Shown: piece by piece, positions 1-64,000 of the stretch
Layout: each line of letters opens with the position of its first letter
Numbering within the stretch: the first letter of the stretch is position 1
Source of the DNA: Cyrtodaria siliqua
Taxonomy: Eukaryota; Mollusca; Bivalvia; Adapedonta; Hiatellidae
DNA: 64,000 nucleotides
NCBI GenBank assembly: GCA_037043455.1
Contig: JAWPHD010000286.1
Location: forward strand, 457,227-521,226
Reading direction: 5' to 3'
Notes under the pieces: model-generated
Seen by the model: only the letters and a program-made list of their open reading frames with translations
Databases searched by the model: none
What the model was told of the DNA's origin: nothing
Translations under genes and position numbers: made by a program

Positions 1-364
1 ATATTTTAAAATTAACCTGATGATTTTTCCCTTACAATGTACAGTATTACCAAGACAACTATAATATCACCCCACTGGAGCAAAAAGGTACCATCTCACA
101 ATGCCGAAATTGTTTCATGCAAAAAGGAACCAAGTACAAAAATGGCAAAAATCATCTTTAAAAAGAAAGATTAGTTAAATAAACATTTACTACCATATTC
201 TTAATAGTATTTTTCCCAGTTGTGCAAAGTTGCACCATTTAAATAGCAGTATGTGGTTTTTCGCAACAATCCAAAACTTCAATTGCTTTTTTCTCAAAAC
301 TATGAAAATGTCACTTGGTACCTTTTTGCACCAATGGGACGATATCGTCATTCCTAAGTAATAG
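1..364. other. AT-rich sequence, no gene seen
   Basis: No coding exon, RNA gene or clear repeat boundary was recognised here. The sequence is AT-rich and every reading frame is short. Confidence 0.4.
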
Positions 365-605
365 ATAGAGTCTGGTCTCATTGCGTTGGTTCATTTAAAC
401 ACCGAGATGGGCGTAGCCCATCGAGGTGTTTAAATTAACCAACGAGTTGAAACCATACTCTATTTGTTTTGTAGCATGTCCATTTCAGCTCTATTTCAGT
501 TATTCTAACAGTTATTCTCACAGTTATTCTGACAGGTCTTGTTTTCAATTAAACGATTTACATCTGTGTCTGAACAAAGAGAATTGTCTGTGACCATGCT
601 ACAAT
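365..605 (+). repeat. Dispersed repeat with internal hairpin, copy 1 of 3
   Basis: A short inverted repeat (a TTTAAACACC-type arm around GGGCGTAGCCC) is followed by AGTTATTCT-type short repeats and ends near ACCATGCTACAAT. The same unit occurs in reverse orientation at 33523-33832 and as a diverged copy at 51853-52091. The family is not recognised; it looks like a non-autonomous mobile element. Confidence 0.7.
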
Positions 606-1688
606 ATATGTATGAATCCATTTTCAACATCCTTTACAAGTACTTTGGCAATATATATAATAGTTACAATAAGAGTGCTCTAGTCAATATAAATGGAAGT
701 GTTGTAAAATATCTATATCTGTATAAATCCTCTGTTGGGTTTGTATTCCCAGCAATAACTTATTTATCAATAGTTAATTGTTTACTTTTATGTTTAATAA
801 TAATTCTATAAAACTATCCAAACTTCAATGTAAGGGAAACAAATCATCATGTAAATACTTTGTATACTTACTGAGTTATCTCCCTTACACTAAAAGTGGT
901 TGCACTTTTATAACGGAGGGTATGGTTTCTTTTTTTCTTTTTCTTTATTTATATGTAACCGTGCCTTTAATAGTGGTTCAAGGGAGGCAACTGCTATAGT
1001 TCTTTGTAGTATGTTTACTCATATTTATGTCCCTTATTCCACAGGTAGATGACTATGTTCACAGTACTGTAGTAATAACTGTAAAAGTTAACGAGACCAT
1101 TTATCATGAGGTCAATGTATTATTTATATTGTATACGGTTGTCATGTATGTCTTGACAAACTGATTATTGTACAAATACAGCTTGGTTGACAGGAGTGAG
1201 TGAGTGAAAACTAACTTAGGTCACCCCTAACACTGCATGGCATGATAACTCTAACCAACTCAGTCTTTGCCTACCTTCTCTAAGAGAAACACCTGATTTC
1301 AGTACATGGATGTATTAAAATATATTTTAATAGTAATCTAAAGGTCTGATTGAGAATGTAGTTTTATATATTCTACAGCTGCTAGATTCTTGGTAAATAT
1401 TTGGTTGCAGAACCTAAATATGGATTTGTCTGGCTTTATAATACCCGTATATAAAGAACCTTAAATCATGGATTGGAGTTGTTGAGTTTACCCCCATAAG
1501 ACCAAGGTTACATATAAATCTTTAGTTATTTGTGTTTTATTTTATCAAAAAGCAAGACTATGTTTCTTTATAGGCTTTGTTTACATGTTGTTTTATTATA
1601 TTATGTGAAAATATTCTATTCTATCGACTCTTATATGGTTTTCACAAGCAAGGTTTTATGCAAGCGTAAAATAGCTGTCGAGAGACAT
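606..1688. other. Gene-free stretch
   Basis: AT-rich sequence with only short, unconvincing reading frames. No repeat boundary or RNA gene was recognised. Confidence 0.4.
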
Positions 1689-2835
1689 CAAGTCACGGGT
1701 GTTAAAACAATATTGAAAACAATAAATGTTGTCACAGAGACATAAACACGCCACGACCGTTTTTTCTTACATTCTTCCCGATTTTTACCAAGCATTTTAC
1801 CTTCCTACCAAGCATTTTGAATGAATGTGGGCGACCTCGCTTCTTTCTGTTCAAATACCTCGACATGCCTTACATATTGATTACAATTCACCCTTGTAAC
1901 ACGACATGCTAGAAGTACACATCAGCACAGAAATGTCAGAAATACAAATGTTCACATGTAAGGGATACGTGTGCGTGTGTGCATTACAACACATATAAAC
2001 TGTTCACTGTTACCATGTGTAATTATAAGATTCGTTATCAAAGTAAAAAATGTAAAGGAACTGTTGCTACTTTACCATTAGCAATAATGAAAACCATAAT
2101 AATGAAAATTAAAAAAAAAAAATGTAAATCAGCAGGCTTGAACCCTCCCTCCCCCGGCACTAACACGACGCCTTAGTCAACTGCGCTACTGAGGCCAATG
2201 ACTGTTTTATCGCTAATATACATATAATAATAATGACTACATGTTACATTTCAGTAGACAGGTTTACGAAAACATCATTTCAGCAAGTGAAACGGTAACC
2301 TTTCAACATTACAAAATATGTGTTTATACCATTCAAGTTTTTCAGACGAGTTCTCTAGGAATTCAAGTTGTAAAGCATGCTTACTGCCACTTACATGAGC
2401 CACAGTCTGTTTACCATAGACGGATATAATTGCACATGGTAATGTAGCAATGAACAGTTTCTTTGAAATTTTTTCGCTTTGATAATGCAATTTTATTAAT
2501 ACACATGGTAGCAGTGAACAGTTTATTTGTGTTGTGATGCACACTCTAACATCCCTTACATGTGAACAATCCTATTTCTGTACTGATGTGTAATTCTAGC
2601 ATGTCGCGATAGGAAAGGTGAATATGTAATCAATATGTAACGCATGTCAAGGATTTGACCAGAACGAAGCGAGGTCGTCCACCTTGATTCAAAATGTTTG
2701 GTAGGAAGAAATGATGGTAAAAATTGGGAACAAAGTATCTGGTAAAAAGAAACGGTCGTGGCATGTTTACATCTTCGTGACAACATTTATTTTTTATTTT
2801 TATTTTTTTAATACTGTTTTAACACACGTGACTTG
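1689..2835. mobile_element. Large fold-back (inverted-repeat) element
   Basis: The left arm (about 1689-2079) and right arm (about 2436-2835) are imperfect reverse complements over some 390 bp. Matching landmarks include the CACGACCG / CGGTCGTG blocks, the GCGACCTCGCTTC / GAAGCGAGGTCG blocks and the terminal CAAGTCACG / CGTGACTTG. The roughly 350-bp spacer carries a minus-strand tRNA-like segment. No coding capacity was seen, so it is probably a non-autonomous fold-back DNA transposon. Confidence 0.75.
2130..2196 (-). repeat. tRNA-derived SINE head
   Basis: On the minus strand an A-box-like TAGCGCAGTTGACTAAGGC is followed by a B-box-like GGGTTCAAGCC. The acceptor arm does not pair and a run of A/T follows. 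This is read as a pol III-type SINE head rather than a working tRNA. It sits in the spacer of the fold-back element. Confidence 0.55.
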
Positions 2836-2937
2836 AACTATTATTACGTTAAACTTTGTTCCCATTTCCCACCCAGATATAATGCTATTTTCTCTCATCA
2901 ACTAATTATGCTTGCGTACAACTTTGCTTGTTCCTAA

Positions 2938-4430
2938 CTGGTTACTGAGCGGAAGCCGTTTAAGTTACTGAGCGGAAACCGTTTTTCTATTTTTAGTAAC
3001 AGTGACTATGACCCCAAATGCAATCTCAAGCTTCCTTTTCATACAAGTTACCTACCCATAAAGTTTCATTCCAATATCTCATTAACTGAAGTTGTTGAGC
3101 GGAAACCGTTTTTCTACTTTTAGTAACAGTCTAGACCTTGACACCGGTGACCCCAAATGCAATCCAAAGCTTCCTTTTCATATAAGCTACCTACCCTTAA
3201 AGTTTCAAGCCATATCTCATTCCGAACTGAATTTATTGAGCGAAAAACTTTTTTTTAGTAACAGTGACCTTGACCCCAGTGACCCCAAATACAATCCAAA
3301 GCGTCCTTTTCGCATAAGCTACCTACCCATAAACGTTTCTTTCCAATATCTCATTCCTATCTGAAGTTATTGAGCGGAAACCGTTTTTCTATTTTTAGTA
3401 ACAGTGACCATGACCCCAGTGACATCAAATGAAATCCCAAGCTTCTTTTTCATATAAGCTACCTACTCATAAAGTTTCTTTCCAATATCTCATTCCTTAC
3501 TGAAGTTATTGAGCAGAAACTGATTATCTCATTCCTTACTGAAGTTATTGAGCAGAAACTGATTTTCTATATTTAGTAACAGTGACCTTGACCTTAAATG
3601 CAATCCCAAGCTACCTTTTCATATAAGCTACCTACCCATACAGTTTCATTCCAATATCCATTAGTAACAGTGACCTTGACCCCTGACCCAAATGCAACTC
3701 CAAGCTTCCTTTATGCATAAGCTACCCACCCATAAAGTTTCATTCCAAACTGAAGTTTTTGAGCGGAAACCGTTTTTCTATTTTTAGTAACAGTGACCTT
3801 GACCCCAGTGACCGCAAATGCAATCCCAAGCTTCCTTTTTATATAAGCTACCTACCCGTAAAGTTTCATTCCAATATCTCATTCCTAACTGAAGTTATTG
3901 AGCAGAAGCGAAGTGCAACAGACTGACAGAAGGAGTGCAATCGAAAAAGCACCATTTGTAAAGCAGCTTGACAGAAGATCTTTTGTTCTTGTATTTTCCA
4001 CTAAGACACTCCCTAATGGCTAGATTGGAGTGGACAACAAAAGGCCACAGGTCACCATCTAAACATAATTGGCCTACATGCAAAATATAAGACCTCTACT
4101 CTAGCTTTTGTAGTTTAAGAGTCATCTATTTTGATTAGAACAAGTGAAGCATCAACAGCGGTGTGAATGCCGGATTGCGAATTCAACATTTTAACTGAAA
4201 ATTCTAAGTAAAAAGGGGGAATAATTCAGGTAAAATACACGACAGAGTAATGGTTCTTGTCATATAACATTGTCTACTGATCATGACATATACTCAAGTT
4301 TCAAAGTTTTGAGAAATGAGGAAACAAATCCTTTAACCAAAAACTTTAACCGAAACATCAAAAACGCGTAGACGGACAGACAGACGAAAATCGACAAACT
4401 ATAAGCCTGGGTTTGCTACGCAAGCCAGCT
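2938..4430 (+). repeat. Tandem-repeat element with terminal hairpin
   Basis: From 2938 to about 3905 a unit of roughly 100-180 bp recurs, with landmarks GAGCGGAAACCGTTTTTCTA, AGTAACAGTGACCTTGACCCC and AAGCTACCTACCCATAAAGT. The following segment ends in a GACGGACAGACAGACG run and an imperfect hairpin (CTGGGTTTGC...GCAAGCCAG) near 4410-4425. The architecture matches the other tandem-repeat elements in this window. Confidence 0.7.
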
Positions 4431-5372
4431 TAATATATAGTGTACTATTAACAAATACTCCGGTAACACTGTGTGTGCGTGTGTGTGGTTCCAAGGATGG
4501 CCATGTGTTCTTTTTAACCTTTTGTACAGAAGATTCAAAATATAACAGATCAGATCTATTTGTCATGTACTACTGCCATTTATTGAAATAAATACATACA
4601 TACATTATATATATAAATATTATTAGATAAAAAACAAATATATAATTTATTTAAATAAAAATAATTAAACACATTGCAGTTATGGCTACCAGTATCAAAT
4701 AATAGAACACATCATACATTTATAGACTAAAGGGAGTAGCGGTACATCAGGTTCTTCGTGGGGTCTAGGTGTACAACTTAAAATTGACAAATAATATTAT
4801 GTTCTATTCTTTTAGGCCTAAACATACAAAATGACCCCTTATTTACGAGGACATGCACACTAATATATGCTAAAACATCAGAATTAATTTAAGCATTTTC
4901 AGTCCCATTCAATTCAAAATATATGATGAATACATTTTTTACACCAGAACAAAAAAATTATGTTGATGCCAACACCATATTTTTAATTGACAACATTTTT
5001 AGCATAAACTGGAATATTCTTAAATCAGCTATCCCGCCAACAACAGCCAAATTTTGCAACATACGTACACCATTTCTAAACCTACCGACGACGAGGTATA
5101 TATATATACAACAAACATATTTGAGAAATTAAACTTTATTGACACAATATAAATGGCTTTAACCAGCCAGGTCAAACCCCAAAACCGGAGAGTCAAATTA
5201 AGAGCTACCAATTCATTTTACGTATATTTAATCATGCATATTTTAAGACCCTGTGAATAAACCTATACTTTTAATCGGCACATATACATTATTATATGAC
5301 CTGAACACCTTGACTGAGTTTTGATAAACGGCTTTAAAGTATAATTTTGCTGTTATTTGGCGGGTTAGCGTC
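4431..5372. other. Gene-free AT-rich stretch
   Basis: It contains a short GT-rich run near 4470 and AT microsatellite patches near 4600-4650 and 5097-5110. No coding exon or defined element was recognised. Confidence 0.4.
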
Positions 5373-5688
5373 TTTAAAGGGACACACGGCAACCTTGAAT
5401 TTTTAAAAACTCACGTCGTCCCGTTAGTTTTTCTATATACATTGCACTTGTTCAATCATTAATATTAATTATAAGATATTGCTAAAGGAAATTATGTTTG
5501 CATATTATTAACTGTTGATTAAAGTGCACCAATAATATATGGTAGAATAAGACGAAAACATGAAAAATAAATTATTTTTTTAATTATATGCAAGCATTTT
5601 TAAAGTCAAAATGATACTGGATACATAAACCAAGACGCAATTTTCAGAGCTCAATAAATACTTCAAGATTGCCCTGTGTCCCTTTAAA
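5373..5688. mobile_element. MITE, TTTAAAGGGACAC family, copy 1
   Basis: The left end reads TTTAAAGGGACACACGGCAA; the right end is its near reverse complement, ending in GTCCCTTTAAA. The interior is AT-rich and non-coding. Related copies are at 44145-44466 and 55920-59464 (interrupted), with a solo end at 25975-25997. Both ends carry TTAA, which could be the target site. Confidence 0.8.
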
Positions 5689-7189
5689 ATTTTAGATTCT
5701 TCTAGGAAAAGCCTGATGTAAACCCTATAACAGATACTCTGTGTGTTCCCCTAGCACCACAGCTCTTAAAACAATAGGCTAGATATGTTTTTTAATATTT
5801 AGACATGCTTATATTCACAGATGTAAGCAAAATCCTTTGCATTGCATTCATTAAGAACAATGAAGCCGAATTTAAAAATAGTTTCTGCAATAAAACCATA
5901 GCAGAAACACACATCTCCCACCTGCCCCCTATAAAACCATGACATATCTCTAAATTTGTGAACAATACTGTCACTATAAGATATATTTCCCTAATAGTAG
6001 CATCTGGACACTATGCAAAATGCAAAGGGGTACTCTTATAAAAAAAAGAAAAAAGAAAAAAAAAAGAAAATGTATGGAGTTTTTAAGAATTCAGAATTAT
6101 TTTTTTCCGACAGCTTTTTTCCACAAAATTCGGAAGAGACCCAAGCTTGTCTATTTTGGGAAAAAAACATGGCATTGCAATTTTTTGTCATTTTGGGAAA
6201 TATGTTAGATTTCATTAAGTATATATGACAATACTTAGTCTAGATCATCTGCAATGCTTGCTTGTTTTCAAGACAAACATTTAGAACAGTTCTATTAAAA
6301 GAATTTTGACTGAAAATAAATTAATCAATAAAAAAAGACGGAAACTTCATCATTATATTGACAAACTAAATGTGGATAGTAAAAAATAGTTTAATAAAAT
6401 AATAATAATTAAGGTCATGTGCCTCCGGTTTCAAATTTGTTTCTGCACAATCAAGCGTAGAAGACGAGCAAGACTAGACAATACTATGCTTTATTTATCC
6501 ATTATTATAATCCTTTATTTATAGTCATCCATTATTGATTATAATTACTGACTTATCAGTCAGAACTGACTTAACAGACAAAAATGAATTGCAGAATTAA
6601 TGCTTTTTCTCAAATTCTGAGAGACCGCTGCTTTCTGATTGGGAAAAATTGCTGCCACAGTTGGGAAAAAACGGTCAAGTTTTCATTCGGGAAGAGGTCT
6701 TTTACAGGCCCTTTCAATTATTTAAAAAAGCCCTGTCAGAAAAAAATTGGGTGGGAGAGTGGGGCCTTCTATTAGGGAAGTCACTACTATTAGGGAAAAT
6801 ACGGCATTTACTGTAAATAAATAAAAGTATAATAAAGTATTAACATAAAATAAAAATATGACTGATATGCAATGTGCGATACTGAGGTATTAAAAAATAA
6901 TGTAGCATTAATTATATATAAATAAAAATTATGCACTATTAAAATCTACATAACAATGTTATGGGTTCATTCAACATACTAGAAATCCACGGCCTGCATG
7001 TGGAGCCCCTATGGTGAAATATTCCAGACTGGATTAAATACTGATTTGACCAACATGAATGTCAATCCTATGAAATATGTGTTCTTTACGTACGTAGTAT
7101 TTAATTTAATTAATGTCATTAACAGTGGGCATGCATGTTGTAGTGGAGACCAGACATGACCTATATTTTGTCTAAAGTTGGTCATATCG
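5689..7189. other. Gene-free AT-rich stretch
   Basis: An A-rich run lies near 6040-6070. Reading frames are short and low in complexity. No conserved protein or RNA was recognised. Confidence 0.4.
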
Positions 7190-7241
7190 ACCTGAAATTT
7201 TGCATATATATATGCATCTAACCTCATGCAAAATTTCAGGT
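7190..7241. repeat. Perfect 16-bp-arm hairpin
   Basis: ACCTGAAATTTTGCAT is followed about 20 bases later by its exact reverse complement. Function unknown. Related CTGGTGGAGTTYGGTGAAAAT phrases recur downstream (7270, 7555), so it is probably part of a degraded dispersed repeat. Confidence 0.6.
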
Positions 7242-7998
7242 ATATGCATATATATATATAGGGAAAATTCTGGTGGAGTTCGGTGAAAATTCTACTAGGG
7301 TAAAACAAGATACACATGTTGTGAGAGAGACCGCACGTGATCTATCAGTGCTCACAAAATAGGATAGCCCCAAGCCCAGGGCCTGTCAAAATCTGGTTGG
7401 GGCTTGTCCGTTTTTTGCCATATACATGTATTACTACCGGTATATAATTAATTCAGGGCCTGCCTGTCAAAAATTGTTTCCATATTTTGTCAAAAGAGTC
7501 ACAGCGACCCAAAATTTTGCACATAATGTTAAATGCATATATAACATTCTGGTGGAGTCTGGTGGAGTTTGGTGAAAATCCTGCAAGTAATAAAGAAGAT
7601 ATAAATTAATGAAAGTCGGAAGCATGGACTGATGAACAAACTGATAGTTATACACCCAAATGACATTGTGATCGCTTTGTAGAGCCTGTTTATAAAATGT
7701 AATTTACAGCCATCGTTCTAGGTTGGTGGTTGTTGCTTAACCAAAACTGAAGGGTGCACGCCGGGTAATCTCAACACGACCTCCGTCAATTACTCTCAAC
7801 CCTACCTCATGCCTGCTATATAAAAGGTCATCGCATCTAAAGCAATGATTTGTTGTAGTTGTGACTTAATTATTATTTAATATACCTTATAATGAAATGA
7901 CCTCTTATTGTTTGTGTCAGAAAAAAATAATTATTTTTTTAAGTAATCAAAAATAATATCATAAATCAACAATAATATCAAAACTTTATAATAACAAA

Positions 7999-8200
7999 TG
8001 AACTGAACTGAACGGAATTGGGTTTTTATGGCGCGCCAAAACAAGAAAGCTTATATGGCACCAAACAGGGATGAACATGCCAGGCTCGTCCTCCATTTAC
8101 ATCTAGAAAAAATATGGAGAATGGGCCTAGAACCTTCTAACCTGCAGAGTTACTGCAAATTCTATTGTAGGACACTCCATTTACTAGTAACTGCAAAACA
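7999..8200 (-). repeat. SINE with GAATT-type tail, partial copy 1
   Basis: It shares blocks GAATTGGGTTTT, TATATGGCRCC, ACATGCCAGGCTC and GGGCCTAGAACCTTCT with copies at 40762-41215 and 44960-45395. The pentamer-like GAATT run at the left end reads as the 3' tail of a minus-oriented retroposon. Confidence 0.65.
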
Positions 8201-8555
8201 ATAATAGATATAATGATTTTGTTCACAGTCCTAGGCACCATGCCTTGAACATATTTAATATTGCAAAGAATATCTAGATCTACATTAAAACTGTAATGAC
8301 CTTTTTACACAAACACAAAATTATACAGTACATTGAATAATAAAATATTGACAATAATTATATTCAAACTAAAATCACAAAACAACAAATTATGACTTTA
8401 AATAGTATAGTATTATTGTTACCATGGTTACATTACAAGTTTACTCAATATTGCACCAAAAATGCATGTCAACTAAAGCAAACTTGAAAGAAAATAGTGT
8501 CAATAAAGTTATGTATTATAACTATTAAGTGGTCTTAATTGAACTTAATTTGCAC

Positions 8556-9084
8556 TTAAAGAGGCTCTACCTATATCTTTTTGTCCACCAATTGATATAA
8601 ACTTTACTTAATTATAAAGAGGACTATGAAAAAGGTAAATGGCAATAATTTCACCCAATGTAATATGCGTTTTGCTGGGAAAAACAGTAATGAAAAGATC
8701 GGATTTTTGAAATTGTATTCGTAATTGTTTTAGACAAGCCGATTGCGGAGATTTTCCGATCTTATTCGTTTACAATCGGAACTACCTCGTCTGATTAGCG
8801 AAGAGTTCCGATCGATTCGTTTGCTATCGGAACTGCGCCGATTAGTTTGTAATCGCATTGCGCATATCCGAGAAAATCGTAAAAAAGTCTTAGTTCTCCG
8901 GCAGGGCAGCATTTTATTCAAGATATTGTTTTGATCATAATTAATAATTTACAGAAATGGAATACGAACCATGTTTCTTCTTAGAATACTCATAAAATAG
9001 CTTTGTATACATATAAATGCAGTAATATTGAGTATTTAATATTTTACATTAAAAATCGCGTAGATATAGGTAGTGCCTCTTTAA
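8556..9084. mobile_element. MITE with TTAAAGAGGC terminal repeats
   Basis: The left TTAAAGAGGCTCTACCTATA is matched on the opposite strand at the right end by TTAAAGAGGCACTACCTATA. The interior (about 8725-8925) repeats ATTCGTTTRCAATCGGAACT-like motifs in both orientations, so it opens short frames on both strands; these are not taken as genes. Confidence 0.8.
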
Positions 9085-9468
9085 AACAATACTTCAAATA
9101 TCAGATCATAAGCTTCACTAGAAAAAGAAATCTTGCAAGCCACCATTTTTATACTTAATGAAGAAGTATAATACTATAATATTATAATGGAGTGATTTCA
9201 TCGCAGGTCCATTATATCTTTAATTGGTAAATACTTGTTGTGTTTCTACAATACATTTCTTAGCAAAGTGTGGTGTTTAAAGTTCATTTAAATCATGTAA
9301 ATGTCTCAAATTATTTTCTTTATATATAATTGTAGACATTATAAAATATTTTAAACATGTGTCACAAACAACGCTAATTACAGAAAACATGACAAGACTA
9401 GTTCTTTGGTTACAATTTTGATATTTCGTAATATTCTGCTCAAATTTTAAAAGTGGACAGTCTGTGCA
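9085..9468. other. 3' flank of the GFOD gene
   Basis: AT-rich sequence immediately downstream of the minus-strand GFOD stop codon, so it probably includes the 3' UTR. A minus-strand ATTAAA variant poly(A) signal lies near 9220. No other gene was seen. Confidence 0.4.
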
Positions 9469-10653
9469 CTATATTGAACCTGCAATACTTTTGGAGGTGT
9501 GTGGTAGAATAGGACTTGGCATGGGTTCATCTTTCTTGATTTCCACCTTGATCCATTCATGACTTTGATTAGACTTCTTGATAGCGTCTATGACCGTCTG
9601 AACATAGAGCGAATCCTCAAACGTAGCAGCATTCTCCATCATGTCTTGACAGTAGCTTTGTCTCTCTTCCTCCTTATCAAACGCTTCCTTCACACATTCC
9701 ATCATACGGATTATGCCCTTCAGATATGGTGTTGGGATGACTGACCTGGTCTTTTCGGACACTCCATATCTTTCTTCCTCCTTGAAATTAATTGGATCGA
9801 AGTGGAGCAACTCCTCTTTGCGCGAGTCATTTTTCTGACCATACAGATCCGCTCCTTTGGCCGTTAAGCGTGCTTTTGTTCCAACTACTATTATTTCTTG
9901 GTAGAACTGTCCAGGCATGTGTGAGTTAATTGTCACAGTTGCACAAGCTCCGTAATCTAGTTCTAGTTGAAAGGAGCAAAAGTCATCACTGGTTATTTCA
10001 CGAATACCTTTGATCTTCTCGGTCTGCTTGGTGTAGGTTTTTAACATGCCGTGAACACTAATTGCCTTTTGCGACGTCAGGTATGTTATAATGTCAATGA
10101 GATTACTTCCAATCGAATTGAGTACCCCTCCTCCCATGATTTCATCGCAGGTCCAATCAAATTTCTCCTTTGGATAGTTCCAAAAATGAACCCTTATTTC
10201 ACACATCTTTAATTCACCAAGGAATCCCTCTTCAATCAATTGCTTCATACGGTTTATTGTTGGCAGAAACCGGAGTCCATAAATCATTCTAGATACAAGT
10301 TTGGGGTAATATCCTGCAGCATGAACCATACGGAGAGATTCCACCTGAGTAGGTCCGGCAGGAGTACCACACAGTACATGCTTACCAATTCCAAGAGCCT
10401 TTACAGCAATGGGCGATTGCATATGTGGTGGACAACTTATAACAATGACATCCACCTCTTTATTCAGAAGAATTTCATCAACATTATCCGTGCTATAAGG
10501 AATGTTAAGTTCACCAGCAAGTTGCACGGCTTCCGACCTTACACGGCCCCATAGTGCGACAACACGGAACCCACACGAATTTAGTATAGCGACAAAAGAT
10601 TTGATACTGGGTGTTGTCCCAAACACACCGATTCCGGGCAACATCTTCCTCAT
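9469..10653 (-). CDS. GFOD: Glucose-fructose oxidoreductase domain protein (GFOD1/2-like)
   Basis: A complete 394-residue frame of the GFO/IDH/MocA dinucleotide-dependent oxidoreductase family. The N-terminal Rossmann segment opens with PGIGVFGT (GxGxxG, residues 7-12). GKHVLCGTPAG at about residues 90-100 occupies the position of the family EKP motif. The C-terminal sheet domain carries the GFOD-type landmarks RFLPTINRMKQLIEEG, DEIMGGGVLNSIGSNLID, GIREITSDDFCSFQ and a late PYLKGIIRMM segment. Length and order match vertebrate GFOD1/GFOD2 (about 390 residues). The substrate is not established for this family. The start is ambiguous between Met1 and Met4; vertebrate proteins begin at the Met-Leu-Pro-Gly that corresponds to Met4. 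The coding region is uninterrupted in one exon, whereas vertebrate genes split it. Orthology to GFOD1 versus GFOD2 cannot be settled here. Confidence 0.95.
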   Translation of the reverse strand: MRKMLPGIGVFGTTPSIKSFVAILNSCGFRVVALWGRVRSEAVQLAGELNIPYSTDNVDEILLNKEVDVIVISCPPHMQSPIAVKALGIGKHVLCGTPAGPTQVESLRMVHAAGYYPKLVSRMIYGLRFLPTINRMKQLIEEGFLGELKMCEIRVHFWNYPKEKFDWTCDEIMGGGVLNSIGSNLIDIITYLTSQKAISVHGMLKTYTKQTEKIKGIREITSDDFCSFQLELDYGACATVTINSHMPGQFYQEIIVVGTKARLTAKGADLYGQKNDSRKEELLHFDPINFKEEERYGVSEKTRSVIPTPYLKGIIRMMECVKEAFDKEEERQSYCQDMMENAATFEDSLYVQTVIDAIKKSNQSHEWIKVEIKKDEPMPSPILPHTSKSIAGSI

Positions 10654-11830
10654 TGCTGTTGTTGTAAGCCTCTAGTTTACTATTGGTCGTTCCATAAATC
10701 GAGTTGTAGTTTTGTTTTTTCAGTCTTCTGAAATCTGGTTCACTGGCTAAACCTTTTACAACCCTCAAGGTTTTTCTTCTAATGTTAACGCCATTTTATT
10801 GTTCAGATCTCTGTCTATATGCATTTGAAATTGATTGGAATGAATAGGTTTTACAAAGCGAAATAATGTAAACACAACATTTAATTTCCGGAAATAGAAA
10901 GTTGTTTTATGGAATCTGTTTTACGGAAAGTCGTTATATGCTACCATTTATGGTAAATTGTTGCAATAACGCGAGAAATGTGTCATAAATCTAAGCCACT
11001 ATTGACAATAAGATGCTAATGTGATAAACTTAGCTAGCATTGCTTTAAAACGAAAGGAAAATAACAAATCACGACTGATCTCCCAAATTATACAAAGCAG
11101 CTGGCTGACACAGAGGGTCTGACACAGAGCAGGTCAGAATTTAGCACAACTACGATGAATGTTCATTTTAAACAATATTTATGAAATAAACTCAGAGATA
11201 TGTGTATTTAAGCATGCAAGACACATTCCTGACATAATCCTAACTTTCAGTTTGACTGTATATTTGCTAAATTTTGTGAAATAACGGATTATCATTGGTT
11301 TTCGCGACTTAAACCATTACATAATTCAGAATTTTTCATTACCAAAATCATAAATCCATGCCAAAATGTTGATTTTAATTTGTTTTCACTAGGTGATAAA
11401 ATTTGTGTTACTCGATTTTTATCCTTTGGTTCTGTAACAAAATAAAAACCTTTGGCAGAGTAAAAAGTTGATAATTTTCAAGATTTCAATTTTGAAAGCT
11501 ACATTATATTGAATCAGTTGGCACAGGGAGTAAAGTATACAGGGAGTAAAGTATACAGGGTGGATACACGGACCGTTTTGCTGTTTAATGTTGTCGCGCG
11601 TGAAAATGACTACTTCCTGCATGTGATAAACAGCTAATTCTTATAAATTATTACACAAGTTTACTAACTCAATAAAGGTGCAAAATGTAAACATCAGTAT
11701 TATTTATTCACATTGTGTCCTCTGATACAGAGCGTGTATTTGTTTGCATGTATAAAAGCACATTTTACCAGACGGTTCCTTGTAACAAAGACGCGCGGCG
11801 CTGGTGCCAAATAAAAAATGGTGACAGTGT
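10654..11830. other. Upstream flank of GFOD, no further gene seen
   Basis: It should contain the GFOD 5' UTR and promoter. A minus-strand acceptor-like TTTCAG lies near 10727, so a non-coding 5' exon may exist further right. An imperfect AGGGAGTAAAGTATAC duplication is at about 11527-11560. No other coding signal was seen. Confidence 0.4.
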
Positions 11831-11933
11831 ATAGCTATTGCAAACGAAATACGAGACTACGGGTTACATTAGGCATTAATAATAATAAAAAGTGAATAGT
11901 AGACATATTTATCTTTGTCAAGAAGGTAATTTC
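11831..11933 (+). repeat. Dispersed repeat, copy 1
   Basis: Nearly the same sequence, containing AGTGAATAGTAGACATATTT and ATCTTTGTCAAGAAG, recurs at 28395-28497. The family is unknown. Confidence 0.7.
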
Positions 11934-11948
11934 ACGGTTGTATTTATA

Positions 11949-12070
11949 ATGCACTTATCAATGTTATCCCCCACCGGAGGGGCGGCGGGATGACCATGGG
12001 GGAATTAGACAATTATCTAATTTCCCGTGGGTGCCCCCTCCCCACCCCCAGTGGGGACTTGATAGGTGCA
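11949..12070. repeat. Small fold-back repeat, GC-rich core
   Basis: TGCACTTATCAA...CCCCCAC on the left pairs with GTGGGG..TTGATAGGTGCA on the right. The core is rich in C and G runs. A small hairpin-type MITE is plausible. Confidence 0.5.
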
Positions 12071-12659
12071 TATTGCAAAAAAAAACTTTAAAAAAAAAAA
12101 AGTTGACCCCATGAACCACAGACCTAATAACAAATAGATTGGACACTATGAAAATTATCTAAATTTCACGTGGCACAGTGCAAAAATTTCACAAATTATT
12201 TCCCAACTTTAAACACATATATTATGAAAGAGTTTTATAGATACAAGTTTTATTCATGCCAAATACCATCACAAATTTAATTTTCTTTCCAATGACAGTA
12301 TTTTTCTTTCTCTTACATTTAGAGCAAAACAGGAGTTTGTCGGAAACTTTGACTATGTCAAAACATTGATTTTTAAGAGAAAGGCGAAAAATTATGACAT
12401 TTTTAACTTTAAACATCTTTTTATACAATTTCTTACTTTCAAAATAAACGTAAATTATTATAATACCATTTTGCTATTCACTATGAATCGTTTGAATGTA
12501 TTCTCATCAAAATCAGTGAATAATTGAGAGAGGAGATGGAAGGAAAAGTTAAGGTGCCACGTGATATTTTGGTTACTTCATTGGTTAAGATAGGAAGTTT
12601 CCTATCTGTTTATTAATATGTCTGTGCATGAACCAAGGTTTCTTATGGAGATAAAAAAA

Positions 12660-12725
12660 AGAAAGAAATTCCTCCAGAGAGATTTGAACCCACGACCCCT
12701 GGGGTTTCCAGTGTACATTACCAAA
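12660..12725 (-). repeat. tRNA-like SINE fragment
   Basis: On the minus strand GTCGTGGGTTCAAATCTC resembles a pol III B box, with a diverged A-box region upstream and an A/T-rich tail. It does not fold as a full tRNA, so it is taken as a SINE remnant. Confidence 0.45.
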
Positions 12726-13290
12726 TATTGAAGAAGGGCCATAACCATGTATTTACCTTTCCTAGTATTTTTTCATTAACAAAAATAAAGTCATCAATAA
12801 TAATAATAAAAATGTTTTGCCTACCTACCCTATTTTTTTTTGAAGCCGTTGGCGGAAACAAACCATTTTTTTTTGGCCTAAAGACCGAGTTGATCACCTA
12901 CCAGAATGCATTGGTATGTCTCATTTCTGGTCACTGATTGGTCAGTTTTTTTTATGAGGCTCTATCAAAATTATGAATTTATAAAAAAATGTTTTTATAA
13001 TATACTGTATTCTATACCTGTTGTAAGCGATTTTCATCTAAGCAGGGATGGAAACTAACGGTTGCCCGTTCGCCCGGGACGACTAAATTTCAAGCTGGGC
13101 GAGTAGATTTCATAAGTCGGTAGTCCGCCCGGGCGACTAGCTTTTTCGACAAGCTAAAGTCGATTTCCTCGGTATTATTCGTCAATGCGGGACGAATAAC
13201 ATTGCAGTAGAAAACAACAACACAGAAAATATTTCTTACACAGTTTATTAAGCGATTAAATGCAGTAAATAGTCGCAACTCTGTTTATTC

Positions 13291-13942
13291 AGGGGAGACT
13301 CCTTAGTTTCGAATGAATGTCCATGGGGAATTTCTTATAAAACAGAAATCTAAGAGATTAAAAGCCATGTACAGGCTAGACAATAAAAAAGAAATCCACA
13401 AATGTGGTGTTTTTGACTTAGTATGACATAATAGTTAATTTTGGTGTAAATAAAGTTTTTGTACTGTGACCGGTATAGAGTCTGTAAACAGAAACTAGTA
13501 ACTGGTGGCTATGTTGTAAATGGTAGCTTTACTTGATCAATACATTCATCTCTCCATTCGACATAAGATTACGGAAAAAAAAGCCGGATAAGGTATGTAG
13601 AAATAGCATTTTTATGACAATTTGGAGTGTTTGTCATTCAATTATGGATGTGTTATATCTCAAATAAGGGACAGGTATATGCTGCCGTGTCTCTATAAAT
13701 GTCATGTTTTCCTTTTTTTGAGTGCTAAGTGGGTGGGGTAAATGAATTGTATTTGTTGGCAGAGAAACTGACTTTGTTGCTTTCTAGCATGTATTTGCTA
13801 TATTTTGAGAGGAAATTATATGGTCTTTCAGGAATAGGGCATGTTTGTTAGTTCTGAAAAATAGAATTCAAGTTATTTAACCTAATTAGTGTACATGTCT
13901 GAAAATAGTCTGAATTTCAAAGAAAACTGTAGATTCCGACCT
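13291..13942 (+). repeat. Direct repeat, left copy (empty site for the LINE)
   Basis: Nearly identical to 16733-17733 once the 359-bp insert there is removed; only about three mismatches were noticed by eye. It is uninterrupted at the point (13906/13907) where the right copy holds the LINE fragment, so it preserves the pre-insertion site. Confidence 0.9.
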
Positions 13943-14284
13943 TTAGGAAAATATGCATAGTACCGATTATACACAATTTCAGGTTTAGAACACAGGTTGT
14001 AGTGCGTTTTGATATTTTCAACACAAAATTGCTCAGAAATCATCAAAATATTGCGACATTTTCCATTTTGAGATATCGACACATATTGCCAAGGGAAGTA
14101 ACACTTGCGGGTAAAAATAGACCATCTCAGTTTTTTTGTTATTTTTCCAATGACTGAATGTGAATTTGCACACATTTTTCAATTTTATTTTTGTAGAAAC
14201 TATAATTGGAGCCTGTAAATTGTATTTAACTGTTCATTTAAGAATGCATTAATGTAGGAGAATAGGTTTCCATATAAGATACCT

Positions 14285-15060
14285 TGAACTATCAGACAGA
14301 CCCAATAATAAATTGCACTCTGCTATGACCAACTCTGATCAGACATGCAAAATCAGACTTACTGGAATAACAGTATTAGACGCGCATCAGACTTACAATA
14401 TTCAGACTCTTGAATATCAGCCCTACAATATCTGATGCATATCAGACTCATATCAGCCAAAAAATTCAGACCCATATCAGACCTACAATATCAGACACAA
14501 AAACTATTATTGTGTACATATAGGTCTGCATCTCACTGGTATGTTCTAGGTCAGACTCTGATACTTTAAGTCTTATAACTATGAGTGATAGCGTAAGTTT
14601 GATGTAATTGTAGGTCTGACATGAGTCTGAAAGTGTAGGTCTGTCTGACATGCATTAAATAGTGAAAGTCTGAATTGAGTTTGATATTTTGGATAGATCT
14701 GGAATGAGTCTGTCCGACATTCAATGTGCATATATTGCCCATACAATATCAGACTGATATCAGACCTACAATATAAGACCCATGTCAGACCCACCTTATC
14801 AGACCCATGTCAGACCTACACTACTAGATACACTCATAGCAGACCCATGTCAGACACTCATATCAGACCTTTTATATCAGACTCATGTCAGACCTTAAAT
14901 ACTGGGTGTGCCTCCAGCATACAAAATATCGTTGGTTGGTCGGTCTGATCTGAGTCGTAACTATTTAAAGTTTTGATATGATAGTGTAAGTAAGTTCTTA
15001 GTTAAGGTCTGGTATAATAAGTCTGGTAGTGTAGGTTTGAGCCATGTCTGGTATGCTACC
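14285..15060. repeat. CAGAC/GTCTG degenerate repeat array in alternating orientation
   Basis: ATCAGACCCATGTCAGACCT-like words cluster at about 14290-14500 and 14745-14900. Their complement, GTCTGA, clusters at about 14520-14720 and 14940-15055. The alternation gives the block an inverted-repeat character. No protein is supported. Confidence 0.65.
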
Positions 15061-15164
15061 TACTTTTCAGTTCATACTGCACTAAAACTATCTGGATGTT
15101 TTTGTGCATACCATTTCATTTTTTACTTTATTTTTAATTCGCAGTCTGCATAACCATAGCTGCA

Positions 15165-15548
15165 GTGACCGTTATGTCTATTATTTTCTCTACAATTTTA
15201 ACTGAAATGGAAATATTCAATTTCGAGTTTAAATTAAAAAACTTCGTAATCACCGATTCATGTCATATTTGGGGTGGCAGCAAAAACAAAGATGGCTATG
15301 GTGTTATCCGCGTTACTTTTCGTGGTCACCGAAAATGGGTAACTGTTCATAGGCTGATGTTCTACATATCATCATAATGTGAACAGTTACCCAGCCATCT
15401 GCATGTGTCACATAGGTGTCACCAAAAACTTTGCATTAATGTTAAGCATTTAAGTTTGGAAACTTGTTTAGTAAATAATCAGCGGTCAGTTTGTAGAAAT
15501 GAAGGCATTTGTAATGGTCACCGTGGCTATAGGCCGTGCCTTCTATGA
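15165..15548 (+). pseudogene. Broken His-Me (HNH-like) homing-endonuclease zinc-loop protein
   Basis: One frame, interrupted only by TAA at 15375-15377, carries the pattern of the zinc-binding-loop region of His-Me finger homing endonucleases. The first half has CHIWGGSKNKDGYG and VTVHRLMF. After the stop the same frame continues with VSHRCHQKLCINVKHLSLE, then VNNQRSVC and CNGHRGYR, and ends at TGA 15546-15548. Family features visible are the Cys/His pairs (CHIW, SHRCH, LC) and the catalytic-type H-x-C-H-x-x-x-C spacing. A single nonsense codon and no frameshift suggest recent inactivation, or a stop polymorphism. It lies inside the 5.3-kb TIR element, tail to tail with the transposase fragment. 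The assignment is by motif recognition. Confidence 0.7.
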
Positions 15549-16291
15549 GAATGGGTAATTATTATGTTGATATGTTAAAACAAAGGCATGTTTAAATTTT
15601 AAATATTTGGATTTATTCCAGTTATGTTCATGATTGTTAGATGTTACAGTTTCATAAAAGTTAGTGTTTAAAAGTTTCCTGTTACTTCGTCGTTTGCGGG
15701 ATATATAACGGTTGTGCTTGTATTGGACTGTTTCCAACAGCTGTGTGCGATACTTACTCAACCGATCGCGTTGAGCAATGTGCATTGTGAAAGGGTCTGC
15801 CATCGCATATTTCAATCCAGCCTTTTTAGCTAACAATTGGGCAGACTTGCCTGTTCCATGTTTTTTGGTGCATACGTAAACACTCGACTGTTTAAATGTT
15901 CACACTTGTTTGTAGTGTAGAGTTTGGAAATGCGACCCAACATTTCTCCTGAAAATACTGTATCAAGTACCCGTTTGATGTTTTTATGGTCTTCCTTTGA
16001 AATATTTCTGTGTTTGCCATATGGCAAAAAGTTGGTGGAATAGCTGGCAAGATGGGCATGACACACTGTTGAATATATTCTGCACTGGGCATGAATGTTG
16101 CTAAAGCAGGGCAGTATAGTGTTTATTGCTGCCCTGCCCTTTTCGACAAACTGCTTCTCGGATACACTATTTTTTTTTAAATGCGTCAGTTCAAGCCTTA
16201 CGCGCGCCCGAACGCATGATGCAAGTTTTTGGGAAAATATGACCTTGTCGACTTTGTCGTGTCTGGTATAGATTGCCTCAATGTTTGACAA
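15543..16291 (-). pseudogene. Mutator-like transposase C-terminal fragment, frameshifted
   Basis: Two overlapping minus-strand frames join through one frameshift near 15850. The upstream frame contains FLPYGKHRNISKEDHKN, SKLYTTNKCEHLNSRV and FTYAPKNMEQ. The downstream frame continues with GKSAQLLAKKAGLKYAM, RDRLSKYR and RKRRSNRKL. The LPYGK, TNKCE-N-R and APKN landmarks resemble the Mutator-like transposase domain common in molluscan genomes, followed by its usual basic C-terminus. The N-terminal catalytic part was not found. It is read as a dead transposase relict; the family call rests on motif memory and is moderate. Confidence 0.55.
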
Positions 16292-16732
16292 AAAATCTGC
16301 ACTATGTCACATGCTATACTGGCGTTGCTAGGCAAGGGTGAAGTTGTTGCTATGCATCATGGCGTTGTTGCTATGTAGGCTAAGGGAGACTACTCTAGAT
16401 AAGTTCTGAAGCAGGTTCTTTATATTTTGAGTTCAGGAATAAATGATTTTTCTGTACCCTGAATACTATGTAGGTAAAGTACTCAAAAGTACATTTACAA
16501 CACATATACCAACTTAATTTTGATTCTAAGAAGAGGAAAAAAAGAACAAAAAATACTGATAAATATGTAACTTTTCAGGAATTATAGTGCCAAGTTTAAG
16601 AAGCTCTGAAATGCCTAAATTCCATCGCATTGGCACAGCTGACGTATCAAAATGCTCGAAATAACTGGAATAAGTGATTTAAAAGTAACAAATAAAAATT
16701 TGAAAAAATATTTTTGCCCTTAAGGGGAGACT

Positions 16733-17733
16733 CCTTAGTTTCGAATGAATGTCCATGGGGAATTTCTTATAAAACAGAAATCTAAGAGATTAAAAGCCAT
16801 GTACAGGCTAGACAATAAAAAAGACATCCACAAATGTGGTGTTTTTGACTTAGTATGACATAATAGTTAATTTTGAGGTAAATAAAGTTTTTGTACTGTG
16901 ACCGGTATAGAGTCTGTAAACAGAAACTAGTAACTGGTGGCTATGTTGTAAATGGTAGCTTTACTTGATCAATACATTCATCTCTCCATTCGACATAAGA
17001 TTACGGAAAAAAAAGCCGGATAAGGTATGTAGAAATAGCATTTTTATGACAATTTGGAGTGTTTGTCATTCAATTATGGATGTGTTATATCTCAAATAAG
17101 GGACAGGTATATGCTGCCGTGTCTCTATAAATGTCATGTTTTCCTTTTTTTGAGTGCTAAGTGGGTGGGGTAAATGAATTGTATTTGTTGGCAGAGAAAC
17201 TGACTTTGTTGCTTTCTAGCATGTATTTGCTATATTTTGAGAGGAAATTATATGGTCTTTCAGGAATAGGGCATGTTTGTTAGTTCTGAAAAATAGAATT
17301 CAAGTTATTTAACCTAATTAGTGTACATGTCTGAAAATTGGAACAGGCTGCCAGTAGATGTTGTCATGCTCCCCGATTTGGATGCATTCAAACGGGAAGT
17401 ATGCAAGATCAACCACCCTATGCCTTACTAAGTGTGAGCATATATGTTTTTAAACAAATTTTAAATTTTTGTATTTAAATGTTTATTTTAAATTTTTGAC
17501 TTTGAATTTAAGTCTTTGGCACTAACAACTTAACATTCACTTTCCCCTAAGGACACATATATGCTCACCACACAAATTTGTAAATGTCTTATTTTACTAG
17601 TAGGATGCTATATCTTTTAACTTTTAATGCACAGACGCGCAGCTGCATAGGTCACTCGAAAGAGGTTGATGCAGGATATATAGATAGATAGATAGATAGT
17701 CTGAATTTCAAAGAAAACTGTAGATTCCGACCT
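16733..17733 (+). repeat. Direct repeat, right copy with LINE insertion
   Basis: Second copy of 13291-13942. It is continuous with the left copy except for the insert at 17339-17697; after that the shared sequence resumes (AGTCTGAATTTCAAAG) and ends near 17733. Confidence 0.9.
17339..17697 (+). mobile_element. 5'-truncated non-LTR retrotransposon 3' end
   Basis: The insert begins in frame with WNRLPVDVVMLPDLDAF and stops at TAA 17429-17431 after 30 codons. This is the typical C-terminus of LINE reverse-transcriptase ORFs (the WN-LP-VV---F motif). About 265 bp of 3' UTR and a GATA-repeat tail follow. Its limits are exact because the empty site is preserved in the left direct repeat. The clade was not assigned. 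Confidence 0.85.
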
Positions 17734-18349
17734 CAACGATAAAATGCAATTTAAGTCAACCGGATATTGGGAAATTGACGCATTTCCGTTTTGGGCCATT
17801 CTAAAATGCGGCTCCCGTTCTAATTTCACGGAGCGCGAACGTTACAGTATGTTATACAAATAACACTTTCACGGGGGAATCTTAAGGGCACTAGTCAGCT
17901 TTTAGTTGACTGGGGCCAGGGCCTTCAGGAAGGTGAATTGCAAAAAGTATGCTGTTTTCCTGTATTGTAGTTTAACATTTTCTAATATATATAAAAAAAA
18001 AATCAATTTTTTTTAAGAGGGGAATTTTTCACAGGAAAAGGGTGGAATATATACCATGCCAGAGTAACTGTAATGGCCATGATCAGACTAGTGAACTATA
18101 GAATATAAATATGCCTACCTACTGACCCTAGAGCTTGCAATAGGAAACACACCTATTTTTTTGTTTGGCCAAAATAAAGTAAATTTGTTAAAATCATGTT
18201 TGTTAATGTGTTTGTTAGTGTGTCGAAAAGAAAAATCCAGAAAATCTGGGCTCATAAATTTTCAGCTGGGCAACCAAAATCCAGAAGATGGTTGCCCGTT
18301 TGGGCAACCAAGCTTTAAAAGTTAGTTTCCATCCCTGTCTAAGGTACTT

Positions 18350-18520
18350 CTTGATTGTCTTCCTTGGTAGAATCAGTACTAAGGAATGCAGATAAAGTGT
18401 CTTGCTCAGGGACACAAACATAATATATGGTTGTGGTGGGGATCGAACCCATGACTTTCGGATCAAGGGTCCAATGCTCCACCACAGTGCTCTATGTTTT
18501 TGGCAAGTCATCTCAGGGTA
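18350..18520 (-). repeat. tRNA-derived SINE (minus)
   Basis: On the minus strand an A-box-like GGTGGAGCATTGGACC is followed by the B box GGGTTCGATCCCC at tRNA-like spacing. The acceptor arm is imperfect. It directly follows the right end of the 5.3-kb element. Confidence 0.7.
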
Positions 18521-18563
18521 CAAGCGCCCTGGGAAGAGAAGTTTCTGATATGGCAAAGAACGA

Positions 18564-18935
18564 GCTGCAGTGGACGAGTGGTTAGCATACTTTACTCTCG
18601 TCCCAGAAGTCACGGGTTCGATTCCCGGTGGGGTCACGTCCCAGGTTTTTAAAACGCACTCGCGCAGTATATTACTCGGGCGCTCATGCAGTATATTACT
18701 CGGGCAAGGTATTGTGAAAGTATGCCATCCTTCGGAGGGGATGTAAAGCCGTTGGTCCCGTTTGCAGGGAGAGCAATACCCTGTGCACATTAAAGATCAC
18801 GCTAAACTTCAGTGTTAATCAGTGATACATACAGCCCATAAATCCTTCCTCGGAAAAGAGGCTGACGTGATAATCAAAACTGATTGTGTGCAGTATCAGT
18901 ATATAGAAAGAAAGATAGAAAGAAAGGAAAACGTG
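18564..18935 (+). repeat. tRNA-derived SINE (plus) with GAAA tail
   Basis: A box TGGACGAGTGGTTAGC (18571-18586) and B box GGGTTCGATTCCC (18614-18626) are followed by a body containing CCTTCGGAGGGGATGTAAAG and a (GAAA/GATA)n tail near 18900-18935. This is head-body-tail SINE organisation, not a tRNA gene. Confidence 0.8.
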
Positions 18936-19418
18936 AAAATGAATGAAAACTTTTCCTTCATTTGGGTAAAACTTCTCCCTGAAAATGGGACCTGGTTTTA
19001 GCCCTGCTGTCGTCGAACCATCGTATAAACCGTTTGTTTCTTAGGACCTTTTGGAAGCATTTCCCTGTCTGGTGGTACACCACTACTGTAGCGTACATGT
19101 TGCGTAAATAAAAGACCGACTTTTATAGGCTCATTTTGATGTTTTTTTTAATTTTCTGGTATTGACTTTCGACTCCGATTTGAATTTACAAAATTGTCTT
19201 CTTTTTTTAAATAGAATTAATTCATTAGATATCGAAAAAGTGCTTGCATGACAAAAGTAAAAAAAAAAAAGTTCACTATTTTGTCAAAAAATAAACAGAT
19301 TAAGGTCATTCTGATTGTTTGTTGATCAACCAAGAAGTAATTTTTCATAAGTCTGGTCATTCTCATTTCAGAAACTTGCAGAATTAAAATAACAGAGTAT
19401 ATTCAAAGAATAATCAAG
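18936..19418. other. Upstream flank of the MsrA gene
   Basis: No coding exon was seen. A splice-acceptor-like TCTCATTTCAG ends at 19371, 47 bases before the chosen ATG, so the first coding exon may start there after a non-coding upstream exon. Confidence 0.4.
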
Positions 19419-19561
19419 ATGCCAGGAAGTGTACAGAGGGCAACTTTTGCGCTTAGCTGATTTTGGTTCCCCGAGGCACATTTTGGTTGTGCCCCGGGGG
19501 CGATCAGGACTCGTGTTGGCTTCTCAGGAGGATCGACTGTTAATCCTACATACAGGAAAAT
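19419..19561 (+). CDS. MSRA: MsrA exon 1 (contains Sec TGA)
   Basis: ATG at 19419-19421 has A at -3. The TGA at 19458-19460 sits exactly where the catalytic cysteine codon is expected and is followed by TTT TGG (Phe-Trp). The frame then stays open through the Gly-Gly and NPTY motifs to the donor AT|GTAAGC. An upstream coding exon cannot be excluded because the frame is open back to the 19371 acceptor-like site. Confidence 0.88.
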
Positions 19562-22500
19562 GTAAGCAGATCAATTATATGAACGTGTATAATGCTAGAC
19601 TTAACATTTTAATTTTTACTCTTTTATTATTACACAGCCAGGGCATGCATAGTTCTGTAAAGTCAAACATCAACTTAGTAAATTCATTATTTATTAAAAC
19701 ATAAAAAAAAAATAGCATCGAAAATGGATGGTTATATTTCCGAAGTTCAATAGGCGTATAGTATTCATATATGGGGGTATATACTGGATAAATAGATCAT
19801 GGATTTAATACAGAAGAATGGTGCCTTCTTTATGTAGTTACTATAGTTGTACATGTAACTCTTCAATATTAATAGGCAAAGTTACAGAGAAATTAATCAC
19901 TTGATGATAACCAATTTAAATAAAAAAACAAGCATACAGATAAAGTAAACAAATGAAGGACTTAGTTGGTCCCTTTCTTATAACACCCCATGTGGTTCCC
20001 AGACAAGAAATGGGCCAACTTATCCTGACAGAGGGGTAAAATCCCCCAGAATTCATGTTCATTGTGACATTACATCGAGGGGATTTGGCCGTTTTTGGGG
20101 CCGAACTTACAAGTTTCCCAGCCCAAAATATAGAATTTGCATTTCATTAACTGTATGTAACTGTAACTTTAAAGGATTTTTATATGACCTTAGTTTACCA
20201 CTCACTGACTTTTGACCAATATACATTGATATCAACCAGTTTGTCAAGACATACAATGTAGTAACAACACTTAGACACCATGCCCAGTAGTAGGCTCTTG
20301 TGAAATAACTTATTATAAGGGAATTAAGTAATACATACTACAGTGAACTATATTACTGGTTGTCTCCCTTGAGCTATGTGGTTACACAGGAATTCAGGAG
20401 AATTTTTACTTTCCAAAATAGTTACCTACCCCCACCAAGGTGTATAATACACTATTCCATTTTTTGGGAGTTAAATTGAGGTTTGAAGTAGCATCTGAAA
20501 CAGTACAGAAATCACGAAGACCTTTATTAAAGGGGGTGGGGGATTTTACCCCTCTGCCTGGATAAGCAATGGTACTATGCTTGCCCGGGAACTGGACGGG
20601 GCTCCATTTTGGGAATGGGAAGGGTTTAATCTAATGTTGTTATAACTTGGTAACACGGCCAACCTTTTGACATTATCATATTTCTTATTGTATATATGTT
20701 AAAACTTATTAGGCCAAAAATAAAATTATGTTTGTTTCCCCTTCCCGACCGACCCACCGAAATTGCCGCGACCCAAATTATTTTTTCGACACTGGCGAAT
20801 TTTTTTTTTTTTTTTTTTTGTCTTAAATGTGTCTTATAGGTAGCATGTAATCCAGTTTTGATCTCAAATAAAAGAAATGAAATAAAAAAAATATTTTACC
20901 TACCTACCTACCCAACCCTTTTTTGCATGGGTCGGGAAGGGGAAACAAACATAATTTTATTTTTGGCCTTACATATGTTTACCAACATATTTAAAATATT
21001 GTCAAAAAAAAGTTTTTAAAGTAAAGGTTGCATTAAGACATTTTTCTCTGTACAGAGGAGATCATACCGAGACAGTAGACATCGAGTTTGATCCACAGGT
21101 TACTTCATATGAGACACTGCTAAACTGTTTCTGGAAATGGCACAACCCATCCAGCAGCCACAACAGGCAGTACATGTCAGCCATCTTCTACCATAATGAC
21201 GAGCAGAAACATCTCGCAGAGAAAACAAAAGCGGAACATCAGAAAGACATGGTTCGCCCAATTGTAACAACCATAACACAGGCTTTGCCGTTCTATGATG
21301 CGGAAAAGTAAGAATTCTGATGTACATGTACCGGTATTCAATTTTGTGAAATCATTAGTTATTGTCTAGCGTTCAATAATCCATTGTGACTGCCACTACG
21401 CCACTGACTGGCTGGCAAGAGCACCAAGATTTGTGACTACAACTAATTTAGTTATGCGAGCAGAAAATATCATGCTTATAGTAAATAACAGCTAAAAGGA
21501 GCCATCACACTATATTTTATATGCATTTTCCACCTTTTTGCTCTAATGGGGCGATTTTTGCTTTAATATGAACATTGCAAGGATTGTTTCATATTTCCTT
21601 TAAGAATCTACTGATTATTTAGATATGTTTATGCTTTCTTGTAGAAAATGTAGAGAATTTAAGTATCCTATTATACCGAGCAAAAATAAAAAGTACTCAT
21701 TTTTCTTTCCCTTATATATAAAGACTGCAAAACAGGAAATAATAAATGATATTACTTTGTATATAGAATAATTAGATCGACCACCACCAATAATCCAAAC
21801 AAAAGATATCATGCTTTATTTGTAAATAGTTTTATTTTTATACATTTACATTAATTTTTAATTAGTACTTCATTTCTTCATCTTTCATCAGTTTTTGCGC
21901 ACAATATGAACTATTTATGTGTCGACGGGCCGTAAAACACCATTCATTCATTCATTGAAAAGTTCAGTACAGAAGGGAGTTATCCCCCTTTTTCTTAAAC
22001 TATGCATTTGTGGTAAAAACACTTAAAATCTACAAACATTTGTTGAAGACAATATTCTACGTTGCTTTTGATAAAAATCACAGAAAAACAGAACTGATTG
22101 TGTTGGTAGCAGCTTTTGATTATTAAAAATAAGGTTTCCATAGCATCCATTAAAGAGTATTGCTTGGCAAAATTTGAAACTGTTTAAAGGAATATTTAGT
22201 ACTCAGTGATACGTGCTTAAAAACATCAAACATTGTTTAATTAAAGCGCTGTTTAAGCTGTCTTACGCCCTCAAAAACTGGCCTATGGGAATATCAGCAA
22301 AAAAGTGGGTACTTATTTTTTGTGAATATATATTTAATTGCAAACAAAAAAATCATTTACTTTCAGTTACCACCAAAAGTTCATTCTACGGCAGCACGCA
22401 AAGGTCATGAACAAATTGTCCCTGAGCGACTCTGAATTAATCACATCTACAACAGCTTGTAGGCTCAATGGGTACTTGTCCGAGTATGGTACTGAAGAGG

Positions 22501-25500
22501 AATTTGACAAGGTACAAAGAAACGTGGAATTTTAATACTGTCCATTTCTCCATCTTTTGGAGGCTATCCAGCTGGCTTGTGGAACGTTGGTGGTTCTAAC
22601 CACTCGTGCACGAAAATTGCCCGGAGGGGCTCCTGGGTTCTTCCTCCACCAATTGAAACTGAAAAGTCGCCATAAGACCTTAGCTGTTGGGGCGACTATA
22701 AAATCCAATTCATTTCAGTTCTTTTGGAGGCAGCCGCAGCCCCATAGACAGCATGTTCAACTCCGAATCAGGAGATCACAGGTTCAGCCTTACCGGCGCC
22801 ACTGGAAGCTATTTGATGTTTCCTTAGGCAAGACCATTGGCGTAGCTACTATTAGGCCATATAGGCCCGGGCCTATACATCAATTTGAAAAATGAAAAAA
22901 AAGGGAAGTCCAAAAATGCAATAAAAACTGAAGCCGGTGTAAATACAGTGTAGATAATTCAACTTTGTCAAATGTTAATTATCAAATTTGTCAAAAATTA
23001 TTTTTTCAAATACCACACAAATGTTCTGTCAGATATACGCCAAAACTCGCCATTACATAGCTAAGTTAAAGAAACAAGAAATATCACTGTAAGTGATAAA
23101 TGCCCCCGAAGTGTCCTTTGACTTCTAAGTATGACCTTGACCTTGGAGCCATGGACCTGGATTTTGTGCACGACACGTCGTTTGGTTGTGATGAGCACTT
23201 GTGCCAAGTTATTTGAAAATCCTTCCAGGCATGCAAAAGTTATTGACCAGACACGATTTGACCTTTGACCTCTAAGTGTGACCTTGACCTTGGGGCCACA
23301 GACCTGGATTTTGTGCGCGACACATCGTCTTGTTGTGAGCACTTGTGCCAAGTTATTTGAAAATCCGTCCATGAATGCCAGAGTTATTGACCGGACACAC
23401 TATGACTTTTGACCTCCAAGTGTGACCTTGACCTTGAAGACCTGGGTTTTGCGCGAGACACATCGTCTTGTTATGATGATCACTTATTATTACAAGTTAT
23501 TTAAAAATCCCTGCAGGGGTTATGACGTTACGGTCCGGACACGAAATTGCGTACCTGTTTTTGACCTATGAACTGTAAGTGTGACCTTGACCTTTGAGGT
23601 ACGGACCTGGGTTTTACGCACAACACATCGTCTTGTTATGGTGATCACTTGTAATTTAAAAATCCCTGCAGGTGTTGTGACGTTACGGTCTGGACACGAA
23701 AATGCGTACATGTTTTTGACATATTAACAGCGAGTGTGACCTTGGCCTTTATGGTACGGACCTGGGTTTTGCGCGCGACACATCGTCTTGTTATGGTGAT
23801 CACTTGTGCCAAGTAATTTAAAAATCACTGCCGGGGTTGTGACGTTACGGTCTGGACACGAAATTGCGTACCTGTTTTTGACCTATGAACTTCAAGTGTG
23901 ACCTTGACCTTTAAGGTACGGACCTGGGTTTTGCGCGCGACACATCGTCTTGTTATGATGATCACTTGTGCCAAGTTAATCAAAAATCCTTATAGGGGTT
24001 TTGAAGGTACAGTTCGGACATGAACTGCAGAATGACCCACGGAATCCGGACAGACAGACAGATGGACGGTGCGATTACTATATGCCCCCGAAACCTTTGA
24101 AACCTTTTCTGGGGCATAAAAATTGACCCCCGAGTTTGTCGGGCCTATATATGCATTTCAGGTCAGCTACGCCCCAGAAGACACTTGCACTAGCAAGTCT
24201 GTCAGATGGGGATGTACACCGGGCAGTTCCGTATATTTAAGTTTATTCTTGGAGCATATTAAAGAACCTCAGGAATCTATGTGATAGTAAAAGTACAGGG
24301 CACTGTTCCCACCAGATTCCTTTGTATTTTCCATCCCCCTCTCTCAGCAGCGGCTCGAAATAGCCTAAACAGTGTTGATGAGCCTTTAAACAACAATTTA
24401 ATTATTTTGTATTAGTGCATTTCTTTTTTTCACACTGGTTAAAACTAAAAGTGCTATGTACACTTCCACATCGTCAGCAAGGCTTACCTATGATGTTAAC
24501 ACTTTTATAGTCATTATTATAAGAAACAATATTCCCATTAGCACCAGTATTTCTTGCATTGTCCATCGGCGTCTATGTTGTCCTTAAGCATCCTTTTATC
24601 TGTATCACTTGATAAATTTTACTCAAATTTCACATGTATGCTTCAGATATAGAGCAGACTATACAGACTGGAGGAATATCTGTTTAATCTGACATTCCAG
24701 ATGGCTGCCTTTTAATATTAAATTACCAAAACCTTAAAGATCAGGGCCCCGTTTTATGAAACAACTTACGACTATTTTTATTGTAAATCAATTTCTTAAA
24801 TGCTTCACCATAAATTACACTAAACGTGATTTCATTTCATTGTCTTATACATGTGATATTTCTGCACAAGTGCACATATAAATGTCATACTTTGAATGCT
24901 TATGCAGGTGAAAAAAGTAAAGGGCCCAGTGCTCCAGATAAGCTTTCAACACAATTCGTGTTGTAACGCATGAAAACAATTACATTTCATATTTACATTT
25001 ATAAATGTGTATTCTTAAAAAAAAGGTTTGGACAAAGCATTAATGTAAAATATTTACTCTAGTCATTACCATAACAAATATTGTGTATTCCTCTTCCCCT
25101 TAAGTACACATTCAGCATTGCTTCTGTATTTTTTAAATGACTAATTTGTGTCAAACAGCCGACAAAACGGCCATTTCTTTCCTTGCAAGCATGTACTAGT
25201 ATTTCCTGGAGGCTCCTGATTGTCATTCAGAACCTTATATTGCATACTTCAATTTAAGCATCTTTTGAGTATGACTTGGTGCACTCCACTTTTCTAAACT
25301 TTTGTGTACGTGGGAATTTGTTCCTAATATTTATCGACGATTTTAATGTGTGTTTTTGTACGCATTAATTTTATTTTTAATGCGTTATTTGGTTAAAAAA
25401 TACGCATAATTACGCAGATACGGTCTTATCTGGAGCACTGAACATTCTCTTCAGATTGCTAGATACTAAACTATCAAGTAGTGTCCTTTGTGCATATGAT

Positions 25501-25618
25501 CCAAGATGGCCGCTGCATTACTTGTTTTCTTTTTTTACAGGAGTGTGCTGACCTGCATCTACCTGAATCTGTTGAAGCCTATGTGAGACAACATCTCAGG
25601 AAGAAACAACAAAAATAA
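19419..25618 (+). CDS. MSRA: Selenocysteine-type methionine-S-sulfoxide reductase (MsrA), four exons
   Basis: MsrA reduces methionine-S-sulfoxide in proteins. Four exons join in frame: 19419-19561, 21056-21307, 22367-22511 and 25541-25618 (618 nt, 205 residues plus stop). All introns are GT-AG, with phases 2, 2 and 0. The catalytic motif, normally GCFW, reads S-(TGA)-FW, so residue 14 is predicted to be selenocysteine. Downstream are VGFSGGSTVNPTY, the GDHTE motif whose Glu53 matches the conserved active-site glutamate, CFWKWHNP, QYMSAIFYH and YHQKF. A C-terminal extension follows, with Cys residues in TACRLNGYL and ECADLHL that could act as resolving cysteines. The splice-created codon ATA gives TYRKIGDHTE, which supports the exon 1-2 join. 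A SECIS-like stem-loop lies at 26581-26647. Sec-containing MsrA is known from Chlamydomonas and some invertebrates. A standard gene caller would lose exon 1. The alternative, a pseudogene by nonsense mutation, is unlikely given the intact frame and the SECIS. Confidence 0.92.
19957..20640. repeat. SINE-like dispersed repeat in MsrA intron 1
   Basis: It shares phrases with the SINE copies at 40762 and 44960 (GAAGACCTTTA, TTTTACCCCTCTGCCT). AATCCCCCAGAATTCATG and GGGGGATTTTACCCCTCTGCC at its two sides suggest two opposed copies. Boundaries are approximate. Confidence 0.45.
20711..20969. mobile_element. MITE with AGGCCAAAAATAAAATTATG terminal repeats
   Basis: About 40 bp at the left (AGGCCAAAAATAAAATTATG onward to CCCTTCCCGACC) is repeated as its reverse complement at the right. 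The core is T-rich with CCTACCTACCTACC. Degraded relatives lie near 12810-12890 and 18100-18200. Confidence 0.8.
21056..21307 (+). CDS. MSRA: MsrA exon 2
   Basis: It follows the acceptor CTGTACAG and opens with the completed Ile codon and GDHTETVDIEFDP. It contains the QYMSAIFYH core of the MsrA fold and ends GAA AA|GTAAGA. Its 252 nt keep the phase 2 junctions on both sides. Confidence 0.95.
22367..22511 (+). CDS. MSRA: MsrA exon 3
   Basis: It starts after TACTTTCAG with the base that completes Asn132, then YHQKFILRQH. It continues into the longer invertebrate-type C-terminal region (LSDSELITSTTACRLNGYL) and ends AAG|GTACAA in phase 0. Confidence 0.93.
22557..22720. repeat. SINE-like repeat in MsrA intron 3
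   Basis: The phrases AAAATTGCCCGGAGGGGCTC and TTCTTCCTCCACCAATTGAA recur as reverse complement at about 31270-31325. The GTCGCCATAAGACCTTAGCTG segment is the conserved-looking body. No gene is inferred. Confidence 0.55.
23044..24122 (+). repeat. Tandem-repeat element in MsrA intron 3
   Basis: It starts near ACAAGAAATATCACTGTAAG and the phrase ATGCCCCCGAAG. About six units of roughly 150-200 bp follow (GTGTGACCTTGACCTT, CGACACATCGTCTTGTTATG, CACTTGTGCCAAGTTA), then a CGGACAGACAGACAGATGG run. It ends in GCCCCCGAAA...TTCTGGGGCATAAAAA, a hairpin. A shorter relative is at 60386-60760. Confidence 0.8.
25541..25618 (+). CDS. MSRA: MsrA exon 4 (terminal)
   Basis: The acceptor TTTTTTTACAG precedes GAG TGT GCT; 25 codons end with the basic tail RQHLRKKQQK and TAA at 25616-25618. 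The phase 0 join to exon 3 is exact. Confidence 0.9.
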   Translation, partial: ECADLHLPESVEAYVRQHLRKKQQK

Positions 25619-25970
25619 TGTGATTAATGATATATTAAATTTAGCAATTGTACGAGATACTTACCAAGAAATATTATAGAATGATTAATACTAATGATAA
25701 ATACTTATTATGTTCGGGAGTAATGGGACACAGTCAGTCTTCCTCTTTCTCAACCAAAATAATAGCAAAAACAAGAATCTTTCCATGCTTTTATAGTGAA
25801 AGTTTAATATATTGGATTTTCTAAAAGCATTTTTATTTCATTTCAAAATAACGATTTCAGTAATGAAGCCAAATGTAAATTATTCTAATTGTACACATTT
25901 TACACACAATATAAATACAACTTTTGTACATGGACCGTTTTGATGCATGAACATTTATAAAACAGATTTT

Positions 25971-25976
25971 AATAAA
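25971..25976 (+). terminator. Possible proximal poly(A) signal (AATAAA) before the SECIS
   Basis: AATAAA lies 353 bases after the MsrA stop, next to a solo MITE-type end (GTGTCCCTTTAAAA, 25975-25997). Use of this site would make a message without the SECIS. It is predicted by sequence only. Confidence 0.35.
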
Positions 25977-26089
25977 GATTGTCGTGTGTCCCTTTAAAAA
26001 CACAACAGAAATAAATCAACCTTAAAATCTGAAAATATAAAACTGTTTAATTCTCCATAAAATTGTCTTCAACAGAATTTGCAGCAACC

Positions 26090-26408
26090 TGGCAAGTGAG
26101 GATTTAGGCCTATGCTGTAAAGTGTGAAGGTTTTAGGCCTATGCTGCAAAATGAAGGTTTTAGGCCTATGCTGCAAAAGTGAGTTTTAGGCTTATGCTGC
26201 AAAGTGAGAAGGTTTTAGGCCTTTGCTGCAAAACGAAAAGTTTGAGGCCTATGCTGCAAAGTGAGAAGGTTTTAGGCCTATGCTGCAATGGGAGAAGGTT
26301 TCAGGCTTATGCTGCACAGTGAGAAGGTTTTAGGCTTATGCTGCAAAGTGAGAAGGTTTTAGGCTTATGCTGCAAGTGAGAAGGTTTTAGAAGCTTATGC
26401 TGCATAGT
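26090..26408 (+). repeat. Minisatellite (about 28-bp unit) in the MsrA 3' UTR
   Basis: About eleven imperfect copies of GAAGGTTTTAGGCCTATGCTGCAAAGTGA-type sequence; the unit length varies by a few bases. It lies between the MsrA stop codon and the SECIS, so it would be part of the long 3' UTR. Confidence 0.85.
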
Positions 26409-26580
26409 GAATGGACTCGTTCCTGTTGGCAGCATCATGTGAAACACAATTCAACTCAAATTCCTCAAAAATTCAACTGTTATTTATATGTGTTGTGTAC
26501 ACTAAATTTGATATGATATTGTCTTTCATGTGTTTGTATTACTTAAAAATAGAGGTCATAGTTAGGATTCATTTTAACCA

Positions 26581-26647
26581 TGACAACTGTAGATATATGA
26601 CTGTAATTTGCGAAAAATATTGCATGTTACATGATCCACTTTTGTAC
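26581..26647 (+). promoter_or_regulatory. SECIS element candidate for the MsrA selenocysteine codon
   Basis: The core reads ATGA (26597-26600), one base, an 11-bp helix strand TGTAATTTGCG (26602-26612), an apical loop AAAAATAT (26613-26620), the returning strand TGCATGTTACA (26621-26631) and TGAT (26632-26635). The helix has one T-T mismatch and G-T pairs. The ATGA/TGAT bases can form the U-U, G-A, A-G non-Watson-Crick quartet, and AA opens the apical loop 12 nt after ATGA, as in eukaryotic SECIS elements. A weaker basal helix (ACAA/TTGT) lies outside. It starts about 960 nt after the stop codon, on the same strand. Confidence 0.85.
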
Positions 26648-26919
26648 CAGAACTGTCTTGCTTAAATAGAAAATTACCCTGACCTTTCATTTGAAATACA
26701 TATACTCACGTGTTTATTCTTTTAATAGGAATTATTTGTTTATATCATTGTAAATACATTAGCTTTCTTAACAATGTGTAATTCTAAGGTTTAAAGTTTA
26801 CACTCCTAAATTAACAAGGTGTGCCCAATTGAGTGTGACTATTAACAGTCGTTATTCTTATTGATAAATATATGTATTTTTTATACATTTTTTTCTTTAA
26901 TTTACGTGTAACATAAATG

Positions 26920-26925
26920 AATAAA
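26920..26925 (+). terminator. Candidate distal poly(A) signal of MsrA
   Basis: AATAAA about 280 nt after the SECIS, in AT-rich sequence and before the next repeat element. It would give a 3' UTR of about 1.3 kb that includes the SECIS. Confidence 0.5.
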
Positions 26926-26989
26926 TTGTTGACTTGTAGTTTTTATATTGTTTTAAATATGGATTAACCTTTAAGCAATAGTGTAATCT

Positions 26990-28374
26990 TTTAGCTCTAC
27001 TGATCAAAGATCAGCAGAGCTTATGCCGTGGTGCGGCGTCCGTCGGTCAACTTTTTTTTGTAGCGACTACTCCTCTGAAACTACTGGATTGATTTTCATG
27101 AAACTTTACAGAAATATTGCCCATGAAATCTAGTTGATCTAGCAAAAATTCATGTTGATGTGAAATCCAAGATGGCCTGCCAAAGCTAAAAATAGATTTT
27201 AAAAAACAAGTTTGTAGCGACAACTTCTTGAAACTCTTAAGTGATATTGATATGGGACTTTTCTAAAATGATCAGCATGGCATTAAACATGGCTGCGGCC
27301 ATCTTTGCTTACATAGTTATTTAGTAAAAACTTGTAGTGACTACTCCTCTGGAACTACTCGACGGATTCCATGAAAATTCACAGGAATGTTGCTCTTGAT
27401 GTCTAAATGATCCTAGCAACATTCAGATTGGTCGGAAATTCAAGATGGCCGCCACAGCTAAAAGTAGATTTTCCAAAAAAAAAAGTTTGTAGCGAGTAGA
27501 AAACTATAAGTGATATTGATATGGGACTTTTCTAAAATGATCAGTATGGAATGATGTTGATCCTTGTCGAAAATTATTTTGATGTGACGTTAAACAGGGC
27601 TGCCAGCGGCCATCTTTGTTTACAAAGAGTTATATAATGAAAACTTGTAGTAACTACTTGATGGATTTTCATGAAACTTCACAGGAATGTTGCTCTTGAT
27701 GTCTTATTGATCCTAGCAAAATTTCAGGTCGACCGGAAATTCAAGATGGCCACCATGGCTAAAAATAGAGTTTGTAGCGACTACTTCTTGAAAACTATAA
27801 GTGATATTGATATGGGACTTTTCTAAAATGATCAGTATGACATGATGTTGATCCTTGTCAAAAATTATTTTGATTTGACTTTAAACATGGCCGAAACATG
27901 GCCGCCAGCGGCCATCTTTGTTTACAGAATTATATAATGAAAACTTGTGACTGCTCCTCTGAAACTACTTGACGGATTTTCATGAAACTTCACAGGAATG
28001 TTGCTCTTGATGTCTAATTGATCCCAGCAAAATTTCAGGTCGGCCGGAAATTCAAGATGGCCACCATGGCTAAAAATAGATTTTCAAAATACAAGTTTGT
28101 AGCGACTACTTCTTGAAAACTATAAGTGATATTGATATGGGATTTTTTCTAAAATGATCAGTATGACCTGATGTTGATCCTTGTCAAAAATTATTTTGAT
28201 TTGACGTTAAACATGGCCGCTGGCGGCCATCTTTGTTTACAGAGTTATATAATGAAAACTTGTAGCGACTACTCCTCTGAAACTACTGGACGGATTTTCA
28301 TGAAACTTCACAGGAATGCTGATCTAGCTATCAAAAACCTATCAGTAGAACTTCAAGGTCATTGGACCTCTTGT
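26990..28374 (-). mobile_element. Tandem-repeat element, GATCAGCAGAGCT family
   Basis: Minus-oriented. It starts on the minus strand at ACAAGAGGTCCAATGACCTT (28374). It has about five internal units of roughly 230-280 bp (TAGCGACTACTCCTCTGAAA, CAAGATGGCCGCC, GATATGGGACTTTTCTAAAA). At the left it ends with a GACGGACGCC-type run and a hairpin CTCTGCTGATC...GATCAGTAGAG followed by CTAAA. No coding capacity. Confidence 0.8.
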
Positions 28375-28394
28375 TCAAATTAAAAATGGTGTGG

Positions 28395-28497
28395 AGCTAT
28401 TGCAAACGAGATACGAAGTATGGGTTATATTAGGCATTAATAATAACAAAAAGTGAATAGTAGACATATTTATCTTTGTCAAGAAGTTAATTTCGTG
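28395..28497 (+). repeat. Dispersed repeat, copy 2
   Basis: Matches 11831-11933 with a few substitutions. The flanks differ. Confidence 0.7.
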
Positions 28498-29407
28498 ATG
28501 TTGATTACAACAGAAAGCCGTAAAAAAAGAGGCTGTAAAAGCTGCCTAATTTGAGATGTTGGCTAAAAATTTAACTTTTCAAATGTAACGCGCTTACGAT
28601 CGATTTACCTGTATCAATAAAATAGCAAATGGCAGCGGTCTAACGCGACAACATAAATCGATAAACTAATGCGACAACATAAATTAGAGCGATTATGAAC
28701 CCGTTTCTCCTCCCTGTATACTTACTCCCTGCTCTTAATAATAAAAATTGTTTGGCTGTGTAGCTACATTCCCTTTAAGACTAAATTTCATTCTAATTAA
28801 AAAAAATACATTTATGATTTATTTTCACTCAACACAAACTATTAAATAATTTTGACATATGGGATACATTATTTTGATGAAGAATATGCAAACTAAGCAA
28901 TCCATGTGAAAGCTAAAGGTAAAATACCTACATATATATATACAATGATACACTATGTATATGTGAAAACACTAATAATTGCTTGGCTTCCGCAATTCAA
29001 AAACAGCTGGTACTCAAAGATTGGAATGTAGCATTATAAGTAGGGGAAAACTGCCCATTTCTATTCGATTATGTAGTTGTATGTATAAGAAGCGTAGGTT
29101 TTACTGGATCACTGATGAACATTTCGAAATTTCGACTCTGTGCTTACACTTTGTGAGCAATGAAAACAGTCAATCAATGAAAACAGCTGTACTCTTGACC
29201 TGTTTAGTAAACAAACAAGAACTTTCTTACATGTCTTGTGACCCCACCTTTTCTGGTGATTTTTCAAGTGGAAAATTAGTTTTCTATATGAACATTACAC
29301 TGCTGCATTATCCATACTTGAGTTGAATTGGCAGCAAATCATTAATATGCGACACTTTAACATTGGTGTCTATGGGGAAAATAATTAGTGGATTCATACC
29401 TATAGTA
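28498..29407. other. Gene-free stretch with degraded repeats
   Basis: CCCTGTATACTTACTCCCTG near 28715 is the inverse of a phrase at about 11527-11560. The 29030-29400 part resembles 54700-54780 and 55665-55760 (GGGGAAAACTGCCCATTT; ACATTGGTGTCTATGGG), so the 115-codon frame here is repeat-derived. Confidence 0.5.
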
Positions 29408-31194
29408 AAAAATTGTAGCGACTTCTCCTCTGAAACTATTTGAACGATTTGCATAAAACTTAATAGAAATGTTGCGCTTCATGTCCAATTGATCCCAGCA
29501 AAATTTCAGGTCGGCCGGAAATTCAAGATGCGCGCCATGACTAACAAGAGGTCAATGACCTTGAAGCTCTACTGATTGATTTTGATTTCAGGAAGTAGTC
29601 GCTACAGACTTGTTTTTTGAAAAATTATTTTTAGCCGTGGCGGCCATCTTGAATTTCCGGCAAACAAAGATGGCCGCTGACAGCCATGTTTAATGTCGAA
29701 TCAAAATAATGTTTGACTCTGATAACCATCATGTCATGCTGATCATTTTACAAAAAGTCCCATATCAATATCACTTATAGTTTTCAAGACGTCGCTACAA
29801 ACTTCTTTTTTAAAAAATCTAATTTTAGCTGTGGTGGCCATCTTGAATTTCTGGCCGATCTGAAATTTTGCTAGGATCAATTAAACATTAAGAGCAACAT
29901 TCCTGTAAAGTTTCATGAAAATCTGCCAAGTAGTTTCAAAGGATTAGTCGCTACAAGTTTTTACTATATAACTATGTAAACAAAGATGGCTGCTGGCAGC
30001 CATGTTTAACGTTGAATCAAAACAATTTTTGACAAGGACCAACATCATGTCATGCTGATCATTTTACAAAAAGTCCAATATCTATATCACTTATAGTTTT
30101 CAAGTAGTAGTCGCTACAAACTTGTATTTTGAAAATCTATTTTTAGCCATGGCAGCCATCTTGAATTTACGGGCGACTTGAAATTTTGCTAGGATCAATA
30201 AGACATCAAGAGCAACACTCCTGTGAAGTTTCATGAAAATCCGTCAAGTAGTTTCAGAGGAGTAGTCGCTACAAGTTTTCATTATATAACTCTATGTAAA
30301 CAAAGATGGCCACTGGCAGCCATGTTTAACGTCGAATCAAAATAATGTTTGACTCTTATAACCATCATGTCATGCTGATCATTTTACAAAAAGTCCCATA
30401 TCAATATCACTTATAGTTTTCAAGACGTAGTTGCTACAAACTTCTTTTTTAAAAATCTATTTTTAGCCGTGGCGGCCATCTTGAATTTCCGGCCGACCTG
30501 AAATTTTGCTAGGATCAATTAGACATCAAGAGCAACATTCCTGTGAAGTTTCATGAAAATCCGTCAAGTAGTTTCAGAGGAGTAGTTGCTACAAGTTTTC
30601 ATTATATAACTCTATGTAAACAAAGATGGCCGCTGGCAGCCATGTTTAACGTCAAATCAAAACGATTTTCGACAAGGACTAACATCATGTCATGCTGATC
30701 ATTTTAGAAAAAGTCCCATATCAATATCCCTTATAGTTTTCATGAAGAAGTCGCTCAAAACTTGTTTTTTAAAAACCTATTTTTAGATCTGGCGACCATC
30801 TTGGATTTCACATCAACATGAATTTTTGCTAGGATCAACTAGACTTCATGGGCAACATTTCATTAAAGTTTCATGAAAATCCATTCAGTAGTTTCAGAGG
30901 AGAAGTCGCTACAAAAAAAGTTTACGGACAGACGGACGACGGACGCCGCACTACGGCATAAGCTCTGCTGATCTCTGATCAGTAGAGCTTAAAATAGATT
31001 TTTAAAAAATCTGTAGCAACTACATCTTGAAAACTATAAGTGCTATTGTTATGGGACTTTTTCTAAAATGATCAACATGACATCAGCGACTACTCCTCTG
31101 AAACTACTGGACAGATTTTCATGAAACTTCACTGGAATGCTGATCTAGCTATCAGAACCTATTAGTAGAGCTTCAAGGTCATTGTACTCTTGTT
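29408..31194. mobile_element. Nested pair of GATCAGCAGAGCT-family elements
   Basis: Outer minus-oriented pieces (29408-29543 and about 30994-31194, the latter ending ACTCTTGT, inverse of ACAAGAGT) flank a complete plus-oriented element, 29544-30993. The inner element starts ACAAGAGGTCAATGACCTTG and has five units of about 280 bp. It then has a GACGGACGACGGACGCC run and ends at the hairpin GCTGATCTCTGATCAGTAGAGC. Confidence 0.75.
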
Positions 31195-31550
31195 TTACAT
31201 TACAAATGTATGGAAATGAACTGAATTGGATTTTAAAGTTGTACCAACAGTTAAGGTCATACAACAACTTTTCCAGCTTTCATTGGTGGAGGAAGACCCC
31301 AGGTGGCCCTCTGGGCAATTTTCGAGCAAAGGCGGGACATTACAAATTTAAACGAAAACGAGGGCCTGTGGATGCTCTACTGGCTAATATGGCTCTTATA
31401 ACATCAATGAAGCGAGTGACTATCGTCTTAAAGAGACAAATTATAACATTTTTAACTAAATCAAGAGCCATAACTCTGCCTTTACTGGTCCGATCTGCTG
31501 GTTTTCGGACTTGGCCAGTAGCGATAATAAAAATCAAAAAAAAATCTATA

Positions 31551-33185
31551 ACAAGAGGTCAATGACCTTGAAGCTCTACTGATTGATTTTGATTTCAGGA
31601 AGTAGTCGCTACAGACTTGTTTTTTGAAAATCTATTTTTAACCGTGGCGGCCATCTTGAATTTCAGGCCGACCTGAAATTTTGCTAAGATCAATAAGACA
31701 TTAAGAGCAACATTCCTGTAAAGTTTCATGAAAATCCGTCAGGTAGTTTCAAAGAAATAGTCGCTACAAGTTTTCATTATATAACTCTATGTAAACAAAG
31801 CAGCCATGTTTAAGGTCAAATCAAAACGATTTTCGACAAGGACCAACATCATGTCTTCTTCTTCCGTTACTGTGCAGGACTCCTCTGGAGCATACTCGCA
31901 CATTCAATCATTTTAGAAAAAGTCCCATATCAATATCTCTTATTGTTTTGAAGAAGTAGTCGCTACAAATTTATTTATTTTAAATCTATTTTTAGCTGTG
32001 GCGGCCATCTTGAATTTCCGGCCGACCTGAAATTTTTCTAGGATCAACTAGACATCAAGAGCAACATTCCTGTGAAGTTTCATGAACATCCGTCAAGTAG
32101 TTTCAGAGGAGTAGTCGCTACAAGTTTTTACTATATAACTCTATGTAACCAAAGATGGCCACTGGCAGCCATGTTTAACGTCGAATCAAAATAATTTTCC
32201 ACAAGGATCTACATTATGTCATGCTGATCATTTTAGAAAAAGTCCCATATCAATATCACTTATAGTTTTCAAGAAGTAGTCGCTACAAACTTATTTTTTA
32301 AAAATCTATTTTTAGCTGTGACGGCCATCTTGAATTTCCGGCCGACCTGAAATTTTGATAGGATCAATTAGACATCAAGAGCAACATTCCTGTAAAGTTT
32401 CATGACAATCCGCCAAGTAGTTTCAGAGGAGTAGTCGCTACAAGTTTTTACTATATAACTCTATGTAAACAAAGATGGCCGCTGGCAGCCATGTTTAACG
32501 TTGAATCAAAACGATTTTTGACTAGGATCAACATCATGTAATGCTGATCATTTTAGAAAAAGTCCCATATCAATATAACTTATAGTTTTCAAGAAGTAGT
32601 CGCTACAAACTTATTTTTTAAAATCTATTTTTAGCTGTGACGGCCATCTTGAATTTCCGGCCGACCTGAAATTATTCTAGGATCAACGGGACATCAAGAG
32701 CAACATTCCTGTAAAGTTTCATGACAATCCGCCAAGTAGTTTCAGAGAAGTAGTCGCTACAAGTTTTTACTATATAACTCTATGTAAACAAAGATGGCCG
32801 CTGGCAGCCATGTTTAACGTTGAATCAAAACGATTTTTGACTAGGATCAACATCATGTCATGCTGATCATTTTAGAAAAAGTCCCATATCAATATCACTT
32901 ATAGTTTTCAAGAAGAAGTCGCTACAAACTTGTATTTTAAAACTCTATTTTTAGCTTTGGCGGCCATCTTGGATTTCACATCAACATGAATTTTTGCTAG
33001 GATCAACTAGACTTTATGGGCAACATTTCTGTAAAGTTTCATGAATATCCATCCAGTAGTTTCAGCTGTGAAGTCGCTACAAATAAAAGTTTACGGACAG
33101 ACAGACGGACAGACGGACGGACGGACGGACGACGGACACCGCACCACGGCATAAGCTCCGCTGATCTCTGATCAGTTGAGCTAAA
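31551..33185 (+). mobile_element. Complete tandem-repeat element nested in 31358-34436
   Basis: It starts ACAAGAGGTCAATGACCTTG and contains about six units with GGCGGCCATCTTGAATTTCC and AGTAGTCGCTACAAACTT. A long GGAC-repeat run lies at about 33093-33140, and the end is the hairpin CTGATCTCTGATCAG followed by TTGAGCTAAA. Confidence 0.8.
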
Positions 33186-33522
33186 AATAAAAGGAAAAAA
33201 GTAAAAAAATCTGGTAAAGTTTGGTAAAGTTCAGATGAAAAATAAAGGCCCTATCGCCTTAACAAGGCAAAATATAGCATTTTTAACGAAATCCATGGCC
33301 ATAACTCCGCTGTTACTGGTCCGATTTGGCGGGTTTTCCAACTTTTTCGAGCTTTTATTGACATTAACAATTTGTTAAAATTTGGTAAAGATCGGATGAA
33401 AAATGAAGGCCCTATCATCTTAACGAGGCAAAATATAGCATTTTTAACTAAATCAAGGGCCATAACTTCACTGTTACCCGTCCGATCTGGCTGGTTTTCG
33501 AACTTGTCCGAGCTTTCAATGA

Positions 33523-33832
33523 CATTGTAGCATGGTCACAGACAATTCTCTTTGTTCAGACACAGGTGTAAATCGTTTAATTGAAATTGTAGCATGGTCA
33601 CAGACAATTCTCTTTGTTCAGACACAGGTGTAAATCGTTTAATTGAAAATAAGACCTGTCAGAATAACTGTGAGAATAACAGTTAGAATAACTGAAATAG
33701 AGCTGAAATGGACATGCTACAAAACAAATAGAGTATGGTTTCATCTCGTTGGTTAACTTAAACACCTCGATGGGCTATGCCCATCTCGATGTTTAAATGA
33801 ACCAACTCAATGAAACCATACTCTATCTATTA
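33523..33832 (-). repeat. Dispersed hairpin repeat, copy 2
   Basis: Reverse complement of 365-605, with a 62-bp direct duplication of its right end (ATTGTAGCATGGTCACAGAC occurs twice at 33523-33605). It interrupts a tandem-repeat element. Confidence 0.8.
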
Positions 33833-34570
33833 CTTAACAATATGTTATAATTTGGTAAAGATCAGATGAAAAATGAAGGCCCTATCGTCTTAACGAGGTA
33901 AAATATAGCATTTTTAACTAAATCAAGGGCCATAACTCCGCTGTACCTAGTCAGATCTGGTTGGTTTTCGAACTTATCCGAGCTTTTATTGACACTAACA
34001 ATCTGGTAAAGCTTGGTTAAGATCGGATGAAAAATGGAGGCCCTATCGTCTTAACGAGGCAAAATATAGCATTTTTAACTAAATCAAGGGCCATAACTCT
34101 GCTGTTATTGGTCCGATCTTGCTGGTTTTCGAACTTGTCCGAGCTATCATTGACATTAACAATCTGGTAAAGTTTGGTAAAGATCGGATAAAAAATGAAC
34201 GCCCTATCATCTTAACGAGGTAAACCATAGCATTTTTAACTAAATCAAGGGCCATAACTCCGCTGTTACTGGTCCGATTTGGCTGGTTTTCGAACTTGTC
34301 CGAGCTTTCATTGACATTAACAATCTAATAAAGATTGGTAAAGATCAGATGAAAAATGAAGGCCCTATCGTCTTAACAAGACAAAAGTTAACGACGGAGA
34401 ACGGACGGACGGACGGCGGACAACTCGGCATCCCATAAGCTCTCATGTGAAAGGATTAGAACAACAGCAAACACTCCCGCAGAGGACTCTTTGCCGTTTT
34501 CTATATCTAATTGAAGTCTTAAGTGGTGAAGTATTTCAGGTGATACTTGAGTGGTGGCAAAAAAAATGAT

Positions 34571-34756
34571 CATGGAAATATGGAGCGTTTACAACAGAAT
34601 TCATGGAAATATGGAGCGTTTACAACAGAATTCATGGAAATATGGAGCGTTTACAACAGAATTCATGGAAATATGGAGCATTTACAACAGAATTCATGGA
34701 AATATGGAGCGTTTACAACAGAATTCATGGAAATATGGAGTGTTTACAACAGAATT
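34571..34756 (+). repeat. 31-bp minisatellite, six copies
   Basis: Unit CATGGAAATATGGAGCGTTT followed by ACAACAGAATT. Because 31 is not a multiple of 3, all three frames stay open and give cyclic nonsense proteins; no gene is inferred. Confidence 0.95.
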
Positions 34757-35167
34757 TGCATAGGCTCATTCTGCATATTTTTATCTTGATGTAACTGGAG
34801 AATGGGCCTGAAATTTTCATTCCTGTTGGCGCAATATCAGATTTTTGTGTTAGTGTGCCATAATGATTGTAATTCAATGCAGGGTGACCTCTTCCTTCAA
34901 TGTTTGTGGTTATCCTGACAAAGGGACACAGTGCATGTGGTTTTAATTGAAAAGTTTGATGTGTGATCAAAAAAACAAGGAAACATTGTATATTAAAGAG
35001 TAGGCCAAAACAAAATAACTGTGTGGTTCCTATTACATGCTTTTAAAATTTACATGCATTTAAAGATTTTATATTTTTATGTGCCCAAAGGAAAATCCCA
35101 CAAAGTGGTACTTTTTTCTTTTTGAACTGCCATTAAATTCTGTCAAACATCTTGTTTCTATTTAGTA
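34757..35167. other. Gene-free stretch
   Basis: No coding exon, RNA gene or repeat boundary was recognised between the minisatellite and the next tandem-repeat element. Confidence 0.4.
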
Positions 35168-35342
35168 ACAAGAGGGCCTGTGGATGCTCTACTGGCTAAA
35201 CCGGCTCTTATATCAAGGGTTGTCGTCATAATATTTCCATCAGTACTTATTTTAAAACGTTGCAAAAAATCCCACAAAACAACACCCACAACAGAAACTT
35301 AAACCCCTGACCCGGGCCATACTAACAATTTAAACAAGAAGC

Positions 35343-35510
35343 CCTAGTTCTAATTTGGTATGGTTATTTATGGACTCGCGGCATAACAATTGTATAAAAT
35401 AGGTTTTGACCGCCTGTAGAGGGGCTCCTTTATGCAGGCGGTCAAAATCCATTTTATATAATTGTTGTACCTTAAGTCCCTAAATAACCATACTAAATTA
35501 GAACTAGGGG
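35343..35510. repeat. Fold-back palindrome, family shared with 53096-53262
   Basis: Arms start CCTAGTTCTAATTTGGTATG and contain GACCGCCTG around a short GC-rich loop (TAGAGGGGCTCC). The right arm is the near reverse complement. A second copy sits in the same family of host element at 53096-53262. Confidence 0.85.
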
Positions 35511-35557
35511 TTGTTTTTAGTAAAAACAGATGCCATAAATCCGCCAAATATCATTAA

Positions 35558-36013
35558 AAACAGTCTATTAAATCATTTTAGAATTATTTAGTTTTTAGAA
35601 TTTTGTGATTCTTGGTTTCAAGAAACTCATTACTCAATGAGTGATACAAACAGACTTAATCTGTATCTCACAGCAATTAAAATGCTCATTCAGTTCCGAG
35701 AACACACTGAGTTGCATCATAATAGCATGCCGTGATGTCATGATAGCATGACGGGATGTCATAATACCAGGGTGTGATGACATAATATCAGAAAGTGATG
35801 TCATGATAGAAGCAACCAGATGAAAATATGAATGAAGCATTCCGATTGGTTCAGTGATAAAAATTGGACCAATGAAACAAGTTAATTTAAAGCTCATTAC
35901 ATTCTCAGAACACACAGGGTTTACTGGACATTGAGTAATGAGGTTCTTGAAACCCAGAAACACAACATTCTAGTAATAAAATAATTTTAAAATGATTTAA
36001 TAGACTGTTTAAA
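35558..36013. mobile_element. MITE with long terminal inverted repeats
   Basis: Left AAACAGTCTATTAAATCATT continues through CAAGAAACTCATTACTCA; the right end is its reverse complement. The interior has repeated GTGATGTCATGATAG-type words. No coding capacity. Confidence 0.75.
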
Positions 36014-36935
36014 ATGGAACACGATAAAGACGTGCAAGTAGGCTTGGTAAAGGTAATTCCTACCAAGTTTCATGGAATTCCAGGCAGTGGATCAGGAGAT
36101 TGTCATGATAAAGCTTATGTATTAAAACCGTTAAAGGGCCTACTCCGCCAAAAAACATTCAAGAAAATGAAGGCCTTATCATAACAATCTGGTAAAGTTT
36201 GGTAAAGATCGGATGAAAAATGAAGGTGCTAGAGTGTTAACACATTTTTCAATAATTCAAGGACCATAAGTTTGGTTTTACTGGTCCAATCTGGCTGGTT
36301 TTTGAACTTGACCAACTTTCATCAATGTCAACAATCTGGCTAAGTTTGGTAAAGGTAGAATGCAAAATGGAGGCGCTAGAGTGTTGACAAAAACTATGGC
36401 AATTTTCGTTAATTGAAGGGCAGTTAAGTCCAGTGTTACTTGTCTGATCTGGCTGTTTTTTTAACTCGTCTGAGCTTTAATAGATATTAACAATCTGGTC
36501 AAGTTTGGTAAAGATCGTATGGAAAATGGAGGCACGAGAGTGTGACAAGACAAAATATAGCATTTTTTTAAAATTAAAGGGCAATAACTCCGGTGTTACT
36601 GGTTTGTTATAGCTATTTTTCGAACTCATCCGAGCTTTCATTGATATTAATATTCTAGTAAAGTTTGGTAAAGATCGGATTAAAAATAGAGGCACTAGAG
36701 TGTTGACAAAACAAAATATAGCAAATTACGTCAATTCAAGGACAATAACTCCAGTGTTACAGGTCAGATCTGGGTGGTTTTCAACCTGTCTGAGCTTTCA
36801 TTGATATTAATAATCTGGTAAAGTTTCGTAAACATCGGATGAAAAATAAAGGTGCTTCAGCGTTGACATGAAAAAGTTTTAACGGACGACGGACAAAAGA
36901 CCTTTGCATAAGCCCTACTGGCCAGTAGAGCTAAA

Positions 36936-37350
36936 AATTCAATAATGGTAGTATTGTAATGTTTGTCAACGTAATTATTTGTATGTTATAGCCTAAAAGT
37001 TATGGCTCAAGTACCTTTGGGCTCAAGTACCTTTGGTCGCTAGGCTGGTCGGATAACTGGAACCACACAATTATTTAATCTTGGCCTATTTGTTTTTAAT
37101 TATTTCCCCATCACATATAGTAATACAAGCATGTTTAACACAATACAGCAATTTAACAAATTATGTGCTTTTACACAAAATAAACAATACCATCATATTC
37201 TCCCTCAATTTAACAATCTACAAAACTGAAACACCTTTCAATAATATATATTTATAACAATTTGGTATCTATGCACAGGTACAAAAATGAAACACCTTTT
37301 AATAATATATATATAAAATAATTTGGAATATATGGACTAGTACAAACTAA
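36936..37350. other. Gene-free AT-rich stretch
   Basis: AAACACCTTT.AATAATATATAT and AATTTGGTATMTATGCA recur here two or three times and again at 37987-38070. This tandem AT-rich block is the target into which 37351-37986 inserted. Confidence 0.5.
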
Positions 37351-37986
37351 ACAAGAGGCCCAAGAGGGCCTGTGGACGCTCTACTGGCTTATATGGGTCT
37401 TATAACATCAATGAAGCGAGTGACTATCTTCTTAAAAGAGTCAAAATATAGCATTTTTAACTAAATCAAGAGCCATAACTCCGCCATTACCGGTCCGATC
37501 TGGCTGGTTTTCGAACTTGGCCAGTAAAGATAATAAAAATAAAATATTTTTTTTTAAAAAATAAATAAAAATAAATAAATAAATCAATATAAAGAAAATT
37601 AATGAAAAAATAAAAAATAAAGAAATATAATAATAATAAAAGAAAAAAAAAGTAAAAAAATCTGGTAAAGTTTGGTAAAGATCAGATGAAAAATGAAGGC
37701 CTTAACGAGGCAAAATATAGCATTTTTAACGAAATCAAGGGCCATAACTCCGCTGTTACTGGTCCGATTTGGCTGGTTTTCGAACTTGTCCGAGCTATTA
37801 TTGACATTAACAATCTGGTAAAGTTTGGTAAAGATCAGATGAAACATGAAGGCCCTATCGTCTTAACGAGACAAAAGTTAACGACGGACAACGGACAACA
37901 GACGGACGGACGACGGACAGACGACGGACGGACGACGGACATCTCGGCATCCCATAAGCTCTGCTGGCCTTCAGCCAGTAGAGCTA
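37351..37986 (+). mobile_element. Compact complete tandem-repeat element
   Basis: Starts ACAAGAGGCCCAAGAGGGCC and continues with GTGGACGCTCTACTGGCT. It has an A-rich middle, two GATCRGATGAAAMATGAAGG units and ACGGACGGACGACGGAC runs, then the hairpin CTCTGCTGGCCTTCAGCCAG and TAGAGCTAAA. It interrupts an AT-rich block whose uninterrupted form is repeated beside it, which defines both ends closely. Confidence 0.85.
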
Positions 37987-38072
37987 AAAACCTTTTAATA
38001 ATATATATATATAAAATAATTTGGTATATATGCACTGGTACAAAACTAAAACACCTTTTAATAAAATATATA

Positions 38073-38559
38073 TACACTCAAGAGATATGAAAACGCAACA
38101 CGGGAATTTCCGCTATATATTGTATATACTGCACACTCAATTGCACATAATATTCCAAAGAAATCCCAAGATGTTTTGTAAAAACAAAGTTGCAGTTAAA
38201 TAGAGAAAGGACACAACTGTGATGTTGTAGACGTTTTAATCACACTACACCATGTAACAAGAACTTCATAAATGTTGAAGTTGCTCTTTGAAAAACTGAG
38301 CCAGTTCAGTACTGTATTTAACGTAAATAGTTTCCAAAATGTTCCATCCTAAGTTTGCTCACATGCTTGAGCCAAACGCGTACTCTGTCAATAATGAAAC
38401 TTTGAAGGAATACTGTTTGCTGTATTATTTGTTGTTTTATTATTTTTTTCAAAAGGAAAGGTCTTACTTAGCCATGTGCCATTCGATTAAAAGCAGCATA
38501 TTGTACATACAATATATAGCGGAAATTCCCGTGTTGCGTTTTCATATCTCTTGAGTGTA
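38073..38559. mobile_element. Tc1/mariner-type MITE
   Basis: TIRs of about 50 bp start TACACTCAAGAGATATGA and include CGCAACACGGGAATTTCCGC. Both ends abut TA, as expected for a TA target duplication. The interior (about 380 bp) is non-coding. Confidence 0.85.
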
Positions 38560-39389
38560 TAATAATTTGGTATATATGCACTAGTACATAATACTACAAT
38601 TTTATTTAATAATAAGAAGCACCAGTAGTGTTGTTACAAAGGCCAGATTACTATCTAACAGCAAACATCTAATCAAGACAAACATGGGTACCAAGTTTTG
38701 AAAGCTTTCGATCAAATGCTTTTGAGAAATGAGGAAAAATAATAACTTTAACTGAAAATTCTAAATAGAAAAGGGTGATAATTCTGGTAAAATGCAAGAC
38801 AGAGTTATGCTACTTGTCACACAAGGTTAACTTATGATGAGAAATATGTGTGTCAAGTTTAACAATACATTAAATTGCGTTGAGCGACTCTGGATGGACC
38901 GAAGAAAATCCCCAAATTATAGGCCTTGCTAATAAATTCATAATTCTCTCACCATTTCAACATCCAAATAAACTGAGCAAACAGTGGCAACTACTAGTAT
39001 TGAACATATTACAAACTGACAAAATCATACAAGCGCACATAGTATTTGACCAGATCAAATTATGTTTTTTCAATATTGAACGCCTGTTGGAATCAGCTGT
39101 CTCGCCTTTCAGCGCTTTGTTAATAATTATCTTGACCAAAGACTTAATAAACCCGAGATTTGTAACGTTAGCTTTCAGATAGAAATGTTTACTAAAAAAA
39201 TTTAACAAATGTTATTTTAAAATGTCCGACTATGGACTATTTTATGCTACTTCCTGTTGTTATTGTTGTTTTGCTGAAATTTGAAACTGTATAGAATTTC
39301 GTCATTTTTTTCAGCAGGAGTCTGCAACTGGTCTCAAATTAAAGAGAATAAAACTCTGTGTGTAGCGATTTATTATAAGCTTTGTCTTA
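38560..39389. other. Gene-free stretch with a degraded repeat
   Basis: 38615-38860 resembles the end segment of the 2938-4430 element (TTTGAGAAATGAGGAAA, AACTGAAAATTCTAA). The short frames at 38880-39200 match nothing recognised. Confidence 0.45.
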
Positions 39390-39995
39390 AAAATATAAGA
39401 AGAGCAAACTCAATATGCCCATAAACATTGTCCCCAAGTTTCATCAAGGTCGGATTATAAATTTTAAAGTTATGGAGTGGAAACAGCAAATATCATCAAT
39501 TTTAAAAAATAAGGGCCATAACTCTGCCGTTTCTGGAGCAATAGCATTGGTTATCGAACTTGACCTAGCTATTGTGGCCATAAACATATTTTTCAAGTTT
39601 CATCCAAATTGGATTAAAATTACACCAGTTATGAAGAGACACAGTCCATTTTTAACAACTTCAGTGTTTCTTGAGCAATAGCAATGGTTATCGAACTTGA
39701 GCGATTAAACATTGTATCCATTGTATCTACGTTTCAAGATTGGATTAAATTTGCTCCAGCGGACACAATCAATTTTGACAATTTTCAACAATCCAAAGAC
39801 CATAACTCCGGTGTTTCATGATCAATAGTGTTGGTTATGGCACTTGACTGAGCTATTGTAGCCATTAACATTGTGTTTCATCAAGGTTGGATTAAAACTA
39901 CTCCAGTTATGGGGCAGACAGTACACTGCCGGACGCTGGCCCACCTGACCCTCCTGCGTGATCACATAATACGTCCCGTCAAGACGGGCGTAAAA
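39390..39995 (+). repeat. Tandem-repeat element ending in a hairpin
   Basis: Three units share TTTCATCAAGGTYGGATTA, GGCCATAACTC and GTTATCGAACTTGA. The end has ACGTCCCGTCAAGACGGGCGT, a perfect short hairpin, followed by an A run. No gene. Confidence 0.65.
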
Positions 39996-40373
39996 AAAAA
40001 AGTCCCATCAAGAGAGGTTGTATCAAAATGTGTTGGGTGACAGGACAAAAATTTGCTACGCAACTTCACTTTGTGAAGTATAATAAAGAACTTAATTTTG
40101 CAGTTTTACCACGTGTCATACGAGATTATGTGAAATTTGAGTAAATACACATCAACTTCTTAGATCTTTGCCTTGACAGAATAAAAGGTAACTTTTATTA
40201 AATGAGAAACAAACAGATGTGCAATAAATCCAAAATAATTTACATGACTATTGGCGGTAAAGTCTAAATGATGAATCCAAACAAAAATATACAAATATAA
40301 CGTAATAAACTCTTTGGAATGTCTTACTAACGAATACAAGTTTGGAAACTGCCAGAAAGGCAGCCTCTATTTA

Positions 40374-42051
40374 GGGCTATTCCATTAAAACATACCCGGG
40401 ACGGCAATTTAATAAAAATCTATGGGTGAACTCGATTTCCCGAACTGTGGTTCTATGCCTGTGTGGTTTAAAATGAATTTCGCATCTATGCATGGGTGTA
40501 ATATTTTCACACATCAGCGTAAAAAAGGCCGCGATCGCCGCCTGGACAATCTCAAGACAATCAGACTTTTCAAACCAAAATCCAACCAGAAATCGTGTTT
40601 TATTGTGTTTTTAAAACGTATTTGTTGAAAATCAAACAGTTCTCTCCCTTTGATTAAGTTCATCAATTTGAAAGCGCGCATTTCATTGGTTGATTGCATG
40701 ATTTAAACCAATCACATTACAGCTTTCATATTGACATTGAGTGGTCACGCAAATTTGTCACGTTGGAATTGAATTGAATTGGGTTTTAAGACGCACCAAC
40801 ACATGAAAGGTTATATGGCGCCTAACAGGCATGAACATGCCAGGCTCACCCTCTATGTACATCGAGATAAAATATGGAATATGGGCCTAGAACCTTCTCA
40901 CCCTGAACTGCAGAGTTGCTGCAAATTCTATCGTAGACACTCCATTTACGTTGGAGCCACGTTTATAGTTTTTCTGCCAATGCTCTTTTGATATGAGCGA
41001 GATGGCACCTGAAACAATGCAGGGATCATGATGAAGACCTTTAATGAACATGATTTTTTTTTTATAAAATGAACATGAATTTGGCATGATTCTACCCCTC
41101 TGCCTACCACTCCAAAGGGATCTGCAGTGGCCCTATTCTTTGCCCCGTGACCAAACGTGGCCCCCCCCCCCCCCCCTTCCCCCCCGGAACCACACGGGGC
41201 TTGTCACCACAGAAGAAGAAAGATCACTCGAATATTAGTAGTTTGAATGGGGATTTCCTTTTCATATTCTTATTTTTCGACGAATTGCTGTATAATCTTT
41301 TTTATTTTTAGCAAGTCTGTATCATAAAAAATGCTTAACGATGAACGCTTATTTACAAATGCAAGCTGCTAAATAATATCGGGAACACGCACCTGTTTTG
41401 GATGGTTTAATTTGCGGGACCCTGTACGGATTTCGACGTGATTCGCGGCGTGATCCTAAAACTGTATAAGAAAATAATATTGTTTTTGTTATATGATGCA
41501 ATGGATAAATAAAAGGAAAATAGAACCTTATCATGTGTTTTTTTTAACCTATTTAAGTGGGGCCGAAATTCAGCCTCTTCCCAATTGCAAAAACCTCTTT
41601 ATTTTCCAAATTCTGGGTAAAAAAAAGTTTTTAGAAAGTTACTTTCCATTGTTTTTTTGTATGTTGCATGTTAAATTCATTGCTAAATTCAATACCTTAT
41701 TGATATTATACCTAAAGCATACATTTTAATAAATTTTCTCTTTAAAACCATTCCCTTAGATAGGGAAAAACATGCTTTTTTCCCACAATTTTGACAATCT
41801 CGTACTTCTTTTTCCCAAAATCAGCAGGCCTAGGACTTTTCCCAATTTGCTGACTGGGGCTAAAACCATGCAGTTGTCATATTTGTATGTAGTTCAATAT
41901 AAATAGATAAATAAAATCTATTGGTGGGTATATTATAGCGGACTTAAATTCTATAGGTGGGCCTTGCAAACTCAATTTTGCATTTATGGGTGGGTGGTCA
42001 ATTTCAAAAGTGCCTTCCTGGGGTCCCATGTAAGTTTCAATGGAATAGCCC
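40374..42051. mobile_element. PIF/Harbinger-like TIR element with TTA target duplication
   Basis: The left end reads GGGCTATTCCATTAAAAC, and the right end is the reverse complement of GGGCTATTCCATTGAAAC. TTA flanks both ends (40371-40373 and 42052-42054). ATCTATGGGTG-type subterminal motifs occur on both sides. No transposase frame was recognised. A SINE copy (40762-41215) is nested inside. Confidence 0.7.
40762..41215 (-). repeat. SINE with GAATT-type tail, copy 2
   Basis: Shares its whole body with 44960-45395. The left GAATTGAATTGAATTGGG end is the 3' tail on the minus strand. The copy contains an uninterrupted run of about 17 C near 41161-41178 and a second C run near 41182. Confidence 0.7.
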
Positions 42052-43958
42052 TTAGGCAATATTTAAATTTTCATGTCATTGGAATCTATCCAATTCTGCG
42101 ACCATAACTAAACTGTACACTATATCCTGCCAGGTGACTTTGTCAACAAGAATGAAGTCACTGAGGATACAGAAAATAGGGCATTTAATAGATTACAAAA
42201 ATATATAAATGTACATCCAGATTATCTTACATAAAAAGACGACCTAAATTAATTTATATTGCTATTAAACTGGCTAGAATATACATGTATGTAAATTGTC
42301 ACACAAAGGGACCAGCTGAGTGGTAAACAATTGAACTATGATTGAAAAAAAAATATGTTTGCATTGCAAGTATTAAACTATTAAGATATGGCAATTTGAA
42401 GTTATATAATATAAACCAATATTACACGATTTCTGCATATTTCTGCATATGACGGTATTACATTCTGGAATGTTCTTTCATATCTGAATATGGTCAAATG
42501 TATAAAACACGAATACTGACAATGTTACCATACACATATTGTATCTGCAAGTTATACAAACAGACGATATTCCAAAAGATCTTGACATTTGAAACACTTG
42601 ATGGTATTCTGCTAAGGTTACAAAGAGATTGGTACAAACTGGTTTACTTGTTGGCCAACACCTATTTTTTAGTAAAAGAAAAAGGACCACCTGGCCCCCT
42701 AAATAAACTTCTTTATTTTATTTTGACTATACTTAGTTAAAAGCTTAGAACATGTTCTTGATATTTAAATTTGGATGTAACATAAGTGATTTAAGCCAGG
42801 AGAGTGCCACAGGCCTTATTGGACCTCTTGTTATTGCTTTTTGTCTTTAAGATGGACTTGTTTTGCGATCAAAGTATATTTTTTAATGAAAACTATATTT
42901 AACTGATAGCAATATGAACCTCATACGTTAATATTTATGATTTAAACAACAAAAACACAAAGCGTAATGAAGTTTTCAGACCAAGCTGTTTCTTAAATAA
43001 TAATTAAACGGGACAGCACAAGAGGCCCAATGTTGAGCATTTGCATATTTAATATGAAACTGAAGTTCATAATGATGGTTTTAATTGTATTTTGATAAAC
43101 ACCCACTAGTCTACATTGCCTTTCCTTTAAGGGTTGAAGATAATTAATGTTCAGCACCCAAATATTTATCCTTATTTGAAATCTTACTTTATAAAATGTA
43201 TGTTAGGAACGTTAAATTTTTAGTTTAAGGTGTCGCATTATTTGTAAGGCGAATGCGTTACAGCCGCGTAACATAGGGGATGTCATGAAAACAACAAAGC
43301 GACCCCATGATTTCTCTTGCAATGTAAATTGACAACATTAAAGTGAAACTATCGCATTGTGTGTTATGTGACAAATAGAATCTTACATTCGTAGACTTTA
43401 ATAAACACTCGTTTTTTAAAGGTGAATGGCCACCCTTTTTGTAGTATTATCAATTAACTAAGTTGTATGTAAAAATAAGTTTTATTTCCATGACGTAGAT
43501 ACTACTTTTACCACCACGTGACTGCACTGGGAAATGAGGTAAATCTGAATTGTATAGCTGTACAACTATTACCAGATAATTGATCAATACATTTACCTGT
43601 GGATTAATTTACCTGTTCAAAGTTTTCTACGTCATCAAATAAAATCGTATTCTCGCTTTTCACAGATATTGCAATGTGTGAATTGTAAATATCTATTGCT
43701 GTGTTATAAAGTAAGATTTTGATTTAAATAAACATAAGCATGTTCATGAAACAAAACATGGCCGGAGAACTTTAAAATCAATAATACACAGTCACTCATG
43801 CAAGATCCTCTATTTATCAAATTACGCAAACCTTATTTTAATAGTTGAACTTTAGAGTTGTACAAGCCAAACAAATTAACACATTTGGCATTTAGCATTG
43901 TTTATATTGTATTTTTACAAACTAAAATAAGTACTCATTGAATCAATCTAGATCTAAC
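42052..43958. other. Gene-free stretch with isolated element ends
   Basis: An ACAAGAGGTCC-type end on the minus strand (42831) and an ACAAGAGGCCC end on the plus strand (43018) mark two further tandem-repeat-element termini without recognisable bodies. No coding exon was seen. Confidence 0.45.
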
Positions 43959-44139
43959 GTTTTTATGAGATTCTATCATCACAAGGTCTGTGACATATTG
44001 CATTTTTTTATGAGATTCTATCATCACAAGGTCTGTGACATATTGCATGTTTTTATGAGATTCTATCATCACAAGGTCTGTGACATATTGCATGTTTTTA
44101 TGAGATTCTATCATCACAAGGTCTGTGACATATTGCACA
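43959..44139 (+). repeat. 45-bp minisatellite, four copies
   Basis: Unit GTTTTTATGAGATTCTATCA continued by TCACAAGGTCTGTGACATAT and TGCAT. The unit length is a multiple of 3, so repeat-peptide frames open on both strands; these are not taken as genes. It ends 5 bp before a MITE terminus. Confidence 0.95.
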
Positions 44140-44144
44140 TTTTG

Positions 44145-44466
44145 TTTAAAGGGACACTTGGCAATCTTGATGTTTTTATCAACATTCATTTTTGCGTCTC
44201 GATTTATTAATCCAGTATTATTTTAACTTTAAACCTGCTTGCATATAATTAACTAAAATTTAGATTTTTCATTTTGTTCTTCTTCTTCTACAATAGATAT
44301 AAATACATTATTAGCGTAATATAATCAACAGTAAGTAATATGCAACAATTTGCTTTAAACTATTCTTACAATTAATATTAATGATAGAATAAGTGCAAGT
44401 TATGTAGAAAATGTAGGGACGCCACAAGTTTTAAAAAAATCAAGATTGCCGTTATGTCTCTTTAAG
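44145..44466. mobile_element. MITE, TTTAAAGGGACAC family, copy 2
   Basis: The left TTTAAAGGGACACTTGGCAA is matched by a reverse-complement right end (CAAGATTGCC...TCTCTTTAA). It lies just beyond the GALNS stop codon and contains the nearest minus-strand AATAAA (44203-44208). Confidence 0.8.
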
Positions 44467-44566
44467 GGTCATATTTTAAATAAAATAGCAAATAAAGTGT
44501 TGCTGTTCCATTCTAATTGGAGACGTTGAAGTTCAGTGCATCCAGAGTAGACCTGTCGTGTGCCGT

Positions 44567-44653
44567 TTAATGTGGCCAGTTACATTTCTTCGGATTTGAG
44601 GCTGGGCCTTTGAAGCACTGTCCCAACTTTTCACATCCTGGGGGTGACCAGTT
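44567..44653 (-). CDS. GALNS: GALNS terminal exon
   Basis: The minus-strand acceptor ATATTTCAG precedes AAC TGG TCA; 28 codons ([18 protein letters not shown] onward, ending NWPH) and TAA at 44567-44569. It aligns with the conserved C-terminus of GALNS. Confidence 0.93.
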
Positions 44654-47600
44654 CTGAAATATTTACAGAGCAAAATAGCAAAAATTATACGGCACTGAAC
44701 AGATTGTTGTTTAAATGGTCATCAGCACTTTTTTAGGTCATTTCGTGCCAACCCAGAGATAGGGGAAGGAGACATAAACCCCAGGAACCATGCTCTACTC
44801 TTACTATAGAATGTACATTTGGTTCTTTAACCTTTAACCTGCTACATATATATATAATGGACTGTTCTTTCTTTGAATTAAGACCATTACATTTATGGGA
44901 AAAAGGGGTGTTTTGGGGGAAATGACTGATCAGCAGCCAGACATTGTAAACCCTGATCAGTGAGTTGAATTGAATTGAATTGGGGTTTGACGGCGCACCA
45001 ACACAAAAAAGGTTATATGGCACCGAACAGGGATGAACATGCCAGGCTCATTCTCCATTTACATCTAGATAAAATATGGAGAATGGGCCTAGAACCTTCT
45101 AACCTGCAGAACTGCAGAGTTGCTGCAAATTCTATTGTAGACACTCCATTTACGACAGAGCCACGTCTCCACATTTGCATATGCGGTGTCATGAAGAAAA
45201 CCTTGAATGAGCATGATAAAAAAAATAGAAAATGAACATGATGGTGGGCGGGGTGGAGGTCCTACCCCTCTGCCTCTAGTGGGATTTGCAATGGTTGGAT
45301 TCTACCCCGTCAATCACACAGGGAACCTATCACCTCCAGATTCAGATTCAAACATGCTATCCACTGGGCCACCCACTGCAGCCCCTAAAAATTATATGGA
45401 AGTTGCCATCTTTTAATATCAATAGTTCCCTTGACAAAAATAGAGGGCTCTAACTATATTAAAGTCTGTTCTTTGCTACATATATAAAAATGCCTTAACT
45501 CAAACCACCTTGAAAGTAACCTCTTATATTAAAAAGTCAGATTCTTCACAAACTGATTTTCTGATATCTCTGCAACTTTTCCAGCTAGACCTTTATCTGA
45601 TTATTCATTTTACGATCCATCAACTCAGAGTTTCTGCTGTAGGATGGGGAAAATAATAATAATTTGAAAAAGCTAATTATTTATTTTTCGTCAGAAAGGA
45701 AAGAGAATGATATGTTCAATTGAAATCTGGTAGGTGGCAAAATAAAAACAAGAAATCAGTTGAAGTGATGGATGCTCCCAGAATAAAGGTACACGTGAAA
45801 TACAATCGGATGAAAAATGTAAGAGTTGAGCGGACAAGCTTTATATCTGAAAAACTTCGAAGACCCCTAACTCCGGCAAAAAAAAATTGATCAACCATAA
45901 CGTTCTGACAATATGTGCTACTAGACATCATATTCATACTTCCTACCAAGTTTCATGAAAATCAGATGAAAAATGTAGGAGGAGTTAAGTGGAAATACTT
46001 TACATTTCAAAAATTTCAAAGTCCCGTACTCGGCCAAAAATTATTCAACCAGAACATCCTGATAATTTGCGCTACTAGACATCATACATATACCTCCTAT
46101 GAAGTTTCGTGAAAATGGATGGAAAAATGTAGGAGTTGAGCGAACAAGAAAGTGGGACTTGATGGCAACTAATAAAGACTAAAATTCCCTAAAGAAAATA
46201 GAAATTCTTATTTTGATTTATCGGAGGTTGGTTCGTTAGACGTATAATCAAATGATAAAGGCCTAAACACCATTTACGATCCTACTGTACATCTAGGAAT
46301 TATGATATTTGATCATGCAGCACTAGTACAAGCACTGACCATGACTGCGTCATCACACCAGTCCAGCTGAGGTTTTCCTGGTTTGAGATTCCTCCTATGT
46401 TCGTCTGCTGCTTGTAATATAGGCACAATGCTGGTTTTGTACTCCTGGGAAGAGAACCTGCAATAAGACAATATCATGGGATACATGGATCGCCTGGATA
46501 ACGTCCTCCTCAAATGGACAGGGCAGAGTTCAGTAATTTATGTGTTACTAAGATGCACATCAACTGAATATTACCATAGGGATCTGACATGTCTTACGGA
46601 CTACCTGAAAGTCTGCCTGGATAACATTAAGGGAATATGCATCAAAATACTACATGAAGTTTTTTTTCTGAAATGGGACATACGATACCGGTGTAGCAGT
46701 CAATGGGACATACGATACCGGTGTAGCAGTCAATGGGACATACGATACCGATGTAGCAGTCAATGGGACATACAATACCGGTGTAGCAGTCAATGGGACA
46801 TACGATACCGGTGTAGCAGTCAATGGGACATACGATACCGGTGTAGCAGTCAATGGGACATACGATACCGGTGTAACAGTCAAATTTATCCCCCTCTGAA
46901 AGTTTCCCCGGGGAAAGAATTGGCTAGCTGATTCTTTCCCCGTGGAAATTTTAGCAGGGGGGAAAGAATTGGCTGTTAACCGGCAGCAGTAAATGTACAT
47001 TCAAAATGGTGTGGATGTCACCCCTGGTGACCACATACTTCTATTTTTAAATAAAAGTCATTTCAATTAGGACATTTACTTGGCTAACTTTTGGGTTAAT
47101 TAAAATATTTCTGCACTGAATGTCTATCTGGGAAAAATCTGGGAAAAATCCATAGGTAGTATTCACCTCCTTGCAAAATATACTGCGACACCGTTTGAGA
47201 TGTTTATGTTCAGGTGACAATCGCCGGCTAAAAACGGCCCAGATGACTATGCATTCTGTGCAAAATTTGGCACTTCTTGGATTGTTTCCAACAATTATGG
47301 AGATTTTTATTGTCAAAGTAGTGCATGCATAACAGGTGTATTTATTCAATATTGCTATAATGCAGGCCTATGAGGATTTAATTAGATGCATTATCCTTAA
47401 TGCATGCGCATATTTCAATGAAACTGAAGCACATTATGAGGGTTTTCTCTTAATTTTGTATTGGCACAAATTAACTGTACCATCCACTCTGCTTCCTTTT
47501 TTAAACATAAATATAAACATGTTTGTCTGCAATCATTTAGAGATGAATAATTAACACATTCTTAGTGATAAAGTCTTTGTTGAGGGGTTATATATCCCCC

Positions 47601-50600
47601 TCATATTCTCCATATAATCGGCCATTTACCCACACCTAAATATCCCCCATATATCCCCTAAATTTTGCCCAATTACCCCCCTAAAATTTCCTCTGGAAAT
47701 TTGGAACATCATCAACACACTGAAAAATATAAAAATGAACCAAATTACCTTAAAGGACTCTTAAAAGTAAGTTAAGATAAATGCATTGCATCTGAAATAA
47801 GTATTTAAAAACTTGGATTATTTTTAGAAAAAATAAATAATATGAATGACAGCACAGGTATTTAAGTCACTATCATTTTAAATTAACCATTATTATACAT
47901 ATAATGCCATGGTCATCTGTTTTGACATTGTTTTGTAATGAATCTATTGGGCATCAACCAAGTATAGAACAACTAACCTTTAAGAACAATACTTATTACA
48001 ATATATATTTTTGTTGTGAACAAAGTGAGCTAACTACATGATTTAACCCTTAACCTGCTAAGCACGACTATAATAGCCTTTGCGTCCATTGTAAACCCAG
48101 ATCAGCCTGGCCTACCAGTAACTCGCAGGCTGATCAGGATTTACAATGTCTGGCTGCTGATCAGTCGTTTTTCCCCAAAACACCACTTTGTCACATTAAT
48201 GGAATGGTCTTAATTCAAAGAAAGAATAGTCCATTATATATATGTAGCGGTTAAAATATTGCTCTATGACTTACTTAATGATGTATTTTTCCCCCGGGTC
48301 TCTTCCTAGATGGAACAACAATGGTAGAGCCGTGTGGTTCACTTGATCATGTGTCGTCACATTCTCGATGGACTCACCCGGGCAGAAATTTACACCCTGA
48401 AACAGTAACGAGAGGTCAGCCGGCAGTTTGTACAGTCTCTGTTCTAACATTAACAGATGGCTTCTATCATCAAAAGATGCAATGAGGACCGGATTACACA
48501 CAGTAAAATATTTAGTCCCAATTATAAGCATGGTTTATTATACGATATGTTCAGACGAACCTTAATATTTATTTTATTTGAAAAAAAAATGCATGTAAGC
48601 AACATTTAATTTAGTTTAAGGTGTCGCATTATTGATAGTAACGCTTCTGATATAAAAGAAATCCGCGGATTCACATGTCTCGCCTAACGGGGGCGGGATT
48701 TAAAAATAAAAGATAAATGATGCTTAAATGAAAGTTTGTAAACATCTGAATAACTAAAAACAATGGAGTTTACAGTTTGCTGAGATGACATTTAAGTGCA
48801 TTTGTTTAAAAACAAAATGCCATTATATAAAAAAGAAATAACAAAAAGAAATAAAACAAAAACATCAGCTCCAAAAAAGTAGGTCAAGGTCAAAGATGAA
48901 ATCCATGCATCCAAAATCCATGCATCCAAAAAGATGCACTACCCAAGACACAACTATGTCAAAATAGAATGTTTTGTCTTCCAAAGATAAAGCTATAAAC
49001 TAGGTTTAAAGCATCTAGTGCATAATTATAGTTTATGAGAAAGTGATGTAAATGTAACAATTAAATGAATCTGCCCTTTGCTTGGATGGTGAAGGTCACA
49101 TCCACATTTGCTTTTTGACATGTACTATCCAAGAAATAACTATAAGCAAAGTTTGAAAGGTCTAATGCATAAAGTTTGTGAGAAAGTGACCTAAACGCAA
49201 ATGTTGAAGGTAAAAATTATTAAGTTATCTGCCCCTTGCTTTTAGGGTCAAGGTCACATCAACAATTGCTTTGTCACGTTGCGATGTACCACCCAAGATA
49301 CAACTATAAGCAAAGTTTGAAAGGTGTAGTGCATACAGTTTGCGAGAAATTGACCTCAACGCAAAAGTTGAAGGTAAAAATTATTAAGTTATCTGCCCTT
49401 TGCTTGGAGGGTCAAGGTCACTTTCACATTTTCTTTGTGACGTTGCAATGTACCACCCAAGACACAACTATAAGCAAAGTTTGAAAGGTCTAATGCATAA
49501 AGTATGTGAGAAAGTGACCTAAACGCAAATGTTGAAGGTAAAAATTATTAAGTTATCTACCCCTTGCTTGGAGGGTCAAGGTCACTTCCACATTTGCGAT
49601 GTACCACCCAAGATACAACTACATGTATAAGCAAAGTTTGAAAGGTGTAGTGCATACAATTTGCTAGAAATTGACCTCAACGCAAAGTTGAAGGTAAAAA
49701 TTATTGTTATCTGCCCTTTGCTTGGAGGGTCAAGGTCACATCCAAATTTGCTTTGTCACATTGCAATGTACTCAAGATACAACTATAAGCAAAGTTTCAA
49801 AGGTCTAGTGCATACAGTTTGTGAGAAAATGACCTAAACGCAAAACTTGAATGTTGACGCCTTCGCCGCCGCTGGAAAAGCAACACCTATGTCTCTTTTT
49901 TTTCTTCGGAAAGGCGAGACAAAAAACAACAAAACAGCATCCTTTTTTCTCTAACAAACTGGCACTGTGTACAAGGTAAATTTACAACTATGAAATGAAC
50001 TTTCACATTGATATTTTCTATTGTAAAGGGACAAAATGTAACACTGTTACAGAAGTCTAAAAATTATTCCTTATTTACAAGGAAATTTATTCCACGCAAT
50101 ATGTGTTATCATACGTTAAGCACCAGGGTTAGTTAACCTTTAACCCACTAAGCACGACTATAATAGCCTTTGCCATCATTGTAAACCCAGATCAGTATGC
50201 GAGTAACATAAATGGAATGGTCTTAATTCAAAGAAGGAACAGTCCATTATATATATGTAGCGGGTTCAGGGTTGTTAATTAAGCATTTTAAGTTTGTTTG
50301 TTTGTATGGTGTTTTACGTCATTTTCAACACATGTAAGGTTATACGGTTAATTTTTTGTGGTGGAGGCAATGACCCACTTTTCCTGGGTAGAACCAGTAC
50401 TGTAAGCCTCCTGCCATCCGAAGAATCGACACTTCCTCACTTACAAAAGCATTTTAAGCCAAATTTCTTTCTAAATCTTTTGCCCGCTGAATTCAAGTCT
50501 TAGACCTAAACAAACTGGTGCTAACACCACAGTTAGACTGAATGGCATTTTTATCATGAAATGGAACATTTTTGAAATTAAAGATTTTACTAGAAATAAC

Positions 50601-53600
50601 CTTACGTACCCCATTTATCATAATAGTATCTTAAGGGTGGGGATGGGCAGAAGGAACACAAATAAGGATTCCAGGTACTGGGGATGGAGAGGCAGTATGA
50701 GTAAAATACTTACAGCTTTAAATTCTGCAACAGAATTGGTCCACGTCCAAAAGTGGGCTTTATATTCTCCCAATCTGAGGGCCATCAGCTCGTTACCACG
50801 GTAATAAAACATTGGTCTGAAATATACAGCATATTGTCTGGAAGAAAGCGTTATCTTTCTCAAGTCGTACAGCCGTAAGCTCAGTAATAAAGCAATCGTC
50901 TGAAACATGTCTATTTATATTTTCATAGTCTGCTGAACATTGTCTTACTGCCAAGAAGAAGCCATAATTTACAGGTCCATGTCCATAATTTACATGTCCC
51001 TATAAGTAATTTTAACACCTAAATGTATATATTAAATAAATAGTAACTCTTCTTCAAATTTTCGAACATTTGTTCTTTTTCAAGAAAAAGCACAGAAATA
51101 CAACTTTTAAGTAAAATCCATCTTGTTGTTTAAATGGCTGACATTTAAACAACAAGATGATAATGTCAGTCATTTAAACAACAAGATGGGTTTTACTTAA
51201 AAGTTGTATTTCTGTGCTTTTTCTTGAAAAAGAACAAGTGTTCGAAAATTTGAAGAAGAGTTACTATTTATTTAATATTGAATTAACTTTCCTTTTGAAA
51301 GACTATACAGATATGAATACTAAAATTGTGTCTGTAGAAATGAATGCCCTCACTTTGATTTATGCAACTAAAATAAGGCTATAACTCCGCCGATTGTCAG
51401 TGGATCCGAACAGCGTCAAGATTTGTACAACTAGACTTCTAACTGATCCTTCCTACCAAGTATCATCAAAATATGTTGAGAAGTTCAGGAGAAGTAGTCT
51501 GGGCAAGAAAGTATGGTATAAGTATCTATGGTAATGTACATATGAACTGACAAGGACAACACTATTCACCCCTCTCCCTTATATGGTAGGGGCATACAAA
51601 TAATAACTAACTATTTACTTGTATGTTTGTTTATTTACAAACAGAATCTTAATTATACAAGGCAGTAGTTACCCACCTGTTGACAACTTTGTTGCTTAGA
51701 AGCACCTCAGACAGGTCTATCCCATCCACCACTCTGTCGGTGGGAGGCTCCTGACCAGCAAGTATCACCAATGTCGTATATAGGTCCATCAGCGAGCCGA
51801 GTTGATGGGACACCTAAAACACATAAACTCTCACAACTATATGTAATACTAGTATGGTCTCATCGAGTTGGTTGATTTAAACATCGAGATGGGCATAGCA
51901 AGTCCATTTCATCTGTCTGCCATACTCTTTAACTTCCGATAACTGGTAGTAAGAGTAGACCAATCATTGACAGGAAATATTTTCAAATAAATGATTTACA
52001 ACTGTGCAAAAACAAAGGAAAAATCAGCAACCATGCTACAAATGCCCATCTCGATGTTTAAATCAATCAACTTGATAAGACCATACTCTATTACCTAACG
52101 CTACTGATATTATAAGCCTGTAGCTGTAAAAGCACAAGGCCATATCCAATGACCTACCAAGATTTGAAGACTGTAGGTTAATGGAGTCTTAACTGAGCTA
52201 AATGCAACCTAAAACATTAAGACATACACCATCATAATTGATCTTACCCATTACTTAGATATCTCCACCCTATTGTTGATTTTGACAATAGGTTGTACAC
52301 GTATTATAATTAAGTTGCACGTGCTAATGTTTGTCGGAGGTATGATATTGATCTGATTGGTTGAAATGGATTTTGATTGACAACTGGTGCAAGATCAGTT
52401 ATAAGTTAACACTATATCAATATTATAAGTGTGCAGCTGTAAACGTGCAAGTCAATGTTCATTGAGTACCAAGGCATCTTGTATAAAGTTTCAAGACTGA
52501 AGGTGTAAATGCTGTCTTAGAAACTGAGCGAAACGCAAGTCGAATGGACTTGACAAGCATTTCATTAATGCAGCTCAACAATCAAACCATTGCTCAAACA
52601 AAATACGAACAGATTATACCTGTCCTGGCTGTATCTTGGTGGGCCACCATGCTATTGACGGCTCCCTCATGCCTCCCTCAAATGTTGTCTCTTTACCACA
52701 AAGGAATGGGCCATTACTGCCCCCTATATGAACAAAATACATTCTGATATTATGACATTGTGCTGTTCAACATATGCTGAACATTCTGATTTTATAAACA
52801 AGAGGGCCAAATGGCCCTGAATTGCTCACCTGGTGACCCTTGTCCATTGTAGACGCTAGCAAAAGTGGGTCTAATAAAAGAGACAATGGATAGACGATGA
52901 TCAAGTTTTAAACAAGAGGCCCAAGAGGGCCTGTGGACGCTGTACTTGCTAAAACGGCTCTTATATCAAGGGTTGTCATCCCAAAATTCCCATCAGTACT
53001 TATTTAAAAAACATTGCAAAAAAACCCCACAAAACAACAACACCCACAACAGAAACTTAATGCTATGCTAATCCATGCTAACAATTTAAACAAGTGGCAC
53101 TAGTTCTAATTTGGAATGGTTATTTAGGGACTCGAGGCACAACAATTGTTTAAATGGGTTTTGACCACCTGTAGAGGGGCCCCTTTATGCAGGCGGTCAA
53201 AACCCATTTTATGTAATTGTTGTGCCTCGAGTCCCTAAATAACTAAATTAGAACTATGGATTGTTTTTAGTAAAAACAGATGTTTCCCCTACAGGAGAAA
53301 GGGCCATAAATCCGCCAAAAATCATTCAACCAGAACAAGACAATGATAATTATATGCAACCAAGTTTCGTCGAAAGCCGAATAGTGGTTAAGGAGAACTA
53401 GTCCGGACAAAGTTTGTGTATTAAAACGTTTTAAACTCCAACAAATATCATTCAACCGGAACACAACAACGATATGCGCAAATAGGCTTGGCCATTTTAG
53501 CTAATCTGATTTTACTGGGGGGAAAAACGTAAAAAAAGAGATTCAGGTATTGAATATTCCTGCCAAGTTTCACTGAAATCCAGCCAGAGGTTCGGGAAAA

Positions 53601-56600
53601 CTAGTCGGACTGTCTGGATAAAGTTTGTGTATAAGGGGCCAAAACTCTGCCAAAACTCTTTCAACAGGAACACGGCAAACAACTAGGTTTGATACTGATT
53701 ATCCTTGCCAAGTTTCGTTGAAATCTGGCCAGGGGTTCAGCAGAGCTAGTCCGAACTTTCATTGATATTAATAATCTGGTAAAGATCGGATGAAAGGTCG
53801 GATAAAAAAAGGAGGCCCTCGAGTGTTGAGAAGACAAAATATAGCAATTTTCGTTAACTCAAGGGCAACTCCAGTGTTACTGGTTTTCGAACTCGTCCAA
53901 GCTTTCATTAATACTAAAAATCTGGTAAAGTTTGGCAAAGATCGGATGAAAAATGGAGGCGCTGGAGAGATTGTTGACAAAATATAGCAATTTGTTTAAT
54001 TCAAGGGCAATAACTCCGATGTTACTGGTCCGATCTGGCCTCGTTTTCGAACTCATCCGAGCTTTCATAGATATTAATAATCTGGTAAAGTTTGGTAAAA
54101 ATTGGATGAAGAAGTTGCCAGAGTGACGTTATTTTTTACATCAAAAAGTTAACGGACGGACGACGGACAAAATACAATGGCATAAGCCAGTAGAGCTAAA
54201 AATCAAGACTGCTTCGGATTTGTAGGGTGATTTTGTCGTTATCTGGCAGGTTAGTTTCTTAACATAAATAACGTGTGGATGAATGGTTAATCATTTAACA
54301 ACCTACCATGTATTTTACCCACTTTTGCAGCACCATTATCAGACGAGAAAAATACAAACGTATTCTCCTGTATTCCGAGTTGTTTCAGCCTGCTCAGGAT
54401 TTTACCAACTCCATAATCCAACTCTCGCACCACGTCGCCATACCTTCAACATCGAGAACAGAATATAACAACTCACCCGACAGTTTTGCATATGCTGCAG
54501 CGCCGTTATCAGACGAGAAGAATACAAAAGTATTTTCGTGTATTCCTAATTGAACAAGTTTGTTGAGGATTTTACCGACACCATAGTCTAACTCACGTAC
54601 CACATCTCCATACCTAGGGAAATGCAATGGGAAATTCATGTTTGAAACTTAATCATATGAATTCCATGTGTTAAGCTTTATTTATGGAGCGAAGAGAAAA
54701 TTAATTTGGAGTGAGGGGAAATAGCCCATTTATATTCTATTTTGTTGAAGTATCTATAAGAACTGTATCTGTAGGTTTTAATGAATATTAACCCTTAATC
54801 CGCAACATGTACTCACAGGCTGATCTGGGTTTACAATGGACGCAAAGGCTGTTATAGTTGTGCTTAGTGGGTTAAGGGTTAATGTACATTTTGCAATTTT
54901 TTGACTTGTAAGTGAGGAAGTCGATTCTTACGGACGGCGAAAGGTGTACAGTACTGGTTCTACCCAGGAAAGGCGGGTGGTCTGCCTCCACCACAACAAA
55001 TCGACCATCATATATAACCTTTTATCACATAACGTCCCTTGTTAGCAGTGTCGAACACTCATTTAATATTCTATTGTATGACACACCTGTAATACAACCT
55101 GGAACGATTTTGATTGGTTGAGTTAAACCTTTAACACTACGCAAGTTTATTAACTGAAACTATTTTATTTATTACAAATTCACCCAGATCTGAGTCATAA
55201 ACTTATTATTGTGACAGCTTATAAAAATAATGCACGTTATACAAAACATTGTTGTTGGTTTGTTAAAAAGTTGGCGTAGACTGCTATTTTGTAAAGAGGT
55301 AAAACACAAACTCTTTTATATGCAGCGTTATGTGTGAGACGCGACGTTACAACGTCACATATTTTATGACGTTTTGGCGCTAAAGTGTGTCTGACGTCGT
55401 GGCGGTTCTATGTCCATCTGAATTATTTTAAACTAATTTGATTGCAGTGTTATATGATAAAAAGAATCTTAATCTGGTTCCCATTCCATATAAGATTTAT
55501 GAAACTCGTCATGAATTATTTTTAATTTTAACTCGCCGAAAGGCTCGTTAAAATTAAAATTATTCATAACTTGTTTCATAAATCTTATATGAAATGGGAA
55601 CTCGTTTAAGATCCTCTATATATGTGTTGAAAATGGCGTAAAACTCTATACAAACAAACAAACAAAATTATAGTCATATACTTGATTGAAGTTACAACTT
55701 TTTTTGCAACATTTAACACTGGTGTCAATGGGAAAAGTAACTGGTGGTATCATACCTTGACATGAGACGAGAGTGTATAGTATTAATCATTCCCACTAAC
55801 TAACAGTTGTCTCCCTTTTACCATCGTTGAGACTGAATGATTCCTATTCGTTGTTCGGGGCGCTCGTTTCAGTTAAAGTTTTTTTCAGCATTAACATGAC
55901 CAATTTTAACAATACATACTTAAAGGGACACATGGCAATCTTGAAGTGTTTGAAATGGGTGTCTCAATTTATATATCCAGTATCATTTTTACTTTTACCC
56001 TGGTTACATTTAAATAAATCAAATTTTAAGCATTCACTATTTCGTCTTATTATACTAAGTTTTAATATATTATTGGTGCAATAATATCAAAAATTAATAA
56101 TATGCAAAAACAAATGGCTTAATACAATTCTTATAATTAACATTAATGAATGAACAAATGCAATTTATGTAGAAAACTAATGGGACGAGGCTAGTTCTTA
56201 AACAAGAGGCCCAAGAGGGCCTGTGGACGCTCTACTGGCTAATATGGCTCTTATGACATCAATGAAGCGAGTGACTATCGTCTTAAAGAGGCAAAATATA
56301 CTATTTTTAACTTTATCAAGAGCAGTAACTCCGTCATTACGGGTCCGATCTGGCTGGTTTTCCAAGTTGGCCAGTAGAGATAATAAAAATAAAAATAAAA
56401 AATTCAAAAAAAAAGAAAAAATAAAAATAAAGAATATAAAAAAAAAATTCAAAAAAAAAAAAAAAAACATTTAAAAAAAAAAATTAAAACAAAAAATATG
56501 AAAAAAAATAATAATAAAAAAAAGAAAAAATAAAGAAATTAAAAAATTTAAAACAAGCGTTGATGTAAAACTGTGACCCCCGGGGCGGGGCCAGATGTGA

Positions 56601-59600
56601 CCCCAGGCATTTGAACAAAAATAAGCTTATAGCAACAGCAAAATATTAAACCTCTGGCTCTTGCAGTTTCAGAGAAGAAGATTTTTTAAATTTTTCCCTA
56701 TACATGTCTATGTAAAACATGTGACCCTTGGGGCGGGACCAAATGTGACCCCAGGGTCACCATTTGAACAAACTTGGTAAAGGACCATAAGCTTATAATA
56801 ATTGTAAAATATCAAACCTCTGGCTCTTGTAGTTTCCGAGAAGAAGATTTTTAAAAAAAAAATCCTATATAAGTCTATGTAAAACTGTGACCCTCGGGGC
56901 GGGGACAAATTTGACCCCAGGGTCACCATTTGAACAAACTTAGTAGAGGACCATAAGCTGATGCTACATGTAATACATGAGAGCTCTGTGCCTTGTGGTT
57001 TCAGAGAAGAAGAGTTTTTAAACTTTTTTCCTATATGTCTATATGAAAAACATGCAAAAGCTCAATATACAAATTTTGGACCCCCGGGGCACGGCCATTT
57101 TTGACCCCGGGGACTTTATTTGAACAATCTTGATAGTCTAGGCGTTGACGATCATTTTAAAAGAAAAACTGTTGAAATCTGTCCAGCGGTTCTGGAGAAG
57201 ATTTTTTAAGGTTTCGACCATATATGGTAATGGCAGCCATCTTGGATGTAGCGCTGACCTAATTTTAACAAATCTAAAAAGCATTCATCTAAGGATCATC
57301 CATGTGAAGTTTGGTCAAAATTAGCCAAGCGGTTCCTGAGGAGAAGTCGTTTGAAGAAAAGTTAACGGACGACGGACGGACGACGGACGACGGAAGACGG
57401 ACAACACACCATCCCATAAGCTCTGCTGGCCCTTGGCCAGTAGAGCTAAAAATCAATAAAAAATAAAAAAAATAATTAAAAAAAAAATATTAAAAAAAAA
57501 GTAATTCAAAAAAATAAATCCCTATACATGTCTATGTAAAACATTTGACCCTTGGGGCGGGGTCAAATATGACCCGAGGGTTACCATTTGAACAAACTTG
57601 GTAAAGGACCATAAACTTATAGCAAATGCAAAATATTAAACCTCTGGCTCTTGCAGTTCCAGAGAAGAAGTTTTTCCCTATACAAGCATTTATGTAAAAC
57701 TGTGACCCCCGGGGCGGGGCCAGATGTGACCCCAGGGTCCCCATTTGAACAAAATTGGTAAAGGACCATAAGCTTATAGCAACAGCAAAATATTAAACCT
57801 CTGGCTCTTGCAGTTTCAGAGAAGAAGATTTTTTAAGTTTTTCCCTATACATGTCTATGTAAAACATGTGACCCTTGGGGCGGGGCCAAATGTGACCCCA
57901 GGGTCACCATTTGAACAAACTTGGTAAAGGACCATAAGCTTTTAGCAAATGCAAAATATTAAACCTCTGGCTCTTGCAGTTCCAGAGAAGAATTTTTTTT
58001 CCAGTTTTTCCCTATACAAGCATTTATGTAAAACTGTGATTCCCCGGGGCGGGGCCAAATGTGACCCCAGGGTCCCCATTTGAACAAAATAGGTAAAGGA
58101 CCATAAGCTTATAGCAACAGCAAAATATTAAACCTCTGGCTCTTGCAGTTTCAGAGAAGAAGATTTTTTAAGTTTTTCCCTATACATGTCTATGTAAAAC
58201 ATGTGACCCTTGGGGCGGGACCAAATGTGACCCCCAGGGTCACCATTTGAACAAACTTGGTAAAGGACCATAAGCTTATAATAAATGTAACATATGAAAC
58301 CTCTGACTCTTGTAGCTGGCGAGAAGAAGATTTAAAAAAAAAAATCTTATATAAGTCTATGTAAAACTGTGACCCTCGGGGCGGGGACAAATTTGACCCC
58401 TGGGTCACCATTTGAACAAACTTAGTAGAGGACCATAAGCTGATGCTACATGTATTACATGAGAGCTCTGTGCCATGTGGTTCCAGAGAAGAAGATTTTT
58501 TTCAGTTTTTCCCTATACAAGCCTATGTAAAACTGTGACCCCCGGGGTGGGGCCAAATGTGACCCCTGGGTCACCATTTGAACAAACTTGATAGAGGACC
58601 ACAAGCTTATAGCAAATGCAAAATATTAAACCTCTGGCTCTTGCAGTTTCAGAGAAGAAGATTTTTTAAGTTTTTCCCTATACATGTCTATGTAAAACAT
58701 GTGACCCTTGGGGCGGGGCTAAATGTGACCCGAGGGTCACCATTTGAACAAACTTGGTAAAGGACCATAAGCTTATAGTAAATGCAAAGTATCAAACCTC
58801 TGGCTGTTGTAGTTTCCGAGAAGAAGATTTTTTAGAAAAAAATCCTATATAAGTCTATGTAAAACTGTGACCCCCGGGGCGGGGACAAATTTGACCCCAG
58901 GGTCACCATTTGAACAAACATAGTAGAGGACCATAAGCTGATGCTACATGTAATACATGAGAGATATGTGCCTTGTGGTTTCAGAGAAGAAGATTTTTTA
59001 AAGTTTTTTCCTATATGTCTATATGAAAAACATGCAAAACCTCAATATACAAACTTTGGACCCCCGGGGCACGGCCATTTTTGACCCCAGGGACTTTATT
59101 TGAACAAACTTGATAGTCTGGGCATTGGCGATCATTTTAAAAGAAAAACTGTTGAAATCTGTCCAGCGGTTCTGGAGAAGAAGATTTTTTAAGCTTTCGA
59201 CCATATATGGTAATGGCAGCCATCTTGGATGTAGCGCTGACCTAATTTTAACAAATCTAAAAAGCATTCATCTAAGGATCATCCAGGTGAAGTTTGGTCA
59301 AAATTAGCCAAGCGGTTTCTGAGGAGAAGTCGTTTGAAGAAAAGTTAACGGACGATAGACGACAGACAGACGGACGACGGACGACGGACAACACACCATC
59401 CCATAAGCTCTGCTGGCCGTTGGCCAGTAGAGCTAAAAATCAAGATTGCCATGTGTCTCTTTAAATGATATCATTAAACTGAATTTTCAATGCATTCTGT
59501 CCTATGAAATACAACTTTCACCCGTGATTTTTTTATTTCTCAACCAATTTTTAAAAGTAAGGGGATTATTTACCACTTAAAATGTCTGTTTCACACTGAT

Positions 59601-60373
59601 ATATCTTATTTATGTAAAAGTGGCATTTCGTCTTAAAAAGTCTAAAATACTGTCGGCCGAAACAAGAGCCCCAAACAATAGCTCTAGGAGGCTACACATG
59701 AGGTGACGTCATCTTATGAATTTACTTTGGTAAACGTGTAAACTCTACTTACAATCCCCTACGACTGGTACCAAGAAACGGTTTGGAAGCATACAGGGGC
59801 TCATGGGTAGCGTCCACTGCCCAGTACAGGAAAAACGGCTGCTGTTTGGATGACTGAGATTCAATAAAGGTCAAGGCTTCCTGTCAAATATTAAAATACC
59901 AGGAATAATATCAAACAGAAACTAGATGCACATTCCTCCACCGAGAAAGAATGAAAAGTAACTGGACCATTGTTAAAACATTACCCCCATCATGATAGGA
60001 ACAATTTAAGCCATTCATTAAAAGAAAAGAAAGTTTTGAGAATGCCAAATTTGGTCAAAAAACAGATGCCTTCATTCATGAAAAGCTTTTTAAAGAAATT
60101 GTGAATACCACATTCAAATTGAGGGCTATTTCATTTAAATTTACCTGCAGGTACATACACTGTCTTAATGAATATAAACAACATTCACTGAAAAACTAAT
60201 TACCACACAAACCTTGTCTATTTTAAGAAAGCTTAAATTAAATATTAAAAACAGAACACGCTAAGATCCAGTTAAATATAGGGTGTACGGCAACAGTAAG
60301 TCATACCTGGATATACATTTGTGTGAGATTAGACTCCCCAGTGTGCCTGTCAATCACAAAGTCTTGGTAATAC
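44567..60373 (-). CDS. GALNS: N-acetylgalactosamine-6-sulfatase (GALNS-like), 3' exons; 5' end outside the window
   Basis: GALNS is a lysosomal sulfatase that removes 6-sulfate from chondroitin and keratan sulfate. Nine exon positions join in frame (5' to 3'): 60307-60373, 59753-59880, 54477-54613 or 54307-54443, 52620-52723, 51677-51813, 50714-50816, 48275-48396, 46340-46457 and 44567-44653. They total 1003 nt, 333 residues plus stop. Landmarks in order: [40 protein letters not shown] (the Asp-Asn calcium ligands), [70 protein letters not shown] and the Cys-rich end [13 protein letters not shown]. All junction phases agree. Human GALNS has 522 residues, so about 190 N-terminal residues, including the formylglycine site, are missing. 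The third position is duplicated (see the exon entries). Introns are packed with repeats. Confidence 0.93.
44820..44965 (-). repeat. CTTAACC/GATCAG repeat, copy 1
   Basis: Inverse of the unit at 48048-48255: TAATGGACTGTTCTTTCTTT, GAATTAAGACCATT and GACTGATCAGCAGCCAGACA. Further copies are at 50135-50275 and 54788-54890, all in or beside GALNS introns. Confidence 0.75.
44960..45395 (-). repeat. SINE with GAATT-type tail, copy 3 (most complete)
   Basis: On the minus strand it begins GGGGCTGCAGTGGGTGGCCC with an A-box-like CCCAGTGGATAGC, continues through the shared body, and ends CCCCAATTCAATTCAATTCA. Head, body and pentamer tail indicate a tRNA-derived SINE. Confidence 0.7.
45396..46160. other. 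GALNS last intron: degraded tandem repeat
   Basis: Two to three units contain CCAAGTTTCATGAAAATCAG, GAAAAATGTAGGAGTTGAGC and CTACTAGACATCATA. A relative is at about 51360-51500. No exon here. Confidence 0.55.
46340..46457 (-). CDS. GALNS: GALNS exon (penultimate)
   Basis: The acceptor TCTTATTGCAG precedes G|TTC TCT TCC, giving [20 protein letters not shown] and later [12 protein letters not shown]. The donor is ATG|GTCAGT, with an unusual C at +3. Phases 2 in and 0 out fit both neighbours. Confidence 0.9.
46673..46882 (+). repeat. 30-bp minisatellite, seven copies, in a GALNS intron
   Basis: Unit ATGGGACATACGATACCGGT plus GTAGCAGTCA, repeated exactly seven times with a few substitutions. 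It opens decapeptide-repeat frames on both strands. Followed by a hairpin of GGGGAAAGAATTGGCT and its complement at about 46904-46975. Confidence 0.95.
48048..48255 (+). repeat. CTTAACC/GATCAG repeat, copy 2
   Basis: Fullest copy: AACCCTTAACCTGCTAAGCA, CATTGTAAACCCAGATCAGC, GGCTGCTGATCAGTCGTTTT and TTAATGGAATGGTCTTAATT. It ends 20 bp before a GALNS exon. Confidence 0.8.
48275..48396 (-). CDS. GALNS: GALNS exon
   Basis: The acceptor CTGTTTCAG precedes GGT GTA AAT, giving [17 protein letters not shown] and [17 protein letters not shown]. The donor is ATTAA|GTAAGT, phase 2. It is conserved with the [20 protein letters not shown] block. Confidence 0.95.
48872..49915 (+). repeat. Tandem-repeat element in a GALNS intron
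   Basis: Five units of about 155-165 bp share GGTCAAGGTCACATCCACAT, CCACCCAAGATACAACTATA, AGCAAAGTTTGAAAGGTC and AAGTTATCTGCCC. It ends near a GTCTC...GAGAC hairpin (49892-49920). Confidence 0.8.
50135..50275 (+). repeat. CTTAACC/GATCAG repeat, copy 3
   Basis: Shortened copy of 48048-48255 with an internal deletion after AACCCAGATCAG. Confidence 0.75.
50283..50505 (+). repeat. SINE-like dispersed repeat
   Basis: Phrases TGTATGGTGTTTTACGTC, GTGGTGGAGGCAATGACCC and CCTGGGTAGAACCAGTACTG recur as reverse complement at 54890-55030, with the missing end at 55612-55665. Confidence 0.65.
50714..50816 (-). CDS. GALNS: GALNS exon
   Basis: The acceptor GTATATTTCAG precedes A|CCA ATG TTT, giving [20 protein letters not shown] and [14 protein letters not shown]; donor GCT|GTAAGT, phase 0. 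This is the strongly conserved FYYRG...KAHFWTW segment. Confidence 0.95.
51029..51278. repeat. Long near-perfect palindrome in a GALNS intron
   Basis: Arms of about 108 bp (ATATTAAATAAATAGTAACT to CATCTTGTTGTTTAAATG) surround a short spacer with a second ATTTAAACAACAAGATG. Very few mismatches between arms suggest a young fold-back element or recent gene conversion. Confidence 0.9.
51677..51813 (-). CDS. GALNS: GALNS exon
   Basis: The acceptor GTGTTTTAG precedes GTG TCC CAT, giving [20 protein letters not shown] and later [12 protein letters not shown]; donor AACAG|GTGGGT, phase 2. It aligns with the GALNS VSHQLGSIMDLFTT block. Confidence 0.95.
51853..52091 (+). repeat. Dispersed hairpin repeat, copy 3 (diverged)
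   Basis: Starts GTATGGTCTCATCGAGTTGG with TTTAAACATCGAGATGGGC, and ends with CCCATCTCGATGTTTAAATC and ACCATACTCTATT in inverse order. This gives a TIR-like arrangement around the middle part shared with 365-605. Confidence 0.65.
52620..52723 (-). CDS. GALNS: GALNS exon
   Basis: The acceptor TTCATATAG precedes GG GGC AGT AAT, giving [20 protein letters not shown] and [15 protein letters not shown]; donor CAG|GTATAA, phase 0. It receives a phase 1 exon, as supplied by either copy of the duplicated exon. Confidence 0.94.
52912..54199 (+). mobile_element. CTGTGGACGCT-family tandem-repeat element
   Basis: Starts ACAAGAGGCCCAAGAGGGCC and contains a palindrome at 53096-53262 and units with GGTAAAGATCGGATGAAAAA. 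It ends ACGGACGGACGACGGAC then CCAGTAGAGCTAAA. A separate ACAAGAGGGCC start lies just upstream at 52798. It sits in a GALNS intron. Confidence 0.75.
53096..53262. repeat. Fold-back palindrome, second copy of 35343-35510
   Basis: Arms start CTAGTTCTAATTTGGAATGG and include GGGACTCGAGGCACAACAAT; the right arm is their reverse complement around TAGAGGGGCCCC. Confidence 0.85.
54307..54443 (-). CDS. GALNS: GALNS duplicated exon, copy B (downstream alternative)
   Basis: On the minus strand it follows GATGTTGAAG and ends CAT G|GTAGGT: 137 nt, phase 2 in and 1 out. It encodes [16 protein letters not shown], then [23 protein letters not shown] and KVGKIHG. Both calcium-ligand residues (Asp-Asn of SDNG) are kept. 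It is the same length as copy A. Nine codons change the residue and sixteen differ synonymously. Its acceptor is only 33 nt from copy A's donor. Confidence 0.85.
54477..54613 (-). CDS. GALNS: GALNS duplicated exon, copy A (upstream alternative)
   Basis: On the minus strand it follows CATTTCCCTAG and ends TCG G|GTGAGT: 137 nt, phase 2 in and 1 out. It encodes [16 protein letters not shown], then [23 protein letters not shown] and AYAKLSG. Its splice sites are closer to consensus than those of copy B, so it is probably the default form. Joining A to B would break the frame. Confidence 0.9.
54788..54890 (-). repeat. CTTAACC/GATCAG repeat, copy 4
   Basis: Reverse complement of part of 48048-48255 (GGCTGATCTGGGTTTACAAT, GTTATAGTTGTGCTTAG). 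Confidence 0.7.
54891..55665 (-). repeat. SINE-like repeat (inverse of 50283-50505) with insertion
   Basis: 54891-55030 and 55612-55665 are the two parts of an inverse copy. About 580 bp lies between them, including a fold-back at 55464-55614 whose arms carry GTTCCCATTCCATATAAGAT and AATTTTAAC. Confidence 0.6.
55920..59464. mobile_element. MITE, TTTAAAGGGACAC family, copy 3, split by a 3.2-kb insertion
   Basis: The left part 55920-56201 (TTAAAGGGACACATGGCAAT onward) and the last 27 bp (ATCAAGATTGCCATGTGTCT and CTTTAA) are the two ends of one MITE. The tandem-repeat element 56202-59437 interrupts it just before the right terminus. Confidence 0.8.
56202..59437 (+). mobile_element. Compound tandem-repeat element, GTGACCCC-rich units
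   Basis: Starts ACAAGAGGCCCAAGAGGGCC, then an A-rich stretch, then units of about 160 bp (GTGACCCTTGGGGCGGGGCC, ACCATTTGAACAAACTTGGT, CCTCTGGCTCTTGCAGTTTC). One complete end (GGACGACGG run, hairpin CTGCTGGCCCTTGGCCAG, TAGAGCTAAA) occurs at about 57360-57448. A second array of about nine units then ends the same way at 59437, so two elements are fused or tandemly duplicated. Confidence 0.8.
59753..59880 (-). CDS. GALNS: GALNS exon
   Basis: The acceptor ATTTGACAG precedes GAA GCC TTG, giving [20 protein letters not shown] and [20 protein letters not shown]; donor GGATT|GTAAGT, phase 2, matching both copies of the duplicated exon. It includes the conserved [17 protein letters not shown] block. 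Confidence 0.95.
60307..60373 (-). CDS. GALNS: GALNS exon (most 5' one found)
   Basis: The acceptor ATATTTAG precedes G|TAT TAC CAA, giving [20 protein letters not shown] and IQ; donor CAG|GTATGA, phase 0. The first base completes a codon from an exon not found in the window. It matches the YYEEF...TGEANLTQ-Y segment of GALNS. Confidence 0.9.
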
Positions 60374-60385
60374 CTAAATATGGAA

Positions 60386-60760
60386 AACAAGAAATTACAA
60401 GTGTTGTTAAACTTAATGTGCTCTGCTTCCACCCCTCTTGACCATGAATGGACGTTGTTGGAATTGCGCTCTGTATGTCGTCTCGATATGGTGAATATGT
60501 TTGCTAAGTTATTTCAAAATCCCTCAAGCGGTTCAAGAGATATGGAGAGGGCACAAAATATAGTGCATATGACCTTCGACCTCTAAATGTGACCTTGACC
60601 TTGAACGGACGTCTGGAAGTTGTGTTCTGCATGTCGTCTCGATATGGTGAAGGTTTGTGGCAAGTTATTTTCAAATCCCTCGAACGGTTCAAGAGATATG
60701 GTGGAGACACGACTTGTTACGGACAGAGATCCAGACGGACAGACATCCAAGCTAAAAACA
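60386..60760 (+). repeat. Tandem-repeat element, relative of 23044-24122
   Basis: Begins ACAAGAAATTACAAGTGTTG. Two units follow with TGACCATGAATGGACGTTGT or TGACCTTGAACGGACGTCTG and GTCGTCTCGATATGGTGAA. It ends in CAGACGGACAGACATCC and AGCTAAAA. Confidence 0.65.
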
Positions 60761-61279
60761 ATTTATTGCACCTCGCACAAAATCCTAGGAATTTCATTGG
60801 ATTAGAGCAGTCACATGGTGACCCTCTATTATTCTATAGTGGGTCAGTAGATTTCATAGAGGGTCACTAAAACAATATGGACTACAATCCCGATTCAAAG
60901 TTTAAATCATTTGCAAATTGTTCTTTAAGGGGTTAGTAACAAACACAAGATCTGTCGGAGAACAGCGCAACTCTCCATGGTTCATACAGACTTTTCAAAC
61001 CCAAATTTAGGGCCTTTTTAGGGCCTTTTTAGGGACATTTTCGCTAAATTTAGGGCCTCAATATTTATAGCATAATTATGCGTTTGACTAAAATTCCTGC
61101 TTACTGCTACAGTAAAACCCCTCTAAAGTGACCCCTACAAGAAGATAGGTGGCAGCTTAATGCAGCATGATAGTATTGTAGAAAGCTCCTCTAATAGCTT
61201 TCTGCAAACTATAGTGCTGCATTAAGCAGTCACCTGTAAAAAAAAACACTAAATGTGTATATTGTAAGCGGTTGCATTA

Positions 61280-62068
61280 TTGTGTGTGTGTGTGTAGTTC
61301 TGAGGTTTAACGTCCCTCCACCAACAAACACGACAAGGTAGCCCTGCCGCGATGGGCACAATAGAGTCTGGACGGTTGTAGTTGGTGTGTGTTGGTTGAT
61401 CTGGTGCTGCTGTGTTGCTGTGTCGTCGTTTCTCTTGTAGATGTGTAGTGCTGTGTCGCTGCTGCTCTGTGTAGTTGTCGCTGTGGCGGTGAAGTGGTGG
61501 TCTGGTGGTCGAGGTGGCCTGCATCCGCTACGGTGGTGAAGCTACATCCGCTAGTGTATTGCCCTACAGCCGCTAGTGGTCGGGGTCCTTGTGTTTGGGG
61601 CCACACCCGTCACATATGGCCCCTGCGCTGCTGACATCATCTGGATAGCTGTGTGGATGGTACCCCTCCCTCTTCAGCTGGTTGACTACGGTCGAATGTA
61701 GGCCTCGGCGTCGATCCCTAACTATTACTGACTAGTTACTTCTACGTTGTTACATCTACTCTGTGTTGGTGGATCTCGGCTCCGGCCCGCGGACTTCTGT
61801 CTTCCAGCTTCCAAGCGAGTTCACTGCTATCTGATCAGATGATGGCTGCCTTGACGGGGGCGCAGGGGACTTCTTCACTATCAGTCAAGTGACACTCAGG
61901 CTCCTGAACCGAGACAAACCAGTTCAGAAGTGCCAGTGTGTTAGTCACTATAACGCGAATATAGTGATTTACCACACCAGTAATGTTGTACAGCGTACCC
62001 CCATACAAACACCATGAGTGTCACCAGTGCCCTCTCCGCGACGTGCACGCTGTGAAGAGCAGGAGAAG
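61280..62068 (-). mobile_element. 789-bp retroposed insert with 14-bp target duplication
   Basis: AAGCGGTTGCATTA occurs exactly at both edges (61266-61279 and 62069-62082). The insert is clearly more GC-rich than its surroundings. On the minus strand it ends in a (CA)n tail next to the left duplication, as target-primed retroposition would leave. No known SINE head, LINE protein or gene was recognised; a long frame is not conserved-looking. Confidence 0.75.
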
Positions 62069-62224
62069 AAGCGGTTGCATTAGCTGGGTTTTACTGTATT
62101 TATAGCCAATAAACCTGGACCTACCTAAGATTAAACAGTTTTCAGCTCTGTGGCCTTGTCCACAGGTATTCGGGAGTAGCTTAGACTTACACTTGAATTT
62201 TCCAGAAAAAAAAAACAACATCAT

Positions 62225-62400
62225 TTAAATACTAATCAAACATTAAAAACACAAATTTAAAAAAAAAAAATTTTTTTTTTTTTTTATATTAGTACAGTAT
62301 ATTAAATTTGTGTTTTTAATGTTTGTTTAAATACTAATCAAACATTAAAAACACAAATTTAAAAAAAAAAAAATTTGTGTTTTTAATGTTTGATTAGTAT
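62225..62400. repeat. Double palindrome with A/T homopolymer cores
   Basis: AATACTAATCAAACATTAAA, AACACAAATTT and their complements occur twice around poly-A/poly-T cores, giving two nested hairpins beside the MITE at 62401. Confidence 0.75.
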
Positions 62401-62919
62401 TTAAAGGGACACTGTCCGTAAGTAAGCAGATATTGAGCATAACCAAATAACTGTCTGACCTTTGTTCAGTGAAATGTATACATGAAAACATGAGCATAGA
62501 CCCTAAGAAGTCTGTAGTAATGCATTCGTGAGTTTGAAAAAAAAAAGCTTAAATTATTATTTGTAAATAAAGTGGGACCCACCGTATTTACCTTTTCTGC
62601 GATCACGTGACTTCCATTAGCACATTAGGTTTTCACCACAGTATGTATTACTCAATACGTATAGCCCGGTTAGCTCAGTTGGGAGCTAGGTCGACCACTT
62701 TACGCTCACGCTCACTATTATTACTGCGAGTGTAATTTTAGTTTGGGCTGCGAGTTCAAACGCCCGATATGGTTTTTCTTTTTTTGGTACCTGCGATAGA
62801 AATCCTTCAAACAATCCTGCTTTAATTAGTAAACATTCAATAATGTTTAGTGTGTAATGTTTGCGAACATAATTAGTGTGTGTTTTATAAGCAAAAAGTT
62901 ACGGACAGTGTCCCTTTAA
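62401..62919. mobile_element. MITE (TTAAAGGGACACTGTCC) carrying a tRNA-like segment
   Basis: Perfect 21-bp terminal inverted repeats begin TTAAAGGGACACTGTCC; TTAA at both ends may be the target site. The interior includes a tRNA-like segment (62663-62769). Confidence 0.85.
62663..62769 (+). other. tRNA-like pol III promoter segment inside the MITE
   Basis: GCCCGGTTAGCTCAGTTGGG resembles a tRNA 5' end and A box; CGAGTTCAAACGCC resembles a B box, and a T run follows within 15 bp. The A-B distance (about 75 nt) is longer than usual and the 3' strand does not pair with GCCCGGT, so this is not called a tRNA gene. Confidence 0.5.
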
Positions 62920-63514
62920 CTGATGTTGTTGTTTTTTTCTGAAATTATTTTTTTTTAATTATACCCCACCCACTCCCCCAAATATTGGCCGCGATTTTTC
63001 AAAAACGGCCGTGCAAAAATGGCTGCACGGTTGGCTCAGTCGTTGGCTGGCTAATAACTTCCCCTCTGAAATATAACCGAGTATGAATCAAACTGAGTAC
63101 GATGTACAATAGTACAAATCTAATTTCGTAGGAGTTGTCGTTCTTGAATTCATTCTATTTTTAGAAATTTCGTAGGAGTTGTCGTTCTTGTATTCATTCT
63201 ATTTTTAGAAGCAACAACACCTTGACGGCCCAAATAATGTGCGAAATGAAATTTAGGGCCACCAAAACTAATTTTTAGGGCCGTATAGAGTAAATTTAGG
63301 GACTTTTTAGGGCCTGACATGCAATTTAGGGCCTTTTCAAGCAACTCATCAAAATTTAGGGCCTTTTCAAGTCTGTGCGAACCATGCTCTCCTATTCGAT
63401 TTTTCAGAGAATAATAAATTATATAGCCAGTATATACCATCAGAAAACAAGGCTAAAACAATGTGGGGTGGAGTTGGGGGACGGGCCTTGTATAAAAACT
63501 CGGGCCGACATAAA

Positions 63515-64000
63515 ATTATGTGTGAAATGTTAGCTATATATGTGTAAGAATTGACCAAAACAACACAGAAACATGTAAAAAAATAATTACAAAAACTTGA
63601 GTTTCGAGTGGGGTGGGTGGGGTGGGAAGGCGCGGCTGGGGCTGGGGGGTGGGGAGGAGGTGGGGGCAACATAGCTATGTGTAAGAATTGACTAAAACAA
63701 CACAGAAATATGTAAACAAATAATAATAAAATATTCGTTTCGAGTGTCGGTGAGGGGTGAGGGCTGGGTAGGGAAGGGACAACATAGCTATGTGTAAGAA
63801 TTGATAAAAACACAGAAATATGTAAAAAAATAAATAAAAATAATAATAATAATTCCAGTTTCAAGTGTGGTGGTGGGGGGGAGGGGGGCAACATATATGT
63901 GTAAGAAGCTATGTGTAAGAATTGACCAAAACACAGAATATGTAAAAATAAATAAATATATATTGAGTTACGAGTGGGAGGGGGAGCGGGCGGAGAGACG
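63515..64000 (-). repeat. Tandem array of about 110-bp units, extends past the edge
   Basis: About four to five units alternate ATAGCTATGTGTAAGAATTG, AACACAGAAATATGTAAA and G-rich GTGGGGTGGGTGGGGTGGG stretches. The 175-codon minus frame across it (Pro-rich and Phe/Leu-rich blocks) follows the repeat and is not a supported gene. Confidence 0.8.

Follow-up and report, generated by a model that had tools for sequence, protein, structure and literature searches.

Two adjacent copies of one GALNS exon as candidate mutually exclusive exons in the bivalve Cyrtodaria siliqua

Introduction

Does the sulfatase gene GALNS of the bivalve Cyrtodaria siliqua give rise to two forms of its enzyme through an either/or choice between two neighbouring copies of a single coding exon? 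The GALNS enzyme, N-acetylgalactosamine-6-sulfatase, takes 6-sulfate off the galactose or N-acetylgalactosamine of sugar chains. The question came from a sequence-only reading of the window (the whole stretch of DNA analysed here, 64,000 nt), which described the two copies and proposed that they are too close to each other to be spliced together. Duplicated mutually exclusive exons of equal length are a known kind of gene arrangement, as described in the parts of PMC5740500 and PMC9741552 available to us; all other papers cited below are likewise used from the parts at hand. Here, we analysed the pair, its gene and its second occurrence in the assembly, and we consider that the two copies, called exons A and B, are probably mutually exclusive exons.

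Results

The exon pair lies in a GALNS gene

The gene runs on the minus strand of the window, with the following parts in the direction of transcription (a slash marks the exon-intron boundary):

about 60307..60373, minus strand: GALNS exon further 5' (boundaries by eye)
59753..59880, minus strand: upstream flanking GALNS exon (exon a), 128 nt, ...SRRG, donor GATT/GTAAGT
54477..54613, minus strand: exon A (upstream copy), 137 nt, acceptor ..TTTCCCTAG, donor CGG/GTGAGT
54444..54476, minus strand: spacer from A to B, 33 nt, holding A's donor, a 28-nt AG-free stretch and B's acceptor
54307..54443, minus strand: exon B (downstream copy), 137 nt, acceptor ..GATGTTGAAG, donor ATG/GTAGGT
52620..52723, minus strand: downstream flanking GALNS exon (exon c), 104 nt, ...KIQPGQ, holding the lysine that matches human K310
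51677..51813, minus strand: GALNS exon, 137 nt
50714..50816, minus strand: GALNS exon, 103 nt
48275..48396, minus strand: GALNS exon, 122 nt
46340..46457, minus strand: GALNS exon, ...DDAVM (boundaries by eye)
44567..44653, minus strand: last GALNS coding exon, with the stop codon

Judged from its relatives, the gene carrying the exon pair is GALNS, as had been proposed. Among the 53 PDB sequence matches to the protein of the joined exons, human GALNS ranked first (4fdi, E 1.3e-117, query residues 1-283), followed by arylsulfatase A (3e-44). Residues 186-519 of the GALNS protein of Mercenaria (P0121, 519 aa) aligned in collinear order with ten exon stretches, and the other copy of the duplicated exon aligned as well. 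The 5' exons of the gene lie outside the contig, which ends where the window does, and two earlier exons, spanning P0121 residues 104-187, sit on another contig of the assembly, C18578 (39,278 nt). Mercenaria was also the top named relative over the exon-pair region among the matches listed in a protein search seeded with B. Its protein is identical to exon A at 41/46 residues (89.1%) and to exon B at 38/46 (82.6%); it is A-like over the greater part of the exon and has the I-H of B where the exon ends. No near-identical protein was found among the matches listed in three protein searches, 120 in each of two and 60 in the one seeded with B.

Either copy keeps the reading frame, and both or neither break it

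Pairwise comparison of the two 137-nt copies showed that 101/137 positions are identical and 36 nt differ, and a tblastn search matched the copies to each other with an E value of 4e-21, beyond what chance would give; the two exons are true homologues. No third copy was found within the window, where the next-best tblastn stretch had an E value of 0.15. Our re-measurement of the copies gave the arrangement described before, with identical phases on entry and exit, intact splice sites (the acceptor of A ends in CCCTAG and that of B in TTGAAG), 33 nt in between and open frames, a single frame being open in both.

The spliced translations also agreed with the earlier claim that the frame is lost when both copies or neither are included. 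No stop interrupts the translation of a-A-c-d-e-f or a-B-c-d-e-f, and the frame is broken in both a-c-d-e-f and a-A-B-c-d-e-f: the 137 nt of one copy are in frame, and insertions of 0, 274 (A+B) or 307 nt (A+spacer+B) are not. A single longer exon that retains the spacer was ruled out, since its 307 nt are out of frame and run into stops.

A search for a trace of duplicated intron flanks was negative, with 8/14 positions agreeing at bases 7-20 after the donors of A and B, a level that was reached by 310/6626 random intron 14-mers and is not significant.

The copies differ mostly in a loop beside the catalytic centre

A recount of the codon differences between A and B gave the same 16 synonymous and 9 amino-acid-changing ones as reported by the sequence-only reading. 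That reading had also placed replacements at all of the last six residues: the differences do cluster there, but the copies share one lysine (exon codon 43) and differ at 5/6 of these positions. Codons 40-45 thus hold 5/9 of the replacement and 0/16 of the synonymous changes. The metal-binding SDN motif is present in both copies, as stated before, and the cluster adjoins it, which upholds the claim that the copies differ next to the active site.

According to Table 3 of PMC7404199, as far as available to us, the active-site residues of human GALNS include D288, N289 and K310. In our alignment to human GALNS (4fdi), the exon's SDN corresponds to residues 287-289 and K310 lies in the next exon (c), so that the five clustered differences lie in the loop between them; the residues matching D288, N289 and K310 are kept in either form. 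The predicted structure of Mercenaria P0121 (mean pLDDT 81.8) shows the exon as a helix (251-272), a strand (279-285), the SDN motif and the loop, and the block of the model that holds this loop (291-300) has a pLDDT of 61, too low to place the loop.

The loop was then compared with that of 37 named mollusc proteins, which were hand-picked by their printed names and are partly non-independent. Positions 40-42 are occupied by T in 35/37, Y in 37/37 and A in 33/37 of them. Exon A keeps this mollusc-type loop (A/T-Y-A-K). The loop of exon B reads K-V-G-K, and B's K, V and G at positions 40-42 were found in 0/37 of these proteins. The four other replacements between A and B are at variable sites, including one V-to-K change where the residue of B is the commonest one in molluscs (15/37).

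The complete K-V-G loop of B was absent from the 281 distinct proteins listed, in a database that keeps one protein per 90%-identity cluster and would not display a B isoform next to the listed protein of a species. A lysine at position 40 was found in 9 of the 279 motif-bearing proteins among these 281. The nine are a Ridgeia protein (P0052) and eight near-identical bacterial proteins with SDNGPWKVFRSHGG (P0234-P0241, one of them named verrucomicrobial) that were retrieved by the B-seeded search, with 60 matches listed. A loop starting with K-V does exist in other sulfatases, which is evidence for its occurrence and not for the activity of B.

The duplication is old and both copies look constrained

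Between A and B, we estimated a dS of 1.287, a dN of 0.173 and a dN/dS of 0.134, and 9/17 comparable four-fold sites differ. With a dS of 1.29 and a dN/dS of 0.13, the duplication is old and both copies appear to have been constrained. The changes are distributed unevenly along the exon, with 9 synonymous and 0 replacement changes in codons 1-16 and 7 synonymous and 4 replacement changes in codons 17-39, upstream of the loop cluster.

These values were compared with simulations of a copy that evolves without constraint. When all 36 differences were placed at random in one copy, a stop-free result with 9 or fewer replacements was obtained in 0/3000 runs; with half of the differences at random, it was obtained in 0.0275 of 2000 runs and, with a third, in 0.486 of 2000 runs. 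When one copy was left to drift freely for 0.2, 0.3, 0.4 or 0.64 substitutions/site, the last value being half of the observed dS, the pattern appeared in 0.016, 0.0002, 0 and 0 of 5000 runs, respectively. The simulations indicate that neither copy has been free of constraint ever since the duplication, and a recent release of one copy from constraint is possible.

Variation between the window and contig C18578 was also considered. Over the 307-nt pair, there are 3 differences, all of them in A: two replacements (alanine or threonine at codon 40, glutamine or histidine at codon 21) and one synonymous difference. The threonine allele of codon 40 is the residue found in 35/37 named mollusc proteins. 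The 0/170 differences in B plus the spacer are weak evidence at a nearby divergence of about 1%. Over the ten exons (1147 nt as cut), the contigs differ at 5 synonymous and 5 replacement codons, of which A has 1 and 2 and B none. Given that A varies and B does not, exon A could be the less constrained copy.

We weighed on this basis whether one copy might be a silent or nearly silent relic, both copies having once been used and only one, most likely A, being spliced now. What speaks for such a history is that B's K-V-G departs from residues that are nearly fixed in the 37 mollusc proteins, that A's splice signals score somewhat higher (donor consensus at 8/9 positions in A and 7/9 in B; pyrimidine content before the acceptor 0.75 and 0.65) and that a weak drift, with one third of the differences neutral, fits the data (0.486). 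B has nevertheless retained its open frame, both splice sites and its length at a dS of about 1.3, with 9 synonymous changes and not a single replacement over codons 1-16; the pyrimidine content before its acceptor is not below that of the constitutive exons (c 0.55, d 0.55 and e 0.50), and it is B, not A, that is identical between the contigs. We therefore regard the relic as unlikely; if only one copy is used, the other is an ordinary relic that is strangely well preserved.

The short spacer probably imposes an either/or choice

The mutually exclusive use of A and B remains our preferred reading, and it would work as follows. Long ago, an internal coding exon of a bivalve GALNS gene would have been duplicated in tandem, giving exons A and B. 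The branch point of B would be located within the 33-nt spacer or else in exon A, so close to A's donor that, with U1 bound there, no spliceosome could form over the spacer. Splicing from A to B would then fail, and the donor at 59753 would be joined to the acceptor of one copy, A or B, and the donor of that copy to the acceptor at 52723. The reading frame would back up this exclusivity, messages with both copies or neither being out of frame.

The steric limit between a donor and a branch point is put at about 50 nt in the available parts of PMC7969005 and PMC5740500, and the same principle is described for two-exon clusters in that of PMC6071210. The earlier statement that an intron of 33 nt is too short to be spliced normally agrees with this limit. 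Since B's acceptor is preceded by an AG-free stretch of 28 nt, a normal branch point of B would be no more than about 33 nt away from the donor of A; a branch point inside the spacer is forced to be less than 50 nt from that donor, and a location in exon A is also possible. A strict yTnAy scan found no branch-point motif for B and none for A. Reading by eye, we would guess that B uses the adenine of GTTAT at 54466, the 11th base of the spacer. Because A's signals are somewhat better and B has an acceptor at least as good as those of c, d and e, we would expect A to be the default exon and B the regulated one.

A and B could also be joined at times, the frameshift and the ensuing decay of the message being what makes them exclusive, perhaps with a lowering of GALNS output. 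The A+B message is indeed out of frame and, in the part of PMC5740500 at hand, human clusters that are exclusive by frame are commoner than those exclusive by short distance (377 vs 57 of 629), but an intron of 33 nt with an AG-free stretch of at most 28 nt is far under the limit of about 50 nt, which makes such joining quite improbable.

RNA structure was assessed as a further possible element of the choice between A and B. The fold of the spacer was no better than that of shuffled sequences (z -0.32, 68/200), and 2/14 tests of exon-intron duplexes reached the level of 1/60 shuffles, which is unconvincing after 14 tests. One of the two is an inverted 18-nt match, exact over its first 12 positions and 16/18 in all, that links 54311-54328, at the divergent end of exon B, to 52859-52876 in the next intron and the duplex energy of which was equalled by 1/60 shuffles. 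The other, an unplanned duplex between the middle of A and the downstream intron, scored equally. The 18-nt match could be a chance event, a long-range RNA helix or the trace of a template switch behind the K-V-G loop of B.

A second contig carries the same pair

A DNA search of the 2.88-Gb assembly returned 2 matches, the window and contig C18578 (99%), each with the full 307-nt pair, and C18578 agrees with the window in its GALNS exons and their order. In the intron adjoining the pair, the contigs align over 607 nt with 4 mismatches and 5 gap positions and, on the opposite side of the pair, over 132 nt with 4 mismatches and 2 gap positions. C18578 is most likely the other haplotype; it is possibly a recent segmental duplication, in which case the pair would be equally real.

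The sequence-only reading had named an assembly artefact as a way in which its claim could fail, with two haplotype versions of one exon strung together: the assembly does keep separate contigs for two apparent haplotypes, but the second, collinear contig has both copies in full, also separated by 33 nt, and the copies differ at 26% of their positions, against about 1-3% of aligned sites between the contigs near the pair, so that this explanation can practically be dismissed.

The contigs differ further in two large segments. A segment of about 3.2 kb from the intron upstream of exon A (window 56202-59435), including a 166-nt tandem array in 9 copies (57519-59015), is absent from C18578, where the flanks meet at 24323/24324. 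About 2.4 kb (window 60973-63392) are also absent from C18578 (25853/25856); their ends resemble terminal inverted repeats by eye (CATGGTTC..ACAGACTT), and this segment is probably a polymorphic DNA transposon. Other tandem arrays lie in or near later GALNS introns, at 49069-49851 (164 nt), 46672-46883 (30 nt) and 44000-44137 (45 nt).

Discussion

If both forms are made, C. siliqua would have a sulfatase with a pocket edge that is chosen by splicing. The A form might then be the ordinary enzyme, keeping the mollusc loop, and the B form a variant with a more basic loop of smaller residues between the positions equivalent to human N289 and K310. The loop of B might tune substrate preference or stability, activity not being abolished. 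One step beyond, it is possible, if somewhat doubtful, that the A form is lysosomal and that the B form, in which K-V-G-K for T-Y-A-K is flanked by the metal ligand and the sulfate-binding lysine, acts by preference on a different sulfated polysaccharide, such as one from the diet or from mucus, with tissue-specific splicing serving both turnover and digestion.

The use of both forms would also provide a natural experiment, in which 45 residues with 9 differences, 5 of them adjoining the catalytic metal site, would show which residues after the SDNG motif set the preference of a sulfatase. For human GALNS, this question bears on the Morquio A variants located in this exon region and, for molluscs, on the digestion of polysaccharides.

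The protein records of GALNS (human 4fdi and Mercenaria P0121) show no second version of this exon, whose SDN motif both copies retain. In the literature searched, restricted to open-licence papers, we found no report of such an exon pair in a sulfatase. Mutually exclusive exon clusters in human genes, as described in the available part of PMC5740500, consist like A and B of neighbours with similar sequence and length and the same frame, and involve, as we propose for GALNS, a distance of less than 50 nt from donor to branch point and a frameshift upon joint inclusion. The GALNS pair shows the features by which such clusters are recognised there, namely neighbouring similar exons of similar length, in the same frame and with no in-frame stop; the human clusters were defined with splice-junction reads, the GALNS pair from the genome sequence.

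In OGDH (exons 4a/4b), branch points too near the donor of the upstream alternative exon are reported to enforce the choice (PMC7969005, part available), as we propose for GALNS, but these are distant branch points in a longer intron, while in GALNS the proximity would follow from the length of the 33-nt spacer alone, which would make it an extreme case of enforcement by spacer length. The selectivity-filter exons of NALCN, as far as PMC9741552 is available to us, are also duplicated, exchange the functional centre of the protein and occur in invertebrates as well; NALCN is an ion channel with ion selectivity as the reported effect, and GALNS is an enzyme.

By analogy, the nearest functional parallel would be the a/e switch of COQ2 (coq-2), whose exons 6a and 6e are, like the GALNS pair, equal-length duplicates in a metabolic enzyme. 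In the portions of PMC7434440 and PMC12403961 at hand, these a/e exons are described as mutually exclusive, 134 nt long in C. elegans, remodelling the core of the enzyme, and are reported in helminths, annelids and molluscs. The switch between ubiquinone and rhodoquinone was shown there by mutants and by RNA-seq across phyla, while the GALNS choice is predicted from DNA and concerns a sulfatase of the lysosomal type. If the proposed change of substrate by the B form is true, the GALNS pair would be the sulfatase counterpart of the COQ2 switch.
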